From Candidatus Altimarinota bacterium (GTDB lineage: Bacteria > Patescibacteriota > Gracilibacteria > BD1-5 > UBA2023): a DNA stretch of 64,000 nt. Both the position numbers and the translations under genes were made by a program. Positions 1 to 64,000 of this stretch are shown here, in pieces (positions within the stretch are counted from its first letter, which is position 1; each line of letters starts with the position of its first letter). The notes under the pieces are model-generated. The model had not been told where the DNA came from and made no database searches. It saw only the letters and a list, made by a program, of their open reading frames with translations. The stretch spans positions 186,001 through 250,000 of the forward strand of contig JABFSX010000004.1 in assembly GCA_013268835.1 (NCBI GenBank), written 5' to 3'.

Positions 1-1177
1 TCAAAATCCTGTTGCTACTGCAAGCGTAGTCACAAGACTCTATGGGGTACCATATGGAGCCAATATTGGTTATAGCATTACTCGATGAGTAAAGATTCAT
101 GGAGAATATGTATTCTCATCAAATGCATCAAATGTATCTTGTCAGGTTTGGTATTCAAAAAATGCCGCAAGTTCTCTCGGAGATTTTCTTACATTTGCTA
201 TAGAAAATTGACAATCAAATACTTCATCAAAAATAAGCGACTCATTTGATATTGATACAGCAAGTATAAATGCTGATGCTCCTTCTTTTGTAATTCAATC
301 TAAATGTGGATGATTCGTAAACGGAGTATATACGAATGTACAAGATCGACAGGTAGTAACCCTTATAACACGGAAACCTGTTGTTGAATATTTCCGACTT
401 GTTCAGAGTACTGACGAAACTGTAATCGAATGGTCTGCTACGGATACAAGTGCAGAATTATGTACTCTTAAAAAGAGTGGTCCTACTGGTGCTGTTCAGT
501 TCCAAGTAGCATATCCAGCAAAAAATACCTACAGAGAACTAAAAACAAGTTCAGTAGGAGCTACCTATCAACTCTCTTGTCCAAATAAAAATGGTACCAC
601 AACTTCTGAGAATATAACTATTCCAGGTGCACCAACTCCTCCTGTAGTAGTAAATAATTCTGTTCCGTCTATATCTGTAGATAAGTCATCAGCAACTGCT
701 GGTAGTACAGTTACATTTAGCTGGAATGCCAATGGAGGGACTCAGTGTTATACTTCTGTAAATGGAAATAAGACTGGTGATGTAAGTGGTGGGTATGGAA
801 CTATCCCAGTTGCTAATGCTCCTGCTGGAGTATATTCAGCAACACTTAGTTGTTCATTTGATGGCTCTATTCGAACCTCTTCTCCAGTACGAGTAACAGT
901 TACAAATCCAGCTGTAGTAGTAAATAATTCTGTTCCATCTATATCTGTAGATAAGTCATCAGCAACTGCTGGTAGTACAGTTACATTCTATTGGAATGCC
1001 AATGGAGGAACTCAGTGTTATACTTCTGTAAATGGAAATGTGAGTGGTTATGTGAGTGGTTCATCGGGAACTATCCCAGTTGCCAATGCTCCTACTGGAA
1101 CATATTCAGCAACACTCAGTTGTTCATTTGATAATTCTGTTCGAAGCTCTTCCCCAGTATGAGTGGTTGTGAATTAA
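1..1177 (+). CDS. Ig-like repeat surface protein, C-terminal part
   Basis: The gene enters from the left edge and ends at TAA 1175-1177; about 391 residues are in the window under code 25. In-frame TGA codons at 89, 212, 314 and 1160 read as Gly. The last 180 residues are two tandem repeats of about 90 residues starting VVVNNSVPSISVDKSSATAG (644 and 914), each with a W, two Cys (TQCYTSV, SCSFD) and a beta-rich pattern typical of Ig-like extracellular domains. The upstream part is also Thr/Ser-rich with paired Cys. Inferred to be exported and displayed; the signal peptide would lie outside the window. The exact family was not identified. Confidence 0.8.
644..1177 (+). repeat. two tandem Ig-like repeat units of about 270 bp
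   Basis: Two direct repeats inside the surface protein gene begin at 644 and 914. They are nearly identical over long stretches (for example gtagtagtaaataattctgt in both) and differ mainly around the middle loop. This indicates recent domain duplication. Confidence 0.85.
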
Positions 1178-1190
1178 TCTCCCCTCATAT

Positions 1191-1225
1191 AAAAAAATCC
1201 TCTCAATTTTGAGAGGATTTTTTTA
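1191..1225. terminator. bidirectional terminator between the Ig protein and nrdG
   Basis: Stem AATCCTCTC / GAGAGGATT with loop AATTTT, flanked by an A run upstream and a T run downstream. It sits between the converging ends at 1177 and 1223 and can serve both genes. It overlaps the nrdG stop codon. Confidence 0.85.
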
Positions 1226-1924
1226 TAAACGAATCTTGCATTCTTTCACGGACTCCAGGGCTATTTCTTGGAATTTTTTCAGATAATTTTCATGAAAGGA
1301 ATGTCATATAAAAGATGGATCAAGTGTGATACTATCTCGATAATTCTGAATATAATATTTCTTTGCTCCAGCAATATACGAAGCCATCTCACGAATATCG
1401 TTTTCGGTATGGACTCACTCAATCACGGTGGATCGAAATTCATAATCTTTTGCCTGATTGATAATCAACTTAATACTTTTTTCATACTTCTCTTTTTCGA
1501 ATGAAACTCCGACAAGAGATGGATATCACTCCCAAGTATGCTTGATATCCATAGCAAAATAATCCACCAGATTTTCACGAATAAGCCGAGCAATCATATC
1601 TGGATTTTTACCATTGGTATCGAGTTTTACAAGGAATCATTTTTTCTTGATTCTCTGACAAAAATCTGGAAGATCTGGGTGAATCGTCGGTTCTCCTCAG
1701 CAAATAGAAACCCCATCGAGGAGTCCCCTTCTTCGATCCAAAAAGTTGAAAAAAACCTTCTCTGAAATATGAGCATCTTGATTTGCTTGGATCTGACTCG
1801 GAATTACCATCTCAGGATTGTGACAAAATCCACACCGAAGATTGCAACCAGCCGTAAAAACTACACACGCAATCTTACCTGGATAATCGATGAGAGTGCT
1901 TTTTTGAAGCCCTGAAAGTATCAT
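1223..1924 (-). CDS. nrdG: anaerobic ribonucleoside-triphosphate reductase activating protein (radical SAM)
   Basis: NrdG uses a [4Fe-4S] cluster and S-adenosylmethionine to make the glycyl radical on NrdD. The N-terminus LQKSTLIDYPGKIACVVFTA is followed by the radical-SAM CxxxCxxC motif (CNLRCGFC). Several TGA codons read as Gly, including one in the GGEPT-type stretch after DGVSIC. The protein is 233 residues. ATG 1924 is chosen over ATG 1978 because family members begin near MILSGLQKS and because 1940-1965 is a hairpin, more likely untranslated. The gene is last in the nrd operon. Identity is secure. Confidence 0.93.
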
Positions 1925-1925
1925 T

Positions 1926-1965
1926 TTATAAAAAGAAATGATATCCTCACTCTCGTGAGGATATC
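1926..1965 (-). promoter_or_regulatory. hairpin with T-rich tail ahead of nrdG (possible attenuator)
   Basis: A perfect 11-bp inverted repeat, GATATCCTCAC / GTGAGGATATC with a 4-base loop (1940-1965), lies between the glycyl-radical fragment and nrdG. On the minus strand it is followed by a T-rich stretch. It could be a partial terminator lowering nrdG expression relative to nrdD, or an mRNA stability element. Confidence 0.5.
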
Positions 1966-1981
1966 TTAAATAAGACATGAA

Positions 1982-2146
1982 TTACGCAGAAACCGTATTT
2001 CCTTCAAAACACGTTCGAGTATAGAACTCTGACTTTTTCCCATTATTAAACTGCGTCACTGGACGATAGTATCCCATCACCCGAGTATAGATCTCACACT
2101 TGGTTCGACTCACCTCATTCCCTGCTGCATCCACAAATGATTCCAT
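1982..2146 (-). CDS. separate glycyl-radical C-terminal fragment of NrdD (54 aa)
   Basis: This short gene encodes what is normally the extreme C-terminus of class III ribonucleotide reductase: KCEIYTRVMGYYRPVTQFNN followed by GKKSEFYTR. The glycine in RVMGYY (residue 25, codon GGA) matches the radical glycine of bacterial NrdD proteins. It starts at ATG 2146, 25 nt after the TAG that ends the main nrdD frame, in a different reading frame. The intervening bases are T-rich and do not look coding. It probably associates with the truncated NrdD as a radical-bearing piece. The alternative is a recent frameshift or sequence error splitting one gene. Confidence 0.8.
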   Translation of the reverse strand: MESFVDAAGNEVSRTKCEIYTRVMGYYRPVTQFNNGKKSEFYTRTCFEGNTVSA

Positions 2147-2171
2147 AAAAAAGAAAGAATAAAAAATAAAA

Positions 2172-4373
2172 CTAAACTGTTACAGAAGCGAATTCTTCGA
2201 GTTTCTCAGAATTGGCCGTATAATTGGCACGAATCGACATATCGAATTTTTGTCATTTGTACCCGATTTCTTCATCACACTTCGGACAATAGTCGTGCTC
2301 TCCAGTGATATATCCATGCTTTGGACAAATTGAGAATGTCGGAGTGACCGTAATATACGGAAGCTGATAGTTCTCGATAACTCGACGAACGAAGTTTTTG
2401 CATTGCTCGGCTTCGAGTTTTTCTCCCATATAGAGATGGAGCACTGTTCCTCCGGTATACTTGCATTGAAGGTCATTCTGACTTTCGAGGGCCTCGAAGG
2501 CATCATCGGTATAATCCACGGGAATCTGACTGGAATTCGTATAGTATGGATTTTCTGGAGTACCAGCCTGGATGATATCTGGATGTTGCTTCTTGTCTTC
2601 TCGAGCAAATCGATACGTCGTTCCCTCGGCAGGAGTTGCTTCAAGATTATACATATTTCCTGTTTCCTCCTGATATACCCTGAGGATGTCTCGCATAAAA
2701 TCGAGGATCTCTGTAGCAAATTGTTTCCCTGTTTCTGATGAAATATCATCTTTTCATCCTGTGAAATTCAGAATTGCTTCATTCATCCCATTGAGTCCAA
2801 TAGTAGAGAAGTGATTACGGAATGACTTCAAGTATCGATACGTATATGGATAGAGACCACTTTTGAGCCACTTCGTGAGCTCTTTTCTCTTGAGTTCGAG
2901 TGATTCTCGAGCAAGGAGCATCAAGTGTTCGACTTGTTTCTTGAATCCCTCCATATCCCCTTGATAGTTGTATCCGATTCGAGCCATATTGATCGTCACG
3001 ACTCCAATCGATCCCGTCATCTCGGCAGAACCAAAGAGTCCATTTCCACGCTTGAGAAGCTCACGGAGATCGAGTTGCAAACGACAACACATTGAACGAA
3101 CTGCTCCAGGCTTGTAGGCATCTGCATTTTCAACCCGAGTGATATTTCCATTCTCGTCTTTAACTCGTTTGTACTGTGATCCGATAAAGTTCTGAAAGTA
3201 CGGAAGTCCGTACTTCCCTGTCATGGCGAATATCCGATCTACTGCAGGATCTTCCCAAGGGAAATCTTCGGTAATATTGTAGGTTGGAATCGGGAATGTG
3301 AATGCTCTTCCTCGATAGTCACCCGCTGAATATACTTCGATCAATGCTTGATTGATGATAGCTCGCTCCTTGTCCAGTTCTCCATATTTTTTGGTATATT
3401 CACCGAGATCATATCCTCCGAGATGGAGTCCTTTCTCTACGAGATCTTCTGGACAAGACCAATCGAGTGTGATATTCGTAAACGGAGTCTGAGTCCCCCA
3501 ACGAGATGGAACATTGAGCCCGAAGACAAAGTTCTGCATCTGCTGGAGTACATAGTTGTACGTCTTATCGGCGATATAGGCTTCTTTGAGTTCTTCGGTT
3601 GCAAAAGTTGTATGATACGTCTCGATATCTTGGATAATCTCTTGTTCGTACTTATGAACGAATGGAGAAAGATAGGTATCAAACGATGAAAATGCTTGTG
3701 CTCCAGCCCACTCATTCTGGAGTGTTCCAAGAAAGTTGATCATCTGATTCACGGCGGCTTGGAGATTTTTGGGTGGAGCGGATTCGATACGATTCGGCAT
3801 TCCATTGAATCCTTCTTCGAGGAGCTGACGGAGTGACCATCCTGCACAATATCCACAGAACATATCGAGATCATGGATGTGGTAGTCCCCATTGCGATGT
3901 GCATTCCCGATCTCTGATGGATAGATGTGTGAGAGCCAATAATTTGCTGTCACTTTTCCAGAAGTATTGAGGATCAAACCCCCAAGAGAATAGCCAGAAT
4001 TTGCATTCGCATTCACTCGCCAATCCGAACGATCGAGATATTCATCCATCGTCTTTCCGACTTCGAGCATCACTGCCTGATCCGTACGAGCCTCCGCTCG
4101 CTTCTCACGGTAGAGAATATATGATTTTGCCACTTGATCGTGCTCATGCTTGATGAGTACTTCTTCCGCAATATCCTGAATATTTTCCACACTGGGAAGC
4201 TCAACAGGATATCGGAATTCTGCGATATCGATGATTTCATCAGTAAAATTCCCCACTTCTGAAAAATCATTTCCCCCAACCGATTCGATCGCTTTTTGAA
4301 TTGCGGATTCGATACGAGCACGGTCAAATGTGACAATTGTCCCATTTCTTTTCCGGATTTTATAGATAGCCAT
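2172..4373 (-). CDS. nrdD: anaerobic ribonucleoside-triphosphate reductase, catalytic body
   Basis: Reduces ribonucleotides to deoxyribonucleotides without oxygen. Residues 1-95 are an ATP-cone (YKIRKRNGTIVTFDRARIE ... LYREKRAEAR). The core holds YCAGWSLRQLL, VRSMCCRLQLDLRELLKRGN and the family stretch EMTGSIGVVTINMARIGYN. Zinc-binding ICPKHGY and CPKCDEE lie near the end. One TGA (after LNFTG, 2754) and another after EIGYK read as Gly. The 733-residue protein ends at TAG 2172 just after the zinc site and lacks the glycyl-radical segment, which is encoded by the next small gene. It is first in the operon and is preceded by two NrdR-type boxes. Confidence 0.95.
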
Positions 4374-4394
4374 AAAAAGATTAAAAAAATATAA

Positions 4395-4443
4395 ACACTA
4401 TATATAGTTATAGTAGTTACTAGCTGAACACAGCATATAGTTT
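4395..4443 (-). promoter_or_regulatory. two NrdR-box-like operators upstream of nrdD
   Basis: Box 1 at 4395-4410 reads ACACTATATATAGTTA; box 2 at 4428-4443 reads ACACAGCATATAGTTT. Both resemble the known NrdR consensus ACACWATATATWGTGT. Their starts are 33 bp apart, about three helical turns, the arrangement typical of NrdR repression. They lie 22-70 bp upstream of nrdD, so nucleotide-dependent repression of the operon is inferred. Confidence 0.7.
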
Positions 4444-4693
4444 ATTTCATGTATGTAAAGAAAAAACGATCACAAAAATGATACAGGGTATCATAAAGAG
4501 ACTTCGTGAAGAATTTGAAGCCATTTTATTTTAGTGGACAATTTTTATATATAATTCGGAAATAAAAAATCAGTCACAAAAAAATATCTCCTCGATTTCA
4601 CTAAAATTCTAAGAAAATAGTACGAGGAGAAAAAATGGATTGACTTGAAGTGAGAAAAAGAGAGAATTATATGAAAATATGTAATGAAAAAAT
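4444..4693. other. AT-rich intergenic region between nrdD and the RloC-like gene
   Basis: No gene is visible under code 25. It holds the divergent promoters of nrdD and the gene starting at 4694. A TTGACT at 4639 with a weak AT-rich -10 about 17 bp on is the best promoter candidate for the latter. No Shine-Dalgarno site precedes ATG 4694. Confidence 0.4.
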
Positions 4694-7258
4694 ATGGCCT
4701 CAACGACAACAAACAAAAAACAGATTGTAGACTTCCTGTGGGAGTGGGCTGAAAGTAATGGAGAATGGAGCAAACTACTAATTGACAGAGTTGTAAGTAC
4801 TGAAAGTAATTTGTTGCCATCCGACAGAAGCCAAGTTTTCAACTATTTTTTGCAATCAATAAATTTACATACAGGACTTCCTGCACTTACAACAACAAAA
4901 CCAAACTATGTTCCAACTGATAAAATAATAGAGCTGGAAACTTTATCAGACATAACAGGAGTAAATAAACTTGCAAAAAATCAAACCTTAAAATTTAGTA
5001 AAAATTTAACTATAATTTATGGGGAAAACGGAACTGGTAAAACTGGTTACGGCAGAATACTTAAAAGCTTAGGCTTTAGCTATGACCCAAACAATACAGT
5101 TCATCCAAATATTTATGGAGCAGTTGAAGCAAAAACAGCAACCATAAATTTCAAATCAAATTGAGCAGCTCAAACATTTAATTGGACTGGTGCCAATAAA
5201 AATATTGAACTTCAAAACATTTCAGTATTCAATAATAATTGTGTTCAAATTTCACTTTCCGACAGACAACTAATCGTTTCGCCAATTGGCTTTCATCTTT
5301 TCAATATCATATCATCAGAACTCAACGAACTTACACAATTACTAAACGCTAAATTAGCCTTACATCCAACTGCTATTAATTGGTCGGACAGTTTAAATTT
5401 AGGGACACCACAGCAAATTTTCATTTCAGGACTTTCAGCGACATCGACAGAACAAAAACTAACTGAACTCTCAAGTATAACATCAGCTCAAGAGCAAGAA
5501 TTAATAGATAAACAAACAGAGTTATCGCAATTAAATAAAGCACTACTTCAAACAGAAATACAAAATCTTAACAGTTCAGTAGCAGAGCTTGGAATAATTA
5601 TTTCCAAAATTCAAACTTCTCAGGAAAATTTTGTTTCAGAGAATTGGCAAAAGCTTATTGACTTAAATAAGAAAATAGCCTCATTAGAAAGCAAAACTAA
5701 AACAGGAATTAAAGAAATAGCAGAGAGTAATGGAATCGAGTTTTACGAAACTCCACAATTCCAATCTTTCATAAAAGCAGCGGAGGATTATATAAAAGTC
5801 ATCAATAAACCTGAATATCCGAATATACAAGACACTTGCATTTATTGTTTACAGCCACTTGAAAATGAGGCAAAAATATTGCTATCAAGTTACCGAACAC
5901 TTTTAAACGACAAAACGCAAGAAAATTTATCTGAATTAAAACAACAGAAAACTAATCTAATAAATCAAGTTTTAAAAATTGAAACTAACTTACTTTTTCA
6001 TCAACCAACATTTGGAATTGATGAAAATCAAAAGGCAATTCAACCGACAGAAATAATAGAATACAATACGAATTTAGAAAGTTTAAAATCAACTTTTACA
6101 ACAAATAAAATTGTTGACGGTTCATTATTTAGTTTTAACTATAACAAATATATTAAATTCTTAACCGATAAAAAGACAGTTATTAATGAAGTTCTTGAAC
6201 AAAAGAAATTATTACTAACAAATCTTTCAACAAAAGAAACCGAACTAAAAAATAAAATTTCTGAGTTAAAGGATCGTAAATTTCTTTCAACTAAAACCAC
6301 TGAAATTAAAGGAATAATCTCAAACCTTAAAATAATTGAAGCACTTCAATCAAAATCAAATAGCTTTTCAACTAACGCAATAAGCAGAAAAACAACAGAT
6401 GCAAGAGAACAATTGGTTGAGCAAAACTTTAATGACTTGTTTCAAGCCGAATTAAAACTATTCAAAAAATCAGATCTAAAAATTGAACTAAATTTTGGAA
6501 CGGATAAAGGAAAATCTAAAATTTCACATAGACTTAAATCAAGTTACACTCTTGCAGATATTTTAAGTGAGGGCGAACAAAAAGCAATTTCGCTAGCCGA
6601 GTTTTTAACTGAATTACAATTGGATAATATCAAGGCACCAGTGATTTTTGATGATCCTGTTAATAGTTTAGATCATAGAATAATAGATGAAGTAGGAAAG
6701 AGATTTATTGAACTTTCTAAGCAACGACAAGTAATTATTTTCACACATAGTATATTATTGCTTCACAGCTTAATTCAACAATCAGAATTAGACACAAATA
6801 AACAAGCTAACGTTGATTTTGAATTTCACAAAGTGAAAAACAATTTTGGAATAACTGGAATACTTGATGAAGTAGAGGAAATGCATTGAGTTACTTACTA
6901 CACCAAAAGACTTCAAGCAGTAATTGATACGAAACCATCTCCAGACCATGATGAAGCTAAACTTGCAGCCGAAGGTTATGGTTATCTACGTTCTGCTATA
7001 GAAATTTCGGTAGAAGATGACTTACTTAAAAAGACAGTTAAAAGATATAAAAAGGGAGTTGCGTTTCCATCTCTTTTAAGAATCGAATGAAGCAAAATCG
7101 ACACAAACAAAGGAAAGATAAATGACATTTATGAAAAATGTTGTGTTTCAATCGTTGGTCATAGTAGTCCAGAAGAAATCAATACAACACCGACAATTGC
7201 GGAACTAAAGGTGGACTATGAAGAATTTAAAAAAGTACGTAAAATATTTACATCCTAG
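4694..7258 (+). CDS. RloC/PrrC-type AAA ATPase, probable tRNA anticodon nuclease
   Basis: An 854-residue SMC-like ATPase. Walker A GENGTGKT is near residue 110. Long coiled coil flanks a zinc-hook-like CIYC (residues 382-385). The ABC signature LSEGEQ is near 625, Walker B VIFDDP near 650 with a following SLDH. The C-terminal 100 residues carry R766-xxx-E770 and H823, the Arg/Glu/His arrangement of the PrrC/RloC anticodon nuclease centre. Zinc hook plus ATPase plus that triad is the RloC layout: an abortive phage-defence enzyme that cuts tRNA. Only three in-frame TGA occur (5162, 6888, 7087), and Leu TTA and Arg AGA dominate, unlike neighbours, which suggests recent transfer. An unrelated coiled-coil defence ATPase remains possible. 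Confidence 0.65.
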
Positions 7259-7314
7259 TATTATTTTCCTTTAATTCTTATCCAAACCATTTCTACATCT
7301 TTTTAAGAAATCTC

Positions 7315-9690
7315 CTACCGCTTCGGTCTGAGAATCACCACGAGAACTATATATACTAGTAATACTCCGAGGATCACCCATCCAACTGATACCCATGGCA
7401 TCGTGAGGATAGTGCTGGCACGCACGATAAACCAGAGAGCTACCACACCGACTATCACAGAGAATATCCATGAAACTACGAAGATGACCATCCGGCTCGA
7501 GCGAAGCGAAGTGATAGTTTTCTCTGGAACGAGACCGAAGAGCTCATAGAGGCGGAGCTTCATCGACTCCACTCCCCTCATCCGAGAGAAAAAAGATACA
7601 ATCGCAAACAGGGCAAATACAGAGATAAAAACGAGAAAAAGTCCGATAACAGCCAATATCTTACTCGAGATATCTCGTACTACTGCGAGGATATTCTCGA
7701 TATCGATAAAGGTCACATGAGGACCAGAATTCTCGATGATGGTCTTTTTCCAGCTCTCAGAATCAGGCGTATATGCCGAAGCAAAGTAGGTCTTTGGTGC
7801 TGAGCGAAACGCCTCAGGATCAAATGAAAAATAGAAAAATGGACGAAATCCTTGTCTCGAACTCTCACGGATATTGGCTACCGTCAGAGATATCTTCTTT
7901 CCTGAGAGGAGAAAGTCTATCCTATCTCCGATATCCACGCCAAGTCGCCGAGCAAAGGCATCATCGACCGAGACCTCATCAGCATTGATAGTATTTTTTC
8001 ACTTGAGAATTGTATTTTCGAGTGGACTCAGTGTCACATTGAACTCTCGAGTAAATTCGCCACTCGGATTCTCGGTTCCGAGATGTTCAGCAAGAGTTTT
8101 ACCATTGATGTTAGAGATACGAGCTCGCAAGATACTATACATCTCACCACCCGAGAGGACTTTTTCGACTTTTTCTCTATCGGATTCGAGGATATTCAGG
8201 GCAAATATATTGGCATTCTTGTCTGCGTCGACTGTGAGCTCCGAGCGAAACGCCAGTGAAAACAGGATAAATATAGTGAGAAATGTTGTAACAAAAAAGA
8301 GTGATATCGTGATGGGAATCGTCGGAGTAAGTGGTCTTACGAGTGTCCGCAGAGCATCATAGATGAGAAAATTCTTCTCCCGAGTAGAGCTAGCAAGTCG
8401 GAATATCCAAGCATACAGTCATCACAAGAGCGTCGCAAGAATCCCGAACACTACACCGATACCGAGCACCACTTTCAGTGAAAAAATAATATCTTCAAAT
8501 ATTACCACAATCACGACTATGCCCACTGCGGGATTAACCAGATTACTCGGTTCGAGGATTTTTTGGATGATTTTATTTCACTTTTTCCACTCAGGAAGTA
8601 TTCCCCATCGTGATTGCCAAGCAGGGAAAAATCCAGCAAAGATAAGGAGAACTAAGAGAACGAGAGAGACAAAAAATGATGAAAAAACCCATCCAAAGTT
8701 CTCCGCTCCAGGATATGTTCCGATAAAAACAAGGAGAAAATAAGAGATAATTCCTCCCAGTATGAACGCCAGAGGGATGATGATCGTATAGAGAATCAAG
8801 AAGAGTATCGTCTGACGCCATCGAGAAAATCCAAGCGTCTCAACAATCCTCAGGGTTCGAGCCAGCATATCAAAAAAAGTATCATGTGCGGACCGGAGTA
8901 TCACGAGGGCAAATATGCTCGATACTACAAGAATGAGGAGGATATAGTCTGTGAGTTCTTCTACAGTTTCAAGATTTCTCTCGGATCGATCTTCATAATT
9001 ACGGATTCGATAGGACGAGAGCGAATCGATGGATTCCAGTTGAGATGAGAGTATCTTGGCACGACGCTCATCAGAAAATGAGATAAGAAGATCATAGTTG
9101 AGTCTTGATCCCGACGAGAGGAGCATCGAACCCGATAGGAGTGACTCAGGCAGGATGAGGAGATGATTCTCAGTTCCAAGAGAAAATCCCATATCACTCG
9201 ACTCTACGATACTATCGGTTATCTTGATTTCTTTTCCATCCAGAGAAATAATTCCTCATGATGCAAATCGAGTGATGAGTTCTGGTGTTGCGGATATCTT
9301 TTGAGGATTATCTCCACTTCCTGTTTTTTCTGTTTTGAGGATTCCTCGTTGTGGGTAGGTACCCGTATAAGTGATCACTTTTACGAGTCCTGTCTTCCCT
9401 TCACGATCAAAGAGAGTGGTTGAGAACTCATGTCGTTCTGCCCAAGTATATACTTCCCCCGAAAGATACGGAGAAAAAACATCATGAAGAGATATTCCTG
9501 TATAGCCCTGTGGAGAGATGATCATATCAGCACCAAACAATGGTCGTGTCTCGGCTGCAACACTGGTTTTGATATTGGAGCTGAGTTGCCCGAGTGTGAC
9601 GAATCCAACGGTCGAAGCAAGTATCACTACGAACAGTATCAGGAGAGATTGCCAATTCCTAAAGATGATAAGACGAAAAAGGGTAAGCAT
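7315..9690 (-). CDS. FtsX/MacB-type ABC transporter permease
   Basis: A 791-residue permease with an N-terminal membrane helix (LFRLIIFRNWQSLLILFVVI), a large extracytoplasmic region, and FtsX-like membrane bundles around residues 285-425 and 640-790. The ending VVILRPKR is at TAG 7315. TGA codons read as Gly, including two in a row near 8420. Two FtsX blocks in one chain match exporters of the YbbP type, which move lipids or lipoproteins or act mechanically on the envelope. It lies downstream of the matching ATPase (9752-10411), separated by a short gap holding a 25-bp repeat. The substrate is unknown. Confidence 0.88.
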
Positions 9691-9717
9691 AATGTAATAT
9701 GGAATATTTTAGTGGCT

Positions 9718-9742
9718 GGATTGCTTCCTTCGTCGCAATGAC
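9718..9742. repeat. interspersed 25-bp repeat, copy 1
   Basis: The 25 bases are identical to 12443-12467. The core ATTGCTTCCTTCGTCGCAAT resembles short repeats of the type GTCATTGCGA...GAAGCAATCC known from many bacterial genomes. This copy lies between the ABC ATPase and permease genes. Confidence 0.7.
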
Positions 9743-9751
9743 GAAACCAAA

Positions 9752-10411
9752 CTATTTTTTTATCAGTTTTCCTCCGTGAAGTTTCCAGATCATATCAGCA
9801 CGACTTGCTATATCCGCATCGTGAGTGATCATCACAATCGTGTTTTTGGTTTCTTTATGGAGCGTATCGATAATATCCATAATCCGAGATGCATTCCCTT
9901 CATCCAGATTCCCCGTCGGCTCATCTGCGAGAAGAAATGGTACATCTGCAACAAAGGCTCTTGCGATAGCCACACGCTGTTGTTCACCACCTGAGAGCTC
10001 AGTCGGATATCTCAGTCACTTCCCTGTGAGTCATACCTTATCGAGAATCTCACTCGTCGCATATCGTCGTGGGGCATGGGAGATATCAAGGATGAGATCG
10101 ATGTTCTCTTCGACGGTGAGATTCGGTATGAGCTCAAAAGCCTGAAATATGAACGCAATATGTTGACCACGATATTCGATCATCGCATCTCTCGAAAGGG
10201 TTGTGATATCTGTATCATCGAGTGTGATATTCCCGAGATCGGGCGAGAGTATCCCAGCGATCAGAGATAGGAGTGTTGATTTACCCGCCCCACTTGCACC
10301 CATCAGCGCTACGAAACTCCCTTGGTCGATAAGCCAATCCAAGTTAGTAAAAAGTGTCACTGTCTCACCACGAGACGTATACGATTTGGAGATATTTTTG
10401 AGTGTGATCAT
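9752..10411 (-). CDS. ABC transporter ATP-binding protein (LolD/MacB type)
   Basis: A 219-residue ATPase with Walker [11 protein letters not shown]-loop [17 protein letters not shown], signature [14 protein letters not shown] and Walker [13 protein letters not shown], then the H-loop MITHD. The ADEPTGNLD form is typical of LolD/FtsE/MacB partners of FtsX-like permeases. Two TGA codons before the signature read as Gly (KVGLTGKGLRYP). It almost certainly pairs with the adjacent permease. Confidence 0.92.
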
Positions 10412-10510
10412 AATATTATGAGAATAGTTCTCGTGAAAAAATATTATACGGATTTCAATGAGAAAACAAGGAAGAAAGATGAATTAACTCAAGATAAAAA
10501 ACTGATCTTC

Positions 10511-11212
10511 TTATCTCCACAGTATCCAAAATACTCCATACAAAATAGGCACATGAATCATATAAATGATAAGTGCATATCGACCGAAAAAAGTGAGAAA
10601 ATTATTTTCAGAGAGATTCCAATCGAGATATACAAGAAGCTGATATCTTATGAAGATATATCCCATCCCCTGACCAATAAGATAGTATCCGAACCATGGA
10701 ATAAGTGGATAGTAATCCGCCGAAGCATAGTCTCAAGGTGGAAATCCAATCGGTATCAGAAATACTGAGGCTATATCCAAGGATGAAATATATGGAAATG
10801 AGAGTACAAAAATACCAAGAATGAATGCGAGATATCAACTGCGTATTGTGAAGATTCCGATGAGACTCGCCAGTGCTAGAAAATGAAGTATTCCCCATGA
10901 TATCCCAAACTCAGGAATAAATAGATATGTAACAATAGTCACACTAAGTGCCAGGAATGAAAGAATCCCTGCTCGCTTGAGGGTTTTTTGTATAATCGTA
11001 TCTATAGAATTCCTCTGAAATGAGAGTACTGAGACAAATCCAGCCAAGAAGATAAAGGTGATAACGATCATATATCTCAGAATATTCCAGAATCCATCTC
11101 AAAAAGGGATAATATCTTGGATGAAGATATACTCAAGGAGATAATTCGCATGAAAAAATATCATACCGAGAACCGATGTTCACCGAATAGCATCAAGTGC
11201 TGTATATCGCAT
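10511..11212 (-). CDS. DUF1624/HGSNAT-like membrane acyltransferase-type protein
   Basis: A 233-residue membrane protein starting RYTALDAIRGTSVLGMIFFH, with Gly from TGA. The D-IRG-S...MI.FH start is the hallmark of the heparan-glucosaminide N-acetyltransferase/DUF1624 family and of acyltransferase-3-like proteins. Several hydrophobic helices follow, ending IYMIHVPILYGVFWILWR. It starts one base after the GDSL gene stop, so translation is probably coupled. A role in acetylating an envelope glycan is inferred. Confidence 0.75.
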
Positions 11213-11213
11213 A

Positions 11214-11891
11214 TTATTTTATGATAAGTTTCTCATCTTCGAGTATCTTCATCAGATTATCCACAATGATAACATATCCCTCTCGAGTTGGATGAATCCT
11301 ATCATCTTGATTAAGATTTGCCTTCAGTGCTACCCCATCAAGAAAGAAATCCATATAGACAAGATTATACTCTTTTGCGAGTTTCGGAAATATCGCTTCA
11401 TATTGTTTCCCATATTCCGCTCCAAGATTGAGGGGAGCCTTCATCCCAGCGAAGAGAATCGGTATTTTTTTTGCTTGGAGTTTTTCGACAATGGCTCGGA
11501 TATTTTTCTCGATATCTTCAGGAGATTTTCCCTGGAACGCATCATTCCCACCGATACAGAGGATTGCAAGAGTATATTCAGTGGCACTCGTAGCAGAAGA
11601 ACCCGTTGAATCCAAAATCCAATCCATCCGTGAGAGGAGTCCAGCACTCGTATCTCCAGATATTCAAGCATTTTGAATCTGATAATCATACCCTTTTTCT
11701 TTGAGTTTTTTCTGAAGTTGTGATGGGTAGCTATCCGTCTCGGGGAGTCCATATCCCGCTGTGAGAGAGTCTCCAAGTGCCAGGATAGTCTTCTGGGTTT
11801 GGACTAATGGAATCGTATCTGATGCTGTATCTGTCTTACTACAAGCTATAAGAGTAGATAAAAAAATGAGGGATATGATAAAAATTTTCAT
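11214..11891 (-). CDS. GDSL-family esterase lipoprotein
   Basis: The signal peptide ends in a lipobox (STLIACSK). GDSL block I is ILALGDSLTAGYGL, followed by the Gly of block II (QNAGISGDTS, Gly from TGA), GGND (CIGGNDAF) and the C-terminal DRIHPTREGY with catalytic Asp and His. The mature protein resembles arylesterase/acyl-CoA thioesterase TesA. It acts outside the membrane on ester bonds, perhaps of lipids or acetylated glycans. It lies between apbE and the DUF1624 gene. Confidence 0.9.
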
Positions 11892-11909
11892 AAAATGATG
11901 ATAAATTAA

Positions 11910-12776
11910 CTACTCAAACACCTCCGCTCGACTTCCCTCTTTTTGAAAAATATTCCCCTCTTTTGACACGATGACTCCAGTGATTTCTGGAGTTTTCTGA
12001 AATACTTCACACGCCATATTCCATGGCATCACAGAGAGTGCAGTCGCATACGAATCCACCGAAATCCCACTTTTTCCCTCGATATACGTTGCCACTACTT
12101 CTGTAGCAGAGGCTCCCGTATGCGGATCTATCAGGTGATGATGATTTCCCCACTTTCGCTTGGTTCCAGCACTACACGCCAAGAAGTCATCTAAAAGATG
12201 AATGAGTCCAATCACTTCATCCGCAGCGAATGGACTCTCGAGTCACACTCTCCAATCTCCTCGACCATACATATCTCCACCAAAATTGATAAGAAATCTT
12301 GGATATTTTTCCAAAAATCCCTTGATCACATCAATCAGATATCATTTCCCGACACCACCGAATTCGAGCTCGATATCTCCGTGCAATATTACATCATCTC
12401 ACACTATCTCGATGTCTCTATAGTCTCAGTTTTCAGAAACGTGGATTGCTTCCTTCGTCGCAATGACCGACTGATTATTTTTATTCCCATATCCGAGTTC
12501 TGTGAGTCGCTTACCGACCGTCGGATCAAAGTACCCATTCGTATTTTGAGCCACTTCTATGGCATACTCGACCATATTCCGAGCATCGATATCGAGCTTT
12601 CCACGACGAGTCGTATTGAGTTCTGAGAGCCAATTTCATTCGAGAAATCGGGAATATTTATTCTCAAAATCCTGAAGTCTTTTTCAGATACTCTCAAAAA
12701 GAGAAGAGATATCTTCTGTAATATCTACATAGATATCCAGATGTGTTCCGATAACATCGAGAGAGTATTTTTGCAT
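11910..12776 (-). CDS. apbE: FAD:protein FMN transferase
   Basis: ApbE transfers FMN from FAD to a Thr/Ser of exported flavoproteins. Family motifs are visible: FDPTVGKRLTELGYG, LEFGGVGKGYLID, NFGGDMYGRGDW, HLIDPHTGAS and SVDSYATALSVM (catalytic Mg-site Asp). The product is 288 residues with six or more TGA-Gly codons. No lipobox or clear signal peptide is seen, which is unusual because most ApbE proteins are exported. The middle contains the 25-bp repeat translated as VIATKEAI, apparently an in-frame insertion between NNQS and HVSE. The two preceding lipoproteins carry flavinylation motifs and are the likely substrates. Confidence 0.88.
12443..12467. repeat. interspersed 25-bp repeat, copy 2, inside apbE
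   Basis: Identical to 9718-9742. On the minus strand it reads through in frame with apbE, adding about eight codons without a stop. See the repeat finding. Confidence 0.7.
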
Positions 12777-12811
12777 AGGGAAAATATAAGGAAAAATACC
12801 AAAAAAGAAAG

Positions 12812-12839
12812 AAAAAAGACTCCTTGAATGAAGTCTTTC
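12812..12839 (-). terminator. terminator after the flavoprotein lipoprotein gene
   Basis: On the minus strand GAAAGACTT ... GAGTCTTTTTTC forms a stem of AAGACT/AGTCTT with a T-rich tail. It lies between the lipoprotein (ends 12866) and apbE (starts 12776), so apbE may be expressed separately. Confidence 0.6.
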
Positions 12840-12865
12840 TGATTGCAACTTGTACCTCCGAAATA

Positions 12866-13306
12866 TTACAATGAAGCGATCACTTCACTGAATGCATCAG
12901 TCGTATCACTAGCACCCCCAAGGGCAGAGAGAGAAAGTTCGGATGCCTTTTTTCCTACGATTTTTTTGCTCACTGCATTGTTGAATCGATTGTGATATTG
13001 CATACTCTCATGATCTCCTTGAGTCATATTTGCTCGTACTGAGAGGATCTTACCAGTACTATCTGTACTGATCGTGAAATCTGTCGTTACTTGATGCTTG
13101 CCATGATCTACTCCATATGAGACGGTCTTAGTGACAGTCTGACTCGTTGTAGTTGAAGAAGTTGGGATAGAAGAATTCACTGTACTACTATTTGTAGTAG
13201 AAGTTGGAGTGATTTTCACTGTATCTGATGCGGTATTCGTACAGGCCGAGAGAAATGTAAGTGCAAATACAGCAATAAGTGAAAGAGAGAAAATATTTTT
13301 ATTCAT
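12866..13306 (-). CDS. FMN-binding-domain lipoprotein, probable ApbE substrate
   Basis: A 146-residue lipoprotein: signal peptide with lipobox FLSACTN, a Thr/Ser-rich linker to about residue 55, then a small domain ending LGGASDTTDAFSEVIASL. The GGASxTT ending in xxAF resembles the flavinylation motif (S/T)GA(T/S)xT of RnfG/NqrC-type FMN-binding domains, where ApbE attaches FMN to Thr. It probably carries electrons outside the membrane. No TGA codons. A paralogue lies upstream. Confidence 0.75.
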   Translation of the reverse strand: MNKNIFSLSLIAVFALTFLSACTNTASDTVKITPTSTTNSSTVNSSIPTSSTTTSQTVTKTVSYGVDHGKHQVTTDFTISTDSTGKILSVRANMTQGDHESMQYHNRFNNAVSKKIVGKKASELSLSALGGASDTTDAFSEVIASL

Positions 13307-13367
13307 GCAAAAGTGTGATACGTTAAATGTAGGAATACTATATAGTCCAAGTTTAAGAAAACTTTAA

Positions 13368-13400
13368 ATAATATCCCCTATTTCTAAGGGATATACTTTT
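13368..13400 (-). terminator. terminator after the second FMN-binding lipoprotein
   Basis: On the minus strand ATATCCCTTA / TAGGGGATAT forms a stem with one mismatch and a 4-base loop, followed by TTATTT. It separates the two lipoprotein genes. Confidence 0.55.
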
Positions 13401-13412
13401 TATATTCGAGAA

Positions 13413-13901
13413 TTAGATAGCTTGAACGAATTTCTCAAATGCAGCTGTAGTGAGTGATGCTCCGCCAACCACATCAAGATCAAGATCTTTTGCCTTCTTT
13501 CCGATAGCCTTTTCAGCTATTCCAGCAGCAAATGCTTCTTGGAGTTTTATAGAAATAGCATGATCTGCAGGAGCCTTTGAAGTTGCTGCCACCGCAGTGA
13601 TAACCCCATCAGTCAGAGTAACATCGAATTCAACAAACTCATCTCCAGGTGGAATCTGGTATGTCACTGTCTCCTTACGAGTTACCATAACAGGGGTAGC
13701 AGTCGCACCTGATTGAGTCTCAGTTTGAGTAACTACTATACCAGTATTTGCAACAACAGGAGTCTCATTTGTCACTACTGCACCGGTTACTGCAGAACTC
13801 GTAACTGGAGCAAGAGGAGTCACTGGAGCAGTTTTTTCTCCACAAGATACGAGAGTAGCAAGAGATGCTATCATAACAAGAGGAAGAGTGAGCTTTTTCA
13901 T
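13413..13901 (-). CDS. FMN-binding-domain lipoprotein, probable ApbE substrate
   Basis: A 162-residue lipoprotein with lipobox LVSCGEK, a Val/Thr/Pro-rich linker to about residue 70, and a C-terminal domain with FDVTLTDGVITAVAATSKAP and DVVGGASLTTAAFEKFVQAI. As in the paralogue, GGASxTT is the presumed flavin-attachment site. The two share layout and end motif but little linker sequence. Both are exported and probably flavinylated by the ApbE encoded downstream. Confidence 0.78.
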   Translation of the reverse strand: MKKLTLPLVMIASLATLVSCGEKTAPVTPLAPVTSSAVTGAVVTNETPVVANTGIVVTQTETQSGATATPVMVTRKETVTYQIPPGDEFVEFDVTLTDGVITAVAATSKAPADHAISIKLQEAFAAGIAEKAIGKKAKDLDLDVVGGASLTTAAFEKFVQAI

Positions 13902-14008
13902 AGAAATAGTTTTAAAAAATAAAGCGATAAGAAAAGTATAGAAAAAAATATCTGAAAATCAAGAAAATATCTGATGTAAAATAAGAAGTAATTGACAATA
14001 TTATTTTA

Positions 14009-14395
14009 ATGAATATAAAATATGAAATTATGATAGAACGAAATATCCATACATCTTCCGATAGCCGAAAAGATATCCCGCCTCGGGATAATAGAAGAGT
14101 TATTTGCCATACAGGATTACTGGTACAAGATAGACTGCAAACTCCTCAAAAAAATAATTTTGATGATTTTCTCAGAGAACTCATCAATCAATGTCGGGTT
14201 CAGATCCATTCTACAGAAGAACAAATAGATCAACATACTCGAATTTCAGTAACAAGTAGAGATCAGGAAGTATACTATTCAACAGTATGAGAACTCATAC
14301 AATACCTCAACCAATCCAATAATCCAGATGATCATACTATCCTTATAGATTTTTTTAGACGAACTTTTGTAGTTATGAACTTTCAAACAAATTAA
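14009..14395 (+). CDS. hypothetical protein, 128 aa
   Basis: Starts at ATG 14009 (another in-frame ATG lies at 14030) and runs to TAA 14393-14395 with one TGA-Gly (TVGELIQYL). Charged, soluble, mostly helical, with no signal peptide or recognised domain. It ends at a terminator shared with the converging gene. Confidence 0.65.
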
Positions 14396-14396
14396 C

Positions 14397-14428
14397 AAAA
14401 AAACTCTCGAATTTCGAGAGTTTTTTTA
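14397..14428. terminator. bidirectional terminator
   Basis: ACTCTCGAA / TTCGAGAGT with A and T tails on either side. It lies exactly between the converging genes ending at 14395 and 14426 and overlaps the stop of the latter. Confidence 0.88.
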
Positions 14429-15244
14429 ATGTACTTCATCAATCATATTCCCTATTTTATTCGGATGACCCTGATAGACATCCAGATACGGATCTGCTGA
14501 TCATACTCATATATCTTCATTTGAAATATTTTCTTCTTGAATTCCTGGATCAACATCCGTACCTTCTTCTTGTCTTGGTACTATATATCCAGCAGTTGAG
14601 ATCATCCATCTGGTAGAATTATCCCAATCAGCTCAATAGTTTTCCAATAATTTTTTGAGAATTTGTCCCTTGTCACTTGTGAGTGAATCATAATCATCAA
14701 AAATATCAAATATATGCATCTGTTGGATGTCTAGCATATTTGGATCTATATCTTGCAATTGCAATAGCTCTTCTATCAATGGAAGAGTAATATATCGATT
14801 CTGTAAGTGTTCAGAGAAAAACTGCCCACAGAGAAAATGGAGGAGTGGTTTCCCGATTGATATGGGATAAGCATTTGGATTCCCTGAAAAACGAATCGTT
14901 TTTTCATATTCAGCAATCGTCCCCTTCGATCAACGAAAAGAACCAGAGATTTTTCATAAAAATGCCTCTACAGGACTCCGTTCAACTCATTCAACATTCT
15001 CAAGACTCGATACAAGATGAGGATTGTGTTTTCCGAGAAGATAGTAGATATTTGCTCCTGCGGCATTTCGTAACCTATTAACATTATCAACTGAAAATCA
15101 TCAATTTTCTTTAACTGCCTTAAAATAAGTTCTTACTCAGGGCATCAAACGATAATCAGCTCATATTTCTACGAGCAATTCTCATGCAAAACTCCCAAGA
15201 TCTCTCTTGGAATTTGATTCTGATGAATGATTTCAATAATTCAT
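14426..15244 (-). CDS. hypothetical protein, 272 aa, visible only under code 25
   Basis: Reading TGA as Gly gives one open frame from ATG 15244 to TAA 14426, with about eleven TGA codons spread along it. Recognisable stretches are GELLVEIGADYRLMPGVR, NRLRNAAGANIYYLLGKHNP and GKPLLHFLCGQFFSE. The C-terminal 40 residues are acidic and Gly-rich. No signal peptide, membrane helix or known domain recognised. AT-rich upstream without a Shine-Dalgarno site. Confidence 0.7.
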
Positions 15245-15290
15245 ATTTTTAATATACCATATTTTTTGGATTAATCAAAAAATAACTGAA

Positions 15291-15530
15291 TTACCTATTT
15301 GAAAGAATTTTTTTAACCAAAAATAACACCAAACGCTTCTTCTCTGTCCATTGTGGAATATTCTGAGAAGGTATCTGAAGCATTGATTTTATAGCGTCGA
15401 TTCACTCGAGCGTATTGATGCGAGATACGATCTCATCTATCCGAGACTCGAATCAAGTAGAGATCAATGTGGCTCCTAGTACTTGTATCTCATCTAAACT
15501 GAGCGTAGTTTGTCTTATTGTATTTTCCAT
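15291..15530 (-). CDS. small helical hypothetical protein, 79 aa
   Basis: ATG 15530 to TAA 15291 with two TGA-Gly codons. The sequence is amphipathic (SLDEIQVLGATLIST, DEIVSRINTLEGIDAIKSM, EKKRLVLFLVKKIL) and probably helical. It may act with the following gene (14426-15244), 46 bp downstream on the same strand. Function unknown. Confidence 0.6.
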
Positions 15531-15587
15531 ATTTTTTTGATTAAAAAAGTAATTGATTACTATATCGAGTAATGATAATTTGTAAAA

Positions 15588-15630
15588 CAAAAAAAGAACT
15601 TACTTTCAATGAAAGTAAGTTCTTTTTAAT
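15588..15630. terminator. terminator hairpin, repeat family copy A
   Basis: AGAACTTACTTTC / GAAAGTAAGTTCT is a long perfect stem with A and T tails. It terminates the metallopeptidase gene (minus). The loop-side core (CAATGAAAGTA) recurs at 16776 and 17619. Confidence 0.85.
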
Positions 15631-15691
15631 TCCCAAAAGACTTAGGATTTGAGATGGTGGTCTGAAATTTTTGAGGAATGCTCCTAAAAAA

Positions 15692-16687
15692 CTAGTTATA
15701 ATCAAGGATTTTTAATACTTTTGAATTAAGTTTCAATATAGGATAATATTGAGTGATCTCTTTTCGTAATCATTGTATATCACACATATATCAACGCATC
15801 AGATGAGACATTCTCCCCTCTGGGGTATCATGAACTTTTAATCCATCTCTTTGATCTTCAGGAACTCCGATAGATTCAAAAAAACGCAATGCCGTCACTA
15901 CGTCACTCTCTCACAGGAGTCACATAGATCACAATACCTTCATAGTATATCATGCTACAAAATCAGCCATATCCTCTGCCTGTCAGTGATCCTGAATCAA
16001 TCCAAGCTGTCTTTGTATAGAGTGTCAGAATTCATGAGCAATCGCAAGAGTAAGTCAGATAGCACTCTCTGGAGTGGTATAAAAATCTATCATCTCAAGG
16101 ATGTCACGACTCATATGAATGGTATCTGTGGATCCAAGATGAAATATTGGACTCAAAATCGTAGCTATTTTACCATTTTTTCATCGTATACTCGCCACAA
16201 TTCCATCGAAGACCTCAAGATTGGGAGGATAATACTTTGTTCCAAAAGCTGCTTGAATTTCCCTTTCCCAAATCTGAGAAATCATTGCAATTGCCATATC
16301 CATAAATCTTCATAAATTTGCTGTTTGTACAGAATGATCTCATTCATTATATTTTGATTTTCTCTTAGATTTTTTTGTGTCTGGATATGGAAAATAAGGA
16401 ATATTATTCTCATCGTTGTAGATCCATTCTTTCTTTTTATACCTTGGTATTGGCTCAAAAGTAGGTTCAAAATAATTCTTGAAACTATCCAATAGTATCG
16501 TCTGATTCAAGATAATTGTATTCTCAATTTTTGAGGAATTATTTTTTAAGATCATCTCTATGATTGGTGGAGATTTTATCTTTTCATGGAGAAAAATATC
16601 CTGAGATCGCATACCTGGGATTCTATCTTTGATTCTTGGATACTCATTATCATAATCTCACTTATGTATTGATACAATGTTCTGCAT
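15692..16687 (-). CDS. neutral zinc metallopeptidase (YpfJ family)
   Basis: A 331-residue protein with about 16 TGA-Gly codons. The zinc site AHEFGHS (H218, E219, H222; the Gly is TGA) is followed by IQRQLGLIQDHGQAEDMADF, the QAD-type segment that supplies the third ligand in the YpfJ/putative neutral zinc metallopeptidase family. Next come the usual helix with ALRFFESIG and a C-terminal segment HDTPEGRMSHLMRGY like the family's HGS..QR stretch. Unlike E. coli YpfJ there is no N-terminal membrane helix; the first 140 residues are charged. ATG 16687 follows an in-frame TAG. Substrate unknown. Confidence 0.85.
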
Positions 16688-16775
16688 GAGACTATTCTAG
16701 CATAAAGTCTAGGATTTTTCAAAAAATAAGATTGACTACTAATGAATGGATTAAAAAAATCTTTTTTTCTCCAAC

Positions 16776-16816
16776 AAAAAAAGAGCCTACAATCAATGAA
16801 AGTAAGATCTCTTATC
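16776..16816. repeat. decayed terminator-like hairpin, repeat family copy B
   Basis: Shares GCCTACAATCAATGAAAGTA with copy C and an A-run start with A and C. The right arm is mutated, so the stem is imperfect. It sits between divergent genes (16687 and 16917), where no terminator is needed. Confidence 0.6.
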
Positions 16817-16868
16817 CCTTAAAACGCTTGAATAGTCTGAGTGAGGAAGAAATTTTTTGATAGAATAA

Positions 16869-16896
16869 TTGACTAAATATATAAGTATGATATAAT
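16869..16896 (+). promoter_or_regulatory. sigma-70-like promoter
   Basis: TTGACT (16869-16874), 16-bp spacer, TATAAT (16891-16896). Transcription would begin near 16903, about 14 bases before ATG 16917, leaving almost no leader. Confidence 0.75.
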
Positions 16897-16916
16897 AAAA
16901 AAAATAATAAAACAAT

Positions 16917-17585
16917 ATGTCTATTTCTACACCTCATTGATCACCTGATATTCCTAGTTCTGATGTCGTAGTCCTTCGTTATCCATACTTAGATGGTGAA
17001 ACCGCTAAACAAGCAATCTTGGACGAGTTAAACAAGAGATGATATACTGAGCTCCCAAAAGAAACAACTGCTGATGTACTTGATACATCCAATATTGTTC
17101 ATCGAATTTGAAATGGAACTGGAGTGTATATTCAATGATCTTATGTAGTATATGTTCGATATAGAGAGTGAGACTCTCCAATTATTTTAGATCAGGTAAC
17201 CCCAAATACATTATTAAGCCCCTCAACAGAAAGACTTACAACCCTGTCTCATAATAAACTACTTGAAGCTATTGAGCCAATTCCAAAATTTGGTCGCTTT
17301 TATCTACCATGGGAGAACAAGGACAAAATACTTCAAAATTGAAGGCTAATAAGCGGAAGTTGACTAAACTATAGTACGCTCAATGCTCGACTCAGAGATT
17401 GAGAGGTATTAGTTATAGAGTCTGGAATAAAAAGAAATTGATCAATTTGAATTAATAAGTTAGTGGCCGTATGAACAAAAGCAGAGTTCGAAGAACAAAT
17501 AAACCCATATAACACATGACATCTACTCTATTGTGATGTAAGTGCAATTCCATATACACAAATTAAAGAATATCATAACATATAA
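16917..17585 (+). CDS. hypothetical protein, 222 aa, with 12 TGA-glycine codons
   Basis: Invisible under the standard code because TGA occurs about every 18 codons; under code 25 it is a clean frame from ATG 16917 to TAA 17583-17585. TGA supplies most of the glycines. Segments include DVVVLRYPYLDGETAKQAIL, IVHRIGNGTGVYIQGSYVVY and FGRFYLPWENKDK. No signal peptide, membrane helix or recognised domain. It has its own promoter and lies between hairpin copies B and C like a cassette. Function unknown. Confidence 0.75.
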
Positions 17586-17618
17586 GCAAATAAATCAAGT
17601 TTATACTTTTCAAGAAAC

Positions 17619-17655
17619 AAAAAAACCTACAATCAATGAAAGTAGGTTCTTTTTT
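17619..17655. terminator. terminator hairpin, repeat family copy C
   Basis: AACCTAC / GTAGGTT stem with loop AATCAATGAAA, A run before and T run after. It separates the gene ending at 17585 from the converging tRNA cluster and resembles copies A (15588) and B (16776). Confidence 0.85.
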
Positions 17656-17680
17656 ACCCCTAAAAGGCTTTAGATATGTA

Positions 17681-17755
17681 TGGTAACGCCACGGAGAATT
17701 GAACTCCGGTCTACGGGATGAAAACCCGTTGTCTTAACCACTGGACGATGGCGTC
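17681..17755 (-). tRNA. tRNA-Glu (UUC)
   Basis: Complete cloverleaf on the minus strand: acceptor GACGCCA/TGGCGTT, anticodon loop TTTTCAT giving UUC, T-loop TTCAATT, encoded CCA. Last of four tRNAs downstream of rsmG. Confidence 0.95.
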
Positions 17756-17809
17756 AAGGGCAATCTAGGGAAAATATGAGACCTGAAGCTTGGAGTCCTG
17801 ATACTAAAA

Positions 17810-17886
17810 TGGTCGGAGACGTGGGACTCGAACCCACAACCCCGTGCTCCCAAAGCACGTGCGCTAGCCAATTGCGCCAGTCTCCG
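17810..17886 (-). tRNA. tRNA-Pro (UGG)
   Basis: Acceptor CGGAGAC/GTCTCCG, anticodon stem CGTGC/GCACG with loop TTTGGGA giving UGG, T-loop TTCGAGT, CCA encoded. Confidence 0.95.
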
Positions 17887-17896
17887 AAAATATGAA

Positions 17897-17973
17897 TGGT
17901 GGGCGTACATGGACTTGAACCATGGACCTCGACATTATCAGTGTCGCGCTCTAACCAACTGAGCTATACGCCC
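17897..17973 (-). tRNA. tRNA-Ile (GAU)
   Basis: Acceptor GGGCGTA/TACGCCC, anticodon stem CGACA/TGTCG with loop CTGATAA giving GAU, CCA encoded. Confidence 0.95.
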
Positions 17974-18063
17974 GAAAAAAAAGAAACTAGAATCGTAGGT
18001 ATAGGACGTAGAAAGATATCTTCTCCTAGTACCCCAAACCTAATTTCATACAATGAATCAAAA

Positions 18064-18139
18064 TGGAGCGGGCGATGGGACTCGAACCCATAACAGTCTG
18101 CTTGGAAGGCAGAGACTCTAGCCATTGAGCTACGCCCGC
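18064..18139 (-). tRNA. tRNA-Gly (UCC)
   Basis: Acceptor GCGGGCG/CGCCCGC with U at the discriminator (usual for tRNA-Gly) and CCA encoded. Anticodon stem TCTGC/GCAGA with loop CTTCCAA gives UCC. This reads normal GGN codons; the UCA tRNA needed for UGA-Gly is not in the window. Confidence 0.95.
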
Positions 18140-18206
18140 TTGAGATATTCAAAGCTCAGGCATTGTATAAAAACCGAGCTTGTTGTCAAAACTTTTTTCA
18201 AAAAAA

Positions 18207-18917
18207 CTATATACGTGCGAATACATACACAATTCTTGCCTTTCATGCGAGTTCGTATTCGAGTTCACCAGTGAGTTTGAGTCGATATTTTTGGCATGCT
18301 TGTCCGATATCTCTTCGCTCATCCTCCCCTGGCATCTTATAGAGAATAATTCGTCCTGTTTTTGTAAGAAAAGGAGCTGACCAAAAAAGAATATCGGTGA
18401 TATATGCAGTAGCACGAGAGACAACAATATCATATTTCCCCTTATGATCTGGATTTTTTGCGAGACTCTCTGCTCGATCTTGGATCGCCTGAATATCAGT
18501 CAGTCCGAGATTCTCAATAAAATGATTCATCGCTTTTACCTTTTTCCCAACGCTATCAAGAAGAGTGATATCGAGTTCTGGAATCACGATCTTGAGAGGA
18601 ATTCCAGGAAAACCACCACCAGAACCAATATCAAGCAGACGAACTTTTTTGAGATCCTGTGCCCCTGATGGATCCTGTAGTCCAGAAGACTGGATTCTCC
18701 CCTTGTACGTATGATGAAAAAAACGGATCACTTCATTGATGATGCTCACCCCATAGAGCGAATCAACAAAATGTTTCTCTATAATCCCCTCTCTATCCCG
18801 AATTGCAGAGAGATTGGTATGAGCATTGTACTCCATAAAAAGAGTAAGAAATTGCTCAAATTGAGCAAGCTCAGAATCAGAAAGTTCGAATCCGTGAGAA
18901 GAAAAAAGTGATTGCAT
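18207..18917 (-). CDS. rsmG: 16S rRNA (guanine527-N7)-methyltransferase
   Basis: A 236-residue SAM methyltransferase with the RsmG signature LLDIGSGGGFPGIPLKIVIPE (SAM-binding Gly-rich loop), VKAMNHFIENLGL, DIVVSRATAYI and a C-terminal hydrophobic strand. One TGA-Gly near the end (ELAGKARIVY). ATG 18917 fits the family start (residue 1 just before the FELSDSELAQFEQFL helix). The four tRNA genes follow in the same direction and may be co-transcribed. Confidence 0.93.
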
Positions 18918-19072
18918 ACGACCAAGGAGTAAAAACAAGTATATTGTATATATACACGAATATTTCCTTTTTGCAAAAACATTCCAAGGAATGCTCATAT
19001 AAAAAATAAAATATACATATTTTTTCTCATAAGAGATTGCAAAATTCAAAAATTCTCTATAATACTGACCAA

Positions 19073-20548
19073 ATGTCAAAATATACGACTCTCACATACT
19101 GGCTCCCAAAAATACCACTCCTTTCGCTCATTGCAACTTTTATGCTTCCGCTTATTTTGATGCAAATTCACTATGAGACTGGACTTTTTTTTATAGCATT
19201 CTATATTTCTTATTGGTCAGTAAAAGTATTTGAATCCTATTTTTATGTACTCCGTTCCTATCTGAATCTTCTGAGTCTTGAAAAGAAAAATTGGAATGAA
19301 GATCACACAATAGAAAAATGAGCAAAACATCTCAAACATATTGTTATTGTACCCATCTATACCGAACCATACAATGTCATAGAAGAAAATATTATTGCAA
19401 TTCAGAGTACTGAATATTTTTATAAAGAAAATATAACTATCCTCCTTGCAACGGAATCTCGTGCACCGGCAGGAAAAGATCATGCAGAAAAAATCATCCA
19501 AGAATATGCACATCAATGAATTGATATTATCAATATTGTTCATCCTTCAGATATAGAATGAGAATGAAAAGTAAAATGAGCCAATATTACCTATGCAATA
19601 CGTGAATATGAAAAAATAATCACTCTTGATCCAAAGAATACTTTTGTTTCCACGATCGATACCGATACCAAGGTAGAAAAGAATTTTTTTAATATCGTTA
19701 CAAATTCATTTCTCTCAACCGATGCACGAGATCATGCTATCTACCAATATACCCCTATATATTCCAACAATTGGAGAGAATGACATTTTTTTGCTCGAAT
19801 CATCGGAGTAGGAACAACTATGTGGCAATTTTTTGAAAGCCAAAATCCAGAATTTTATCGCAATTTTGCCGTATATGGTCAGTCCCTTGCCTGTCTGCAT
19901 AAGGCAAATTACTGGTCACTCACTTCGATCGTAGAAGATGGGATGCAATACTGGAGGAGCTACTTTGGATGGGATGGATTTTTTCGTATTATTCATACTC
20001 CAGCCATCTGTGAGATGGATCTCGTCGATGAAAAAAATCTCTATCGCACTATCAGATCACAATACAAACAACTCCGTCGTTGGTCATGGGGATGTACCGA
20101 TATAGAATATGTACTTCCTGCGTTTATCAAAAATAAAAAAATATCACTCTGAGAAAAAATCAGAAAAACTATATATCTTGTTTATAATCACCTCTTTTGG
20201 GCTGGTGGACCATTTATGTTATTTTTTATTGGGTATGTACCGGGAGTATTCTCATCGATCGATCACTCACTTGCAACCTTCACGGTTCCAATTGCAAGTT
20301 CAATTATATTCACCATCCTGTTTGCAACAGTCATAATTCCGAGTATTCTCTCTATCCATATTATGAGAAGGTATACAAAATTTTGACCATTTGATTATAT
20401 TTGGAATATGCTCCAATGGATTGCTGTTCCTGTGCTCACCCTGACACTTTTTTCTATTCCTGCAATAGAATCCCAGATACGACTCTTTTTCTGAAAACGA
20501 ATTGATTCTTTTGATACCACTGAAAAGATGGAAAGAAAAAAACACTAA
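19073..20548 (+). CDS. membrane glycosyltransferase family 2 protein
   Basis: A 491-residue protein with two N-terminal membrane helices (residues 15-65), then a GT-2 domain: IVIVPIYTEPYN, IDTDTK (DxD, UDP-sugar/metal), a middle VYGQSLACLHKA, WGCTD, and the processive-type Q-x-x-RW (QLRRWSWG). Three C-terminal helices follow (residues 360-480). Eight or more TGA-Gly codons. This BcsA/hyaluronan-synthase-like layout suggests extrusion or transfer of a surface polysaccharide. Ten bases separate it from the next gene, so they form an operon. Confidence 0.88.
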
Positions 20549-20558
20549 TACTGAAAAA

Positions 20559-21827
20559 ATGCTAGAATCCTATCAACAAGAAGTAAAGAGAAAACGCCAA
20601 TCTGCTCGAATATTTTGGCTCATTGTTTTTGTGTGTTCCCTCTTCTTATATTTCTTTTTTCAGGGATATTATCCTGATATACGAGTAGGTATGAGACGAA
20701 TATTTATGGAACCAGGAAATAATAATTTCACCGGATCTACTGATATTATGCGATCATTTGGTATTATCAATGTGCGAACCACTCAACTTGATGCGAACAT
20801 CACTCTTGGAAGTGGAAGTTATGCAAATAATGAAAAACGAATGAGTGATTATGGAAATTATACCATGGATATTCAAAAATCTGGATATATATCGAATCAT
20901 CTCGAATTCACTATTGATCGAGAAAAGCCATACTTTATCGAAAAAGTTTCACTCTTTCCTCGTCCTGAATATAAAAAATTTAATAGTATTGAGGATATTT
21001 TTCCTATGAAAAATGGATGAGTGCTTATGAGGACTGCTAGTGGAATCATTTTTTCTGGTTCAACTTTTTCTGGTAAACTTGTATACACTGCCCCCCTCAA
21101 GTTTATTGGAGATAAATACTTTTCGACTGAAACCTGAGTCCTCATTTGGGAGAACAATTCCTTCGAAAATGGAGACCTATCTATAAAAAACTTTGTACAA
21201 ACCTGCAAAAATGTCGAATGGAAATATGATCTCTTTTATTGCCCAAAAACAAAAAGTCTTCTCACGGAATGAGGAAAATATATGACAGGGATTATTGATA
21301 TCCGAGATTCTCTTATCGAACGGAGTGGATCAGTCATACAGATTGTATCAGGAAATATAGGAAAATCTTGGACCCTCACAGGAGATATCAATCTCCGAAA
21401 AATTAATATTATTGATGATATTCTCTATTTGAATAATTCAGGTTCCCTCATTCCAAAAGATAAAACAAAACAAATCATCCGAACTCCCCTCGAAAATATA
21501 CTTCACATCTCAAAACTCAAGGATGATATGGTATTTATCGGCTCAAAATGATGAGAGCTCCGACTACTTATATGGAGAGCTGGAGAGCCTATAGAAAGAA
21601 TACAAAATATAAAATTCCCAGGACATCTTTCTTATTCAAATATTGAATTTCACTCCATAGAATGAAATATAATCATAAAAACAGCCCGTTGAATCATCCT
21701 CATCTATCGATGAAGTAATGATATACATTGGATTGTGGAAGGAGATATTCTTTCATATTCTGATACAAATGCACTTTATAAAAAAGATAATGAATTTTGG
21801 TCGGTAGATTGGAGTGAGAAGTTATAA
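20559..21827 (+). CDS. membrane-anchored PEGA-like domain protein
   Basis: A 422-residue protein with a membrane helix at residues 17-37 (FWLIVFVCSLFLYFFFQGYY), then an extracellular portion. Residues 40-130 (VRTTQLDANITLGSGSYANN, GNYTMDIQKSGYISNHLEF) look like a PEGA domain, a small beta fold often found in surface proteins. The rest is beta-rich with repeated short strands and about nine TGA-Gly codons. It probably works with the upstream glycosyltransferase at the cell surface. Start ATG 20559 is the first Met before the helix. Confidence 0.75.
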
Positions 21828-21886
21828 GGTTCTGTATTTGCAATCAGTCAAAAAGAGCATACAATAAAATCCTCTTATTTGAACCT

Positions 21887-22660
21887 ATGGAAACTGATAT
21901 TCGGCTCGCAGTACTCATCGATGGAGACAATATTCCATCTGCCTATCTCAAAGAGATGATGGAAGAGATTGCAAAATATGGGAATCCGACGATCAAGCGT
22001 ATCTACGGCGATTGGACTCGCCCAGGACTTGCCAAGTGGAAAGATCTCCTTCTCGAGAATGCTATCACCCCGATCCAACAATATGGATATACGACTGGAA
22101 AAAACTCGACAGATTCAGCGATGATCATCGATGCGATGGATATCCTCTATTCTGAAAAAGTAGATGGATTTTGTATTGTATCGAGTGACTCGGATTTTAC
22201 ACGACTCGCAACCCGACTTCGAGAAGCTGGTATGCGAGTCTATGGTATCGGTGAGAAAAAAACTCCCAAACCATTCATTGTCGCTTGTGATAAGTTCATC
22301 TATATTGAGATACTCCATCCTGTAAAAAAAGAAATCACTAAAAAAGAATCAAAGACAAAGAATAAAGAAAAAGCCCCATCCAATGTCATCATAGATAATC
22401 CTAGCGAAGTGATCGATGTTATAACTCCTGAAGTTATTCGACTCATTTCAAGCACTATCTATGATCTCTCGGGTGATGATGGATGGTCATTTCTTGGAGA
22501 TGTTGGTGCACTCCTTCAGAAAAAGCAACCTAACTTTGATCCTCGAAACTACGGATTCAACAAGCTCACTCCGCTTCTTGCATCTACATGAGTATTTGAT
22601 ATCTCGGAACGTGAATGAGGAAGTAGCAGATACAAGATTATCTATGTGCGAAATAAATAA
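21887..22660 (+). CDS. NYN-domain (LabA/DUF88-type) nuclease with C-terminal OST-HTH-like domain
   Basis: A 257-residue protein. The NYN domain has acidic residues AVLIDGDNIP, NSTDSAMIIDAMD and FCIVSSDSDF, the usual metal-binding Asp set of PIN-like RNases. A Lys-rich linker (residues 150-175) leads to VITPEVIRLI...GWSFLGDVGALLQKKQPNFD...GFNKLTPLL, which matches the OST-HTH/LOTUS RNA-binding domain. Two TGA-Gly near the end. Inferred to cut or process RNA. Confidence 0.88.
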
Positions 22661-22661
22661 T

Positions 22662-22689
22662 AAAAAAAGAGCCGTTCGGCTCTTTTTTT
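22662..22689. terminator. bidirectional terminator
   Basis: AAAAAAAGAGCC / GGCTCTTTTTTT with loop GTTC, between the converging NYN and ABC-2 permease genes. Confidence 0.9.
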
Positions 22690-23461
22690 AGCTCCTGATT
22701 CCCTGACCCTTTGAGAACATATACCAAATAATCATAAAAAATATTGCACAGAATCCAATCAAAACTGAGAATGAAAGGAATGGACTGATATCCGATGTTC
22801 CTTGCATCCCATAGCGGAATCCATCTATCATATATAGTATTGGATTCGCATGAGAGACCATTTGCCAAACGGGTGGGAGCATGGAGATCGAGTAGAATAC
22901 TCCACCGAGGTACGTGAGTGGTGTTAGAACAAAATTCGGTACGATCGAAGTAGAATCAAAGCTGTCTGCAATGAGTCCATTGAGGAGTCAAATGAGTGAA
23001 AAAAGAAGTGAAGTGAGAAAAGCAAATAGAATCGTGAGTCCAATATGTGCAAATGAAAGGTGTGTAAAAAACATCGCCACCACCATTACAATGGCCCCAG
23101 TGAGCATTCCTCGGATAACTCCACCCGTGATGAATCCAGAGATGATTACCCAGTATGGCGTTGGAGAGACGAGGATCTCTTCGATAGTTTTCTGAAACTT
23201 CGCCATATAGAATGATGATACTACATGAGAAAATGAATTCATAATCACGGACATCATCACAAGTCCCGGAACAATAAATTCCATATAAGATAATCCTCCT
23301 ACCACTCCAATTCTAGATCCAATAAACTGTCCAAAGATCACATAATAGAGTGTCGTTGTAATCACAGGAGGCACAATGGTTTGTTTCCAAACTCGAAAAA
23401 ACCGCTTAACTTCTTTGCGTACAATCGTCATATAAGAAACAAAGAGTTGTGATGGATTCAT
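22688..23461 (-). CDS. ABC-2 type transporter permease
   Basis: A 257-residue, six-helix protein starting VRKEVKRFFRVWKQTIVPPV, with the ABC-2 motif EEILVSPTPYWVIISGFITG and the end GGVFYSISMLPPVWQMVSHANP, as in YadH/NodJ exporters. One TGA-Gly (FSLIGLLNGL). Its ATPase is encoded at 24535-25449 on the same strand, separated by an inverted gene. Probably exports a drug, lipid or polysaccharide. Confidence 0.92.
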
Positions 23462-23633
23462 GGAGTTTATAAAATGAAGTAATTGTTACGGATTATAGAA
23501 ATATACTCCGTAATAGCAAAAAATATTTCATACTCTGCTATATCTATATAAAAATAAGTAAATAGAATTCCCATTTGCAAAAGAACGTTTTGAACGTACT
23601 ATCAGTACATATTTTTTATAAAATCAAATTCCT

Positions 23634-24503
23634 ATGGAATCTCAATTCGGTCAAAAAAACAAAGCATCTCTAAAAACACCCCAGAGTGGATTCGGTGGAT
23701 ATATCGGCAAAGCAAAAACTGGCACAAAGAAAACTAAAACCAAATCTCCAAAAGTCAAAGCGACAAAAGTAATCACTAATACGGAAGAGAAAAAATCTCG
23801 AAAGTCTCTGGATCGAATGCCTCAAAAAGAGCATACCAATGATAAAAAGCAATGAAATGACACAATCCCAACTTGGGTGCGAGAATCCAGTGAAAAAAAA
23901 CCAGCTCGAAAGGAATGAGAAGAATCCAAACTCCAATGGAGAAAAGTAACCAAAAAGTCTGAGCGGAGTTTCTCAAAAAATAAAGAGCGAGACTACAATG
24001 GAAGCAAGCCAAGATATGAAGCTGATGACACTATTTCGAGAAAACCATTTGGAAATATCTTTGATAAAAAACAATCTACAGAAGGAACTGAAAGAAAATC
24101 GAGTTGGGATAAGAACTCTGTAAAACCAGGAACTGGATTCGAAAAAAGTAAAACAGGATACAAATGAGTCGGATCAACCTGGGATAAGTCCACAGCTCCT
24201 CGTGTTACCACTCGAAAGTGGGATACCGATGCTGAGAAAATCGCAAAGACAAAAAGCGAATGAAAAGCATGAGGATATAAATGAAAAAAAATATCTTGGG
24301 AAAGAGATGCGAATTCAAAGACGCTAACTCGGGATTTTGATACAAAAAATGCTAAAACATTTCCGAAACCAAGTTATGAGAAAAATACAGCTCCAGCCCA
24401 AAAGTCTCTCGATAAAAAACCAAAATATACTCCCCCAAAACCAACTTGGGAAAAAGAACGTGAAATGATCGATAAGAAAAAACTCATCGATCCAACCAAA
24501 TAA
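23634..24503 (+). CDS. Lys-rich disordered protein, 289 aa
   Basis: Low-complexity and strongly basic throughout (Lys, Arg, Ser, Thr, few hydrophobics), with repeated short patterns such as xPxWxK (KPTWEKER, STWDKSTAP, KISWERD). No signal peptide, helix or domain recognised. TGA is read as Gly at six or more points. It lies in opposite orientation between the two halves of an ABC-2 exporter. Nucleic-acid or cell-wall binding is possible but unproven. Confidence 0.7.
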
Positions 24504-24530
24504 AAAAATGCCTCATTGAGGCATTTTTTT
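24502..24530. terminator. bidirectional terminator
   Basis: AAAAAAATGCCTCA / TGAGGCATTTTTTT, between the basic protein and the ABC ATPase ending at 24535. Confidence 0.9.
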
Positions 24531-24534
24531 ATGA

Positions 24535-25449
24535 TTATTTTCCAGTACTTTTGAGAAAGAATTCTTCGAGTCTTCCACTTTTTGGTTTTACTGATCTGAT
24601 TGTATATCATTCACTTTGCAGGATTTTTATCGCAGCATCGAGGGTTTGTTTTGATGAGATCGTGAGATCAATTGTGGCTTCAATTGCAATCGGATTATAA
24701 TTTTTGAGCATATCTCATTCAAATACCCTATCGATCTCAATATTTACCACTTCATCTTCCATAGATGCGAGGAGTTCTTTTATGGGACCGTATTTCACGA
24801 TGGTTCCACGATCGATAATCGCGATATTTCGACAGAGATTCTCTGCTTCTTCGAGATAATGTGTTGTGAGGATGATTGTCACACCAGAGGCATTAAGCTC
24901 TTTGAGAAACTCATACATACCGAGTCTGAGCTCGATATCAACTCCTGCGGTTGGCTCATCGAGAATGAGGACACTCGGATTATGTACAAGAGCTCGTGCA
25001 ATCATGAGTCGACGCTTCATACCTCCTGAGAGAGTACGTGATGCAACATCTCGTTTTTCCCAGAGACCGAGTGCCTTGAGATATTTCTCAACATTTGGTT
25101 TCGCTTTTTCTGGACTGATGCCGTAGTATCCTGCCTGAGCAAGTACGATATCGTATACCTTTTCGAAAATACCAAAATTGAATTCCTGTGGAACTACCCC
25201 TACTCCAAGTCTGGCCTCAGCACCAGAATCATCGAGATCGTATCCATCGATAATCACTTGTCCACTCGTCTTATTCACGAGTCATGAGATGATTCCGATT
25301 GTTGTCGATTTTCCAGCTCCATTTGGACCAAGGAGTGCAAAAAAATCTCATTTTTCAATCTCAAATGATACTCATTTGAGTGCTTCAGTTCCCTTTGGAT
25401 AGGTTTTTCTGAGGTCGGTAATCTGGAGAGCAAGTTGCTTTTTTTTCAT
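24535..25449 (-). CDS. ABC-2 type transporter ATP-binding protein
   Basis: A 304-residue ATPase: ALLGPNGAGKSTTIGIISG (Walker A), VVPQEFNFGIFEKV, signature LSGGMKRRLMIARALVHNP, Walker B VLILDEPTAGVD, H-loop TTHYLEEAE. Five TGA-Gly codons, two ahead of the P-loop and one right after (IISG). The C-terminal 80 residues form the extra domain typical of CcmA/NatA-like exporters. Partner of the permease at 22688-23461. Confidence 0.92.
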
Positions 25450-25489
25450 AGAAATGTATTGTACTCGTTTTTCTTTTTATTAAAATTTT

Positions 25490-26011
25490 TTATACAGCAT
25501 TTGGAACAAATGGAATCAATGATCCATCCATATAGTCCCCTTTTCAGACCTCGAACCCATGCTGACGAAGGATATCATATGCTGTAACGACATGGAAAAA
25601 GAAATTCGGAAGGCCATACCCAATCACATAATCGGCACCTACCATATGAACATCCTTGAAGTATGGAAAATGTGCCTCAGCCGTAGCTGCATCAGCAAAA
25701 TCATCTTCTGTAAATGTTGCAAGATAGTCGATAGTTTTCTGGAGTCGTGCTTGGAGCGCTGCGAGCGTTGTCTCAGTATCTTCATACTGTGGGATTTCTC
25801 TATGTGCGAGTCGTGATGCCATACCCTTGGCATTATCTGTGGCTATCTGGATCTGCTTTACGAGCGGAAACATATCTGCAATAAGACGATAGTCGAGAAT
25901 AGTAGCATCATCAATTCCCTTTTCTTTTGCTTGTGTCCCAACCTTGATGAGGAGTGAGAGGAGTGCCTTAAGGCGGAGTGTTGGGAGAGTAATAGTGGTT
26001 TGATAAAACAT
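25490..26011 (-). CDS. DUF1993 family protein
   Basis: A 173-residue helical protein of usual family length. Family-like stretches are the start TLRLKALLSLLIKVGTQAK, ADMFPLVKQIQIATDNAKGM, and the end GLPNFFFHVVTAYDILRQHG followed by KGDYMDG. This is a DinB-like four-helix bundle family of unknown function. One TGA-Gly near the end. Confidence 0.85.
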
Positions 26012-26031
26012 ATTTTAGTGTAAAAAATAAA

Positions 26032-26047
26032 GTTATAGAACTATAAC
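26032..26047. promoter_or_regulatory. palindrome upstream of the DUF1993 gene
   Basis: GTTATAG-AA-CTATAAC, 21 bases upstream of ATG 26011. The position and symmetry suit an operator, but no regulator is identified. Confidence 0.35.
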
Positions 26048-26297
26048 CAGATACGTGCGAAAGTAAACAGATTTTGCAGAATAATTTTTCCAATCTTAAA
26101 ACCAAACCCGTAGTGATACTAGAGTAGTAGTCAAAAAATATAGAAATATTTTCAAGGTCCAACTTCAAAATAGAAAAAATATAAACAAATCTCACAAATC
26201 CGAAAAAAATCTCGAATATACCCTATGACAGTACAGTATTTGCGAAAAACACATATTTATGGTACTATTTTTGTAATAATTTTTTAATACACCTACA

Positions 26298-28001
26298 ATG
26301 GAACCAATATCTGAAAAGCCTCAGACGGAAGACCAATTTCAACCCCTATCAGCACAAACTGATGGAATTATTGGAAATAATACAATAAACACTCCAAATA
26401 CGATAAAAATAGGATTATATATATTTTTATGAATTATTATTTTTCTGAGTGTGGCACTCGGATATGCGGCATATACATATAAAGGAATTCCGAAAGAAAT
26501 ATCTAATAATGAAACACTTAGCACCCTCTCTAAGAGTATATTTGGACAACAACCAATAAGCCAAACAAGAGAAAGTACAAATACAATAAATACTTCTGAT
26601 TCTGAAAAATGAACTGAGATGATTGTAGTTAATGCAGAGAGTTGAATTGAATGAACTCTACCAGATTCTGAAACCTGAACTGAGACAAATCTCATACAGG
26701 GAGAAAATATGACTGAAGCAAGTTCTACTCCAGAAAATCAAGAAACACTCACTGCATCAAGAAATCAAGACTATCCTGGAATGGCATCTCAAGAAGTAAT
26801 AGTTCCAGATATCTGTACTGATGGGAGCTGTAACAATGGTTGTTGACCAACTGAATATTGGAATGGAACAGCATGTTTGGAATCTTGAAAATATAAAACA
26901 CATGCCACACAATGTGTAACTAATACTGCTACCAATCTCCCTACTGGATATTTTGTTACACACTTTCTCTGGGATTCTGGAAATTGTGCAGGAGATGACT
27001 ACAATATATCAGGTCATTCCAATATGGAATGAATACATGCTAACAATAAGTGTCAATCTTGAGAGATGATCTGTAAAAAACAATATTCCGATAGCTGTAT
27101 ACTCAGTGCTGGAATATGTACTTGCTACGATCCAAAAATCCCATCCATAGAACAACTCTCAACAACCGAAAGTGTTGTATTTGCAGCAGGAGGATCTCAA
27201 GGAATAGAGACAAAATATCAGATTGATGATGGTGGCTATTTTGCAAAAATATATACCGTAAAAGTAAACTATACAGAAAAACCTGTCGTACTCGTCCTCG
27301 GCTCCTACAATCCAGGAATCTGGAACATCTCAGTATCTGAAGGTACCAAGATTAGCAAGATTATACTCGGTTGATATTATGGACAGAAGGTCGCCAGTAT
27401 CTCAAAAAACATCCCAATAGAAGAACATATCTACCAATACAAAAAAACAAATGATTACTTCTATATTTCACAGTGAGAAACAACAAAAAGCTCTCTCAAA
27501 AAATGGGGAAATATCCAATCAATATCGTATGAGAACAATGGAGAAATCCTTATCGGAAATCCTCCAAGTCAAAATATCAAATGGATAATCCAAGATCCTG
27601 AAAATACTCCAGAAAAATACTATAATAAGTGAGATAATCTTGCAGGAGAGGCAGGACTCGAGCTTCTAGTTCAAAAAGGAATACTCAGGGTCGCAACTCA
27701 AGAAGATGCAAAAAAATGGTTCGAAGAACTCACGAAAAATCCTTCAAGTTATTTTTCTAAAAAAGAATGATACCCTATCACTGATCCTGATGACCTTGCC
27801 CTATTACGGAATAAATATACCCCACAATGATGAAGTAACTACTATGTAGCACTAAAAGATTTTACACTTCCAGGTGGAATGTATTGGAAATTCTCCTTCT
27901 ATGTACCGAAATGAATAACAATACGTTGAGATATATCAAATGGCTCAATCTATGACTACAATACTATGGAATGCCGGTGATCATGCATAGGAACTCGTTA
28001 A
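26298..28001 (+). CDS. membrane-anchored Cys-rich surface protein, 567 aa
   Basis: One membrane helix at about residues 37-58 (IGLYIFLGIIIFLSVALGYA) after a short cytoplasmic tail, then a Ser/Thr/Glu-rich stalk to about residue 160, and a Cys-rich segment (CTDGSCNNGCG, CKKQYSDSC, AGICTCYD). A beta-rich C-terminal region follows. About 20 TGA-Gly codons. Type II surface topology is inferred. No known domain recognised. Confidence 0.75.
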
Positions 28002-28002
28002 T

Positions 28003-28034
28003 AAAATAATCCCTCAAATGAGGGATTATTTTAT
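28003..28034. terminator. bidirectional terminator
   Basis: AATAATCCCTC / GAGGGATTATT with A and T tails, between the converging genes ending 28001 and 28050. Confidence 0.88.
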
Positions 28035-28049
28035 ATTTATAAATATTAA

Positions 28050-28487
28050 TTAACTTAATTGTTCATGTACTCTTTGGGTAATTTCTCACAGAAATCCCCA
28101 TTGGTCTTTTTCTCCCATTCCTAGGTGAGAATTACGATCGATAAACTCTTCTCCAATAAGGTATTCTTCCTGATTTTCTATAAGAACAAAGAGTTTTTCT
28201 AGCTGAGAAATATACCATGGATTATCTAGTTCTATCCTATTCGATTCTCGATGGTATTCAAGAACTGAATAAGCAAGAAGAAGTCACTGAAAATATGCAA
28301 CTCCATTTTTTCCATTTCATGAAATAGATTCCAGGATAAATTGTTCAACTCTTTCATCTAGGCTCTGAGATGATTCAAATACCTCAAATTCCAAATATAT
28401 CTCTGGAGTTTTTCGGCTTATTTCTTGTAATAATCCTGAATGATCTATATTGGATCAGCCCGTATGATGTGTAACCTTGTGAGACAT
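28050..28487 (-). CDS. hypothetical protein, 145 aa
   Basis: ATG 28487 to TAA 28050 with three TGA-Gly. Acidic helical protein (LDERVEQFILESIS, NPWYISQLEKLFVLIE). The start is 13 bases after the stop of the upstream gene (28500-29402), so the two are co-transcribed. No recognised domain. Confidence 0.6.
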
Positions 28488-28499
28488 ATATCGTATAAA

Positions 28500-29402
28500 T
28501 TAATGAGATGGGAATAATTTTTTATATTGTGCGACCGTCCTTACCTTGCTTTCTCTATTATGAGCATCATCTCGGAAAAAGTACACTTTCCAGCTATCAT
28601 CAATTCCAAGAGCCCTCTTCTCTGATATAACCCACATCAGAAATTCTCCGATACTAATATCAGATCACTTTATCATAGATCCAATATATATCGAATTCAT
28701 CTGCTGAGATGAGGATTCCTCATTATTGAATTTTCTGAGTTCACACTGCAATCAAACCCTTGTATCTCAAGGATTTGATATATTCAAAATATATACCGGA
28801 TTATTCATGTAATTATATCCCATCTTATATATACCACAATTTCCATCAAATAAAGGGGTATTATCGAGTTTCAATTTCTGACTCTCTAAAAAAGAAAATG
28901 GTTCTTTTTTAGATCATCCAAGCACCTGAATGAGTTGTTTGGAATATATCTCAAATTCATTTCTATTATCTGATTGAGCTATAACCTCTTGCTGGGAAAG
29001 TATTCCATTGGTACGAAGTTCCAAAAGTGAGATTCATGAAAATTCTGGAAATTTACCCTCAGCTGTTATCCCATATCGAACCGTGAAAAATTCAGTTCCA
29101 TCATCTAGTATTGATGTAGATACTACTGATATATAGGTATCTTGTTTTATTTTTAGAAGTAGTGGAACATCTCTCATTTGACGAATTGCATCGATAGTTA
29201 CACTTGTGATTGCCATAGAAGAAACTGATTCTAATTCATCATTCATAAGAATACGATCAATCTTCTCATCATTCTCTTGTATAACTCATTGAGATTTATT
29301 TTTCGCTCAGATATTTCCCTCTACAATCCCATTCGATACTGAATCAGTCGAATTATAAAAACAAGGAATTTTTTGGAATGTATGAAAAGAGAAAAATTGC
29401 AT
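28500..29402 (-). CDS. hypothetical protein, 300 aa
   Basis: ATG 29402 to TAA 28500 with about eight TGA-Gly codons. The middle has beta-rich segments (LLKIKQDTYISVVSTSI, FFTVRYGITAEGKFPEFS) and NYMNNPVYILNIS. No signal peptide or membrane helix. It is followed closely by the 145-residue gene; both products may act together. Function unknown. Confidence 0.65.
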
Positions 29403-29514
29403 CCTATCTATTAATAGAATACTATTCTATCACAATAAAAGCAGAGAAGCAAAAATCTAAAAAGTAAGATTCATAAATCAAACGAAATTATCCAAATTAT
29501 ACTTAGATAAAAAA

Positions 29515-29545
29515 TTGACAATTATATTATATTTATTAATATAAT
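29515..29545 (+). promoter_or_regulatory. promoter of the small membrane protein
   Basis: TTGACA (29515-29520) and TATAAT (29540-29545) with a 19-bp AT-rich spacer. It predicts a leader of about 95 bases containing TCTCAT/ATGAGA pairing around 29592-29626 before the ribosome site. Confidence 0.65.
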
Positions 29546-29645
29546 TTTACTCGACCGTATCAGGTTCAACTCTGTGTACGTACTGTTTGATTTCTCATAC
29601 TTATCCTATTTGGATCGAAGATGAGAGAAAGTCTAAGGCTTGAAA

Positions 29646-29834
29646 ATGAAAGATGTAGCAGTAGCAACGTTCTTGTTGTTGATTAGCATTTCACTTCCAG
29701 AATCTTTTTTCATGGCAGTAGTAAACCTTTGGGAACATCATCCCTTCTGGTTTGCTTTCATTGGATATTGGACCATAGTAGGAATCCTCCTATGGTTTAG
29801 TGCCAAGAATAATTTCAAGGAAATTTACGACTAA
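29646..29834 (+). CDS. small two-helix membrane protein, 62 aa
   Basis: Two hydrophobic helices (VAVATFLLLISISL and FWFAFIGYWTIVGILLWF) joined by a short loop, ending KNNFKEIYD. A clear Shine-Dalgarno TAAGG (29634-29638) lies 7 bases before ATG 29646, rare here. It has no TGA codon and uses TTG for Leu, unlike most neighbours, so it may be acquired. Function unknown. Confidence 0.7.
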   Translation: MKDVAVATFLLLISISLPESFFMAVVNLWEHHPFWFAFIGYWTIVGILLWFSAKNNFKEIYD

Positions 29835-29867
29835 AAACACTAAAATTGTGTCGTAAAATTTTAGTAC

Positions 29868-29894
29868 AAAAGCTCCCCATTCGGGAGCTTTTTT
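29868..29894. terminator. bidirectional terminator
   Basis: AAAAGCTCCC / GGGAGCTTTTTT, between the small membrane protein and the helicase gene ending at 29902. A second inverted repeat ACTAAAATT/AATTTTAGT lies just upstream. Confidence 0.88.
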
Positions 29895-29901
29895 CAAACA
29901 A

Positions 29902-31644
29902 CTAAAGTCACTCACTTTCATAGAGCATTGCAGCCTCGATATTGGTTCGATCTTTTTGAGATAAAAAGAGGCGAGCTATACGAAGTTCGTCGTATGTATA
30001 ATCTTCATCATGAAGACTTGCAAGAAATTCTCTCACTGGAGAGAGTGAAAGGGTGCCAATCTCGACAAATGCTGCATGGATATCACGAATCCGATCTGAA
30101 TCAGCAGGAAGATATGGAGTGAGATCGATTTCTTTCCCTTCTTCTTTGAGTTTTTCGATATGAGAAAATATAGTTGAGAGCTTGATTCCTCGAATCTCTG
30201 CAATATCTTCCAGAGATTTTCCAGCCTGGAGAAATGCGTATGTCTCTTCATGTGTAGAAACCTTTGGACGCTTTGGATCGATAAATTCGAGATCAATTTT
30301 CTGAAGAATACCACCCAATCGTTTGATGGTTAATTCTATTTTTTCTTGCTTTTCTATTTCAGTGATGAGACCAAGACGCTCTATTACTTTTTCTGATGTG
30401 GCTCGGAGCACTTCATCATAATCCCGAACTCTGGAGTCTATCTGAAGTGCTGTTGTATTGTATCAACGAAGAACGAGTCATTCGAGAGAACGAACTCGAG
30501 AGAGTGCTACATATCCTTGCCCCCGAACGAATGCATCTGAAAGATCCATCACGGCTGTATCAAGTGTCATTCCTTGTGACTTATGGACGGTAATAGCCCA
30601 AGCGAGACGAAGTGGAATCTGCACAATTGTCGCCTTGATTTTTCCATTTTCTTCGATCGACCAATCCATATGGTCAGCAATAATCCGAGTTCCATCCTGG
30701 AGCTCTACAATCGGCAGAGACTCATACCTTCCGACCACGTGGCCAATAGATCCATTCACGTATCCCGCTTCAAAATTATTCTTCACAAACATCACTCGGG
30801 CTCATTTTTTGAGAACGAGTGTATCTGGTGCAAGACATCATTTTTTGAGAGCTTCTACGAGTTTTTCAGCTCACTTGGATTGCATCTCGAATACGAATGT
30901 ATCATCTCTAATCTGATTGAGTCTATCAGAATTGTAGGTATCAACCGAGATATTTCGAGTAAAAAGTTCTGTATGATCCTCCGTTGTAACAGGGATATTG
31001 CGTGAAACGAGCAATTGATGTGACTGTTCACTGATTTCACCAGCCCGAATCTCATTCAAGATCTGCAATAATGGATCTTCTGGAGAGTAGAGTTCATCTC
31101 CTATTTTTTCTCCTACTTGTCGATACTGTATCGTGAGTACACAGATCGCAAGACGAAATGTTCTCCAAGCAGAATTCTCAAATGCAAATTCTATATCGAT
31201 CCCTCGTGAAACCGGTGGCAACTGGAAAAAATCTCCAACAAGTACTACCTGAATCCCCCCAAAAGGTTCCTGTGAAAATCGAGTCGATCGAAGAAGTCGA
31301 TCGAGATTTGCAAGAAAAGCACCAGAGAGCATCGATATCTCATCGATAATCAGAATATTCGTCTTTGCAAATCGTTTTGCCAGATATTCCCGTGAAACAA
31401 TCGTATCAATATCCTCATCAGTAAGAGTATCTCTTATCCCCATTCCACTCCAAGAGTGGATCGTCATACCTCCGATATGAGTAGCTGCTATCCCTGTTGA
31501 TGCAGTTACTGCAACAACAATCCCATGCTCACGAGCATGTCTGATAAATCGGTTGATAAGATATGTTTTTCCTGTTCCAGCTGCACCAGTCAAGAATACA
31601 TTGTGCCCCATTGCAAGTATGTCGAAAGCCTGATCTTGAGTCAT
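29902..31644 (-). CDS. PIF1-like DNA helicase with C-terminal helix-turn-helix
   Basis: A 580-residue superfamily 1B helicase: [18 protein letters not shown] (Walker A), [26 protein letters not shown] (Walker B), [10 protein letters not shown], and the C-terminal [15 protein letters not shown] with [13 protein letters not shown], all PIF1/RecD motifs. A RecQ-like HTH_40 domain lies at the end ([20 protein letters not shown]). About five TGA-Gly. ATG 31644 starts [18 protein letters not shown]; the upstream TTG is a less likely start. Resolves or unwinds DNA structures. Confidence 0.92.
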
Positions 31645-31739
31645 GCCGGTAGTATATCCAAAGATCAGAAAAGACAATAAAAAAAATCTTCCAAGAAGGA
31701 AGAAATTTTTAAATAATTATACACTCTAAATAATACTTA

Positions 31740-32135
31740 TTATACCTTTGGATCAACAAGAGCAATAATTGATGCTCTAGTACTTGTTAAATTCCCTGAA
31801 GTATTTTTTCTCTGTCTTTCCATATGATCATTCAGATCACGAATTTTTTTCGAAGCAAGTTTTATGAATTCCTTAAACCATGCTGGAATAACATCACAAT
31901 TTCCTGGTCTCTCAAACTCATATCCATCTAAAAATGCATCCAACACTACCGTTGCACCTCATGAATTTCATGCCCTTAAAAGAGGATCAAGCCGATGGAA
32001 CATTTTTTCCATAAGATCGAAACCTTTTTTATTTTCAGTAATCAATCTTCCAAATGTTGCAACTAACAACATATCACTCATTCCAAATTCCTCATATCAA
32101 TGAGCATCGGCTGACCCTTTGATTGCAGATAACAT
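31740..32135 (-). CDS. hypothetical protein, 131 aa
   Basis: ATG 32135 to TAA 31740 with four TGA-Gly. Helical; contains MSDMLLVATFGRLITENKKG and CDVIPAWFKEFIKLASKKIR. No recognised domain. It sits between the helicase and the delta-60 gene on the same strand. Confidence 0.6.
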
Positions 32136-32194
32136 AGTATATTAAATTAATAAGATGTTATTATACTATAATAGTAGTTATGTCAATATATATT

Positions 32195-35100
32195 CTAATA
32201 TCCTGTTAGGATATGAAGGGAAACTGGGGCAGCATAATTCCCTGCTGGTTGTTCTGTGCCAACCTTTGCACCAAACTGAACTCGATACGTATAAACATAT
32301 TTATCACCATTTGTATTAATAAGCTGGGGTTGATTTGTGATCAATGCTCAACCTTGAATCGTCGAAAGTGTTCCTGAATATGATCAATTAAATTTTTCAT
32401 ATCCAAAACCATCAATTCCAGTCCAATGAGAAACTATAGAACCAAGAGAATCCAATTCTGATCCAGATAGGGTAAGAGTAAATGGGGCACCAACCGTTTG
32501 AACCGTAATAACGAATTCATCTGGAGAAGAATTTTTTTGTATATTTCCTACCACTTTCCCAATATCAACACTCGGTTGACTTACGCTCCACTCAATCGCA
32601 TCAATATATATCGTTCGTTCGATAAAACTCTGATTTCCTGCAAAATCAGATACATAGAGACGAAATCGATATTTTCCATATGGAACTCCTGCAAGCGTAT
32701 GTATACTTGTTGTACTTGTGATACTTGGAGTACCTGAAATATATGAAGATGCTATATTTGGTCACCAAACAGACGTATTCCATCTTTCGAGTGTCACTCA
32801 TACAGTTGATGTATTAATTCCTACATCCGCATCCGTATAATTTGTAGTAACAGAAAAATTTCCAATAGGAAGTAATGATCCTGAAAGAAGAGAAATAGAA
32901 GTAATGGTTGGTGGAGTCAAATCAGTATTGAGCCCAATCCATGAAAAATATCTAGCTATCTTGGTACCCATAGTAGTAAATAATCCACCAGCTAAAAGAT
33001 TTAATTCTTGGTCTTTCCCAAGTGCATATACCGTACTTCCTGCATTGGGATTGAAAGTTGTGTCTAATACTCCCGCAGAAGAGTATCTCGCAATACGATT
33101 TCTTGTACCTCAAGTTACGGTAGTAAAGGTTCCACCAAATATGATATTACCAGAATTTTCTATCAGAATAGTATACACAACTGGGGTTCCACCAGTAACA
33201 TTTGGATTAAAAGTATTATCAATAACACCAACAGGACTCACTCTTGCTATATTATTTCTTCCTGCACCTGCGACATTTGTGAATTGTCATCCTAATACAA
33301 TAAATCCATTAGTTTGAATTTTTATATCCCATACTGCTGTTCCAGTAAATGCTGGATTAAAAGTATTATCCCATGTTCAGGTAGAATTCAATCTTCCAAT
33401 TCTCGTTCTTGGATTTCCTGTAATCGTTGTAAATGTTCATCAGATAAGAATCTTATTGTCTGACTGTATTGCTATTGCATAAACATTACCACCAGCATTA
33501 GAATCTATAAATGTAAGATCTACTGTTCCATCAGTATTAAGTCTAGCGATATTTCTTCGAGTTTGTAGGCCAAGTGTGGTAAAAGTTCATCAGATAAGGA
33601 TTTTTCCATCAGAGGGCTGAATAGCGATAGCCCGAATCTGGCTTCCTACAGTTATACTCGCATTGAAGGTAGTATCGAGTGTTCCATTAATATTAAGACG
33701 AGCAATATAATTCCGAGGAGATCATCATACGGTTGTGAAGGTTCATCAGATAAGGATTTTTCCATCAGATTGAATAGCGGTTGCATAGACAATACCATTG
33801 GCAACATTCGGATTAAACGTAGTATCTATAAATCCACCAGTACTCACACGAGCAACTCGATTTTGAGTTATTCATCCCATAGTAGTAAATGCTCATCCCA
33901 GAATAATCTGATTATCTGCCGTTGGAGAAAGAGTCCATACTGTATTATTTGGAACAGGATGATATGTGGTATCTACATTTCCAACTGGATGAGCGTATGC
34001 GATATATCGATTTGCAACTCCAAATATATTTGTAAAAAGTCATCCGATTCCAATAGTGCCATCTGATCGTGATCAGAGAGTGTATACTGTAGTATTAGCA
34101 CCAGGGTTCATGGTAGCATCAAGAACTCAAGCAGAAGAAACTCGAGCAATACGATTTCGTCCTACTCATCAGACAGTGAGAAAGGCTCATCCAAGAACAA
34201 TATTTCAACTCGATTCTAGGAGGAGGGCCTGTACAGTTGTGCTAGCATTTGGATTAAACGCATCAAGAACTCAGGCAGAAGAAACTCGAGCAATATTATT
34301 CCTTCCGGTAACTCATACAGTAGTAAAAGTTCCACCGAATATAATATTCCCACTTACACTCTCGATAATTATCGAATAAATGATCGGAATACCGCCAGAA
34401 ACATTTGGATTAAATGCTTCAAGGAGTCAAGCAGAAGAAACTCGAGCAATACGATTTCGTATAGTTCATCAAATAGTAGTAAATTGTCATCCGATGACTA
34501 TGGATCAATTACTTTGTAGTGCTATAGCATATACTGTACCATTAGCATTTGGATTAAATGTAGCATCTACGGATCCATTGATATTGAGACGAGCAATACA
34601 ATTATAGGTAATTCATCCTATAGCTATAAATGCTCATCCAATGAGAATCCTTCCATCAGGTTGAACGACAATCGATCGAACCTCGGTTCCTGTGGTTATA
34701 TTTGGAATAAAGGTAGTATCGAGTGTCCCATCGATATTGAGACGAGCAATACGATTTCGACCCACTCCTCATACGGTTGTGAAGGTTCATCAGATAAGAA
34801 TTTTTCCATCAGATTGAATAGCGGTTGTATAGACAATACCACCAGTAATATTTGGATTTATAAAAGTAGTGTCTAACATTCATCCTACTCCGATACGAGC
34901 AACTCCTCACATAGCAACTCCTCATACAGTAGTAAATGCTCATCCAATAATAAACTGATTATCTGTCGTTGGAGAAAGAGTCCATACTGTGGAATTCGGA
35001 ACATCCCAAGCTGGTACATACCCGAGTGCAAATGTTGAAGCCCCACAAGTGTAAAAAGAAACCTTGGAATCAATAACCTGAGCCTGACTAATCGGCTTTG

Positions 35101-35719
35101 TTGCTGTTCAGTCAGGAAGACACTCTCCTTGTGAATCCGTCATCAATCCACTGGTATTATAATCAGATTCGCTCGCATGATGAACAAGAAGATTAACCCA
35201 AGATCCATCAGGAATATCTCCTGCATCAACCGAAAGAAGCACCGGTTTAGAAAAAATAAGATGATTATCTGGAATTCAAAATTCAAAAGTAATCACACGA
35301 CTTGATTGAGACTTTCAGAACTTTTGTTCTGCGATAGTATGCTGTTGGTTTGTTGTAGGGCGAACTGCGATTGATCCTGGATCAATATTTGATTGAGATA
35401 TATTTCGGATAAGTGTATTATACAAGAGATCACTCGTGACAATACGATCCCCTATTTCCCCTGACATTCTTGAGCTTCTTTCAATAACATAAGTCGATCC
35501 CAAAAGCTCTGAATGAGAATCAAAAATGGTTACATCTGTTAATCCTGATCTTTCTTTATCATATCTTTCTCTCTCCTGAACCAATGTCTGAATGCTTTCT
35601 CTTGAATCAAATGCAACAGAAGAATCTATTCCTGAATAAGCAAATACCGATAGTGGTGAAACTACCTGAATAAGAATAAGAACTATACTGATGCAACGAT
35701 GAAAATAAGTGGAAACCAT
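32195..35719 (-). CDS. exported delta-60 repeat protein, about 1174 aa
   Basis: Signal peptide [19 protein letters not shown] from ATG 35719. Residues 230 to about 930 hold about 14 tandem delta-60 repeats of roughly 50 residues (pattern: [30 protein letters not shown]), predicted to form beta propellers. An Ig/Big-like region ([22 protein letters not shown]-type) and the C-terminal domain ending [20 protein letters not shown] follow. Many Gly are TGA, often in the GG pairs. Probably a large secreted or surface-displayed adhesin or structural protein. Confidence 0.88.
32900..35030 (-). repeat. array of about 14 delta-60 repeat units, about 150 bp each
   Basis: Regularly spaced ARI(G/L)-type segments (for example near 34893, 34740, 34588, 34438, 34287, 34140 down to about 32944) recur every 150 bp within the giant gene. 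The units are diverged but share attcatc/tcagata-type cores. Confidence 0.8.
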
Positions 35720-35890
35720 TGGTATATGTATTAGTATAATACTAGCACAATCGATATTGCTTAACAAAAACCAACTGCTATTAATGAATAAAAATATATT
35801 GACGTATTTAATATAGAGTTTTAAATACACAAAAGTACATTAAAAATAAAAAATATTGAATATTAATATATATTTTCTATACTCATACCT

Positions 35891-36394
35891 ATGATTTTAT
35901 CATCATACCTCATTGCATCTCCTCTTGGCGATATTATGGCTATAGCAAATAGCAAGGAACTTGTCCTTCTTGAATTTTCTGATTCTATCGAATTAGATTA
36001 TAAAAAGATAAAATTAGAAAACGTCTATTGAAAAATAGAATCCTGAAAAAATACAATTTTAGAAAAAACTGAACAAGAACTCCATGAATATTTTGAATGA
36101 AAAAGAAAAATATTCTCAATTCCTCTAGAATTTTCTGGAACTGAATTCCAAGAAAAAGCATGGAAATGACTTGAAAATATTCCTTACGGAGAAACTCGAA
36201 ATTACCTTGAACAAGCAACAATGATAGAGAATCCAAAAGCTGTCCGAGCTATTGGTTGAGCCAATCACAACAATCCAATTGTTATAATAATTCCCTGTCA
36301 TCGAGTTATCTGAAAAAGTGGAAAACTCATTGGATATGGGGGTGGCTTGGATAGAAAAAAGTGGCTTCTCGAGCACGAAAAAAAATACAAATAA
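35891..36394 (+). CDS. ogt: methylated-DNA--protein-cysteine methyltransferase
   Basis: A 167-residue DNA repair protein that removes O6-alkyl groups from guanine onto its own Cys. Motifs are FQEKAWKGLENIPYGETRNYLEQA (helix-turn-helix region), AIGGANHNNP, and the active site IIIPCHRVIG with the Gly from TGA. C-terminal GYGGGLDRKKWLLEHE matches the family end. Seven TGA-Gly codons. Confidence 0.93.
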
Positions 36395-36584
36395 TTTTTA
36401 AATTAAAATAAATAGTTTCATTTTCTTTCTGCTATACATTTAGATTTTGCTTCTTATTTTTGTGAGTTTTACTATTCTGTCGACGAAAATTTCGTAAAAA
36501 TTTCAAATGTTTCTTAGTTTTTGAAATTTTAGAAAACAAGTCGAGAACAGATGATAAAACGAACAAATCAAAGAAGAACTTTTG

Positions 36585-36606
36585 GTACTTTTGGTTACAA
36601 AAGTAC
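36585..36606. repeat. inverted repeat with 9-bp arms
   Basis: GTACTTTTG and CAAAAGTAC separated by GTTA, between ogt and the PhnA-like gene. No T run follows, so it is not an obvious terminator. Another palindrome ACGAAA-A-TTTCGT lies near 36483, so this intergenic stretch is structured. Confidence 0.55.
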
Positions 36607-36691
36607 AAGAAATTATATCAAAAAGTAAGGAAATATACCTTGAAAATATATTCAAGATGACAGAAAATAATACTCACTAACCTACTCATCT

Positions 36692-36916
36692 ATGTCAGAC
36701 ACTCTCATTACTGTCGATGCATTCGGTAATACACTCACCTCTGGTGACACGGTTCAGCTCACAAAGGAACTCGCTGTAAAAGGTACAAAGGTTGTACTCA
36801 AAAAAGGTACAAAAGTAAAAAATATTCGTACTACCGACGATATCGAAGAGATCACTGCAAATATACCTGAAATCAAGGGGCTCGTTCTCCGAACAGAATT
36901 CGTTAAAAAAGTATAA
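36692..36916 (+). CDS. PhnA-domain protein, 74 aa
   Basis: Whole length fits the C-terminal PhnA (YjdM) SH3-like domain: DTLITVDAFGNTLTSGDTVQ, KGTKVVLKKGTKVKNIR, IPEIKGLVLRTEFVKKV. The N-terminal zinc ribbon of full PhnA is absent, as in many short homologues. No TGA codon. Function unclear despite the historical name. Confidence 0.85.
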   Translation: MSDTLITVDAFGNTLTSGDTVQLTKELAVKGTKVVLKKGTKVKNIRTTDDIEEITANIPEIKGLVLRTEFVKKV

Positions 36917-37041
36917 TCTCGAAAACAAAAATTGTTCAGAATTTTATTTCTTTATAATTTATTCATATTTTCACAATCCCATAAATATTACTTTTATAGC
37001 AAGAATATGTCCAAATAGAGCAATAAATTCTATTTTTTCTC

Positions 37042-37141
37042 TTGACACTATGATAGTTTTAGTATTGCTTTTTTTGTAGGATGTAGTACACTACTCCTAT
37101 GGCAATTCGTCCATTTTTCTTCTTTTTGGAGGACTTCAATC
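37042..37141 (+). promoter_or_regulatory. duplicated leader with strong ribosome site, copy 1
   Basis: About 100 bases closely similar to 37788-37885, including TTGACACTAT, GTTTTAGT-TTGCTTTTTTT and GGCAATTCGTCCAT, ending in GGAGG (37128-37132) 9 bases before ATG 37142. TTGCTT-N16-TACACT may be the promoter. Such a Shine-Dalgarno is unusual in this window. Confidence 0.65.
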
Positions 37142-37678
37142 ATGTTCAAGAGACTTCTTGCAACTGCAGCGCTTATCCTGTCTAGCTTCTCGGCTCAGGC
37201 TGGGATAGTCACCATCTACGATGCACTTCTGGATTGGAATATCGGCACAACCCCTGAAAACGGCGGAAGTGCTACGGTCTACTATCGTGAAAGCGACAAT
37301 AGGCTGAAATCTTTCCAGGTAAACGTAGCCCCATTCGCAGATAGCCTCGCCACAATCGATCATCCTACTGATGATTGGCTTACTCCGATGGATGGATCAA
37401 ACATCACATTTGAGCCGGTCGATCTCTACAGCATCATTGCTGAAGATGTTCTGTACATCAGTTCATTGGGGATGAGCGTTGCATCATGGCGACAAACTCC
37501 GATGGATGGTGTTATGACCTTCCCCTATGGCCTCGCCAGTTGGGATATCGACATAAAATCGACGGTATCTCCGGTGCCAGAACCTCAGAGTTGGATACTC
37601 ATGCTGACTGGACTTGCTGTGATGATCCGCATGAAGAAAAAGAAAACTGAGTTGCCACAAGCTTTACGGTGTGCGTGA
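37142..37678 (+). CDS. PEP-CTERM exported protein 1 (standard-code stop TGA)
   Basis: A 178-residue protein with signal peptide LLATAALILSSFSAQAG and, near the C-terminus, VPEPQSWILMLTGLAVMIRM plus KKKK: the PEP motif, membrane helix and basic tail of PEP-CTERM sorting signals handled by exosortase. It has GC-richer codons, a strong Shine-Dalgarno, and ends at TGA 37676. If UGA is read as Gly here, translation would run 31 codons more, through the terminator hairpin, to TAG 37769. This marks the gene as foreign, standard-code DNA. No exosortase gene is seen. Confidence 0.85.
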   Translation: MFKRLLATAALILSSFSAQAGIVTIYDALLDWNIGTTPENGGSATVYYRESDNRLKSFQVNVAPFADSLATIDHPTDDWLTPMDGSNITFEPVDLYSIIAEDVLYISSLGMSVASWRQTPMDGVMTFPYGLASWDIDIKSTVSPVPEPQSWILMLTGLAVMIRMKKKKTELPQALRCA

Positions 37679-37705
37679 GAAATCATCTCATACTGACGGC
37701 AACAT

Positions 37706-37746
37706 TGAGTCCCCCTGAACTACAGGGGGACTTCATTTTTTAAAAA
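37706..37746 (+). terminator. terminator after PEP-CTERM gene 1
   Basis: AGTCCCCCTG / CAGGGGGACT stem with a short loop and T-rich tail, GC-richer than other terminators in the window. Confidence 0.88.
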
Positions 37747-37787
37747 AAATACACACCTAACTCTATATTAGATATTAAAAAAATAAC

Positions 37788-37885
37788 TTGACACTATACG
37801 AGTTTTAGTCTTGCTTTTTTTATAGGATATAGTAAACTATTCAGGTGGCAATTCGTCCATATTTTTCTTTTCGGAGGGTTTCATC
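37788..37885 (+). promoter_or_regulatory. duplicated leader with strong ribosome site, copy 2
   Basis: Second copy of the leader at 37042-37141. TTGCTT-N16-TAAACT matches the candidate promoter of copy 1, and GGAGGG (37873-37878) precedes ATG 37886. Confidence 0.65.
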
Positions 37886-38410
37886 ATGTTTAAGCGTCTT
37901 ATTGTGCTCATCGCACTGACACTGTCTGGTTTCACGGCTCAAGCTGGGGTTGTAACCCTGACGGATTTCTATCTCACTTGGGACATTGGCACAACCCCTG
38001 AAAACGGCGGAAGTGCTACCATCCACTATTACGATGGAGGCTCCAATTTGGAAAACTTATTCCAAGTATCCGTGTCACCGTGGGAATCGATCCTCCATAA
38101 CTCGGGTGGAAAAATCAATGAATGGCTCATTCCGATGATGGGATCAGATACCACATTCGCTCCTGTCTCCCTGGATAGAATCAGGGGAAGTGAATCCATA
38201 TTTGATACCTCTATGGGAACTGGCTATACATTCTGGAGCGGTAACCCGATGGATGGCGGGATGAGCTTTCCTGAAGGCTACGCAAAATGGGACGTCCAAA
38301 TATCAGCCGTCCCTGAACCGCAGAGCTGGATACTCATGGCGAGCGGGCTCCTTGCCCTTGTCACGATTCGAAAAAAGAAAATCGGATTGCCAATGAGTTC
38401 GATTGCATGA
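37886..38410 (+). CDS. PEP-CTERM exported protein 2 (standard-code stop TGA)
   Basis: A 174-residue paralogue of the preceding protein: MFKRL start, signal peptide ending TAQAG, shared block WDIGTTPENGGSAT, and C-terminal VPEPQSWILMASGLLALVTI with a RKKK tail. It ends at TGA 38408; under code 25 it would continue about 67 codons into the converging gene. Tandem duplication of the first gene with its leader and terminator. Foreign origin as for gene 1. Confidence 0.85.
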   Translation: MFKRLIVLIALTLSGFTAQAGVVTLTDFYLTWDIGTTPENGGSATIHYYDGGSNLENLFQVSVSPWESILHNSGGKINEWLIPMMGSDTTFAPVSLDRIRGSESIFDTSMGTGYTFWSGNPMDGGMSFPEGYAKWDVQISAVPEPQSWILMASGLLALVTIRKKKIGLPMSSIA

Positions 38411-38447
38411 TACGAGTGGGTAACCATCTCTATCAGCATCAAAAATA

Positions 38448-38478
38448 AAAACCCCCTGGTAATCCAGGGGGTTTATAT
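38448..38478. terminator. terminator after PEP-CTERM gene 2
   Basis: AAACCCCCTGG / CCAGGGGGTTT with loop TAAT. It lies within four bases of the end of the converging FecR-domain gene (38482). Confidence 0.88.
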
Positions 38479-38481
38479 TAA

Positions 38482-40164
38482 CTATTTCTTTATAGTAATA
38501 GAAGTAAACGTTGCCGTAAATGGTTGCGATCAATCACTCTTATTTCAAACTAAGAACTGAGATGGAGAGATAGTATTATTAAGCACAAATTCTACATGAT
38601 CAGGACCATAACTCGTCACAGTACCGTATGAGTCAAGATCATTATCCCAACTTCAGCCAGTTCGATGAATTTTTATTCAACCTCAAAAATCCACAAGATA
38701 ACCATTCGCAGGCAAAGAATCAAACTCAATTCTAATAGTCTTATTTTTCAATCAAAGCCAAGAAGAATCAGGATTTGTATAGATAAGCTTATTTGTTCAA
38801 GTTATCGTTCTTGTTCCACTTGCATTAAAGGTATACTTTCTCTTTGATCCACGAATAGCATTATTTGTATTAGGAAGTCCTGTAAATTGAGTTACTCATA
38901 CCGTTTTATAGGAGCCACCCTTACACATTGAGAAATAAGGAATAAAAGTCTTATTTTGTTTTTTACATTCCAATCTTGCAAATTTTCTTGAATTAATAAC
39001 CTCATCAGTATTTTCATCCAAGTCTATTACATTTTCTTCATCAATCATAGTGGCTGCATCTGCAATGTCAGGAGCAGATACTAGATCTCATCCTTCGATG
39101 AAAAGTGATAATACTGCGGTATTACCCAATTGTAATGTATTATTTAATTCATCATTCAATAATACTTTTGCTGGAGCTGACAGCCCTCATGCCAAAAGGA
39201 GCTGAGACATATATTTTACATCAGATTCTGCATTCCTCTTGATCCAAGTATCAACATATGAAGTTACTGGAGTCTTAGTAGCCATTACTATATTTGCAGA
39301 ACCATCATCATATGTTAATGTATTTCATGGACTCACCACAGGAGCGACAGCACCATCAATATCTTCAACACTAGCGATAGCAGCAGCAGCTATTGTAAAT
39401 GTTTTTACTCCTCATAATGAGGTTGTTTTTGGAATTGGCTTAATTGGATTTGCTAGATTAGTTGAATCAATTACATTAATAATATATTTTCATCCAATTT
39501 TCTGGAGATCTACACTTGTTCCTCGAACTCAGGTTACCACGCCACCACCACCAAGATTGATACCAGTACCGGTAAGAATACGTCCCCAGAGTCGACCATC
39601 AGAGAGGATCACTTCAGCAACAGTATTACCATCAAGTTCTCAATATTTAAGTTCCACATTTGTAGCCGTACTTAAACGAAGAAGTGAATTATCAGCTACA
39701 AACATAATTGTACCAGTTCCATCTGCAGCAGTATCTACCACATCTCCTTCGTATAGAGGCATCCCTACTCCTGCAGCAATAGGAGTCAAGCTTCCACTTC
39801 TATAAACATTGACTGTACCATAGAATTCACTAATAGTACCAATAGAGAGATCCGCAAGAACTCCTCCAAGATGTCCGCATCGTCATTTACCACTACCATC
39901 AACAGCTACCCATACATTATCGATTGGCTCACCGCTACAATCCTTATCTTTGAGATAGTCATTTGCACTTACTCATGAGAGCATATTTGCGTTGAGTGCA
40001 TTTCCATTAGCATCAAATGCACCAGTGAGAACCTGCCCAAGAGTTCCTGGCCCGATTGGCATGCGAGTAAATGGAGAACTATCTGGAAATAGTATTCCAG
40101 CCGCTACCGCAGCTATCCCAATAAAAACAACTACCGATATAGGAATAATGACTATTTTTTTCAT
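38482..40164 (-). CDS. membrane-anchored FecR-domain protein, 560 aa
   Basis: N-terminal anchor VVVFIGIAAVAAGILF, a short LTGAFDANGNALNANMLSG segment shared in style with the next gene, then a FecR domain: FYGTVNVYRSGSLTPIAAG, EGDVVDTAADGTGTIMF, NSLLRLSTATNVEL, LSDGRLWGR and VVTGVRGTSVDLQ. The C-terminal 150 residues are beta-rich and Ig-like (VEFVLNNTISPSQFLV). Around ten TGA-Gly. FecR domains here usually mark extracytoplasmic binding or assembly proteins rather than iron sensors. Stop TAG 38482. Confidence 0.8.
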
Positions 40165-40215
40165 AATGAAAAATAAATTAAAGATTATATATTGATTCTA
40201 CTATTGATATACATA

Positions 40216-40563
40216 CTACGGTGTAGTACTACACTGTGCATCGCCATTATTATCAAATCACATAATGCAATTTGGTGCACAAGAACGAATTGTACCTAGT
40301 TTTACAAAATCTGAAGCTGAATTACCACCAATTTTCAGTGCATTTTGGACAGTTCCATCACCTGGATTTTGCCAATTTTTCCCAGGGAGACCATCTGGAT
40401 TTCATGTAAGTATCAGATTAATAACTCTTCCAAATGCTCCTCCATCTGCTGCATATGCAACCGAGACAAATCCAAGAGCAAGAATAGTGAAAAAACCAAT
40501 ACCAAAAACAGTAGCCCGAATAAGTTCTTCTCGAAAAATACGAGAAAGCGGAGTTTTTTGCAT
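40216..40563 (-). CDS. small exported or membrane-anchored protein, 115 aa
   Basis: N-terminal hydrophobic segment ATVFGIGFFTILALGFVSVAYA (signal or anchor), then a Gly/Asn-rich segment with NALKIGGNSASDFVKLG and two Cys near the end. It lies just upstream of the FecR-domain gene on the same strand and shares its pilin-like or anchor-like start, so they may form one surface complex. Confidence 0.65.
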
Positions 40564-40593
40564 ATATTGAGAATAAATGATAGAGTAGAGTAT

Positions 40594-42714
40594 ATGAGAA
40601 AGCTAAAAAACTTCAAACATATTTTCATAATTATTCTTCTCTCTCTTTCATTTTTATTTTGAGGGATATTATTATTTTCTGAGGAATTTACGAATTCTAT
40701 GAATGGATTTTTTATCTATCGTACTGGAAATAATATTTGGCAAGATACCATATATACACATACACTTAAGACATCTGATAATATTATCCTTGTAAATATC
40801 GATGAACAATCGATCAATAGTCTTCAGGCAAATGGTGATCTTAAGATGCTTACAATTCCTAAAAAAATATATGCAAATTTAGTTGACAAAATTGAATGAG
40901 CATGAGTTAAATGAATAGGATTTGATATTATCTTTCAAAATTCTGATCCAGATCAAAATGAATTCGCAAAAACTCTCAAAAAATATAAAAATATAGTTAT
41001 TGGTGCTTCGTATTACTCTGCAAATGAAGATCAAAATAAAACCTGTATCACAGATGAAACATCTTGATGAATTACCTGTAAATGATTTCCTCAAGTTACC
41101 TATGTGAGTGTTCCATGGTGACTTGTGGATGTTGGTATGCCGAATTCTCGTAATATCCTCACGGAAAATGCAGGTGCCTTTTCTCGAATTACAAAATTCG
41201 ATATTTATACAAAAAATAATCTTGGTGGAACAGAAACCATCGCAGGTTCGTGGAAAAATAATCTCGGACTCGATACTACCCTCTATAGTCTTGGAACCGA
41301 AATGTTACGTCTTCAGGATAAAAATCTACTTAAAAGAAATGAATTTAGAAATAATTCATTACTTAATCCTTATTTTGGTGGCCCAAAATCATATAAAAGT
41401 ATATCATTTATTGATGTCATCAATATGACAAATATGAGTGAACTTGAAAAAATATTCAAATGAAAATACGTGCTTATTGGTGAATCTTGAACATTTATTC
41501 ATGACACGATTACCTCACCAGTAACTGGTACCGCTATGGATGGAGTAGAACTCCATGCTCATTTTCTTGATGGACTCATACAAGATAAGATGCTTACAAA
41601 AGCACCTCCTATAGATATATGGATCATTAGTGCATTTCTTACAATTATTACTATTCTCTTCTATTTCTATCTTCCAAACTATCTCTCACCAGTATTTGCA
41701 ATACTCGTGATGACAGGAATCATATGGATATCTCGTTATATATATGATATTCATAGAACTCTTATGGATATTTTTCCACTTCTTCTCTCTGTTTGTATTG
41801 CAACATTTCCGATGACCTTCATCTATCGATTCTTTGTTGTAGATAATGAGAAACGGTATATTGAGAACGCATTTGGCCACTATATCGATCCGAAGATGGT
41901 TCAGATGATCGATATGGAAGAAGTCTCTGTGAGTCTTGGTGGAGAACAAAGAGATCTATCTGTATTCTTTTCTGATATTGCTGGATTCACTACCATATCA
42001 GAAAAACTCTCCCCAAAAGACCTCTTCTGGCTTATGAGCCTCTATCTCTCTCGAATGACTGAAATCCTCAAAAAAGAATGAGGAACGCTCGATAAATATA
42101 TCGGTGATGCGGTGATGGGATTTTTCTGAGCACCAATAGCCCAATCTGATCATGCAATACGAGCCTGTAGAACTGCTGTAGAGATGAGGCGAATTCTCCC
42201 AGAACTTAACAAAGAAATCACTGCAAAATGAATCCAAGCAGTGAGCTTCCGTGTAGGAATAGCGAGTGGTGATGTAATGGTAGGAAACATTGGATCAACA
42301 GACCACTTCAATTATACCGTTCTCGGTGATACTGTGAATCTCGCATCACGACTTGAGGCGACTGGAAAAGAATACAATATGTTTGTTATCATCTCTGAGT
42401 GAACTCGAAAACAGATTGGAGACCTCTTTGCTCTCCGTGAACTCGATACGATTGCAGTAAAATGAAAAACTGAAGGAATACGAATATTTGAACTTCTTGG
42501 ATTCAAATGAGATGTATGAGATCGTACGATGTATGACACATATGAAAAAGCTCTTGCTCTCTATAGAGAATGAAAATATATAGAGGCAGGAAAAATATGG
42601 GAATGACAGATGGATAAAGATCCTGTATCTACAGTTATGGCACTCAGGTGTGTAGAGATCATCAAGTGAAATATTCTCGTCGAAAATGGAGTCTATCATA
42701 TGACTCATAAATAA
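40594..42714 (+). CDS. CHASE2-domain class III adenylate cyclase
   Basis: A 706-residue receptor. The first membrane helix (residues 8-32) is followed by an extracellular CHASE2 domain (ILVNIDEQSI, KGIGFDIIF, VSVPWGLVDVGMPN, GKYVLIGESG). Three helices lie near 355-430, then a class III cyclase: SVFFSDIAGFTTISEKLSP (metal Asp), LDKYIGDAVMGFFG (second Asp), FRVGIASGDVMVGNIG, YTVLGDTVNLASRLEATGK. Lys and Asp at the purine-binding sites fit ATP. About 20 TGA-Gly. Converts an outside signal to cAMP, with no cAMP receptor in the window. Confidence 0.92.
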
Positions 42715-42750
42715 AAAATAACCCAACAACTTCTATTGGGTTATTTTTTT
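42714..42750. terminator. bidirectional terminator
   Basis: AATAACCCAA / TTGGGTTATT with flanking A and T runs, between the cyclase and the converging FISUMP gene. Confidence 0.88.
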
Positions 42751-42760
42751 GATAAAGGTA

Positions 42761-43900
42761 TTATTGACGGATACATCGTACGTTCGCAAGTTCTCCTGTT
42801 GTTGAACGAAGAAGTTCTAATCCTGTATCAGTATAGGTCCATCTATTTCCAGTATTTACATATCCGTAATCAGTTCCATTCGTCGAATATCCAGCATATG
42901 ATGAGCCAATATGCATCACCATCGGAACACCACCATCTACAGAACTCGACCAATATGCAGCAGCAACTGAGAGTCGTCCAGTAATACTAATATCTCCATT
43001 AGTATTACGAGATCCTTGATAGGCACTATTTTGTTCAAGAGAGATGAGGCTCGCCATACTCGTTCCATTCGCTCTTGCGTATGATTGGAGTGTTTCCCAT
43101 TCTCCACGAGTTGGGAGTCGATATCCACTTGCACATGGACCGATATTCCATGAACTCTCTCGAGTTTGTTTTCCCATCCATTCCAGTGAAGTATTACTTC
43201 CATTATACGAAGTAAATGATGACTCTCTATCCCCTGCGAAGAACCATCCAGACTTTGATATTGATCCAGCATTACGATCCAGCGCATTACATGATGCCCA
43301 AATCTGACCACCAATTATGATATCTGCTTTGGAACATCCAGGATATGTAGACGTTGTTTGAGTATATCCATTTTGATTACATTGGTATCTTCCATCGATA
43401 ATCGTACAGATCATATTTCCAGTATTTTGAGTAGGATTGTAGTATGGATGATTATTGTAATAATTGTTATTTGAAGTGGTAGTAGTATTATAGTAGTAAT
43501 AATACCCAGGATTTGGAGTAGAATAATATGTATATCCCTGTATATAATTCTGAGAAAAATAATACTGCCCCTGTTGTGTACTTGTTGTAGTATTTGTCTG
43601 TGTTGGGATAGAACTATAGTAGTAATATCCTGGAGTTGGAACAGAATAGTAAGTATATCCCTGGACATATGTTGGAGAATAATAATATGTATCCCCTATA
43701 GAGGTCTTGTATACCTGCGTTGGTTGGTACATCTGAGATGGTTGATATACCTGAGGAGCTTGATAATAGTATGGTGCGTATACTGAATTCGCCTGAACGT
43801 TTCGAGTCTTTCTGATAACACGTGTACTTGCATCTGCCATAGGAGCGAGCATGACAAATATCAAACAAATTGTGATGAGAAACGAAATGAGTTTTTTCAT
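42761..43900 (-). CDS. Tyr-rich secreted protein with FISUMP/DUF1566-like domain
   Basis: A 379-residue exported protein: signal peptide FLITICLIFVMLAPMADA, residues 40-170 a Tyr/Pro/Gln/Thr-rich repeat region (QVYQPSQMYQPTQVY, PGYYYY), and a C-terminal domain IWASCNALDRNAGS ... CASGYRLPTRGEWETLQSYA ... AAYWSSSVDGG ... VRCIRQ. This matches the Fibrobacter major-paralogous (FISUMP)/DUF1566 pattern of surface lectin-like domains. No TGA codons. Probably an adhesin. Confidence 0.85.
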   Translation of the reverse strand: MKKLISFLITICLIFVMLAPMADASTRVIRKTRNVQANSVYAPYYYQAPQVYQPSQMYQPTQVYKTSIGDTYYYSPTYVQGYTYYSVPTPGYYYYSSIPTQTNTTTSTQQGQYYFSQNYIQGYTYYSTPNPGYYYYYNTTTTSNNNYYNNHPYYNPTQNTGNMICTIIDGRYQCNQNGYTQTTSTYPGCSKADIIIGGQIWASCNALDRNAGSISKSGWFFAGDRESSFTSYNGSNTSLEWMGKQTRESSWNIGPCASGYRLPTRGEWETLQSYARANGTSMASLISLEQNSAYQGSRNTNGDISITGRLSVAAAYWSSSVDGGVPMVMHIGSSYAGYSTNGTDYGYVNTGNRWTYTDTGLELLRSTTGELANVRCIRQ

Positions 43901-44041
43901 AAAAAATGAATTAGGGTGAATCCTATATACTCTAATATTTTAATTTGTCAACTAAATTTTAAGAAAAAAATAATAAGCAAATTTAATTGCATTTGTCAAA
44001 AATAAGATATAGTAAAAGAATACTTATGACAATATCATACT

Positions 44042-44905
44042 ATGTATAATTTCTTTGCAACCATCGATGCACTCAATCAATCCTATGTCGAGCAGTTAAA
44101 ATTCTTTTGAGTATCTATTCCGACTGTTACAAATCAAACTCAGAAAAGGACTGAATGAGCGTTATCTTTACAGCCTCAGAAAGAATGAGAACGAAAGAAT
44201 TCTCCTTCCTCAATACTTGATTTCCCAAAAATCCCTCCACATAGAGCACAAGCCCACTGAATAGAAGATGATGATATTAGTTATGTGGATTTTCCTCATC
44301 ACCGTCGTATGAATGAAGAGGCATATAGAGAATATGCATGACATGAATTGGATATTCACTTTGATGAAATAGTAAATGACTACAAACATAATTTTTTTAT
44401 CATTACTCGTATTTTTCCTCGGTATCTAAAAAGATATTGGCGCTTTTTGGATAAATATCTAACGTTGTTGGAACAACCAGAACTGAATACAAACCAAGCA
44501 CATCATATCAGTAAAAATTGAAATGTTTTTTCTCCTTGGAGAATATCTTCTGAAAAAAAAGATCGTGATACACTCTTGCAAACTCTTCAACATATGGAAC
44601 AATCGTGGGAAAGCGAAAAAATCCTTCTCATTCATGGATTCGAAAATATGTACCAAGCATGTTTACGAAATGAACGATATTGGTCCCTCATTTGATATAA
44701 CATCCCCACAGAGAGACCTGAAGTAAAAGATGTGAAATGAATCCTCGAAAAAATCGCTGAAGATAAAGTTGCAATCCTAGAACTTATATGGGCTGTCAAT
44801 CAAGTGACATTACATAATTATAAGAATTGAACTCCAGAATTTCGAATGGCTGAACATATCAAGATACAGGCAAATCTCTGTCCAAAAAAAATCCCTACCA
44901 AGTAG
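44042..44905 (+). CDS. hypothetical protein, 287 aa
   Basis: ATG 44042 to TAG 44903-44905 with about nine TGA-Gly. Charged, helical; includes HNFFIITRIFPRYLKRYWRF and LLQTLQHMEQSWESEKILL. No signal peptide or domain recognised. Its stop codon lies inside the hairpin of the terminator, so the last residues (KKIPTK) come from terminator sequence. Confidence 0.65.
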
Positions 44906-44915
44906 GGATTTTTTA
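44884..44915. terminator. bidirectional terminator overlapping the coding end
   Basis: AATCCCTAC / GTAGGGATT with loop CAA and A/T tails; the TAG of the upstream gene lies in the right arm. It also terminates prfA (ends 44922). Confidence 0.88.
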
Positions 44916-44921
44916 TAAGTA

Positions 44922-45998
44922 TTATCTTCCTGCAGCTGCTTCGAGTTTTGCTGTTTGATCCGCAATAGCAAGAGCATCAAGGATATCTCAGAGATCTCCT
45001 GTCATAATCACAGGAAGATTTGGGAAATTCATATTGATACGATGATCCGTGAGACGATCTTGTGGAAAATTATAGGTTCGGATTTTTTCACTTCGATCCC
45101 CAGTTCCTACCAGTGCCAGTCGAGTCGCTCCTTCGAGTTGGGCCTTTTTCTCTTCTTCTATTGCATAGATACGAGACTTCAACACCGACATAGCCGTGAG
45201 CTTGTTCTGGAGTTGTGATCGCTCATTCTGACATTCTGCCACTACCCCCGTCGGAAGATGGACGATACGGATCGCAGAATTCGTCTTATTTACATGCTGC
45301 CCTCCTGCTCCACTCGCTCGACAAGCAGTAATCTCCAGATCTTCTTCTCGAATCACGATATCGATATCTTCTGCCTCGATCATCACTGCAACGGTTGCTG
45401 TTGAAGTATGTACTCGACCATTTTTCTCTGTTTCTGGAATTCGTTGTACTCGATGTACTCCTGACTCATACTTGAACCGAGCATATGCTCCAGCGCCTCA
45501 TTGGATTTTGAATATTCCTTCTTTGTATCCTCCAGCATCATTCCAAGACTCACTCATCACCTCGAGTGAATATCCCTCTTTTCGAGCAAATACCTTGTAG
45601 GCCTCAGCGAGTTCGTGAGCAAATAATCCTGCCTCATCTCATCCAACTCCAGCACGAACTTCAAGGATAATATCCTTCTCATCATTTGGATCTTTGGGAA
45701 GGAGTGCAATCTTGATCTCCTCTTCGAGTTCTGGAATTCTCTTATCTGCATCAGCAATCTCAGATTTCATCATCTCGAGCATCTCAGGATCTTTCTCATT
45801 GCTCACGAGTCACTTGACCTCATCATAATTCGCATACAATTGTTTGTATTCACGGTAGAGTTCTACGGTACGTTGCATAGATTTTTTCTTCTGATTCACC
45901 GCCTTGAGACGCTTGAGATCAGAATAAATAGTTGGATCAGTGAGCTCTGTTTCTAGGGCTTCGTATTCAGTGATGATGTTGTCGAGTGAGAATTTCAT
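44922..45998 (-). CDS. prfA: peptide chain release factor 1
   Basis: RF1 ends translation at UAA and UAG. A 358-residue protein with the catalytic GGQ in [18 protein letters not shown] and the RF1-type PxT tripeptide in [17 protein letters not shown] (RF2 would have SPF). Five TGA-Gly codons. Since UGA is glycine here, RF1 alone suffices, and no RF2 is present in the window. ATG 45998 gives the family start ([15 protein letters not shown]). The upstream region is highly structured. Confidence 0.95.
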
Positions 45999-46015
45999 AA
46001 ACAAGTGAAGTGAGG

Positions 46016-46135
46016 AAAAAGAATGTGCACATTCTTTTTCGAATGAACGCAGTTTTCCAAAAACATAAAATCAAGAGGACAAAGTCCGATGTATTTTGTT
46101 TCACAAAATACAAATGTATATTATTTTATGTTTTT
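46016..46135 (-). ncRNA. structured leader upstream of prfA
   Basis: On the minus strand this precedes the prfA ATG. A 13-bp perfect outer stem (46059-46071 with 46123-46135) encloses two hairpins, GGAC-AAA-GTCC (46077-46087) and GTATTTTGT-TTC-ACAAAATAC (46091-46111), a three-way junction. Nearer the start codon is a 24-bp perfect palindrome centred at 46027/46028. The arrangement suggests a regulatory leader, but a mobile repeat or a tRNA-linked element is also possible. Confidence 0.45.
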
Positions 46136-46282
46136 GATGAAGTGCATTATATAGAAAAATCAAAAAAGTCGAGCGAAAAACACTTCTCCGATTTTTGTCT
46201 ATACAATCTCATATACTCGCTTTGACTTCAAATCATTTTTCTATACTATCTCGGTATATTTTTGAATATACAATTGATATTT

Positions 46283-46366
46283 GCCCAGATGGTGGAATGG
46301 TAGACACGGAGGTCTCAAAATCCTCTGCCTCACGGCTTGCGGGTTCAAGTCCCGCTCTGGGCACCA
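46283..46366 (+). tRNA. tRNA-Leu (CAA)
   Basis: Class II tRNA with a long variable arm (CTGCCTCACGGCTTGC), acceptor GCCCAGA/TCTGGGC, anticodon loop CTCAAAA giving CAA, T-loop TTCAAGT, CCA encoded. The closing anticodon-stem pair is U-U. Confidence 0.93.
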
Positions 46367-46412
46367 TAAATAAAACAACATAAAAAAGTTCAATAATAAG
46401 TTTTCTCTTTTC

Positions 46413-47315
46413 ATGGTTAGAACAAAAGTAACTCCCATAACTGGCCTCTGGCTCGATAGAGTCAATCCTCCACTCGATGAGATTGATGCAGTTATGACGA
46501 AGTATGATTTTCATGAACTGGATCGTGATGCAATCCTAGAATCCAATCAATATGCTCGTCTTGATGCGTACGATGACTATATATTTCTCGTGCTTCATTT
46601 TCCAAAATATGATTCTAATTCTGAACGATATATTCAGAATGAACTCAATATATTCGTAAGTCGAGACTACCTTATCTCATTTCGCTACTACCAATCGACA
46701 ACGATGCGTCGACTCTATGAGAAATATGAAACTGATCTCAAGGCTGGAGTACAAGAATCCCCTGCTATTCTCCTCTATGCGATTATCGAAGGATACCTTG
46801 ATAAGACAATGAAGATGTTGGAACGTTTTGCAAAAGATCTCAAAACTCTCGAAAGAGAACTTTTCTCAGCTCGTGGAACGGATACCATCCGAAACATCAT
46901 GACAAAAAAACGGAACATCATCACGCTCAAGCACATGATGAAACCACAGATTCTCGTACTGCGAATGATAGAAAACCAGATGAAGGCACGATTCTCTGAC
47001 GAAGTAGAGCTCTACTTCGAAAACCTCGAGGATAAACTCGATAAAATATTCTCGGAAATCCAACTCCTTCAGGAAAATGTTGACTCTATGGAAGATACCC
47101 TCAAGAGTATCTTCGAACTCGAAAGTAATACCACCATCAAATACCTCACTACATTTTCAGCATTTATGCTCCCTCTTACCCTCGTTACGGGAGCATTTGG
47201 GATGAATGTAGAATCTTGACTCTTTAGTAATTGGGTTGTCATAGGAACAATCATATGAGTAACCTTTCTTTTAGTTATACTCACTATATTCCTTGGGAAG
47301 AAAAAAATAATATAA
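46413..47315 (+). CDS. corA: CorA-family magnesium/cobalt channel
   Basis: A 300-residue protein with a long cytoplasmic helical domain (VKDLKTLERELFSARGT-type region; LLQENVDSMEDTLKSI stalk helix) and two C-terminal helices, the first ending in the signature GAFGMNVESG, where GMN forms the selectivity filter. Two TGA-Gly (after MNVES and in the last helix). Imports Mg2+ as a pentamer. Confidence 0.92.
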
Positions 47316-47370
47316 TTCCATTTTTGAAGAGAAATATTTTTCCCACTTACACCGTTGACCCTGTCTATTT

Positions 47371-48084
47371 ATGTATATTTTCAGATTTTTCATTATTCTT
47401 CTGACTCTCATTATTTCTAATGCCAGTTTAGTATCAGCAGCCGATATTAGCCCACAGACTCGGGCCTCTTATATTCTTGGGCTCAAAGCACCAATTCGAC
47501 TTCCGATATTTTATGATGATGCGAGTTATATGAGATTTGTCAGTCGTACTACTCCTCTTTCTGAAACTACCTATGCTCCAACAGATCTTGTTTCAATATC
47601 ATGAGCACTAATAAATCAAGCTGGTCGAAATAGCCTTCTTCGAAAAGAGGCTCGAGATACTCTCTGGAATTTAGCAGAAGGATTTCAAGAAAAATTCAAT
47701 ACTCCACTCACTGTAATTAGTGGTTACCGGAGTGCAGCATATCAACAACGACTCTGGGACCTTGGAAGATGTCGAGACTCGCTCTGTGCACCACCAGGAT
47801 ATAGTGAACATCAACTCGGTCTTGCAGTTGATCTCTTCGATGCCACTACAGAAAAAGAATTTCAAACTAATCCAACACTCAGAAAATATATCAAGTGGCT
47901 CGAATGAAATGCCTATAAATACGGATGGACTCAGAGCTATCAGAAATGAGTAGAAATCGATGAATACGATGTAGAGCCTTGGCACTATCGATATGTCGGA
48001 ACTACCCTTGCCAGGCGGCTCCATGAACTCGGTTGGACCTATACAGAATTTGTCAGATTCCAAGAAGCAATCCAACGAAGATAA
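47371..48084 (+). CDS. D-alanyl-D-alanine carboxypeptidase (VanY/LAS type)
   Basis: A 237-residue exported peptidase: signal peptide FFIILLTLIISNASLVSA; zinc site SGYRSAAYQQRLW, CAPPGYSEHQLGLAVDLFDA (His and Asp ligands) and EPWHYRYVG (last His). Three TGA-Gly. Trims peptidoglycan stem peptides outside the membrane. Start ATG 47371. Confidence 0.93.
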
Positions 48085-48119
48085 AAAAATAAAACCCAAT
48101 GTTGGGTTTTATTTTTTTA
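48083..48119. terminator. bidirectional terminator
   Basis: AAAACCCAA / TTGGGTTTT with A and T runs, between the VanY and subtilase genes. Confidence 0.88.
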
Positions 48120-48123
48120 TCTA

Positions 48124-51100
48124 TTATTTTGTTACACTCTCAATACGAATGTAATATGATCGTACATATCCCCAATATCCTGAAAGAGTCTTGATAAATG
48201 ACCAACCATTTTTATCCATACTTCCGATGAGGACTTTTTCTCACTGTGCAATTTTTCCTATTACTGCCTTTTCGGAAAGTGTCTTAGAGCTTCGAAACAT
48301 CAATTCTTTTGTATTCTGAATCTTTCCATATACAACCGCTTTTTCAAAAATATTTTGAGAATTTCCTAATTGGAATTTTTTTAAAAGTTCAATAGTTTTT
48401 GATCATATAACTGGAGAAATCTTAGTAGAATTTTTAAGATTTCATGTCTTTTTTGCAACTGGAATTTCTGGTATTATTGTAATCGGAGGAGTAACTATAA
48501 CTGGGTTTCCAGAAGATCATCCACCACCTCATCCACCTGGCCCGCTAATAATAGAAGGAGTTGGGGAAACTGGAGGGGTAATTGGTGGAGTAACTGGAGG
48601 AGGTATTACGACAACTTGATACACAAGAACCGTTCGAGTTACTATAATTGCACTATTTCCTGATATATCTCTTGTAGAATATACAAGAAGGTATGTTCCT
48701 GTCTGGCTCGTATTCACACTTCCTGATCTTGAAACAGTACAAACTACATCATAGTTATCACGACAAGTAGCTCCTGGATCTACGAAAGTACTACCTGAAA
48801 GAATATTCATTGTACCAGAACCCAAAAGCGTAATAATAGGTGCTGTCATATCCGTTACGATCACTGTGCGTGATACACTAGTAGCAAGATTTCAGGCAAT
48901 ATCTCTTGCAGAATATACAAGGATATATGATCCTGGGATATTTACATTCACTGATCCACTCACGGTAACAACACAAGTTGGATCCACATCATCAGCACAT
49001 CTTGCTCCTGGATCTACGAAGGTGCTACCAAGGGCAATATTCATCGCAACCGATCCAGAGAGAGTAATAGTTGGTGGAGTAAAATCAGATACAATGATGG
49101 TTCTAATAACTGGGGTAGCTATATTTCCAGAAGTATCAACTGCTCTATAGGTAAGAATATAGGTTCCTGCTAGATTTGTATTCACTGATCCGCTCACAGT
49201 AACGGTACAAGTTGGATCCACATCATCGGTACAAATGGCTCCCGGATCTACGAAGGTGCTACCAAGAGCGATATTCATCGTACTTGATCCTGAGAGGGTA
49301 ATCACTGGAGGAACTGAAATCGATACAACTACATTCACGGTTCTCAGTACATCGATTGCCTTATTTCCTGAAGAATCCATTGCACTATAAGTAAGCAGAT
49401 ATGCGCCAGTTTGATTTGTGAGCACTTCTCCTTTTCGATTTACAAAACAACCACGACCTGTGCCACCAGGAGAATCAAGTCATCCAGTATCAAAGTTATC
49501 TGTACAGGTTGCTCCTGGATCTACGAATTGGGTTCCAACCAAAATAGTGATAACAGAGGCACCTGAAAGCGTAATTACAGGAGGAGTCATATCAGAGACG
49601 CGAACGGTTCGCCCTAGTGGGATAGCAAGGTTACCAGAACCATCTACCGCAGAATAAGTGAGAAGATATGTTCCTGAGAGAGTAGTATTCACAGATCCAG
49701 ATACCGTAACAATACAAGTTGGATCTACATCATCGGTACAAGTCGCTCCTGGATCTACGAAGGTACCACCAAGTGCAACATTCATCATACTTGATCCAGA
49801 GAGGGTAATCACGGGAGAACCAGCTGTTGCTACAATATTCACGGTTCTCTGTAAGATTACAGATTTATTTCCTGAAAAATCCTTCGCACTATACTCAAGT
49901 ATATGAGCCCCAAAAACCGAAGTATTCACTGAACCTGAAACAGTAACGGTACAAGTGAGATCAAAATTATCAGTACAAGTAGCTCCTGGATCTACGAATT
50001 GAGTTCCAACTACCAGGGTCATCATCGCTGCACCCGAAAGAGTAACTACTGGAGGGGTCAGATCTGAAACTCGAACCGTTCGCCCTAGTGGGATAGCAAG
50101 GTTACCAGAACCATCTACCGCAGAATAAGTGAGAAGATATGTTCCTGAGAGAGTAGTATTCACAGATCCAGATACCGTAACAATACAAGTTGGATCTACA
50201 TCATCGGTACAAGTCGCTCCTGGATCTACGAAGGTACCACCAAGTGCAACATTCATCATACTTGATCCAGAGAGGGTAATTATTGGATTCATCGGATTCG
50301 GAGAGATTCCTAGAGCTGTGAATATTTTCTCCATATTCAGAAATACTCCCATTGGCACTCCTGAAGTGACATTATCTCCATTCTCTGAAAGGAGTGTTCG
50401 TACCTGATCAGTATCCATAGTTCCTGCCATAGCAAATATCGCTCACACAGCACCAGCCACAAAAGGGGCTGCCATAGAGGTTCCGCTTTTTCATCCATAG
50501 GTTCCTCCTGGAAGAGTAGAATAGATAGAAACACCAGGAGCAGAGATGAGTACTCCAGCACCATAGTTAGAAAAAGAAGCCTTCGTAGTATTGCTATCTA
50601 CCGCACCAACCGCAATAGCATCCTGACATCCAGAAGGAGAAAAACCTGTAATATTGATATTACTATTCCCTGCTGAAACGATGCTCACGGTTCCCTTCGA
50701 ACGAGCATAAGTGATCGCTGCACAGAGCATATCGGTTTGAGTCGGAGTTCCAGCACTTCCGAGACTCATATTGATAACTGGGATTCCATTGTCTGCTGCA
50801 TATCGGATTGCATTTGAGATACCATATGTTGATCCAAATCCCGTATCACCGAGTGCCTTGAGTGGAACGATGAGAGCACGAGAATAGACTCCATAGATTC
50901 ACTTCGCATTTACTGATGCGCCGATGATACCTGCCACATGCGTTCCATGGCTATGTACATCCCGAACTACTCCAGTATTGTAGACAAAACTATATCCATT
51001 CACATCATCGATATATCCATTGTTATCATCATCAAGATTATTTCCTGCGATTTCAGCAGAATTTGTATAGATATTCGATACAAGATCTGGATGCGTGATA

Positions 51101-52092
51101 TCTACACCCGTATCGATCACTCCGATTTTTATCCGAGGTTTTCCAGTAAAAAGGTACTGATATACATCTGCCTTGATCTTCTGGATTCCCCAATTGAGAG
51201 TACTTGATTCTCCATCAAGATAACCACTTCCAGCAAGATTATATACGAGTCCTGGCCGAATAATCTCAACCTGATTAAAAAAATCATCAGGAACAACTCC
51301 TGCATCAAGATATTCTACCATCCTCTTTCCAAAGGTGGATTCACGAGAAAATGTCATCTCATAGACTGTTTTCTCATCATAGATATCCCTATATTGTTCT
51401 GTGAAAACATATACATCCGTTGCATCAAAAAATCCAAATAATTCTTGAAGTTTTGAAGTGTCTAAGCTCGTCTTGATAAGGAGCCGAATAGTATCTCCTC
51501 ACTCATTCGCAATTGCCTCTCGCAAAATAGAAGTAATCTCACTCTCTGTAACGGGAACAAATGGTTGTAGCTGATCATCAGAAAGCTTGGTTTTCTCTGC
51601 TTGATCCATATATTCATCCAATATTTCTTCTTTGATCTCTGGTGTGATAACCATCTCTACTCCTGATGCCACCTCCGTAACACTATCAGTTGTTTCGATA
51701 TTTTCTATATATTTCTTGATAGCGATTGTTGTCGCTGTTTCTGGAGATTCTGGAGAAGTTACACCTGTATCAACAATTGGATCTACTGGTAAAACAATAT
51801 TTTCGATCTCTCCGCTCATCGTTCCTCCGCTACTCGGAAACATAACTCCTGATGCTGTGTCCACGATAGAACCTGTATCAACTGGTAGAGTTTCACCTGT
51901 TGAAATATCACCCACTGATTCAGTTCCTGAAAGAGTATCTGCAATCAGAGAAGGAGTCTCGATAATATCACCTGTTGTTGATGATGCAATCTCAGTTGAT
52001 CCAGATCATATTACTGCTTCACTTTCGCTTGCAAGAACATAGGATGATCCAAATGTATTAAATACTAATACGAAAAGCAAAAACATCGCAAT
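48124..52092 (-). CDS. large exported subtilisin-like protease with DUF5011-type repeats and SH3 end
   Basis: Subtilase triad: Asp in IGVIDTGVDITHPDL, His in HSHGTHVAGIIGA, Ser in GKSGTSMAAPFVAGA (the Gly before KSGTS is TGA). A Ser/Thr/Glu-rich region precedes it. Seven repeats follow, of the form PxITLSGSSxMNVALGGTFVDPGAxCTDD...GxYxLxYSAxDxSGN, then a Pro/Gly linker and an SH3-like C-terminus (EKVLIGSMDKNGWSFIKTLS). The in-frame start available is TTG 52092 (signal RCFLLFVLVFNTFGSSYVLA). A better-looking signal peptide from ATG 52123 is one base out of frame at a T run. Repeats 49607-49809 and 50078-50280 are identical. Confidence 0.88.
49607..49809 (-). repeat. 203-bp exact duplication in the subtilase gene, copy 1
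   Basis: Identical to 50078-50280, 471 bp apart; each spans most of one DUF5011-type repeat (FVDPGATCTDDVDPTCIVTV). It implies recent duplication or gene conversion. Confidence 0.9.
50078..50280 (-). repeat. 203-bp exact duplication in the subtilase gene, copy 2
   Basis: Identical to 49607-49809. Confidence 0.9.
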
Positions 52093-52343
52093 AGAGCGAA
52101 AAAAATGAGAAGAAGAATACATAATTGTATAGAGTAAGAATATTTCTTCCTATGTGTATATATATTGATATGATTTTTTATGTATAAAACTGAATAGTAT
52201 ATGTATTCGGTTTTTATCTACTCTATACGACTAATTGTACCTATTAATTATTAATAAAATATATTATATATAAAATTATAGAATTGAAAAATTAATTTTA
52301 AATTATTAACTCAAAATTAATAATTCTACATTTTGAAATACAT

Positions 52344-52380
52344 CAAAAAAATCCTCTCAAATATTTGAGAGGATTTTTTA
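52344..52380. terminator. terminator after the lipoprotein gene
   Basis: AAAAAAATCCTCTCAAA / TTTGAGAGGATTTTTTA, downstream of the gene ending at 52390 (minus strand). It matches the stem at 1191-1225 in the CCTCTC/GAGAGG core. Confidence 0.85.
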
Positions 52381-52389
52381 TTTAGAAAA

Positions 52390-52938
52390 TTAATCCAAGA
52401 TTAACACATCTGTTTTGTAGGTTGTATCCCGAAGAGTAAAAGTAATATCCGCCTCTCCAGACCAGCGATTCCCTGCCATCATATTTTCATTAAAAATAAA
52501 TTGATATCCTCAGAATTGTTTGAGATTATATCCGATTATTTGCCCGAAAGGACCATCCATAGTGCCATCAGGTAAAACAACTTGTGACCAACGGAGATTG
52601 GCTCATGAGGCACTCGGAAAAGTGATAGCAATCTCGACAGATTTTGCTTCTGAATTGATAAATGCGATAGTTGTTGGTTTTCCAGAAGTATGCTTGATGT
52701 GGATAACTTTTTTCTCTATTCCGTTGAAGATGGGATTATATTCATCTCCGCTACCAGTAAGATTCTCAACAAGAGGTGGCTGAATATCTCCGCTACCAGG
52801 AGTGATAGTAGTCCCCGTCATAACAACTGGAGAAAATATAACTATACTACCAGTATTATTGGATGGTACGATCAAATCTGAGGAGGTACAAGATGAGAGT
52901 ACAAAAATACTAAAAAATATGCCAAATCTAGAAATCAT
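52390..52938 (-). CDS. lipoprotein, 182 aa, beta-rich
   Basis: Signal peptide FGIFFSIFVLSSCTSS with a lipobox, a short Pro/Ser linker, then a beta-rich domain (KVIHIKHTSGKPTTIAFINS, VEIAITFPSASGANLRW). Two TGA-Gly. No enzyme motif; perhaps a fibronectin-like domain. It lies directly upstream of the subtilase on the same strand. Confidence 0.75.
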
Positions 52939-53009
52939 AATGAAAAATTAATGAATTTCATCATATGTTAAAATTCATCATAAACAAAGAAAAATCCAAG
53001 ACAAAGAAT

Positions 53010-54242
53010 CTATAGGGAATTTTTTTCATACTTTTCCCAACAAAATATCGAACCAATTCCAAGAAGAAAAGATATCCCAGCACCAAACAATCATATCCGA
53101 ATGATCATCTCGGTATCAAACTGAAGTACATACAAGAAGAACAGGAGAAATACTATCGAAATCAATCTTCCTGTCCAGAGTATCACTTCTCGCAAGATCA
53201 TCCCCGGATAAAAATCACTCTCCTCTGTCTTAATTCCATCCATGAGATGCAGGTCATACACATGTTCCGATATCCGAAAGAGTGGATTCAAAAATAATCC
53301 AAGGAGAGAAAAAATCAAAAATCCAACAAAATGAAATTGCCATCAGAAAAATATATACATCAGGCAGAGTCCTGTACTAATCCAACTAAAATACAGCATC
53401 CGATTCGTACTCATCCGACGAGTAGAGAGATACACGATCAAAAATGTGGAAACTAGTGTCAGTATTCCCTGAAATAATCATATATTTACCTCATTCTTGA
53501 GCATCATTATCGTGATAATCGGCATCGTAGTAATCACAAATCCATGAGATATTCCTCGAATGAGGAAATACAGATGTCCGAACTTATACTTCTTGAGATC
53601 AAAAAAATTCGAGACATCTTTTCGAGTGATTTTCGGTGGAAAATACGAATCAATATGGTGAATAAAAATAAATGAAAAAAGATACACAATAGGCAACGTC
53701 TCAAAGAGTACCCAATATCCATCCATCTGATACAAATCCGTGATATAGAAGATAAAGGCAACCACAAAAGGCACGACAATAGAGATGATGTTCTGTCCTG
53801 CCGATATCGAAGAAGAGTAAAAATCCCGATTCTGATTCTCGATATTCTTGAGTTCTTGCGTGTGTACTGCATTCCAAAAACTCCCATTCCCGAGTCCAAA
53901 CAATATCCCAAATATATACACCGCAGAGAGTGTCCCATCAAAAGCGAGGAGTACATAATATGCCACGATAAATAGTACATAGGATATGTAGTACATATTG
54001 CGAATATTTGCAATGAGTAGGCTCATAAGCCAACCAAGCAATCAGAATCATGCGAAACTCGCCGTATAGAAAACCAGATTATAGATAATCAGATCCTCTA
54101 TCGAGGAGTGAATCTTGAAGACGTAGATATTCAGAAAAACTCCCGTGATCACCCCACCAAGTGAGTAGATCCACATCAGGTATATCATCGAGCGATTGGA
54201 GAGTGGGAGTCGGAAAAAGGTATTGAGGAAAGTGGAGAGCAT
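53010..54242 (-). CDS. MFS-type membrane transporter
   Basis: A 410-residue protein with about 12 hydrophobic helices (for example WIYSLGGVITGVFLNIYVF, YISYVLFIVAYYVLL, GFVITTMPIITIMMLK). The cytoplasmic stretch FPPKITRKDVSNFFDLKKYKFG separates two halves of about six helices, as in major facilitator proteins. Several TGA-Gly. Substrate not predictable. Confidence 0.75.
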
Positions 54243-54286
54243 GGAAGGATGAGTATACTAGTAGTTAAGAAAAGAGTTTAAATCCT

Positions 54287-54314
54287 TTGCATTTAAATCA
54301 AGAAATCTTATAAT
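54287..54314 (+). promoter_or_regulatory. promoter of the GCU tRNA
   Basis: TTGCAT (54287-54292), 16-bp spacer, TATAAT (54309-54314), about 20 bases before the tRNA. Confidence 0.7.
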
Positions 54315-54334
54315 TAATAAATCGATGATTGTCT

Positions 54335-54409
54335 TGGGGCTTAGCTCAGTTGGACTAGAGCAGGTCTCTGCTAAGGACAAGGTCATGGGTTCGAGTCCCA
54401 TAGCCCCAA
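54335..54409 (+). tRNA. tRNA with GCU anticodon but a class I (short variable) body
   Basis: Full cloverleaf: acceptor TGGGGCT/AGCCCCA, D-arm GCTC/GAGC, anticodon arm GGTCT/GGACA with loop CTGCTAA giving GCU (Ser AGC/AGU codons), variable loop AGGTC of 5 bases, T-arm ATGGG/CCCAT with TTCGAGT. The anticodon stem has a G-A end mismatch. Normal bacterial tRNA-Ser is class II with a long variable arm read by SerRS; this one lacks it. CCA is not encoded (CAC follows A73), unlike the other tRNAs here. Charging identity is uncertain. Confidence 0.8.
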
Positions 54410-54421
54410 CACAGTTATTGA

Positions 54422-55930
54422 TTACATAATAAATGATCGAATATTTTCATTTAATTCTTTTACTAATCACTCATTACTTTCTTGCCATCTTTTTATTAAC
54501 TTCTTTCATCACTTTCACCAAAATTTCTTTTCATCATTAAACCATGATTTCATTTGGACTCGGTCAGTAGTATTTGGACTTTTTGTAAGAAATACTCGCT
54601 TATTATATTCTCAAATTCATCACCAGAAATAATCATTGTCCTCCAAAGAAGACAAAAAATTATAGAGAACAACTTCTGGACTTTCGTTTCATGGCAAAAA
54701 TGCCACTTTATATCATTTAACTCTACGGAAATCATTTCTTGAATCTCAATCAAGAACTATGATACTTTGTATAAATTCTGGAACTTTTGCTTCTATAAGA
54801 TTTTTATAAAAATTTTTACCCAGACTTACCTTCTTCATTAGTGTAAGTCTTTTCTTTAAATCAGAATTGAGTATACACTCAAGGAATAAAAAAGCCTCCT
54901 CATCTTCACAATATAGATTTAACTTATTCACTACTTTAGTTGGAATCACTGAGTGCATAAGTCCTGCTTTCATTTTTTCAAAACTAGATTCATCATCTAA
55001 TTTAATAATAGTACCGGAACTATCATCAAGAAAAGCAATCTTACTTGAATATTCAAAAGTTCGCTTATTCTCCTCAAGAAGATATCATAAGATTTCTATT
55101 GAATGAGTCGTAAATATAAATTGAAGATTATACTCTCTTGCTGTTTTTAGAAATAAGTCCATTAATTGGAGCTGTGCTCGAGGATAAAGAGTAGCATCTA
55201 CTTCATCAATTAGAATAAGTCATCAATTATAATTCTCTCATTGTTCTTGTTTTAGATTTTTAAAAGAAAGTATAGATAAAATTATCTGTGCAATATTATC
55301 TTGTCAGGATGAATTTCATAAAACATCATAATTATCTGTTGTAGGTAGGTAGGATTCTTTATTTCTTGTTTTTGTATGTGTAGGCTTTATTCTTTTATTT
55401 GAAGATAAAATCTTATTATACCATTGCTCATATAAACACCTATCTTCTTCTGTAATATTATCTTCTATTCAAAATGATTTAACAAAATTCAAATCAGATT
55501 CTTGAGCAAGTGGAAATAATCTTTTTAATCCAAGATAACGCACAGGTTTTCTAATTTTTCATTCATCTTTTTGTCTTTCTCCAACATCAACTCGATATCT
55601 TTTATCTGCTTCAATATATCGAGAACTTGCTTCTTTATTTGATCCATCATCATTCTCAATGCTCCATAAGTATTCGCTCAGATAATCTTTATCTGGAGAA
55701 AAACGAAAAACCTCAGAAAATTGAGTCTCAAAAATCTTATTATCAAGAGAGGATTTTCAAATTGTTCAGCCTTTTCAACTTCTATAAGAAAACATATGTC
55801 CTATAAGTCCCAAAACTGAAGATTTTCAAGTTCAATTTGGCCCAGAAATTACCGTAATTTTATCTCAAATTTCTAGTGTAATATTCTCTAGGTGTCTAAA
55901 TTTTTTTATTAAAAGTGATTTAATTTTCAT
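54422..55930 (-). CDS. OLD-family ATPase with C-terminal TOPRIM domain (GajA-like)
   Basis: A 502-residue protein. N-terminal KIKSLLIKKFRHLENITLEI, then Walker A GPNGTGKSSV where the fourth and sixth residues, both glycine, are TGA (55832, 55826). Walker B is LILIDEVDATLYP, followed by the TTHSIEIL motif. The C-terminal half has the TOPRIM pattern LYCEDEEAFLF and IIVLDGDSRNDF. ATPase plus TOPRIM is the layout of OLD nucleases and of Gabija GajA, which cut phage DNA. More than twenty TGA-Gly show long residence. No GajB-like helicase is adjacent. It follows serS by 12 bases and ends next to the GCU tRNA. Confidence 0.82.
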
Positions 55931-55942
55931 TTTGAAATAAAA

Positions 55943-57244
55943 TTAAATTCTCTCCTTCCCTCCAATATAATTCCTCAATACTTTTGGTACAGTTACGGTG
56001 CAATCCTCATTCTGATAGTTTTCCATAATCGCTACAAGAGCCCGTCCACAGGCGAATGCAGTAGCATCATTGGTATGGATGAGTTCTACATCTCCTGATG
56101 TTCGGCGAACACGAGTCTGGAGTCTACGAGATTGGTAGTCAGTCATATAGTCAGCCGTATGTGTCTCACGATATTGAGATTGTCCTGGGAGCCACGCCTC
56201 GATATCTGATCCTTTTGCATTTGGCTTTCCGATATCGAACGTACACTTCTGGAGCTTCTGATATGGGATTTCGAGTTGTTGCATGAGCCACTCTTGGATT
56301 CCTGAGAAGAGGAGGTGCTCATCGTGAGAGGTCTCAGCGGTCGAGAATGACTCCATCTCGAGCTTGTCGAATTGGTGTACACGGATAATCCCTTCCATAT
56401 CTTTCCCATAGGTTCCAGCCTCTCCACGGAATGATGTAGCATATCCGAGATATCGAACGGGCATCTCAGATTCAGCGAATATCTCACCCGCATGCATAGA
56501 ACCGAGAACGTGTTCTGCAGAACCCTGGAGCCAGAGATCCTCTCCCTCGATCTTGTAACGATCTTCTCGTGGCTCAAGTCGATCCATCGCATCGTACGGA
56601 GCGGTCTTGATCATATACGGAGGAAGCACAGGGAGAAATGGCTTATCTGAGACAGAGAGCTTGTGTTCAGCAATGATTCCAGCAAGGACCGTAGAATCTG
56701 AGAGAGAATCCATCACCCATTGGATGAGGGCGAATTGGAGCTTCACGAGATCTCATTTGAGATATGCAAAACGTGAACCCGCCACATTGGCTGCTCGTTC
56801 CTTGTCGATCCATCCACGAATCTCTCCTATCTCTGCATGATTTTTTACTGGAAAATCGAATTCACGGATCTTTCCCCATTGTTTTACAATCACATTTTCT
56901 TCTTCTGTGAGTCCAAGTGGCGTATCTGCAGTTGGAATATTTGGGATTTTTTTATAGAGAGCAAGGAACTCTGTTTCGATGGTTTCAAACTCCTTTTCTC
57001 CAATTTGGATCTTTTCCTTGAGCTCTTTGGCTTCTGTAAGTTTCTCTGGTTCTGGCTTCCCTTTTCCCATACTCGCAGAGATATCGTTACGACGCATGCG
57101 AAGAGCATCGAGTTCTTGACCAAGAGCAATACGAGCCGCATCGAGTTCGATCACACGTTCGAGATCCACTCATTTGGTTACTTTATCGTGAAGAGCTTTT
57201 TTGATAATTTCTGGATTATTTCGGAGAATTTTGATATCGATCAT
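55943..57244 (-). CDS. serS: seryl-tRNA synthetase
   Basis: A 433-residue class II synthetase. Residues 1-110 form the coiled-coil arm (LRMRRNDISASMGKGKPEPE) that normally grips the long variable arm of tRNA-Ser. Catalytic motifs: RYLGYATSFRGEAGTYGKD (motif 2), MESFSTAE, and HTNDATAFACGRALVAI (motif 3, with Arg encoded CGG). Two TGA-Gly. The CGG here is direct evidence that CGG is still Arg. Confidence 0.95.
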
Positions 57245-57348
57245 AGAACAATTTGGACTTATAGAGTAAATATGGTTTTCATTATAGAAAATCTCGATTC
57301 TTTTTCAATTTTTTTGCAAAAGAAAAGGAAATATGGTAATATCAAAGT

Positions 57349-57633
57349 ATGGTATTCAAACGTAAAGATTCAATACATATTCGTCGTTTCAAGAAGATTG
57401 CAGAGGCTATGGCTGTCTGAACTGGTATTATTATGTTCTGGCGTGGAATCTGGCTTCTTGGTGACACCTATCTCTATCCAGATCATGCTGGAATCAGTGC
57501 TACTATATCACTATTTCTTGGGATTCTCATACTGCTTCTGACTCGTAGTTTTGTGAAACAATTCCTCTGAGAAATGCAAGAAGAAGAACTCAAAGCCGAA
57601 AAAAATATGTTTGAACATATCTTTAATAAATAA
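57349..57633 (+). CDS. small membrane protein, 94 aa
   Basis: Basic N-terminus (VFKRKDSIHIRRFKK), two hydrophobic segments (AVGTGIIMFWRGIWLLG and ATISLFLGILILLLT), and a charged C-terminal tail. Two TGA-Gly. No recognised family. Confidence 0.7.
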
Positions 57634-57640
57634 ATTTATT

Positions 57641-57672
57641 AAAAAATCCTTCAGATAGTGAAGGATTTTTTA
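57641..57672. terminator. terminator between the small membrane protein and dnaX
   Basis: AAAAATCCTTCA / TGAAGGATTTTT with loop GATAG. Confidence 0.85.
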
Positions 57673-57727
57673 ATTGTTTTTTTCACGTTTTTCGATAGGA
57701 TAGACGAGTAAATTCATCCATCAAAAA

Positions 57728-59230
57728 ATGTCTCTCTATACCAAATATCGACCTCGTGATTGGAACTCTGTCATCGGACAAGATTCTGTATCTACTATAC
57801 TCCGTACTTCCCTTTCTCAGAATCGAGTTGGGCATGCCTATATCTTGACGGGGTCTCGTGGAACTGGTAAAACTACCAGCGCTCGTATCCTTGCGAAGGG
57901 TGTGAATTGTCTCGATCTCCAAGATAATGGAAATCCTTGTCACAAGTGTACTCATTGTATTGCTTTTGATGAAGGAAATATGCTCGATTGTATCGAGATC
58001 GATGGAGCCTCTAATAATGGAGTTGATAATGTGCGAGACCTGATCGAGAAGGCTCGATTCGAACCAAATCAATGAAAATATAAGATCTACATTATTGATG
58101 AAGTCCATATGCTCTCGACAGGAGCGTTCAATGCACTTCTCAAGATTCTCGAAGAACCACCAGATCATGTAAAATTTATCCTTGCTACTACAGAAATAGA
58201 TAAAATCCCTGAAACCATCCGATCTCGATCACTTCGTTTTGATTTCAAAAAAATCACTGAAAAAGATATCATAAAAAGGCTCGAATTTGTTTGCCGAGAA
58301 GAGAATATAATCGCCGAAAAAGAAGCCCTTGAGATCATTGCTCGTGCCGCCCGTGGAGCGCTTCGAGATGCTCTCACACTCACAGAACAGAATATCGTCA
58401 ATGGAGAGATCAATACAGCATATGTAAAATCAACACTTTCACTCGTTGAGAAGTCACTGATCGATCATATCATCGCTACTATAGTAAGTATGGATAGAGA
58501 TGGGATGATAAATATTCTAGAAAAGCTCCGAACCGAACATACTGAAATTCGCAGTTTATTCGATCAGATTCTCTCGGGACTCAGGGACCAGATGATGCAG
58601 ATTTTCCAGTCAAAAAATACAACTGATACACTGGAATTTGTTACATATAGTGAGATATTTGCAATATTCGAATCTGCATACAGCTATACCAAGACCATTC
58701 CTGATGGAGGACTCCTGATCGAGATCACCCTGATGCGAGCTGTGATGCGATGAGAGAAAAAACAAAATGATGAAACGATTTCTAAAAATGATGAAAAAAA
58801 TACAAAAATTAAAGAGATTCCTACGGAATGAAAAAAGAAAATAGAATCAGAAGAAATAAAGACTTTTGATACTTTTTCTACAAAAAGTATAGAGAATACT
58901 GTTTCAGTAAAAAATACCGAAACCGAAACAATCCCTACAGGATGACAAGATAAAACTTCAACAAATACATTCTCCTATATTCGTCTCCTCGAAGAAATCA
59001 AAAAAATAAAAAATACTCTCGTTCTCGACCTCAAGACTGCTCGATTTGAAATCAATAATAATACCCTGACATTTATTTTCTCTAAAGAGTGGCACTATAA
59101 TAGAGCCAATGATCCAAGTATGAAGACCATAATTGCAGAACAACTCGAAAAACTCTATAGTGGAAGTTGGAAAATCGAATGTCGACTCGATGGAACAAAT
59201 AATCTCAATATTCTTGATGAGGTTTTTTAG
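57728..59230 (+). CDS. dnaX: DNA polymerase III subunit gamma/tau
   Basis: Clamp-loader ATPase, 500 residues: LYTKYRPRDWNSVIGQDS, Walker A GSRGTGKTTSARILAK, zinc Cys cluster CLDLQDNGNPCHKCTHC, Walker B YIIDEVHMLS, sensor 1 LEEPPDHVKFILATTE. About four TGA-Gly. The C-terminal 150 residues are Lys/Glu-rich, then a small folded end (RLLEEIKKIKNTLVL) that would bind polymerase. Ends at TAG 59228-59230, four bases before the converging gene. Confidence 0.94.
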
Positions 59231-59233
59231 AAC

Positions 59234-60460
59234 CTAAGGTGTCGGACAAGCAACACTCACTTGTCCCTTCATACAATTTTTTGCCATTTTAGGAACACGT
59301 TTTTCGACGGCCTCAGCCGTAAAAAGAAGAGAAATATGTAGATCAATAAGATCAAGCATCATTGTTGATTTTGTTTCTATCTCAGGAGTTGTTCTTGAGC
59401 GTAAAAGACTATCCATAGCAATAACGGATCTCTTTACTGTATCCTCTTTTATAACATTATTGACATGATAGACTCGCTCATCTGTTGTTCGAGCATTTGT
59501 TACTTTTTTCTTAAAAGGGGTAAGTATATTTTCTAGTCCTAGAATTGGATTTGCCATACATTGAGCCTTGGCTCGTACCGCAGCAGCGACACTATCATCT
59601 CCTGTAGTTTTTGCCTTAAAACAATCAAAATTCTTCACAATTCGATCAGACATACGAACTGATTGTCCAAGATTAGAAAGCTGGGATTGAAGCTGTTTTC
59701 TTTTATCATTGATTCTTTCTTCGATCGTTTTTTTACTTCATCCTCACTGAAACATAGCAATAGCCTTCTTCCAATCAGCCAATGCTGAATCGTTTTTTTG
59801 TCAGATTTTCTCTATTCACTTCATGATCTTCGCCATACCTTCTTCGAGTCCATTCTGATCTTTACATCATTCAGTGGCTGTTGGATTATAGTTTGCATTG
59901 ATCGCATTGGCAAGTTCAATATTTTTTTCAGAGAGTCCAATTGGATTAGACGGAACACCCAATGCTGCTTGCTTAAAGATATTTTCAAGTGCCTGATTTT
60001 CGATCAATAAAGTTTTGAATTCTCATTTGATATCATCATTCAGATTACAAGTATTTGCCATATTTGATATAGCACCAGTAATCTTTTTTTCTGTTTGAGT
60101 AAACAATGTTCCATCCCGAGAAACTGGGGCCCGAGTTTCTCCATTTACTGCAATCTTGATATTGTATTGAAAATCAAGAAACGTATTATCAAAAATTGGA
60201 ACCTCAAGAAACGCCTTATCAATAACCTCCAATGTTCGTTCAGCTGATGAACTTGCTCCTGCTTTAGTTATACCACAAGATGCTGGATTTCCTTGGCTTT
60301 TTATATTTGTAAGCTTTGTATCAACAGAACGTGTATATTCGGCGAGCTCAGCAATCGGACCGTTCTGAATTGAACAACCTCATCATGCTGAAAAAGTCTG
60401 ATTTCATAAGATAATCAAACCCATATAGATACAAGATGTATATGCTAATTTTTTATACAT
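59234..60460 (-). CDS. exported helical protein, 408 aa, with several Cys
   Basis: N-terminal membrane or signal segment (AYTSCIYMGLIILGNQTFSA), then a mostly helical body with spaced Cys (GGCSIQNGP, ASCGITKAG, MANTCNLNDD, NFDCFKAK, KNCMKGQVSVACPTP) suggesting disulfides. Around ten TGA-Gly. It starts 2 bases after the stop of the upstream exported gene, so the two are one operon. No family recognised. Confidence 0.7.
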
Positions 60461-60462
60461 AT

Positions 60463-62094
60463 TTATTTACTTGGAAGATTATCAAATTTTCGATCTATTT
60501 CAAGAATCTCAAGAATGATATTGAGCATTGCTCGTGTAAAGGCCTGAATCTCCGTCAAATCTGTTGAAATTCAATTGTATCATTCTTTTTGCCCATCCTT
60601 TAATCGGATATCATAACATCAGGCAAGATTCTCCATTTCTTTTGGTCAAAGTGGTTTTTTTGCGAGTAAGGCATTATCAGTTGTCTGTCAACGATTCTGA
60701 TTGAATCCAGCACCAATTGATCCATTTGCAAGATCAAGATCTCATGCAAGTCAGACCTCATTCATAGAACAACGAAGATCTCGATCGAATTTTGCATCCA
60801 AAATAACTTGTGTAGCTTCCTTTTCGACAATTTTTTTCGGCTGTGGTGTTTCATGCATAAAAATTCGAGCTCCAGCAATTTTTTCTTTGAACTTTACATT
60901 CAAAAAAGGAAGTTGATACGTATTGTTTGTCATCTTTTGCTGGGACAGATCAGACCAAGATATTGGCTCCATCATCTTTGAGTGTTTTTCGAGCAAGAGC
61001 TCGATCGAAGGAGTCGGTGATCCTCCAAGGAGATTCATTGTTCCTCATTTCATATTAATGGTAATACAGAATATCCCTTCGCAAGGAAGTGTATGTGAGA
61101 AATCCTTGCTCTGTGAAGTACCAAATCTTGCAGCACTTGCTGCTGCATCATATCCTCATTTTCTTCAGGTACTTGTATCGAATACAAATCCTGTATCATT
61201 CGTATTTCCTGCGAGTGATGCGTCAATGTTTTCAAAAAAATCTTCCCCAAATAAACCACCAATATCCACAGATCAAGATGCTACAGAAGTATCCTCACAA
61301 ACTCATGCCCAAGGGAGCGGAGTAGTTGTACCTGAATTAGTTGTACCTGAATTCATAGCTATCGGAGATGTATTATTGCCAGCTGTAGGATTTGTAGGAT
61401 TTGCAATTGCGGCAGCAGCTCAGCCAAAAAGTGGTGCTATCGGTTTTCCTGCAAGCATATCTGAAAGAGCCTTGGCACTTGCATTCTTTGTGCCTTTATA
61501 TTCATTTTTTCACTTAAATAATACACCATTGATTCGACTGATATCGTGAAGAATATCATAATCCGAATTCACAACGTCACCATCTGAATAGAGTCCTGTA
61601 TTTCCAACTGATTCTAGTGTATTTTGATCCTTATAAGCAGCATCTTGTACTGCATTGTACTTTTCTACAAGACATTGACGGAGTGTTGATTCACTCACTG
61701 TAGTCAGTTGAATATTTTTTTTACTTGCCAATTGTACTAGTATGGCTGTATTTCCTTCTTTGAGTTTATCTAGCGACTTTTGGTCGATTCTTTCACTCGC
61801 CAACCAAGGAGCATTACATCCAAAAGATCCATATGTTCCCTTTTCATTTAGACGCCTTACCGTAATACCTTGAGCCAGAGCATCACCCGCATCATCAATC
61901 CGTGAATAAAAATCCAATCAGAGATTAGATCCAATAATACTATCATTAGAACCTTCAGAGTTATTTGCAGCACTTTTAGCCTCATACTCAGCATTAACTG
62001 TATTTCCATCTGCTATTTTTACAGAATCCGCATAACCAGAAAATGGCACTACAAGAATGCAAAAGAAACCAAATATGAAAAAATACTGCTTCAT
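60463..62094 (-). CDS. exported protein, 543 aa, partner of the next gene
   Basis: Signal peptide YFFIFGFFCILVVPFSGYADS from ATG 62094. Body: FYSRIDDAGDALAQGITVRR, GSFGCNAPWLASERID, RQCLVEKYNAVQDAAYKD, a Thr/Asn/Pro linker, then SHTLPCEGIFCITINMKGG and MNLLGGSPTPSIELLLEKHS. Spaced Cys and more than ten TGA-Gly. Shares helix-plus-Cys style and operon with the 408-residue protein. Possibly a secretion or cell-surface complex with the nearby PilB-type ATPase, but that is only position. Confidence 0.7.
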
Positions 62095-62250
62095 ACCAAC
62101 TATTGTACTAGAAATTCCCAAAAAATGCAAAAGAAAAACACCCCAAGAAACCCTGAAGGAATAAGCATATATAAAAAGATTTTTTGAGTATTTTTTGCAA
62201 AAAAACAACACTTCTCTATACTGAGAATATATATCATATAACTCTATCTT

Positions 62251-62898
62251 ATGCGAATTGCTATTCTTATTGGACTCCTATTTCTCTCAGCTTGTACAGC
62301 TACCACTAATACCACCGATACAAATAAAACTCCTACTACAGCTCCTACCACTACAACGCCTACAGTAAAAGAAAATCATACTGTTGCCACTCCAACATTT
62401 GGTTCATGAAAAACTCAAGTAGAGATATTTGCAGATTTCCAATGTCCTGCCTGTATCGTATTTTCAGAAAATGTTGGACCAATATTCGAAGAATATGCAG
62501 CCTCAGGAAAGCTCACTATTACTTTCAGACAGTATCCACTTGAAATGCATAAAAATGCAAAATCTGATGCCATTGCGGCGCTCTGTAGCGCTGAACAATG
62601 AAAGTATATGGACTATAAAAAAGGACTCTATTCTCTTGAAAGAGAAAAAGCTGGAAAGAGCGTTACTGATGCTGAGCGAGTTAGTCTCGCCAAAGAAAAA
62701 GGTCTTGATGAAACAAAATTCTCAAGCTGTCTCTCTTCTCGGGCTTATGAGAAACAAGTAGAATCAGATATAGCTCTTGGTGATAGTAAATGAGTAAATG
62801 CTACTCCGACGATTTATATCGATGGAATGAAGGTAGATATGTCCCTCTTCCGAGATCTCAACGGATTTAAGACTTTTCTTGAAAATCGAATCAAATAA
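62251..62898 (+). CDS. DsbA-like thiol-disulfide lipoprotein
   Basis: A 215-residue lipoprotein: signal peptide AILIGLLFLSACTA with lipobox, Thr/Pro linker, then a thioredoxin fold with active site FADFQCPACIVF (CPAC), QYPLEMHKNAKSDAIAALC, and the cis-Pro loop VNATPTIYIDG. Three TGA-Gly. DsbA/DsbG-type proteins make or repair disulfides; the Cys-rich exported proteins on either side are plausible substrates. Confidence 0.9.
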
Positions 62899-62911
62899 TA
62901 ATCTAAGTTAG

Positions 62912-62954
62912 AATATAAAATCCCTCAATCAATTAATTGAGGGATTTTATATTA
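62912..62954. terminator. bidirectional terminator
   Basis: AATATAAAATCCCTCAAT / ATTGAGGGATTTTATATT, a long perfect stem between the DsbA-like and PilB-like genes. Confidence 0.9.
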
Positions 62955-62956
62955 TT

Positions 62957-64000
62957 TTATTCAATTACTTTGAATAACTCTTCCAGACTTGTTTTTCATT
63001 GCATAGCCTTGAGTATTCCATCTTCTCGCATCAACATAAGATCTCACTTTCGAGCAGCCGTGATAATCTCACGGGGACTTGATCAGTTTCTGATTAGCAT
63101 ACGAATATCATCAGAAAAATTCATCACTTCATAGATACCAATACGTCCTTTATATCCTGTCATTCCACACTCAGCACAGCCTTTTGATTTCCAGAGCTTA
63201 AATCCATCTTTTTTGGAAGCAAGTGCCTCGATACCAAGATCCTTGAGCATATACTTGATAATATCAATCTGACTTGTATCTGCCTCATATGCTTCAACAC
63301 AGTGAGGGCAGAGTCTACGAACCAGTCGTTGAGCAATAATTACATCAAGTCCAGAAGCAAGGATATAATTTGGAACCCCCATATTCATAAGTCGTTCGAT
63401 CGTCTCACCTGCACTCTTTGTATGAAGAGTTGATAAAACTAGATGCCCCGTCATTGCCGCTTGCATAGAGATCGTCGCTGATTCGAGATCACGAATCTCA
63501 CCAATCATGATAATATCAGGATCTTGACGCATCAGAGCCTTGAGACCTGTGGAATATGTGTAGTTCTTTTTTTCATCTACTTCACTTTGCACAATTCCTG
63601 AAAGCTCATACTCGATCGGATCTTCCAAAGTAATAATTTTTCGGTCTTCTGTATTAAGACTAGTAAGCATCGAATAGAGTGTGGTTGTCTTACCACTTCC
63701 CGTTGGACCCGTCACAAGAATAGTTCCATTTTTTTTCTTGAGACTTCTATCGATCTGTCTTCGGGAAGTCCACATAAAACCAAGCTCTCCTACTTGTGGA
63801 ATTGCCTTAGTGGAATCAAGAATACGACAAACAACATTCTCTCCATAGCGAACTGGGAGTGTTGATACACGAACATCAATCCGTTCACTATCACTCGTAA
63901 TGCGATATTTACCATCTTGTGGAATATCTGTAAGATTAAGTTTGAGATCTGATTTATATTTCAGTCGCTCGAGAAGAAGCTTATATTCTGGACGAGAAAG
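62957..64000 (-). CDS. type IV pilus/type II secretion ATPase (PilB/GspE), partial
   Basis: The last 347 residues are in the window; the start is beyond 64000. Walker A GPTGSGKTTTLYSML, Asp box ITLEDPIEYE, Walker B QDPDIIMIGEIRD, His box TGHLVLSTLHT and the tetracysteine zinc site CPHC...CAEC are all present. Four TGA-Gly near the C-terminus. Powers pilin assembly; pili are typical attachment tools of CPR cells. PilB versus GspE cannot be settled from this part. Confidence 0.93.

Follow-up and report, generated by a model that had tools for sequence, protein, structure and literature searches.

Tandem PEP-CTERM genes ending at TGA in a UGA-glycine Gracilibacterial genome suggest repeated capture of host-type surface-protein genes

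How does a cell that reads UGA as glycine come to hold two neighbouring genes that both end at TGA? The question is raised by a stretch of 64,000 nucleotides (the window), which represents positions 186001-250000 of a 396-kb contig. The genome holding the window (G000; 1.36 Mb, 94% complete) was examined over 99% of its length. The features concerned, in coordinates of the window, are as follows.

37042-37141, + strand: leader of gene 1, with TTGACA at 37042, TGGCAATTCGTCCAT and a GGAGG ribosome site; homologous to the leader of gene 2
37142-37678, + strand: gene 1, putatively exported PEP-CTERM protein of 178 aa; TGA stop, no in-frame TGA
37676-37771, + strand: the 31 residues, as far as TAG, that read-through under code 25 would add to gene 1
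37707-37742, + strand: gene 1 terminator, with its stem at 37707-37733 and a T-run, upstream of the next in-frame TAA/TAG
37788-37885, + strand: leader of gene 2, matched in its core by that of the gene in the congener G010 (0 of 500 shuffles as good)
37886-38410, + strand: gene 2, paralogous, putatively exported PEP-CTERM protein of 174 aa; TGA stop, no in-frame TGA
38408-38611, + strand: the 67 residues that read-through under code 25 would add to gene 2
38449-38474, no strand given: hairpin terminator separating gene 2 from the FecR-like gene that faces it, from folding and a terminator scan
38482-40164, - strand: FecR-like gene, convergent with gene 2
44922-46514, - strand: RF1-type release factor, which bears on the reading of UGA as glycine

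TGA accounts for 24% of the glycine codons in 642 long ORFs of this genome, and the ORF coverage of contig C1 is 92% with code 25 compared with 42% with table 11. A tRNA with the anticodon UCA was detected, the RF1-type protein is the sole plausible GGQ-motif protein, and RF2 was not found in the scanned 99% of the 94% complete assembly. The genome thus has the in-frame glycine TGA, the UCA tRNA and the lack of RF2 that define a UGA-Gly (code 25) genome, in agreement with the sequence-only reading that had placed the pair inside one. Because the tRNA-UCA and RF1 alone are accompanied by glycine codons that are 24% TGA, UGA should not terminate translation here. A tmRNA, which rescues ribosomes stalled on stop-less messages, was found by the Rfam model and missed by ARAGORN.

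Genes 1 and 2 lie in tandem, and their proteins are 49% identical. By inspection, both proteins start with MFKR, a hydrophobic stretch and AQA-G, resembling a signal peptide, and both end with VPEPQSWILM..., a helix and then K/R residues. Both pass the NCBIfam model TIGR02595 (22.4 and 17.9 bits for a cut-off of 16), whereas only gene 2 passes Pfam PF07589 (21.2 for a cut-off of 20.7; gene 1, 17.7). The leaders are duplicated (alignment score of 128 vs 26.9 ± 4.7 for shuffles). The tandem paralogues with PEP-CTERM tails, GGAGG sites and duplicated leaders, which had been described from the letters alone, were all confirmed at their places. The strong terminators claimed there stand in part: G+C-rich hairpins follow both genes (-20.8 and -22.6 kcal/mol, z about -5), but the T-run of the second is poor when read on the + strand, and the terminator scan assigns this hairpin to the - strand. 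Both genes do end at TGA, and under table 25 their frames run on for 31 and 67 residues, past the two hairpins, which are placed ahead of the next in-frame TAA or TAG (31 and 67 codons on). A promoter scan of the leaders showed no sigma-70 promoter scoring above chance for either gene. By inspection, TTGC is seen in the leaders, but the GG 12 bases ahead of it (sigma-54-type -24) is absent. Structure modelling by AlphaFold on three sequences gave a pLDDT of 40 and was set aside.

The codon usage of the pair is GC-richer and foreign, as had been proposed. The GC3 is 0.51-0.52, and the synonymous codon likelihoods of genes 1 and 2 fall 3.0 and 3.6 sd below those of resident genes; the other lowest-scoring ORFs look by eye like spurious antisense frames. 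TGA is used in none of the 28 glycine codons (chance of about 4e-4 at 24%), and GGC is used in nine of them, compared with 5% in residents. High expression is not the reason for these codons, because the highly expressed genes of the genome have a GC3 of 0.31-0.39 (0.34-0.37 for groEL, rpoB and an elongation-factor-like GTPase) with little GGC. The evidence supports the view that the pair is foreign, standard-code DNA of Gram-negative type.

The genome was screened for standard-code ORFs ending at TGA, a screen that foreign genes ending at TAA or TAG escape. Most candidates lay on contig C6, and elsewhere the pair alone was judged convincing. C6 (58 kb) is phage-like and in standard code, with 45% GC, 37% TGA stops and PHROG matches to DNA polymerase, dCMP deaminase and endolysin. 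It is either a contaminant of the bin or a code-11 phage of the Gracilibacterial lineage or of its host; the presence of a standard-code phage indicates that the bin is imperfectly pure.

The pair is not a one-off, since seven other genomes of the order carry orphan PEP-CTERM genes. A profile of the pair found a relative in the congener G010 (E 1.6e-6), and three of the five congeners have no PEP-CTERM gene. Of 77 genomes in the order, nine gave a TIGR02595 match above the cut-off, and sampling by a PEP-CTERM profile favours the detection of such genes; the weak matches in two of them (G023 and G002; L058, L059) look false and were rejected. The accepted genes are in G000 (two genes), G010, G016 and G017 of family f1, and in G065 (a tandem of three), G068 (a tandem of two, one adjoining rplL and one adjoining a relative with a VPLPA tail), G069 (a tandem of two and two more) and G070 of family f3. 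They are flanked by genes with in-frame TGA. Both G000 genes and those of G010 and G017 stop at TGA, and that of G016 stops at TAA. The sequence-only reading had named orthologues ending at TAA or TAG at the same point as evidence against it. The nearest relative, in G010, ends at TGA, and the genes with a TAA stop in other genera are not orthologous to the pair.

In G010, valS and the M23-peptidase gene converge on a gap of 732 bp that holds the PEP-CTERM unit, whereas the same gap measures 39-43 bp in G000, G008, G009 and G011. The comparison indicates a clean insertion of ~690 bp with four empty sites. For the G000 locus, no clean empty site was found in relatives; FecR-hyp-CHASE2 is conserved in them, but MGMT and PhnA do not adjoin it.

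An assembly or binning chimera, which the earlier reading had asked to exclude, would fit a composition unlike the surroundings and a bin that also contains the standard-code phage contig. However, the pair is enclosed by resident genes within the 396-kb contig, its leader is homologous to that of the congener G010, and in seven other assemblies TGA-free PEP-CTERM genes form similar insertions among UGA-Gly neighbours. A chimera is therefore very unlikely and, in our judgement, close to negligible.

Family f3 is the UGA-richest, and its 13 PEP-CTERM genes use TGA in 0 of 242 glycine codons, compared with 71-81% in residents. Their stops are TAA in 12 genes and TGATAA in the other, so that they can be read correctly in either code. 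Their GC3 is 0.21-0.39, with GGC and GGG, and the genome average is 0.14. Between G069 and G070, rplJ-rplL are 97-99% identical, whereas the adjoining PEP-CTERM gene is 34% identical. Similarly, the flanks of the tandem pairs in G069 and G068 (the L050/L051 locus) are 71-72% identical, whereas the PEP proteins are 32% identical. The untranslated regions of these loci, both leaders and 3' UTRs, are nevertheless homologous (0-1 of 500 shuffles for most pairs, and for one UTR alone in some). A gene that diverged in place should adopt the codon bias of its genome, and the f3 genes did not; we therefore read these loci as coding-sequence replacement within a retained slot.

The main rival to this reading is codon selection on a resident, fast-evolving gene. 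The PEP-CTERM genes would then be long-resident Gracilibacterial surface genes in which selection, for instance on expression or mRNA stability, disfavours TGA and maintains GC-richer codons, with no recurrent transfer. The homologous UTRs within genera and the two loci common to different species could reflect vertical descent and count against capture; the f3 genes also have good sigma-70 promoters, and TGA is little used by rplJ and rplL as well. However, rplJ and rplL have a GC3 of 0.07-0.10 and use neither GGC nor GGG, the reverse of what the PEP genes show, and the G000 pair exceeds the GC3 of highly expressed genes. High expression was accordingly rejected as the reason for TGA avoidance, as neither the G000 pair nor the f3 genes fit it. 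In addition, four genes have a TGA stop, which is impossible for resident genes, and the G010 unit is an insertion. We regard long residence as unlikely.

Recurrent capture of host-type PEP-CTERM surface genes by UGA-Gly Gracilibacteria and other Patescibacteria is, in our assessment, the probable explanation. With similar genes in at least seven related genomes, the pair suggests that the bacteria on which these cells live are a recurrent source of surface-protein genes for them. The captured genes might instead be silent passengers, i.e., unused host DNA that is disappearing in the absence of selection. The TGA stops with predicted stop-less transcripts in G000, G010 and G017 would agree with this, as would a patchy distribution in which three of the five congeners have none. 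However, the open frames are intact throughout, and the f3 stops are code-compatible. The f3 pairs share 87% protein and 81.5% nucleotide identity, with many synonymous and few amino-acid changes. Moreover, passive uptake should also have brought in host genes of other kinds, and the TGA-ending ORF screen of G000 gave no convincing case. Silent passage is thus quite improbable, and the f3 genes are probably in use, as judged from their sequences.

The 3' UTRs of the f3 genes contain conserved elements just after the stops (L050, L051, L052-L054, L056, L057). One set of genes has AAAAAGGAGAAAAATTA ahead of the terminator, and the tandem-pair set has a bulged hairpin around AATGCATTTCTGATTTTTTCAGATAATTGTC. 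The leaders of the rplL-adjoining genes L052 and L054, from two species with coding sequences about 50% identical, share the palindromic stretch TAAGCAAATACGTATTTGTTAA, which is possibly an operator or RNA element.

PEP-CTERM was originally attributed to species that possess an outer membrane, exopolysaccharide genes and EpsH (PMC1569441). In Haft 2006 (PMC1569441), PEP-CTERM and EpsH occurred together, with the exception of Chlorobium tepidum, which has two PEP-CTERM proteins without EpsH. The sequence-only reading had not expected an exosortase, and the search for epsH/xrt agrees: exosortase (EpsH, PF09721) had no match at E <= 10 in G000. None scored above the cut-off in the 77 genomes of the order, and none was found in 18 further PEP-CTERM-bearing Patescibacteria (11 outside the order and seven of the order). 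The 11, in which PEP-CTERM matches exceeded the family cut-off (L133-L152), come from a set of 379 other Patescibacteria; all are outside the class of G000, and five belong to one family, f29. Several of their proteins look genuine. No earlier report of PEP-CTERM genes in Patescibacteria was found in the literature searched.

The best NCBIfam match of gene 1 is the NF038129 family (E 5.7e-7) and that of gene 2 is the flocculation protein PepA (NF033554, E 1.9e-7), both mostly over the tail, and membership was rejected in both cases (30 bits for a cut-off of 65, and 31.2 for a cut-off of 80). The earlier proposal of a standard-code Gram-negative donor is upheld as to the type of DNA, but the donor itself, like the suggested reading of the genes by a mixed population, is unproven, as no relative was found in plasmid and phage records or in bacterial genomes at the sensitivity used. 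For gene 1, no donor was found in a scan of genome contigs. For an f3 pair, a contig scan with poor patterns matched nothing but the MAG of the query. The viral contigs searched likewise gave no donor; in the plasmid search, an f3 gene alone matched, to a 36% identical PEP-CTERM relative on a Roseomonas plasmid.

In the proposed capture, the symbiont would take up host DNA, and whole small transcription units (leader, ribosome site, gene and terminator) would enter intergenic sites, often in tandem; at some loci, the coding sequence would be replaced between conserved untranslated regions. The G000 tandem would be a recent acquisition whose donor was a Gram-negative bacterium of standard code, most probably the host or prey. 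Without an exosortase, the proteins may be exported by the Sec signal peptide and retained in the membrane by the uncleaved C-terminal helix, displaying a host-type matrix domain at the surface for adhesion or mimicry. In G000, translation would pass the UGA to a transcript end without a stop codon, if the terminators work. In that topology, the read-through tail would stay cytoplasmic and need not harm the exported domain, whereas the stop-less transcript would. Such stop-less translation suggests that the pair is poorly expressed or not yet adapted, and by its sequence it is probably a recent arrival that is not yet code-adapted and weakly or not productively expressed.

The genes might also be kept host-readable for use elsewhere. 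They would act, or once have acted, in the host cell after transfer of symbiont DNA or RNA, the symbiont handing over genes or messages that standard-code ribosomes alone end correctly and thereby altering the host matrix. The genes are indeed TGA-free, readable in the standard code and equipped with their own signals, and some of their stops are obeyed by standard-code ribosomes alone. However, any delivery route would be hypothetical, patescibacterial T4SS are mostly without relaxase (PMC12102498), and the f3 promoters are of sigma-70 types that the symbiont itself could use. We give action in the host only a slight chance.

The pair resembles the PEP-CTERM/exosortase proteins of Gram-negative biofilm bacteria in its signal-peptide-like start, PEP motif, C-terminal helix and basic end, and in its single-gene units, long leaders and diverse middle regions. 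It differs in the lack of an exosortase in G000, in the sigma-54-type -24 GG, not seen by eye in the leaders, and in the genetic code. Some phages of Gracilibacteria and Absconditabacteria are readable in both codes (PMC10746230). These code-11-compatible phages share with the present genes the lack of in-frame TGA, dual readability and the recipient class, whereas the present genes encode chromosomal surface proteins and four of them end at TGA. A member of the UGA-Gly class JAEDAM01 lives in Zoogloea flocs and has type IV pili and ComEC (PMC11393006), and PEP-CTERM proteins are needed for Zoogloea flocs according to work cited in that paper. These episymbionts are likewise UGA-Gly Patescibacteria among floc formers, the kinship of G000 being judged from the code; PEP-CTERM genes in the symbiont are not reported there (PMC11393006).

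The altered code acts as a built-in mark of foreign origin, so that gene flow into the symbiont is directly readable. If the capture reading is true, hosts are a repeated source of biofilm-matrix surface proteins for Patescibacteria. This would be a testable way in which hosts are recognized or mimicked, and a captured gene would indicate which host an uncultured symbiont has. The pair also makes it testable how an RF2-less cell copes with a gene ending at UGA.

Two further observations concern the window. A 32-base block (GGCACAACCCCTGAAAACGGCGGAAGTGCTAC) is identical in gene 1 (37243-37274) and gene 2 (near 37987), despite the 49% protein identity, and gene conversion is possible. Upstream of the pair, positions 32195-35830 encode a 1211-aa protein with ten DUF5122 beta-propeller repeats and 43 in-frame TGA codons, which is a candidate for a further surface protein.
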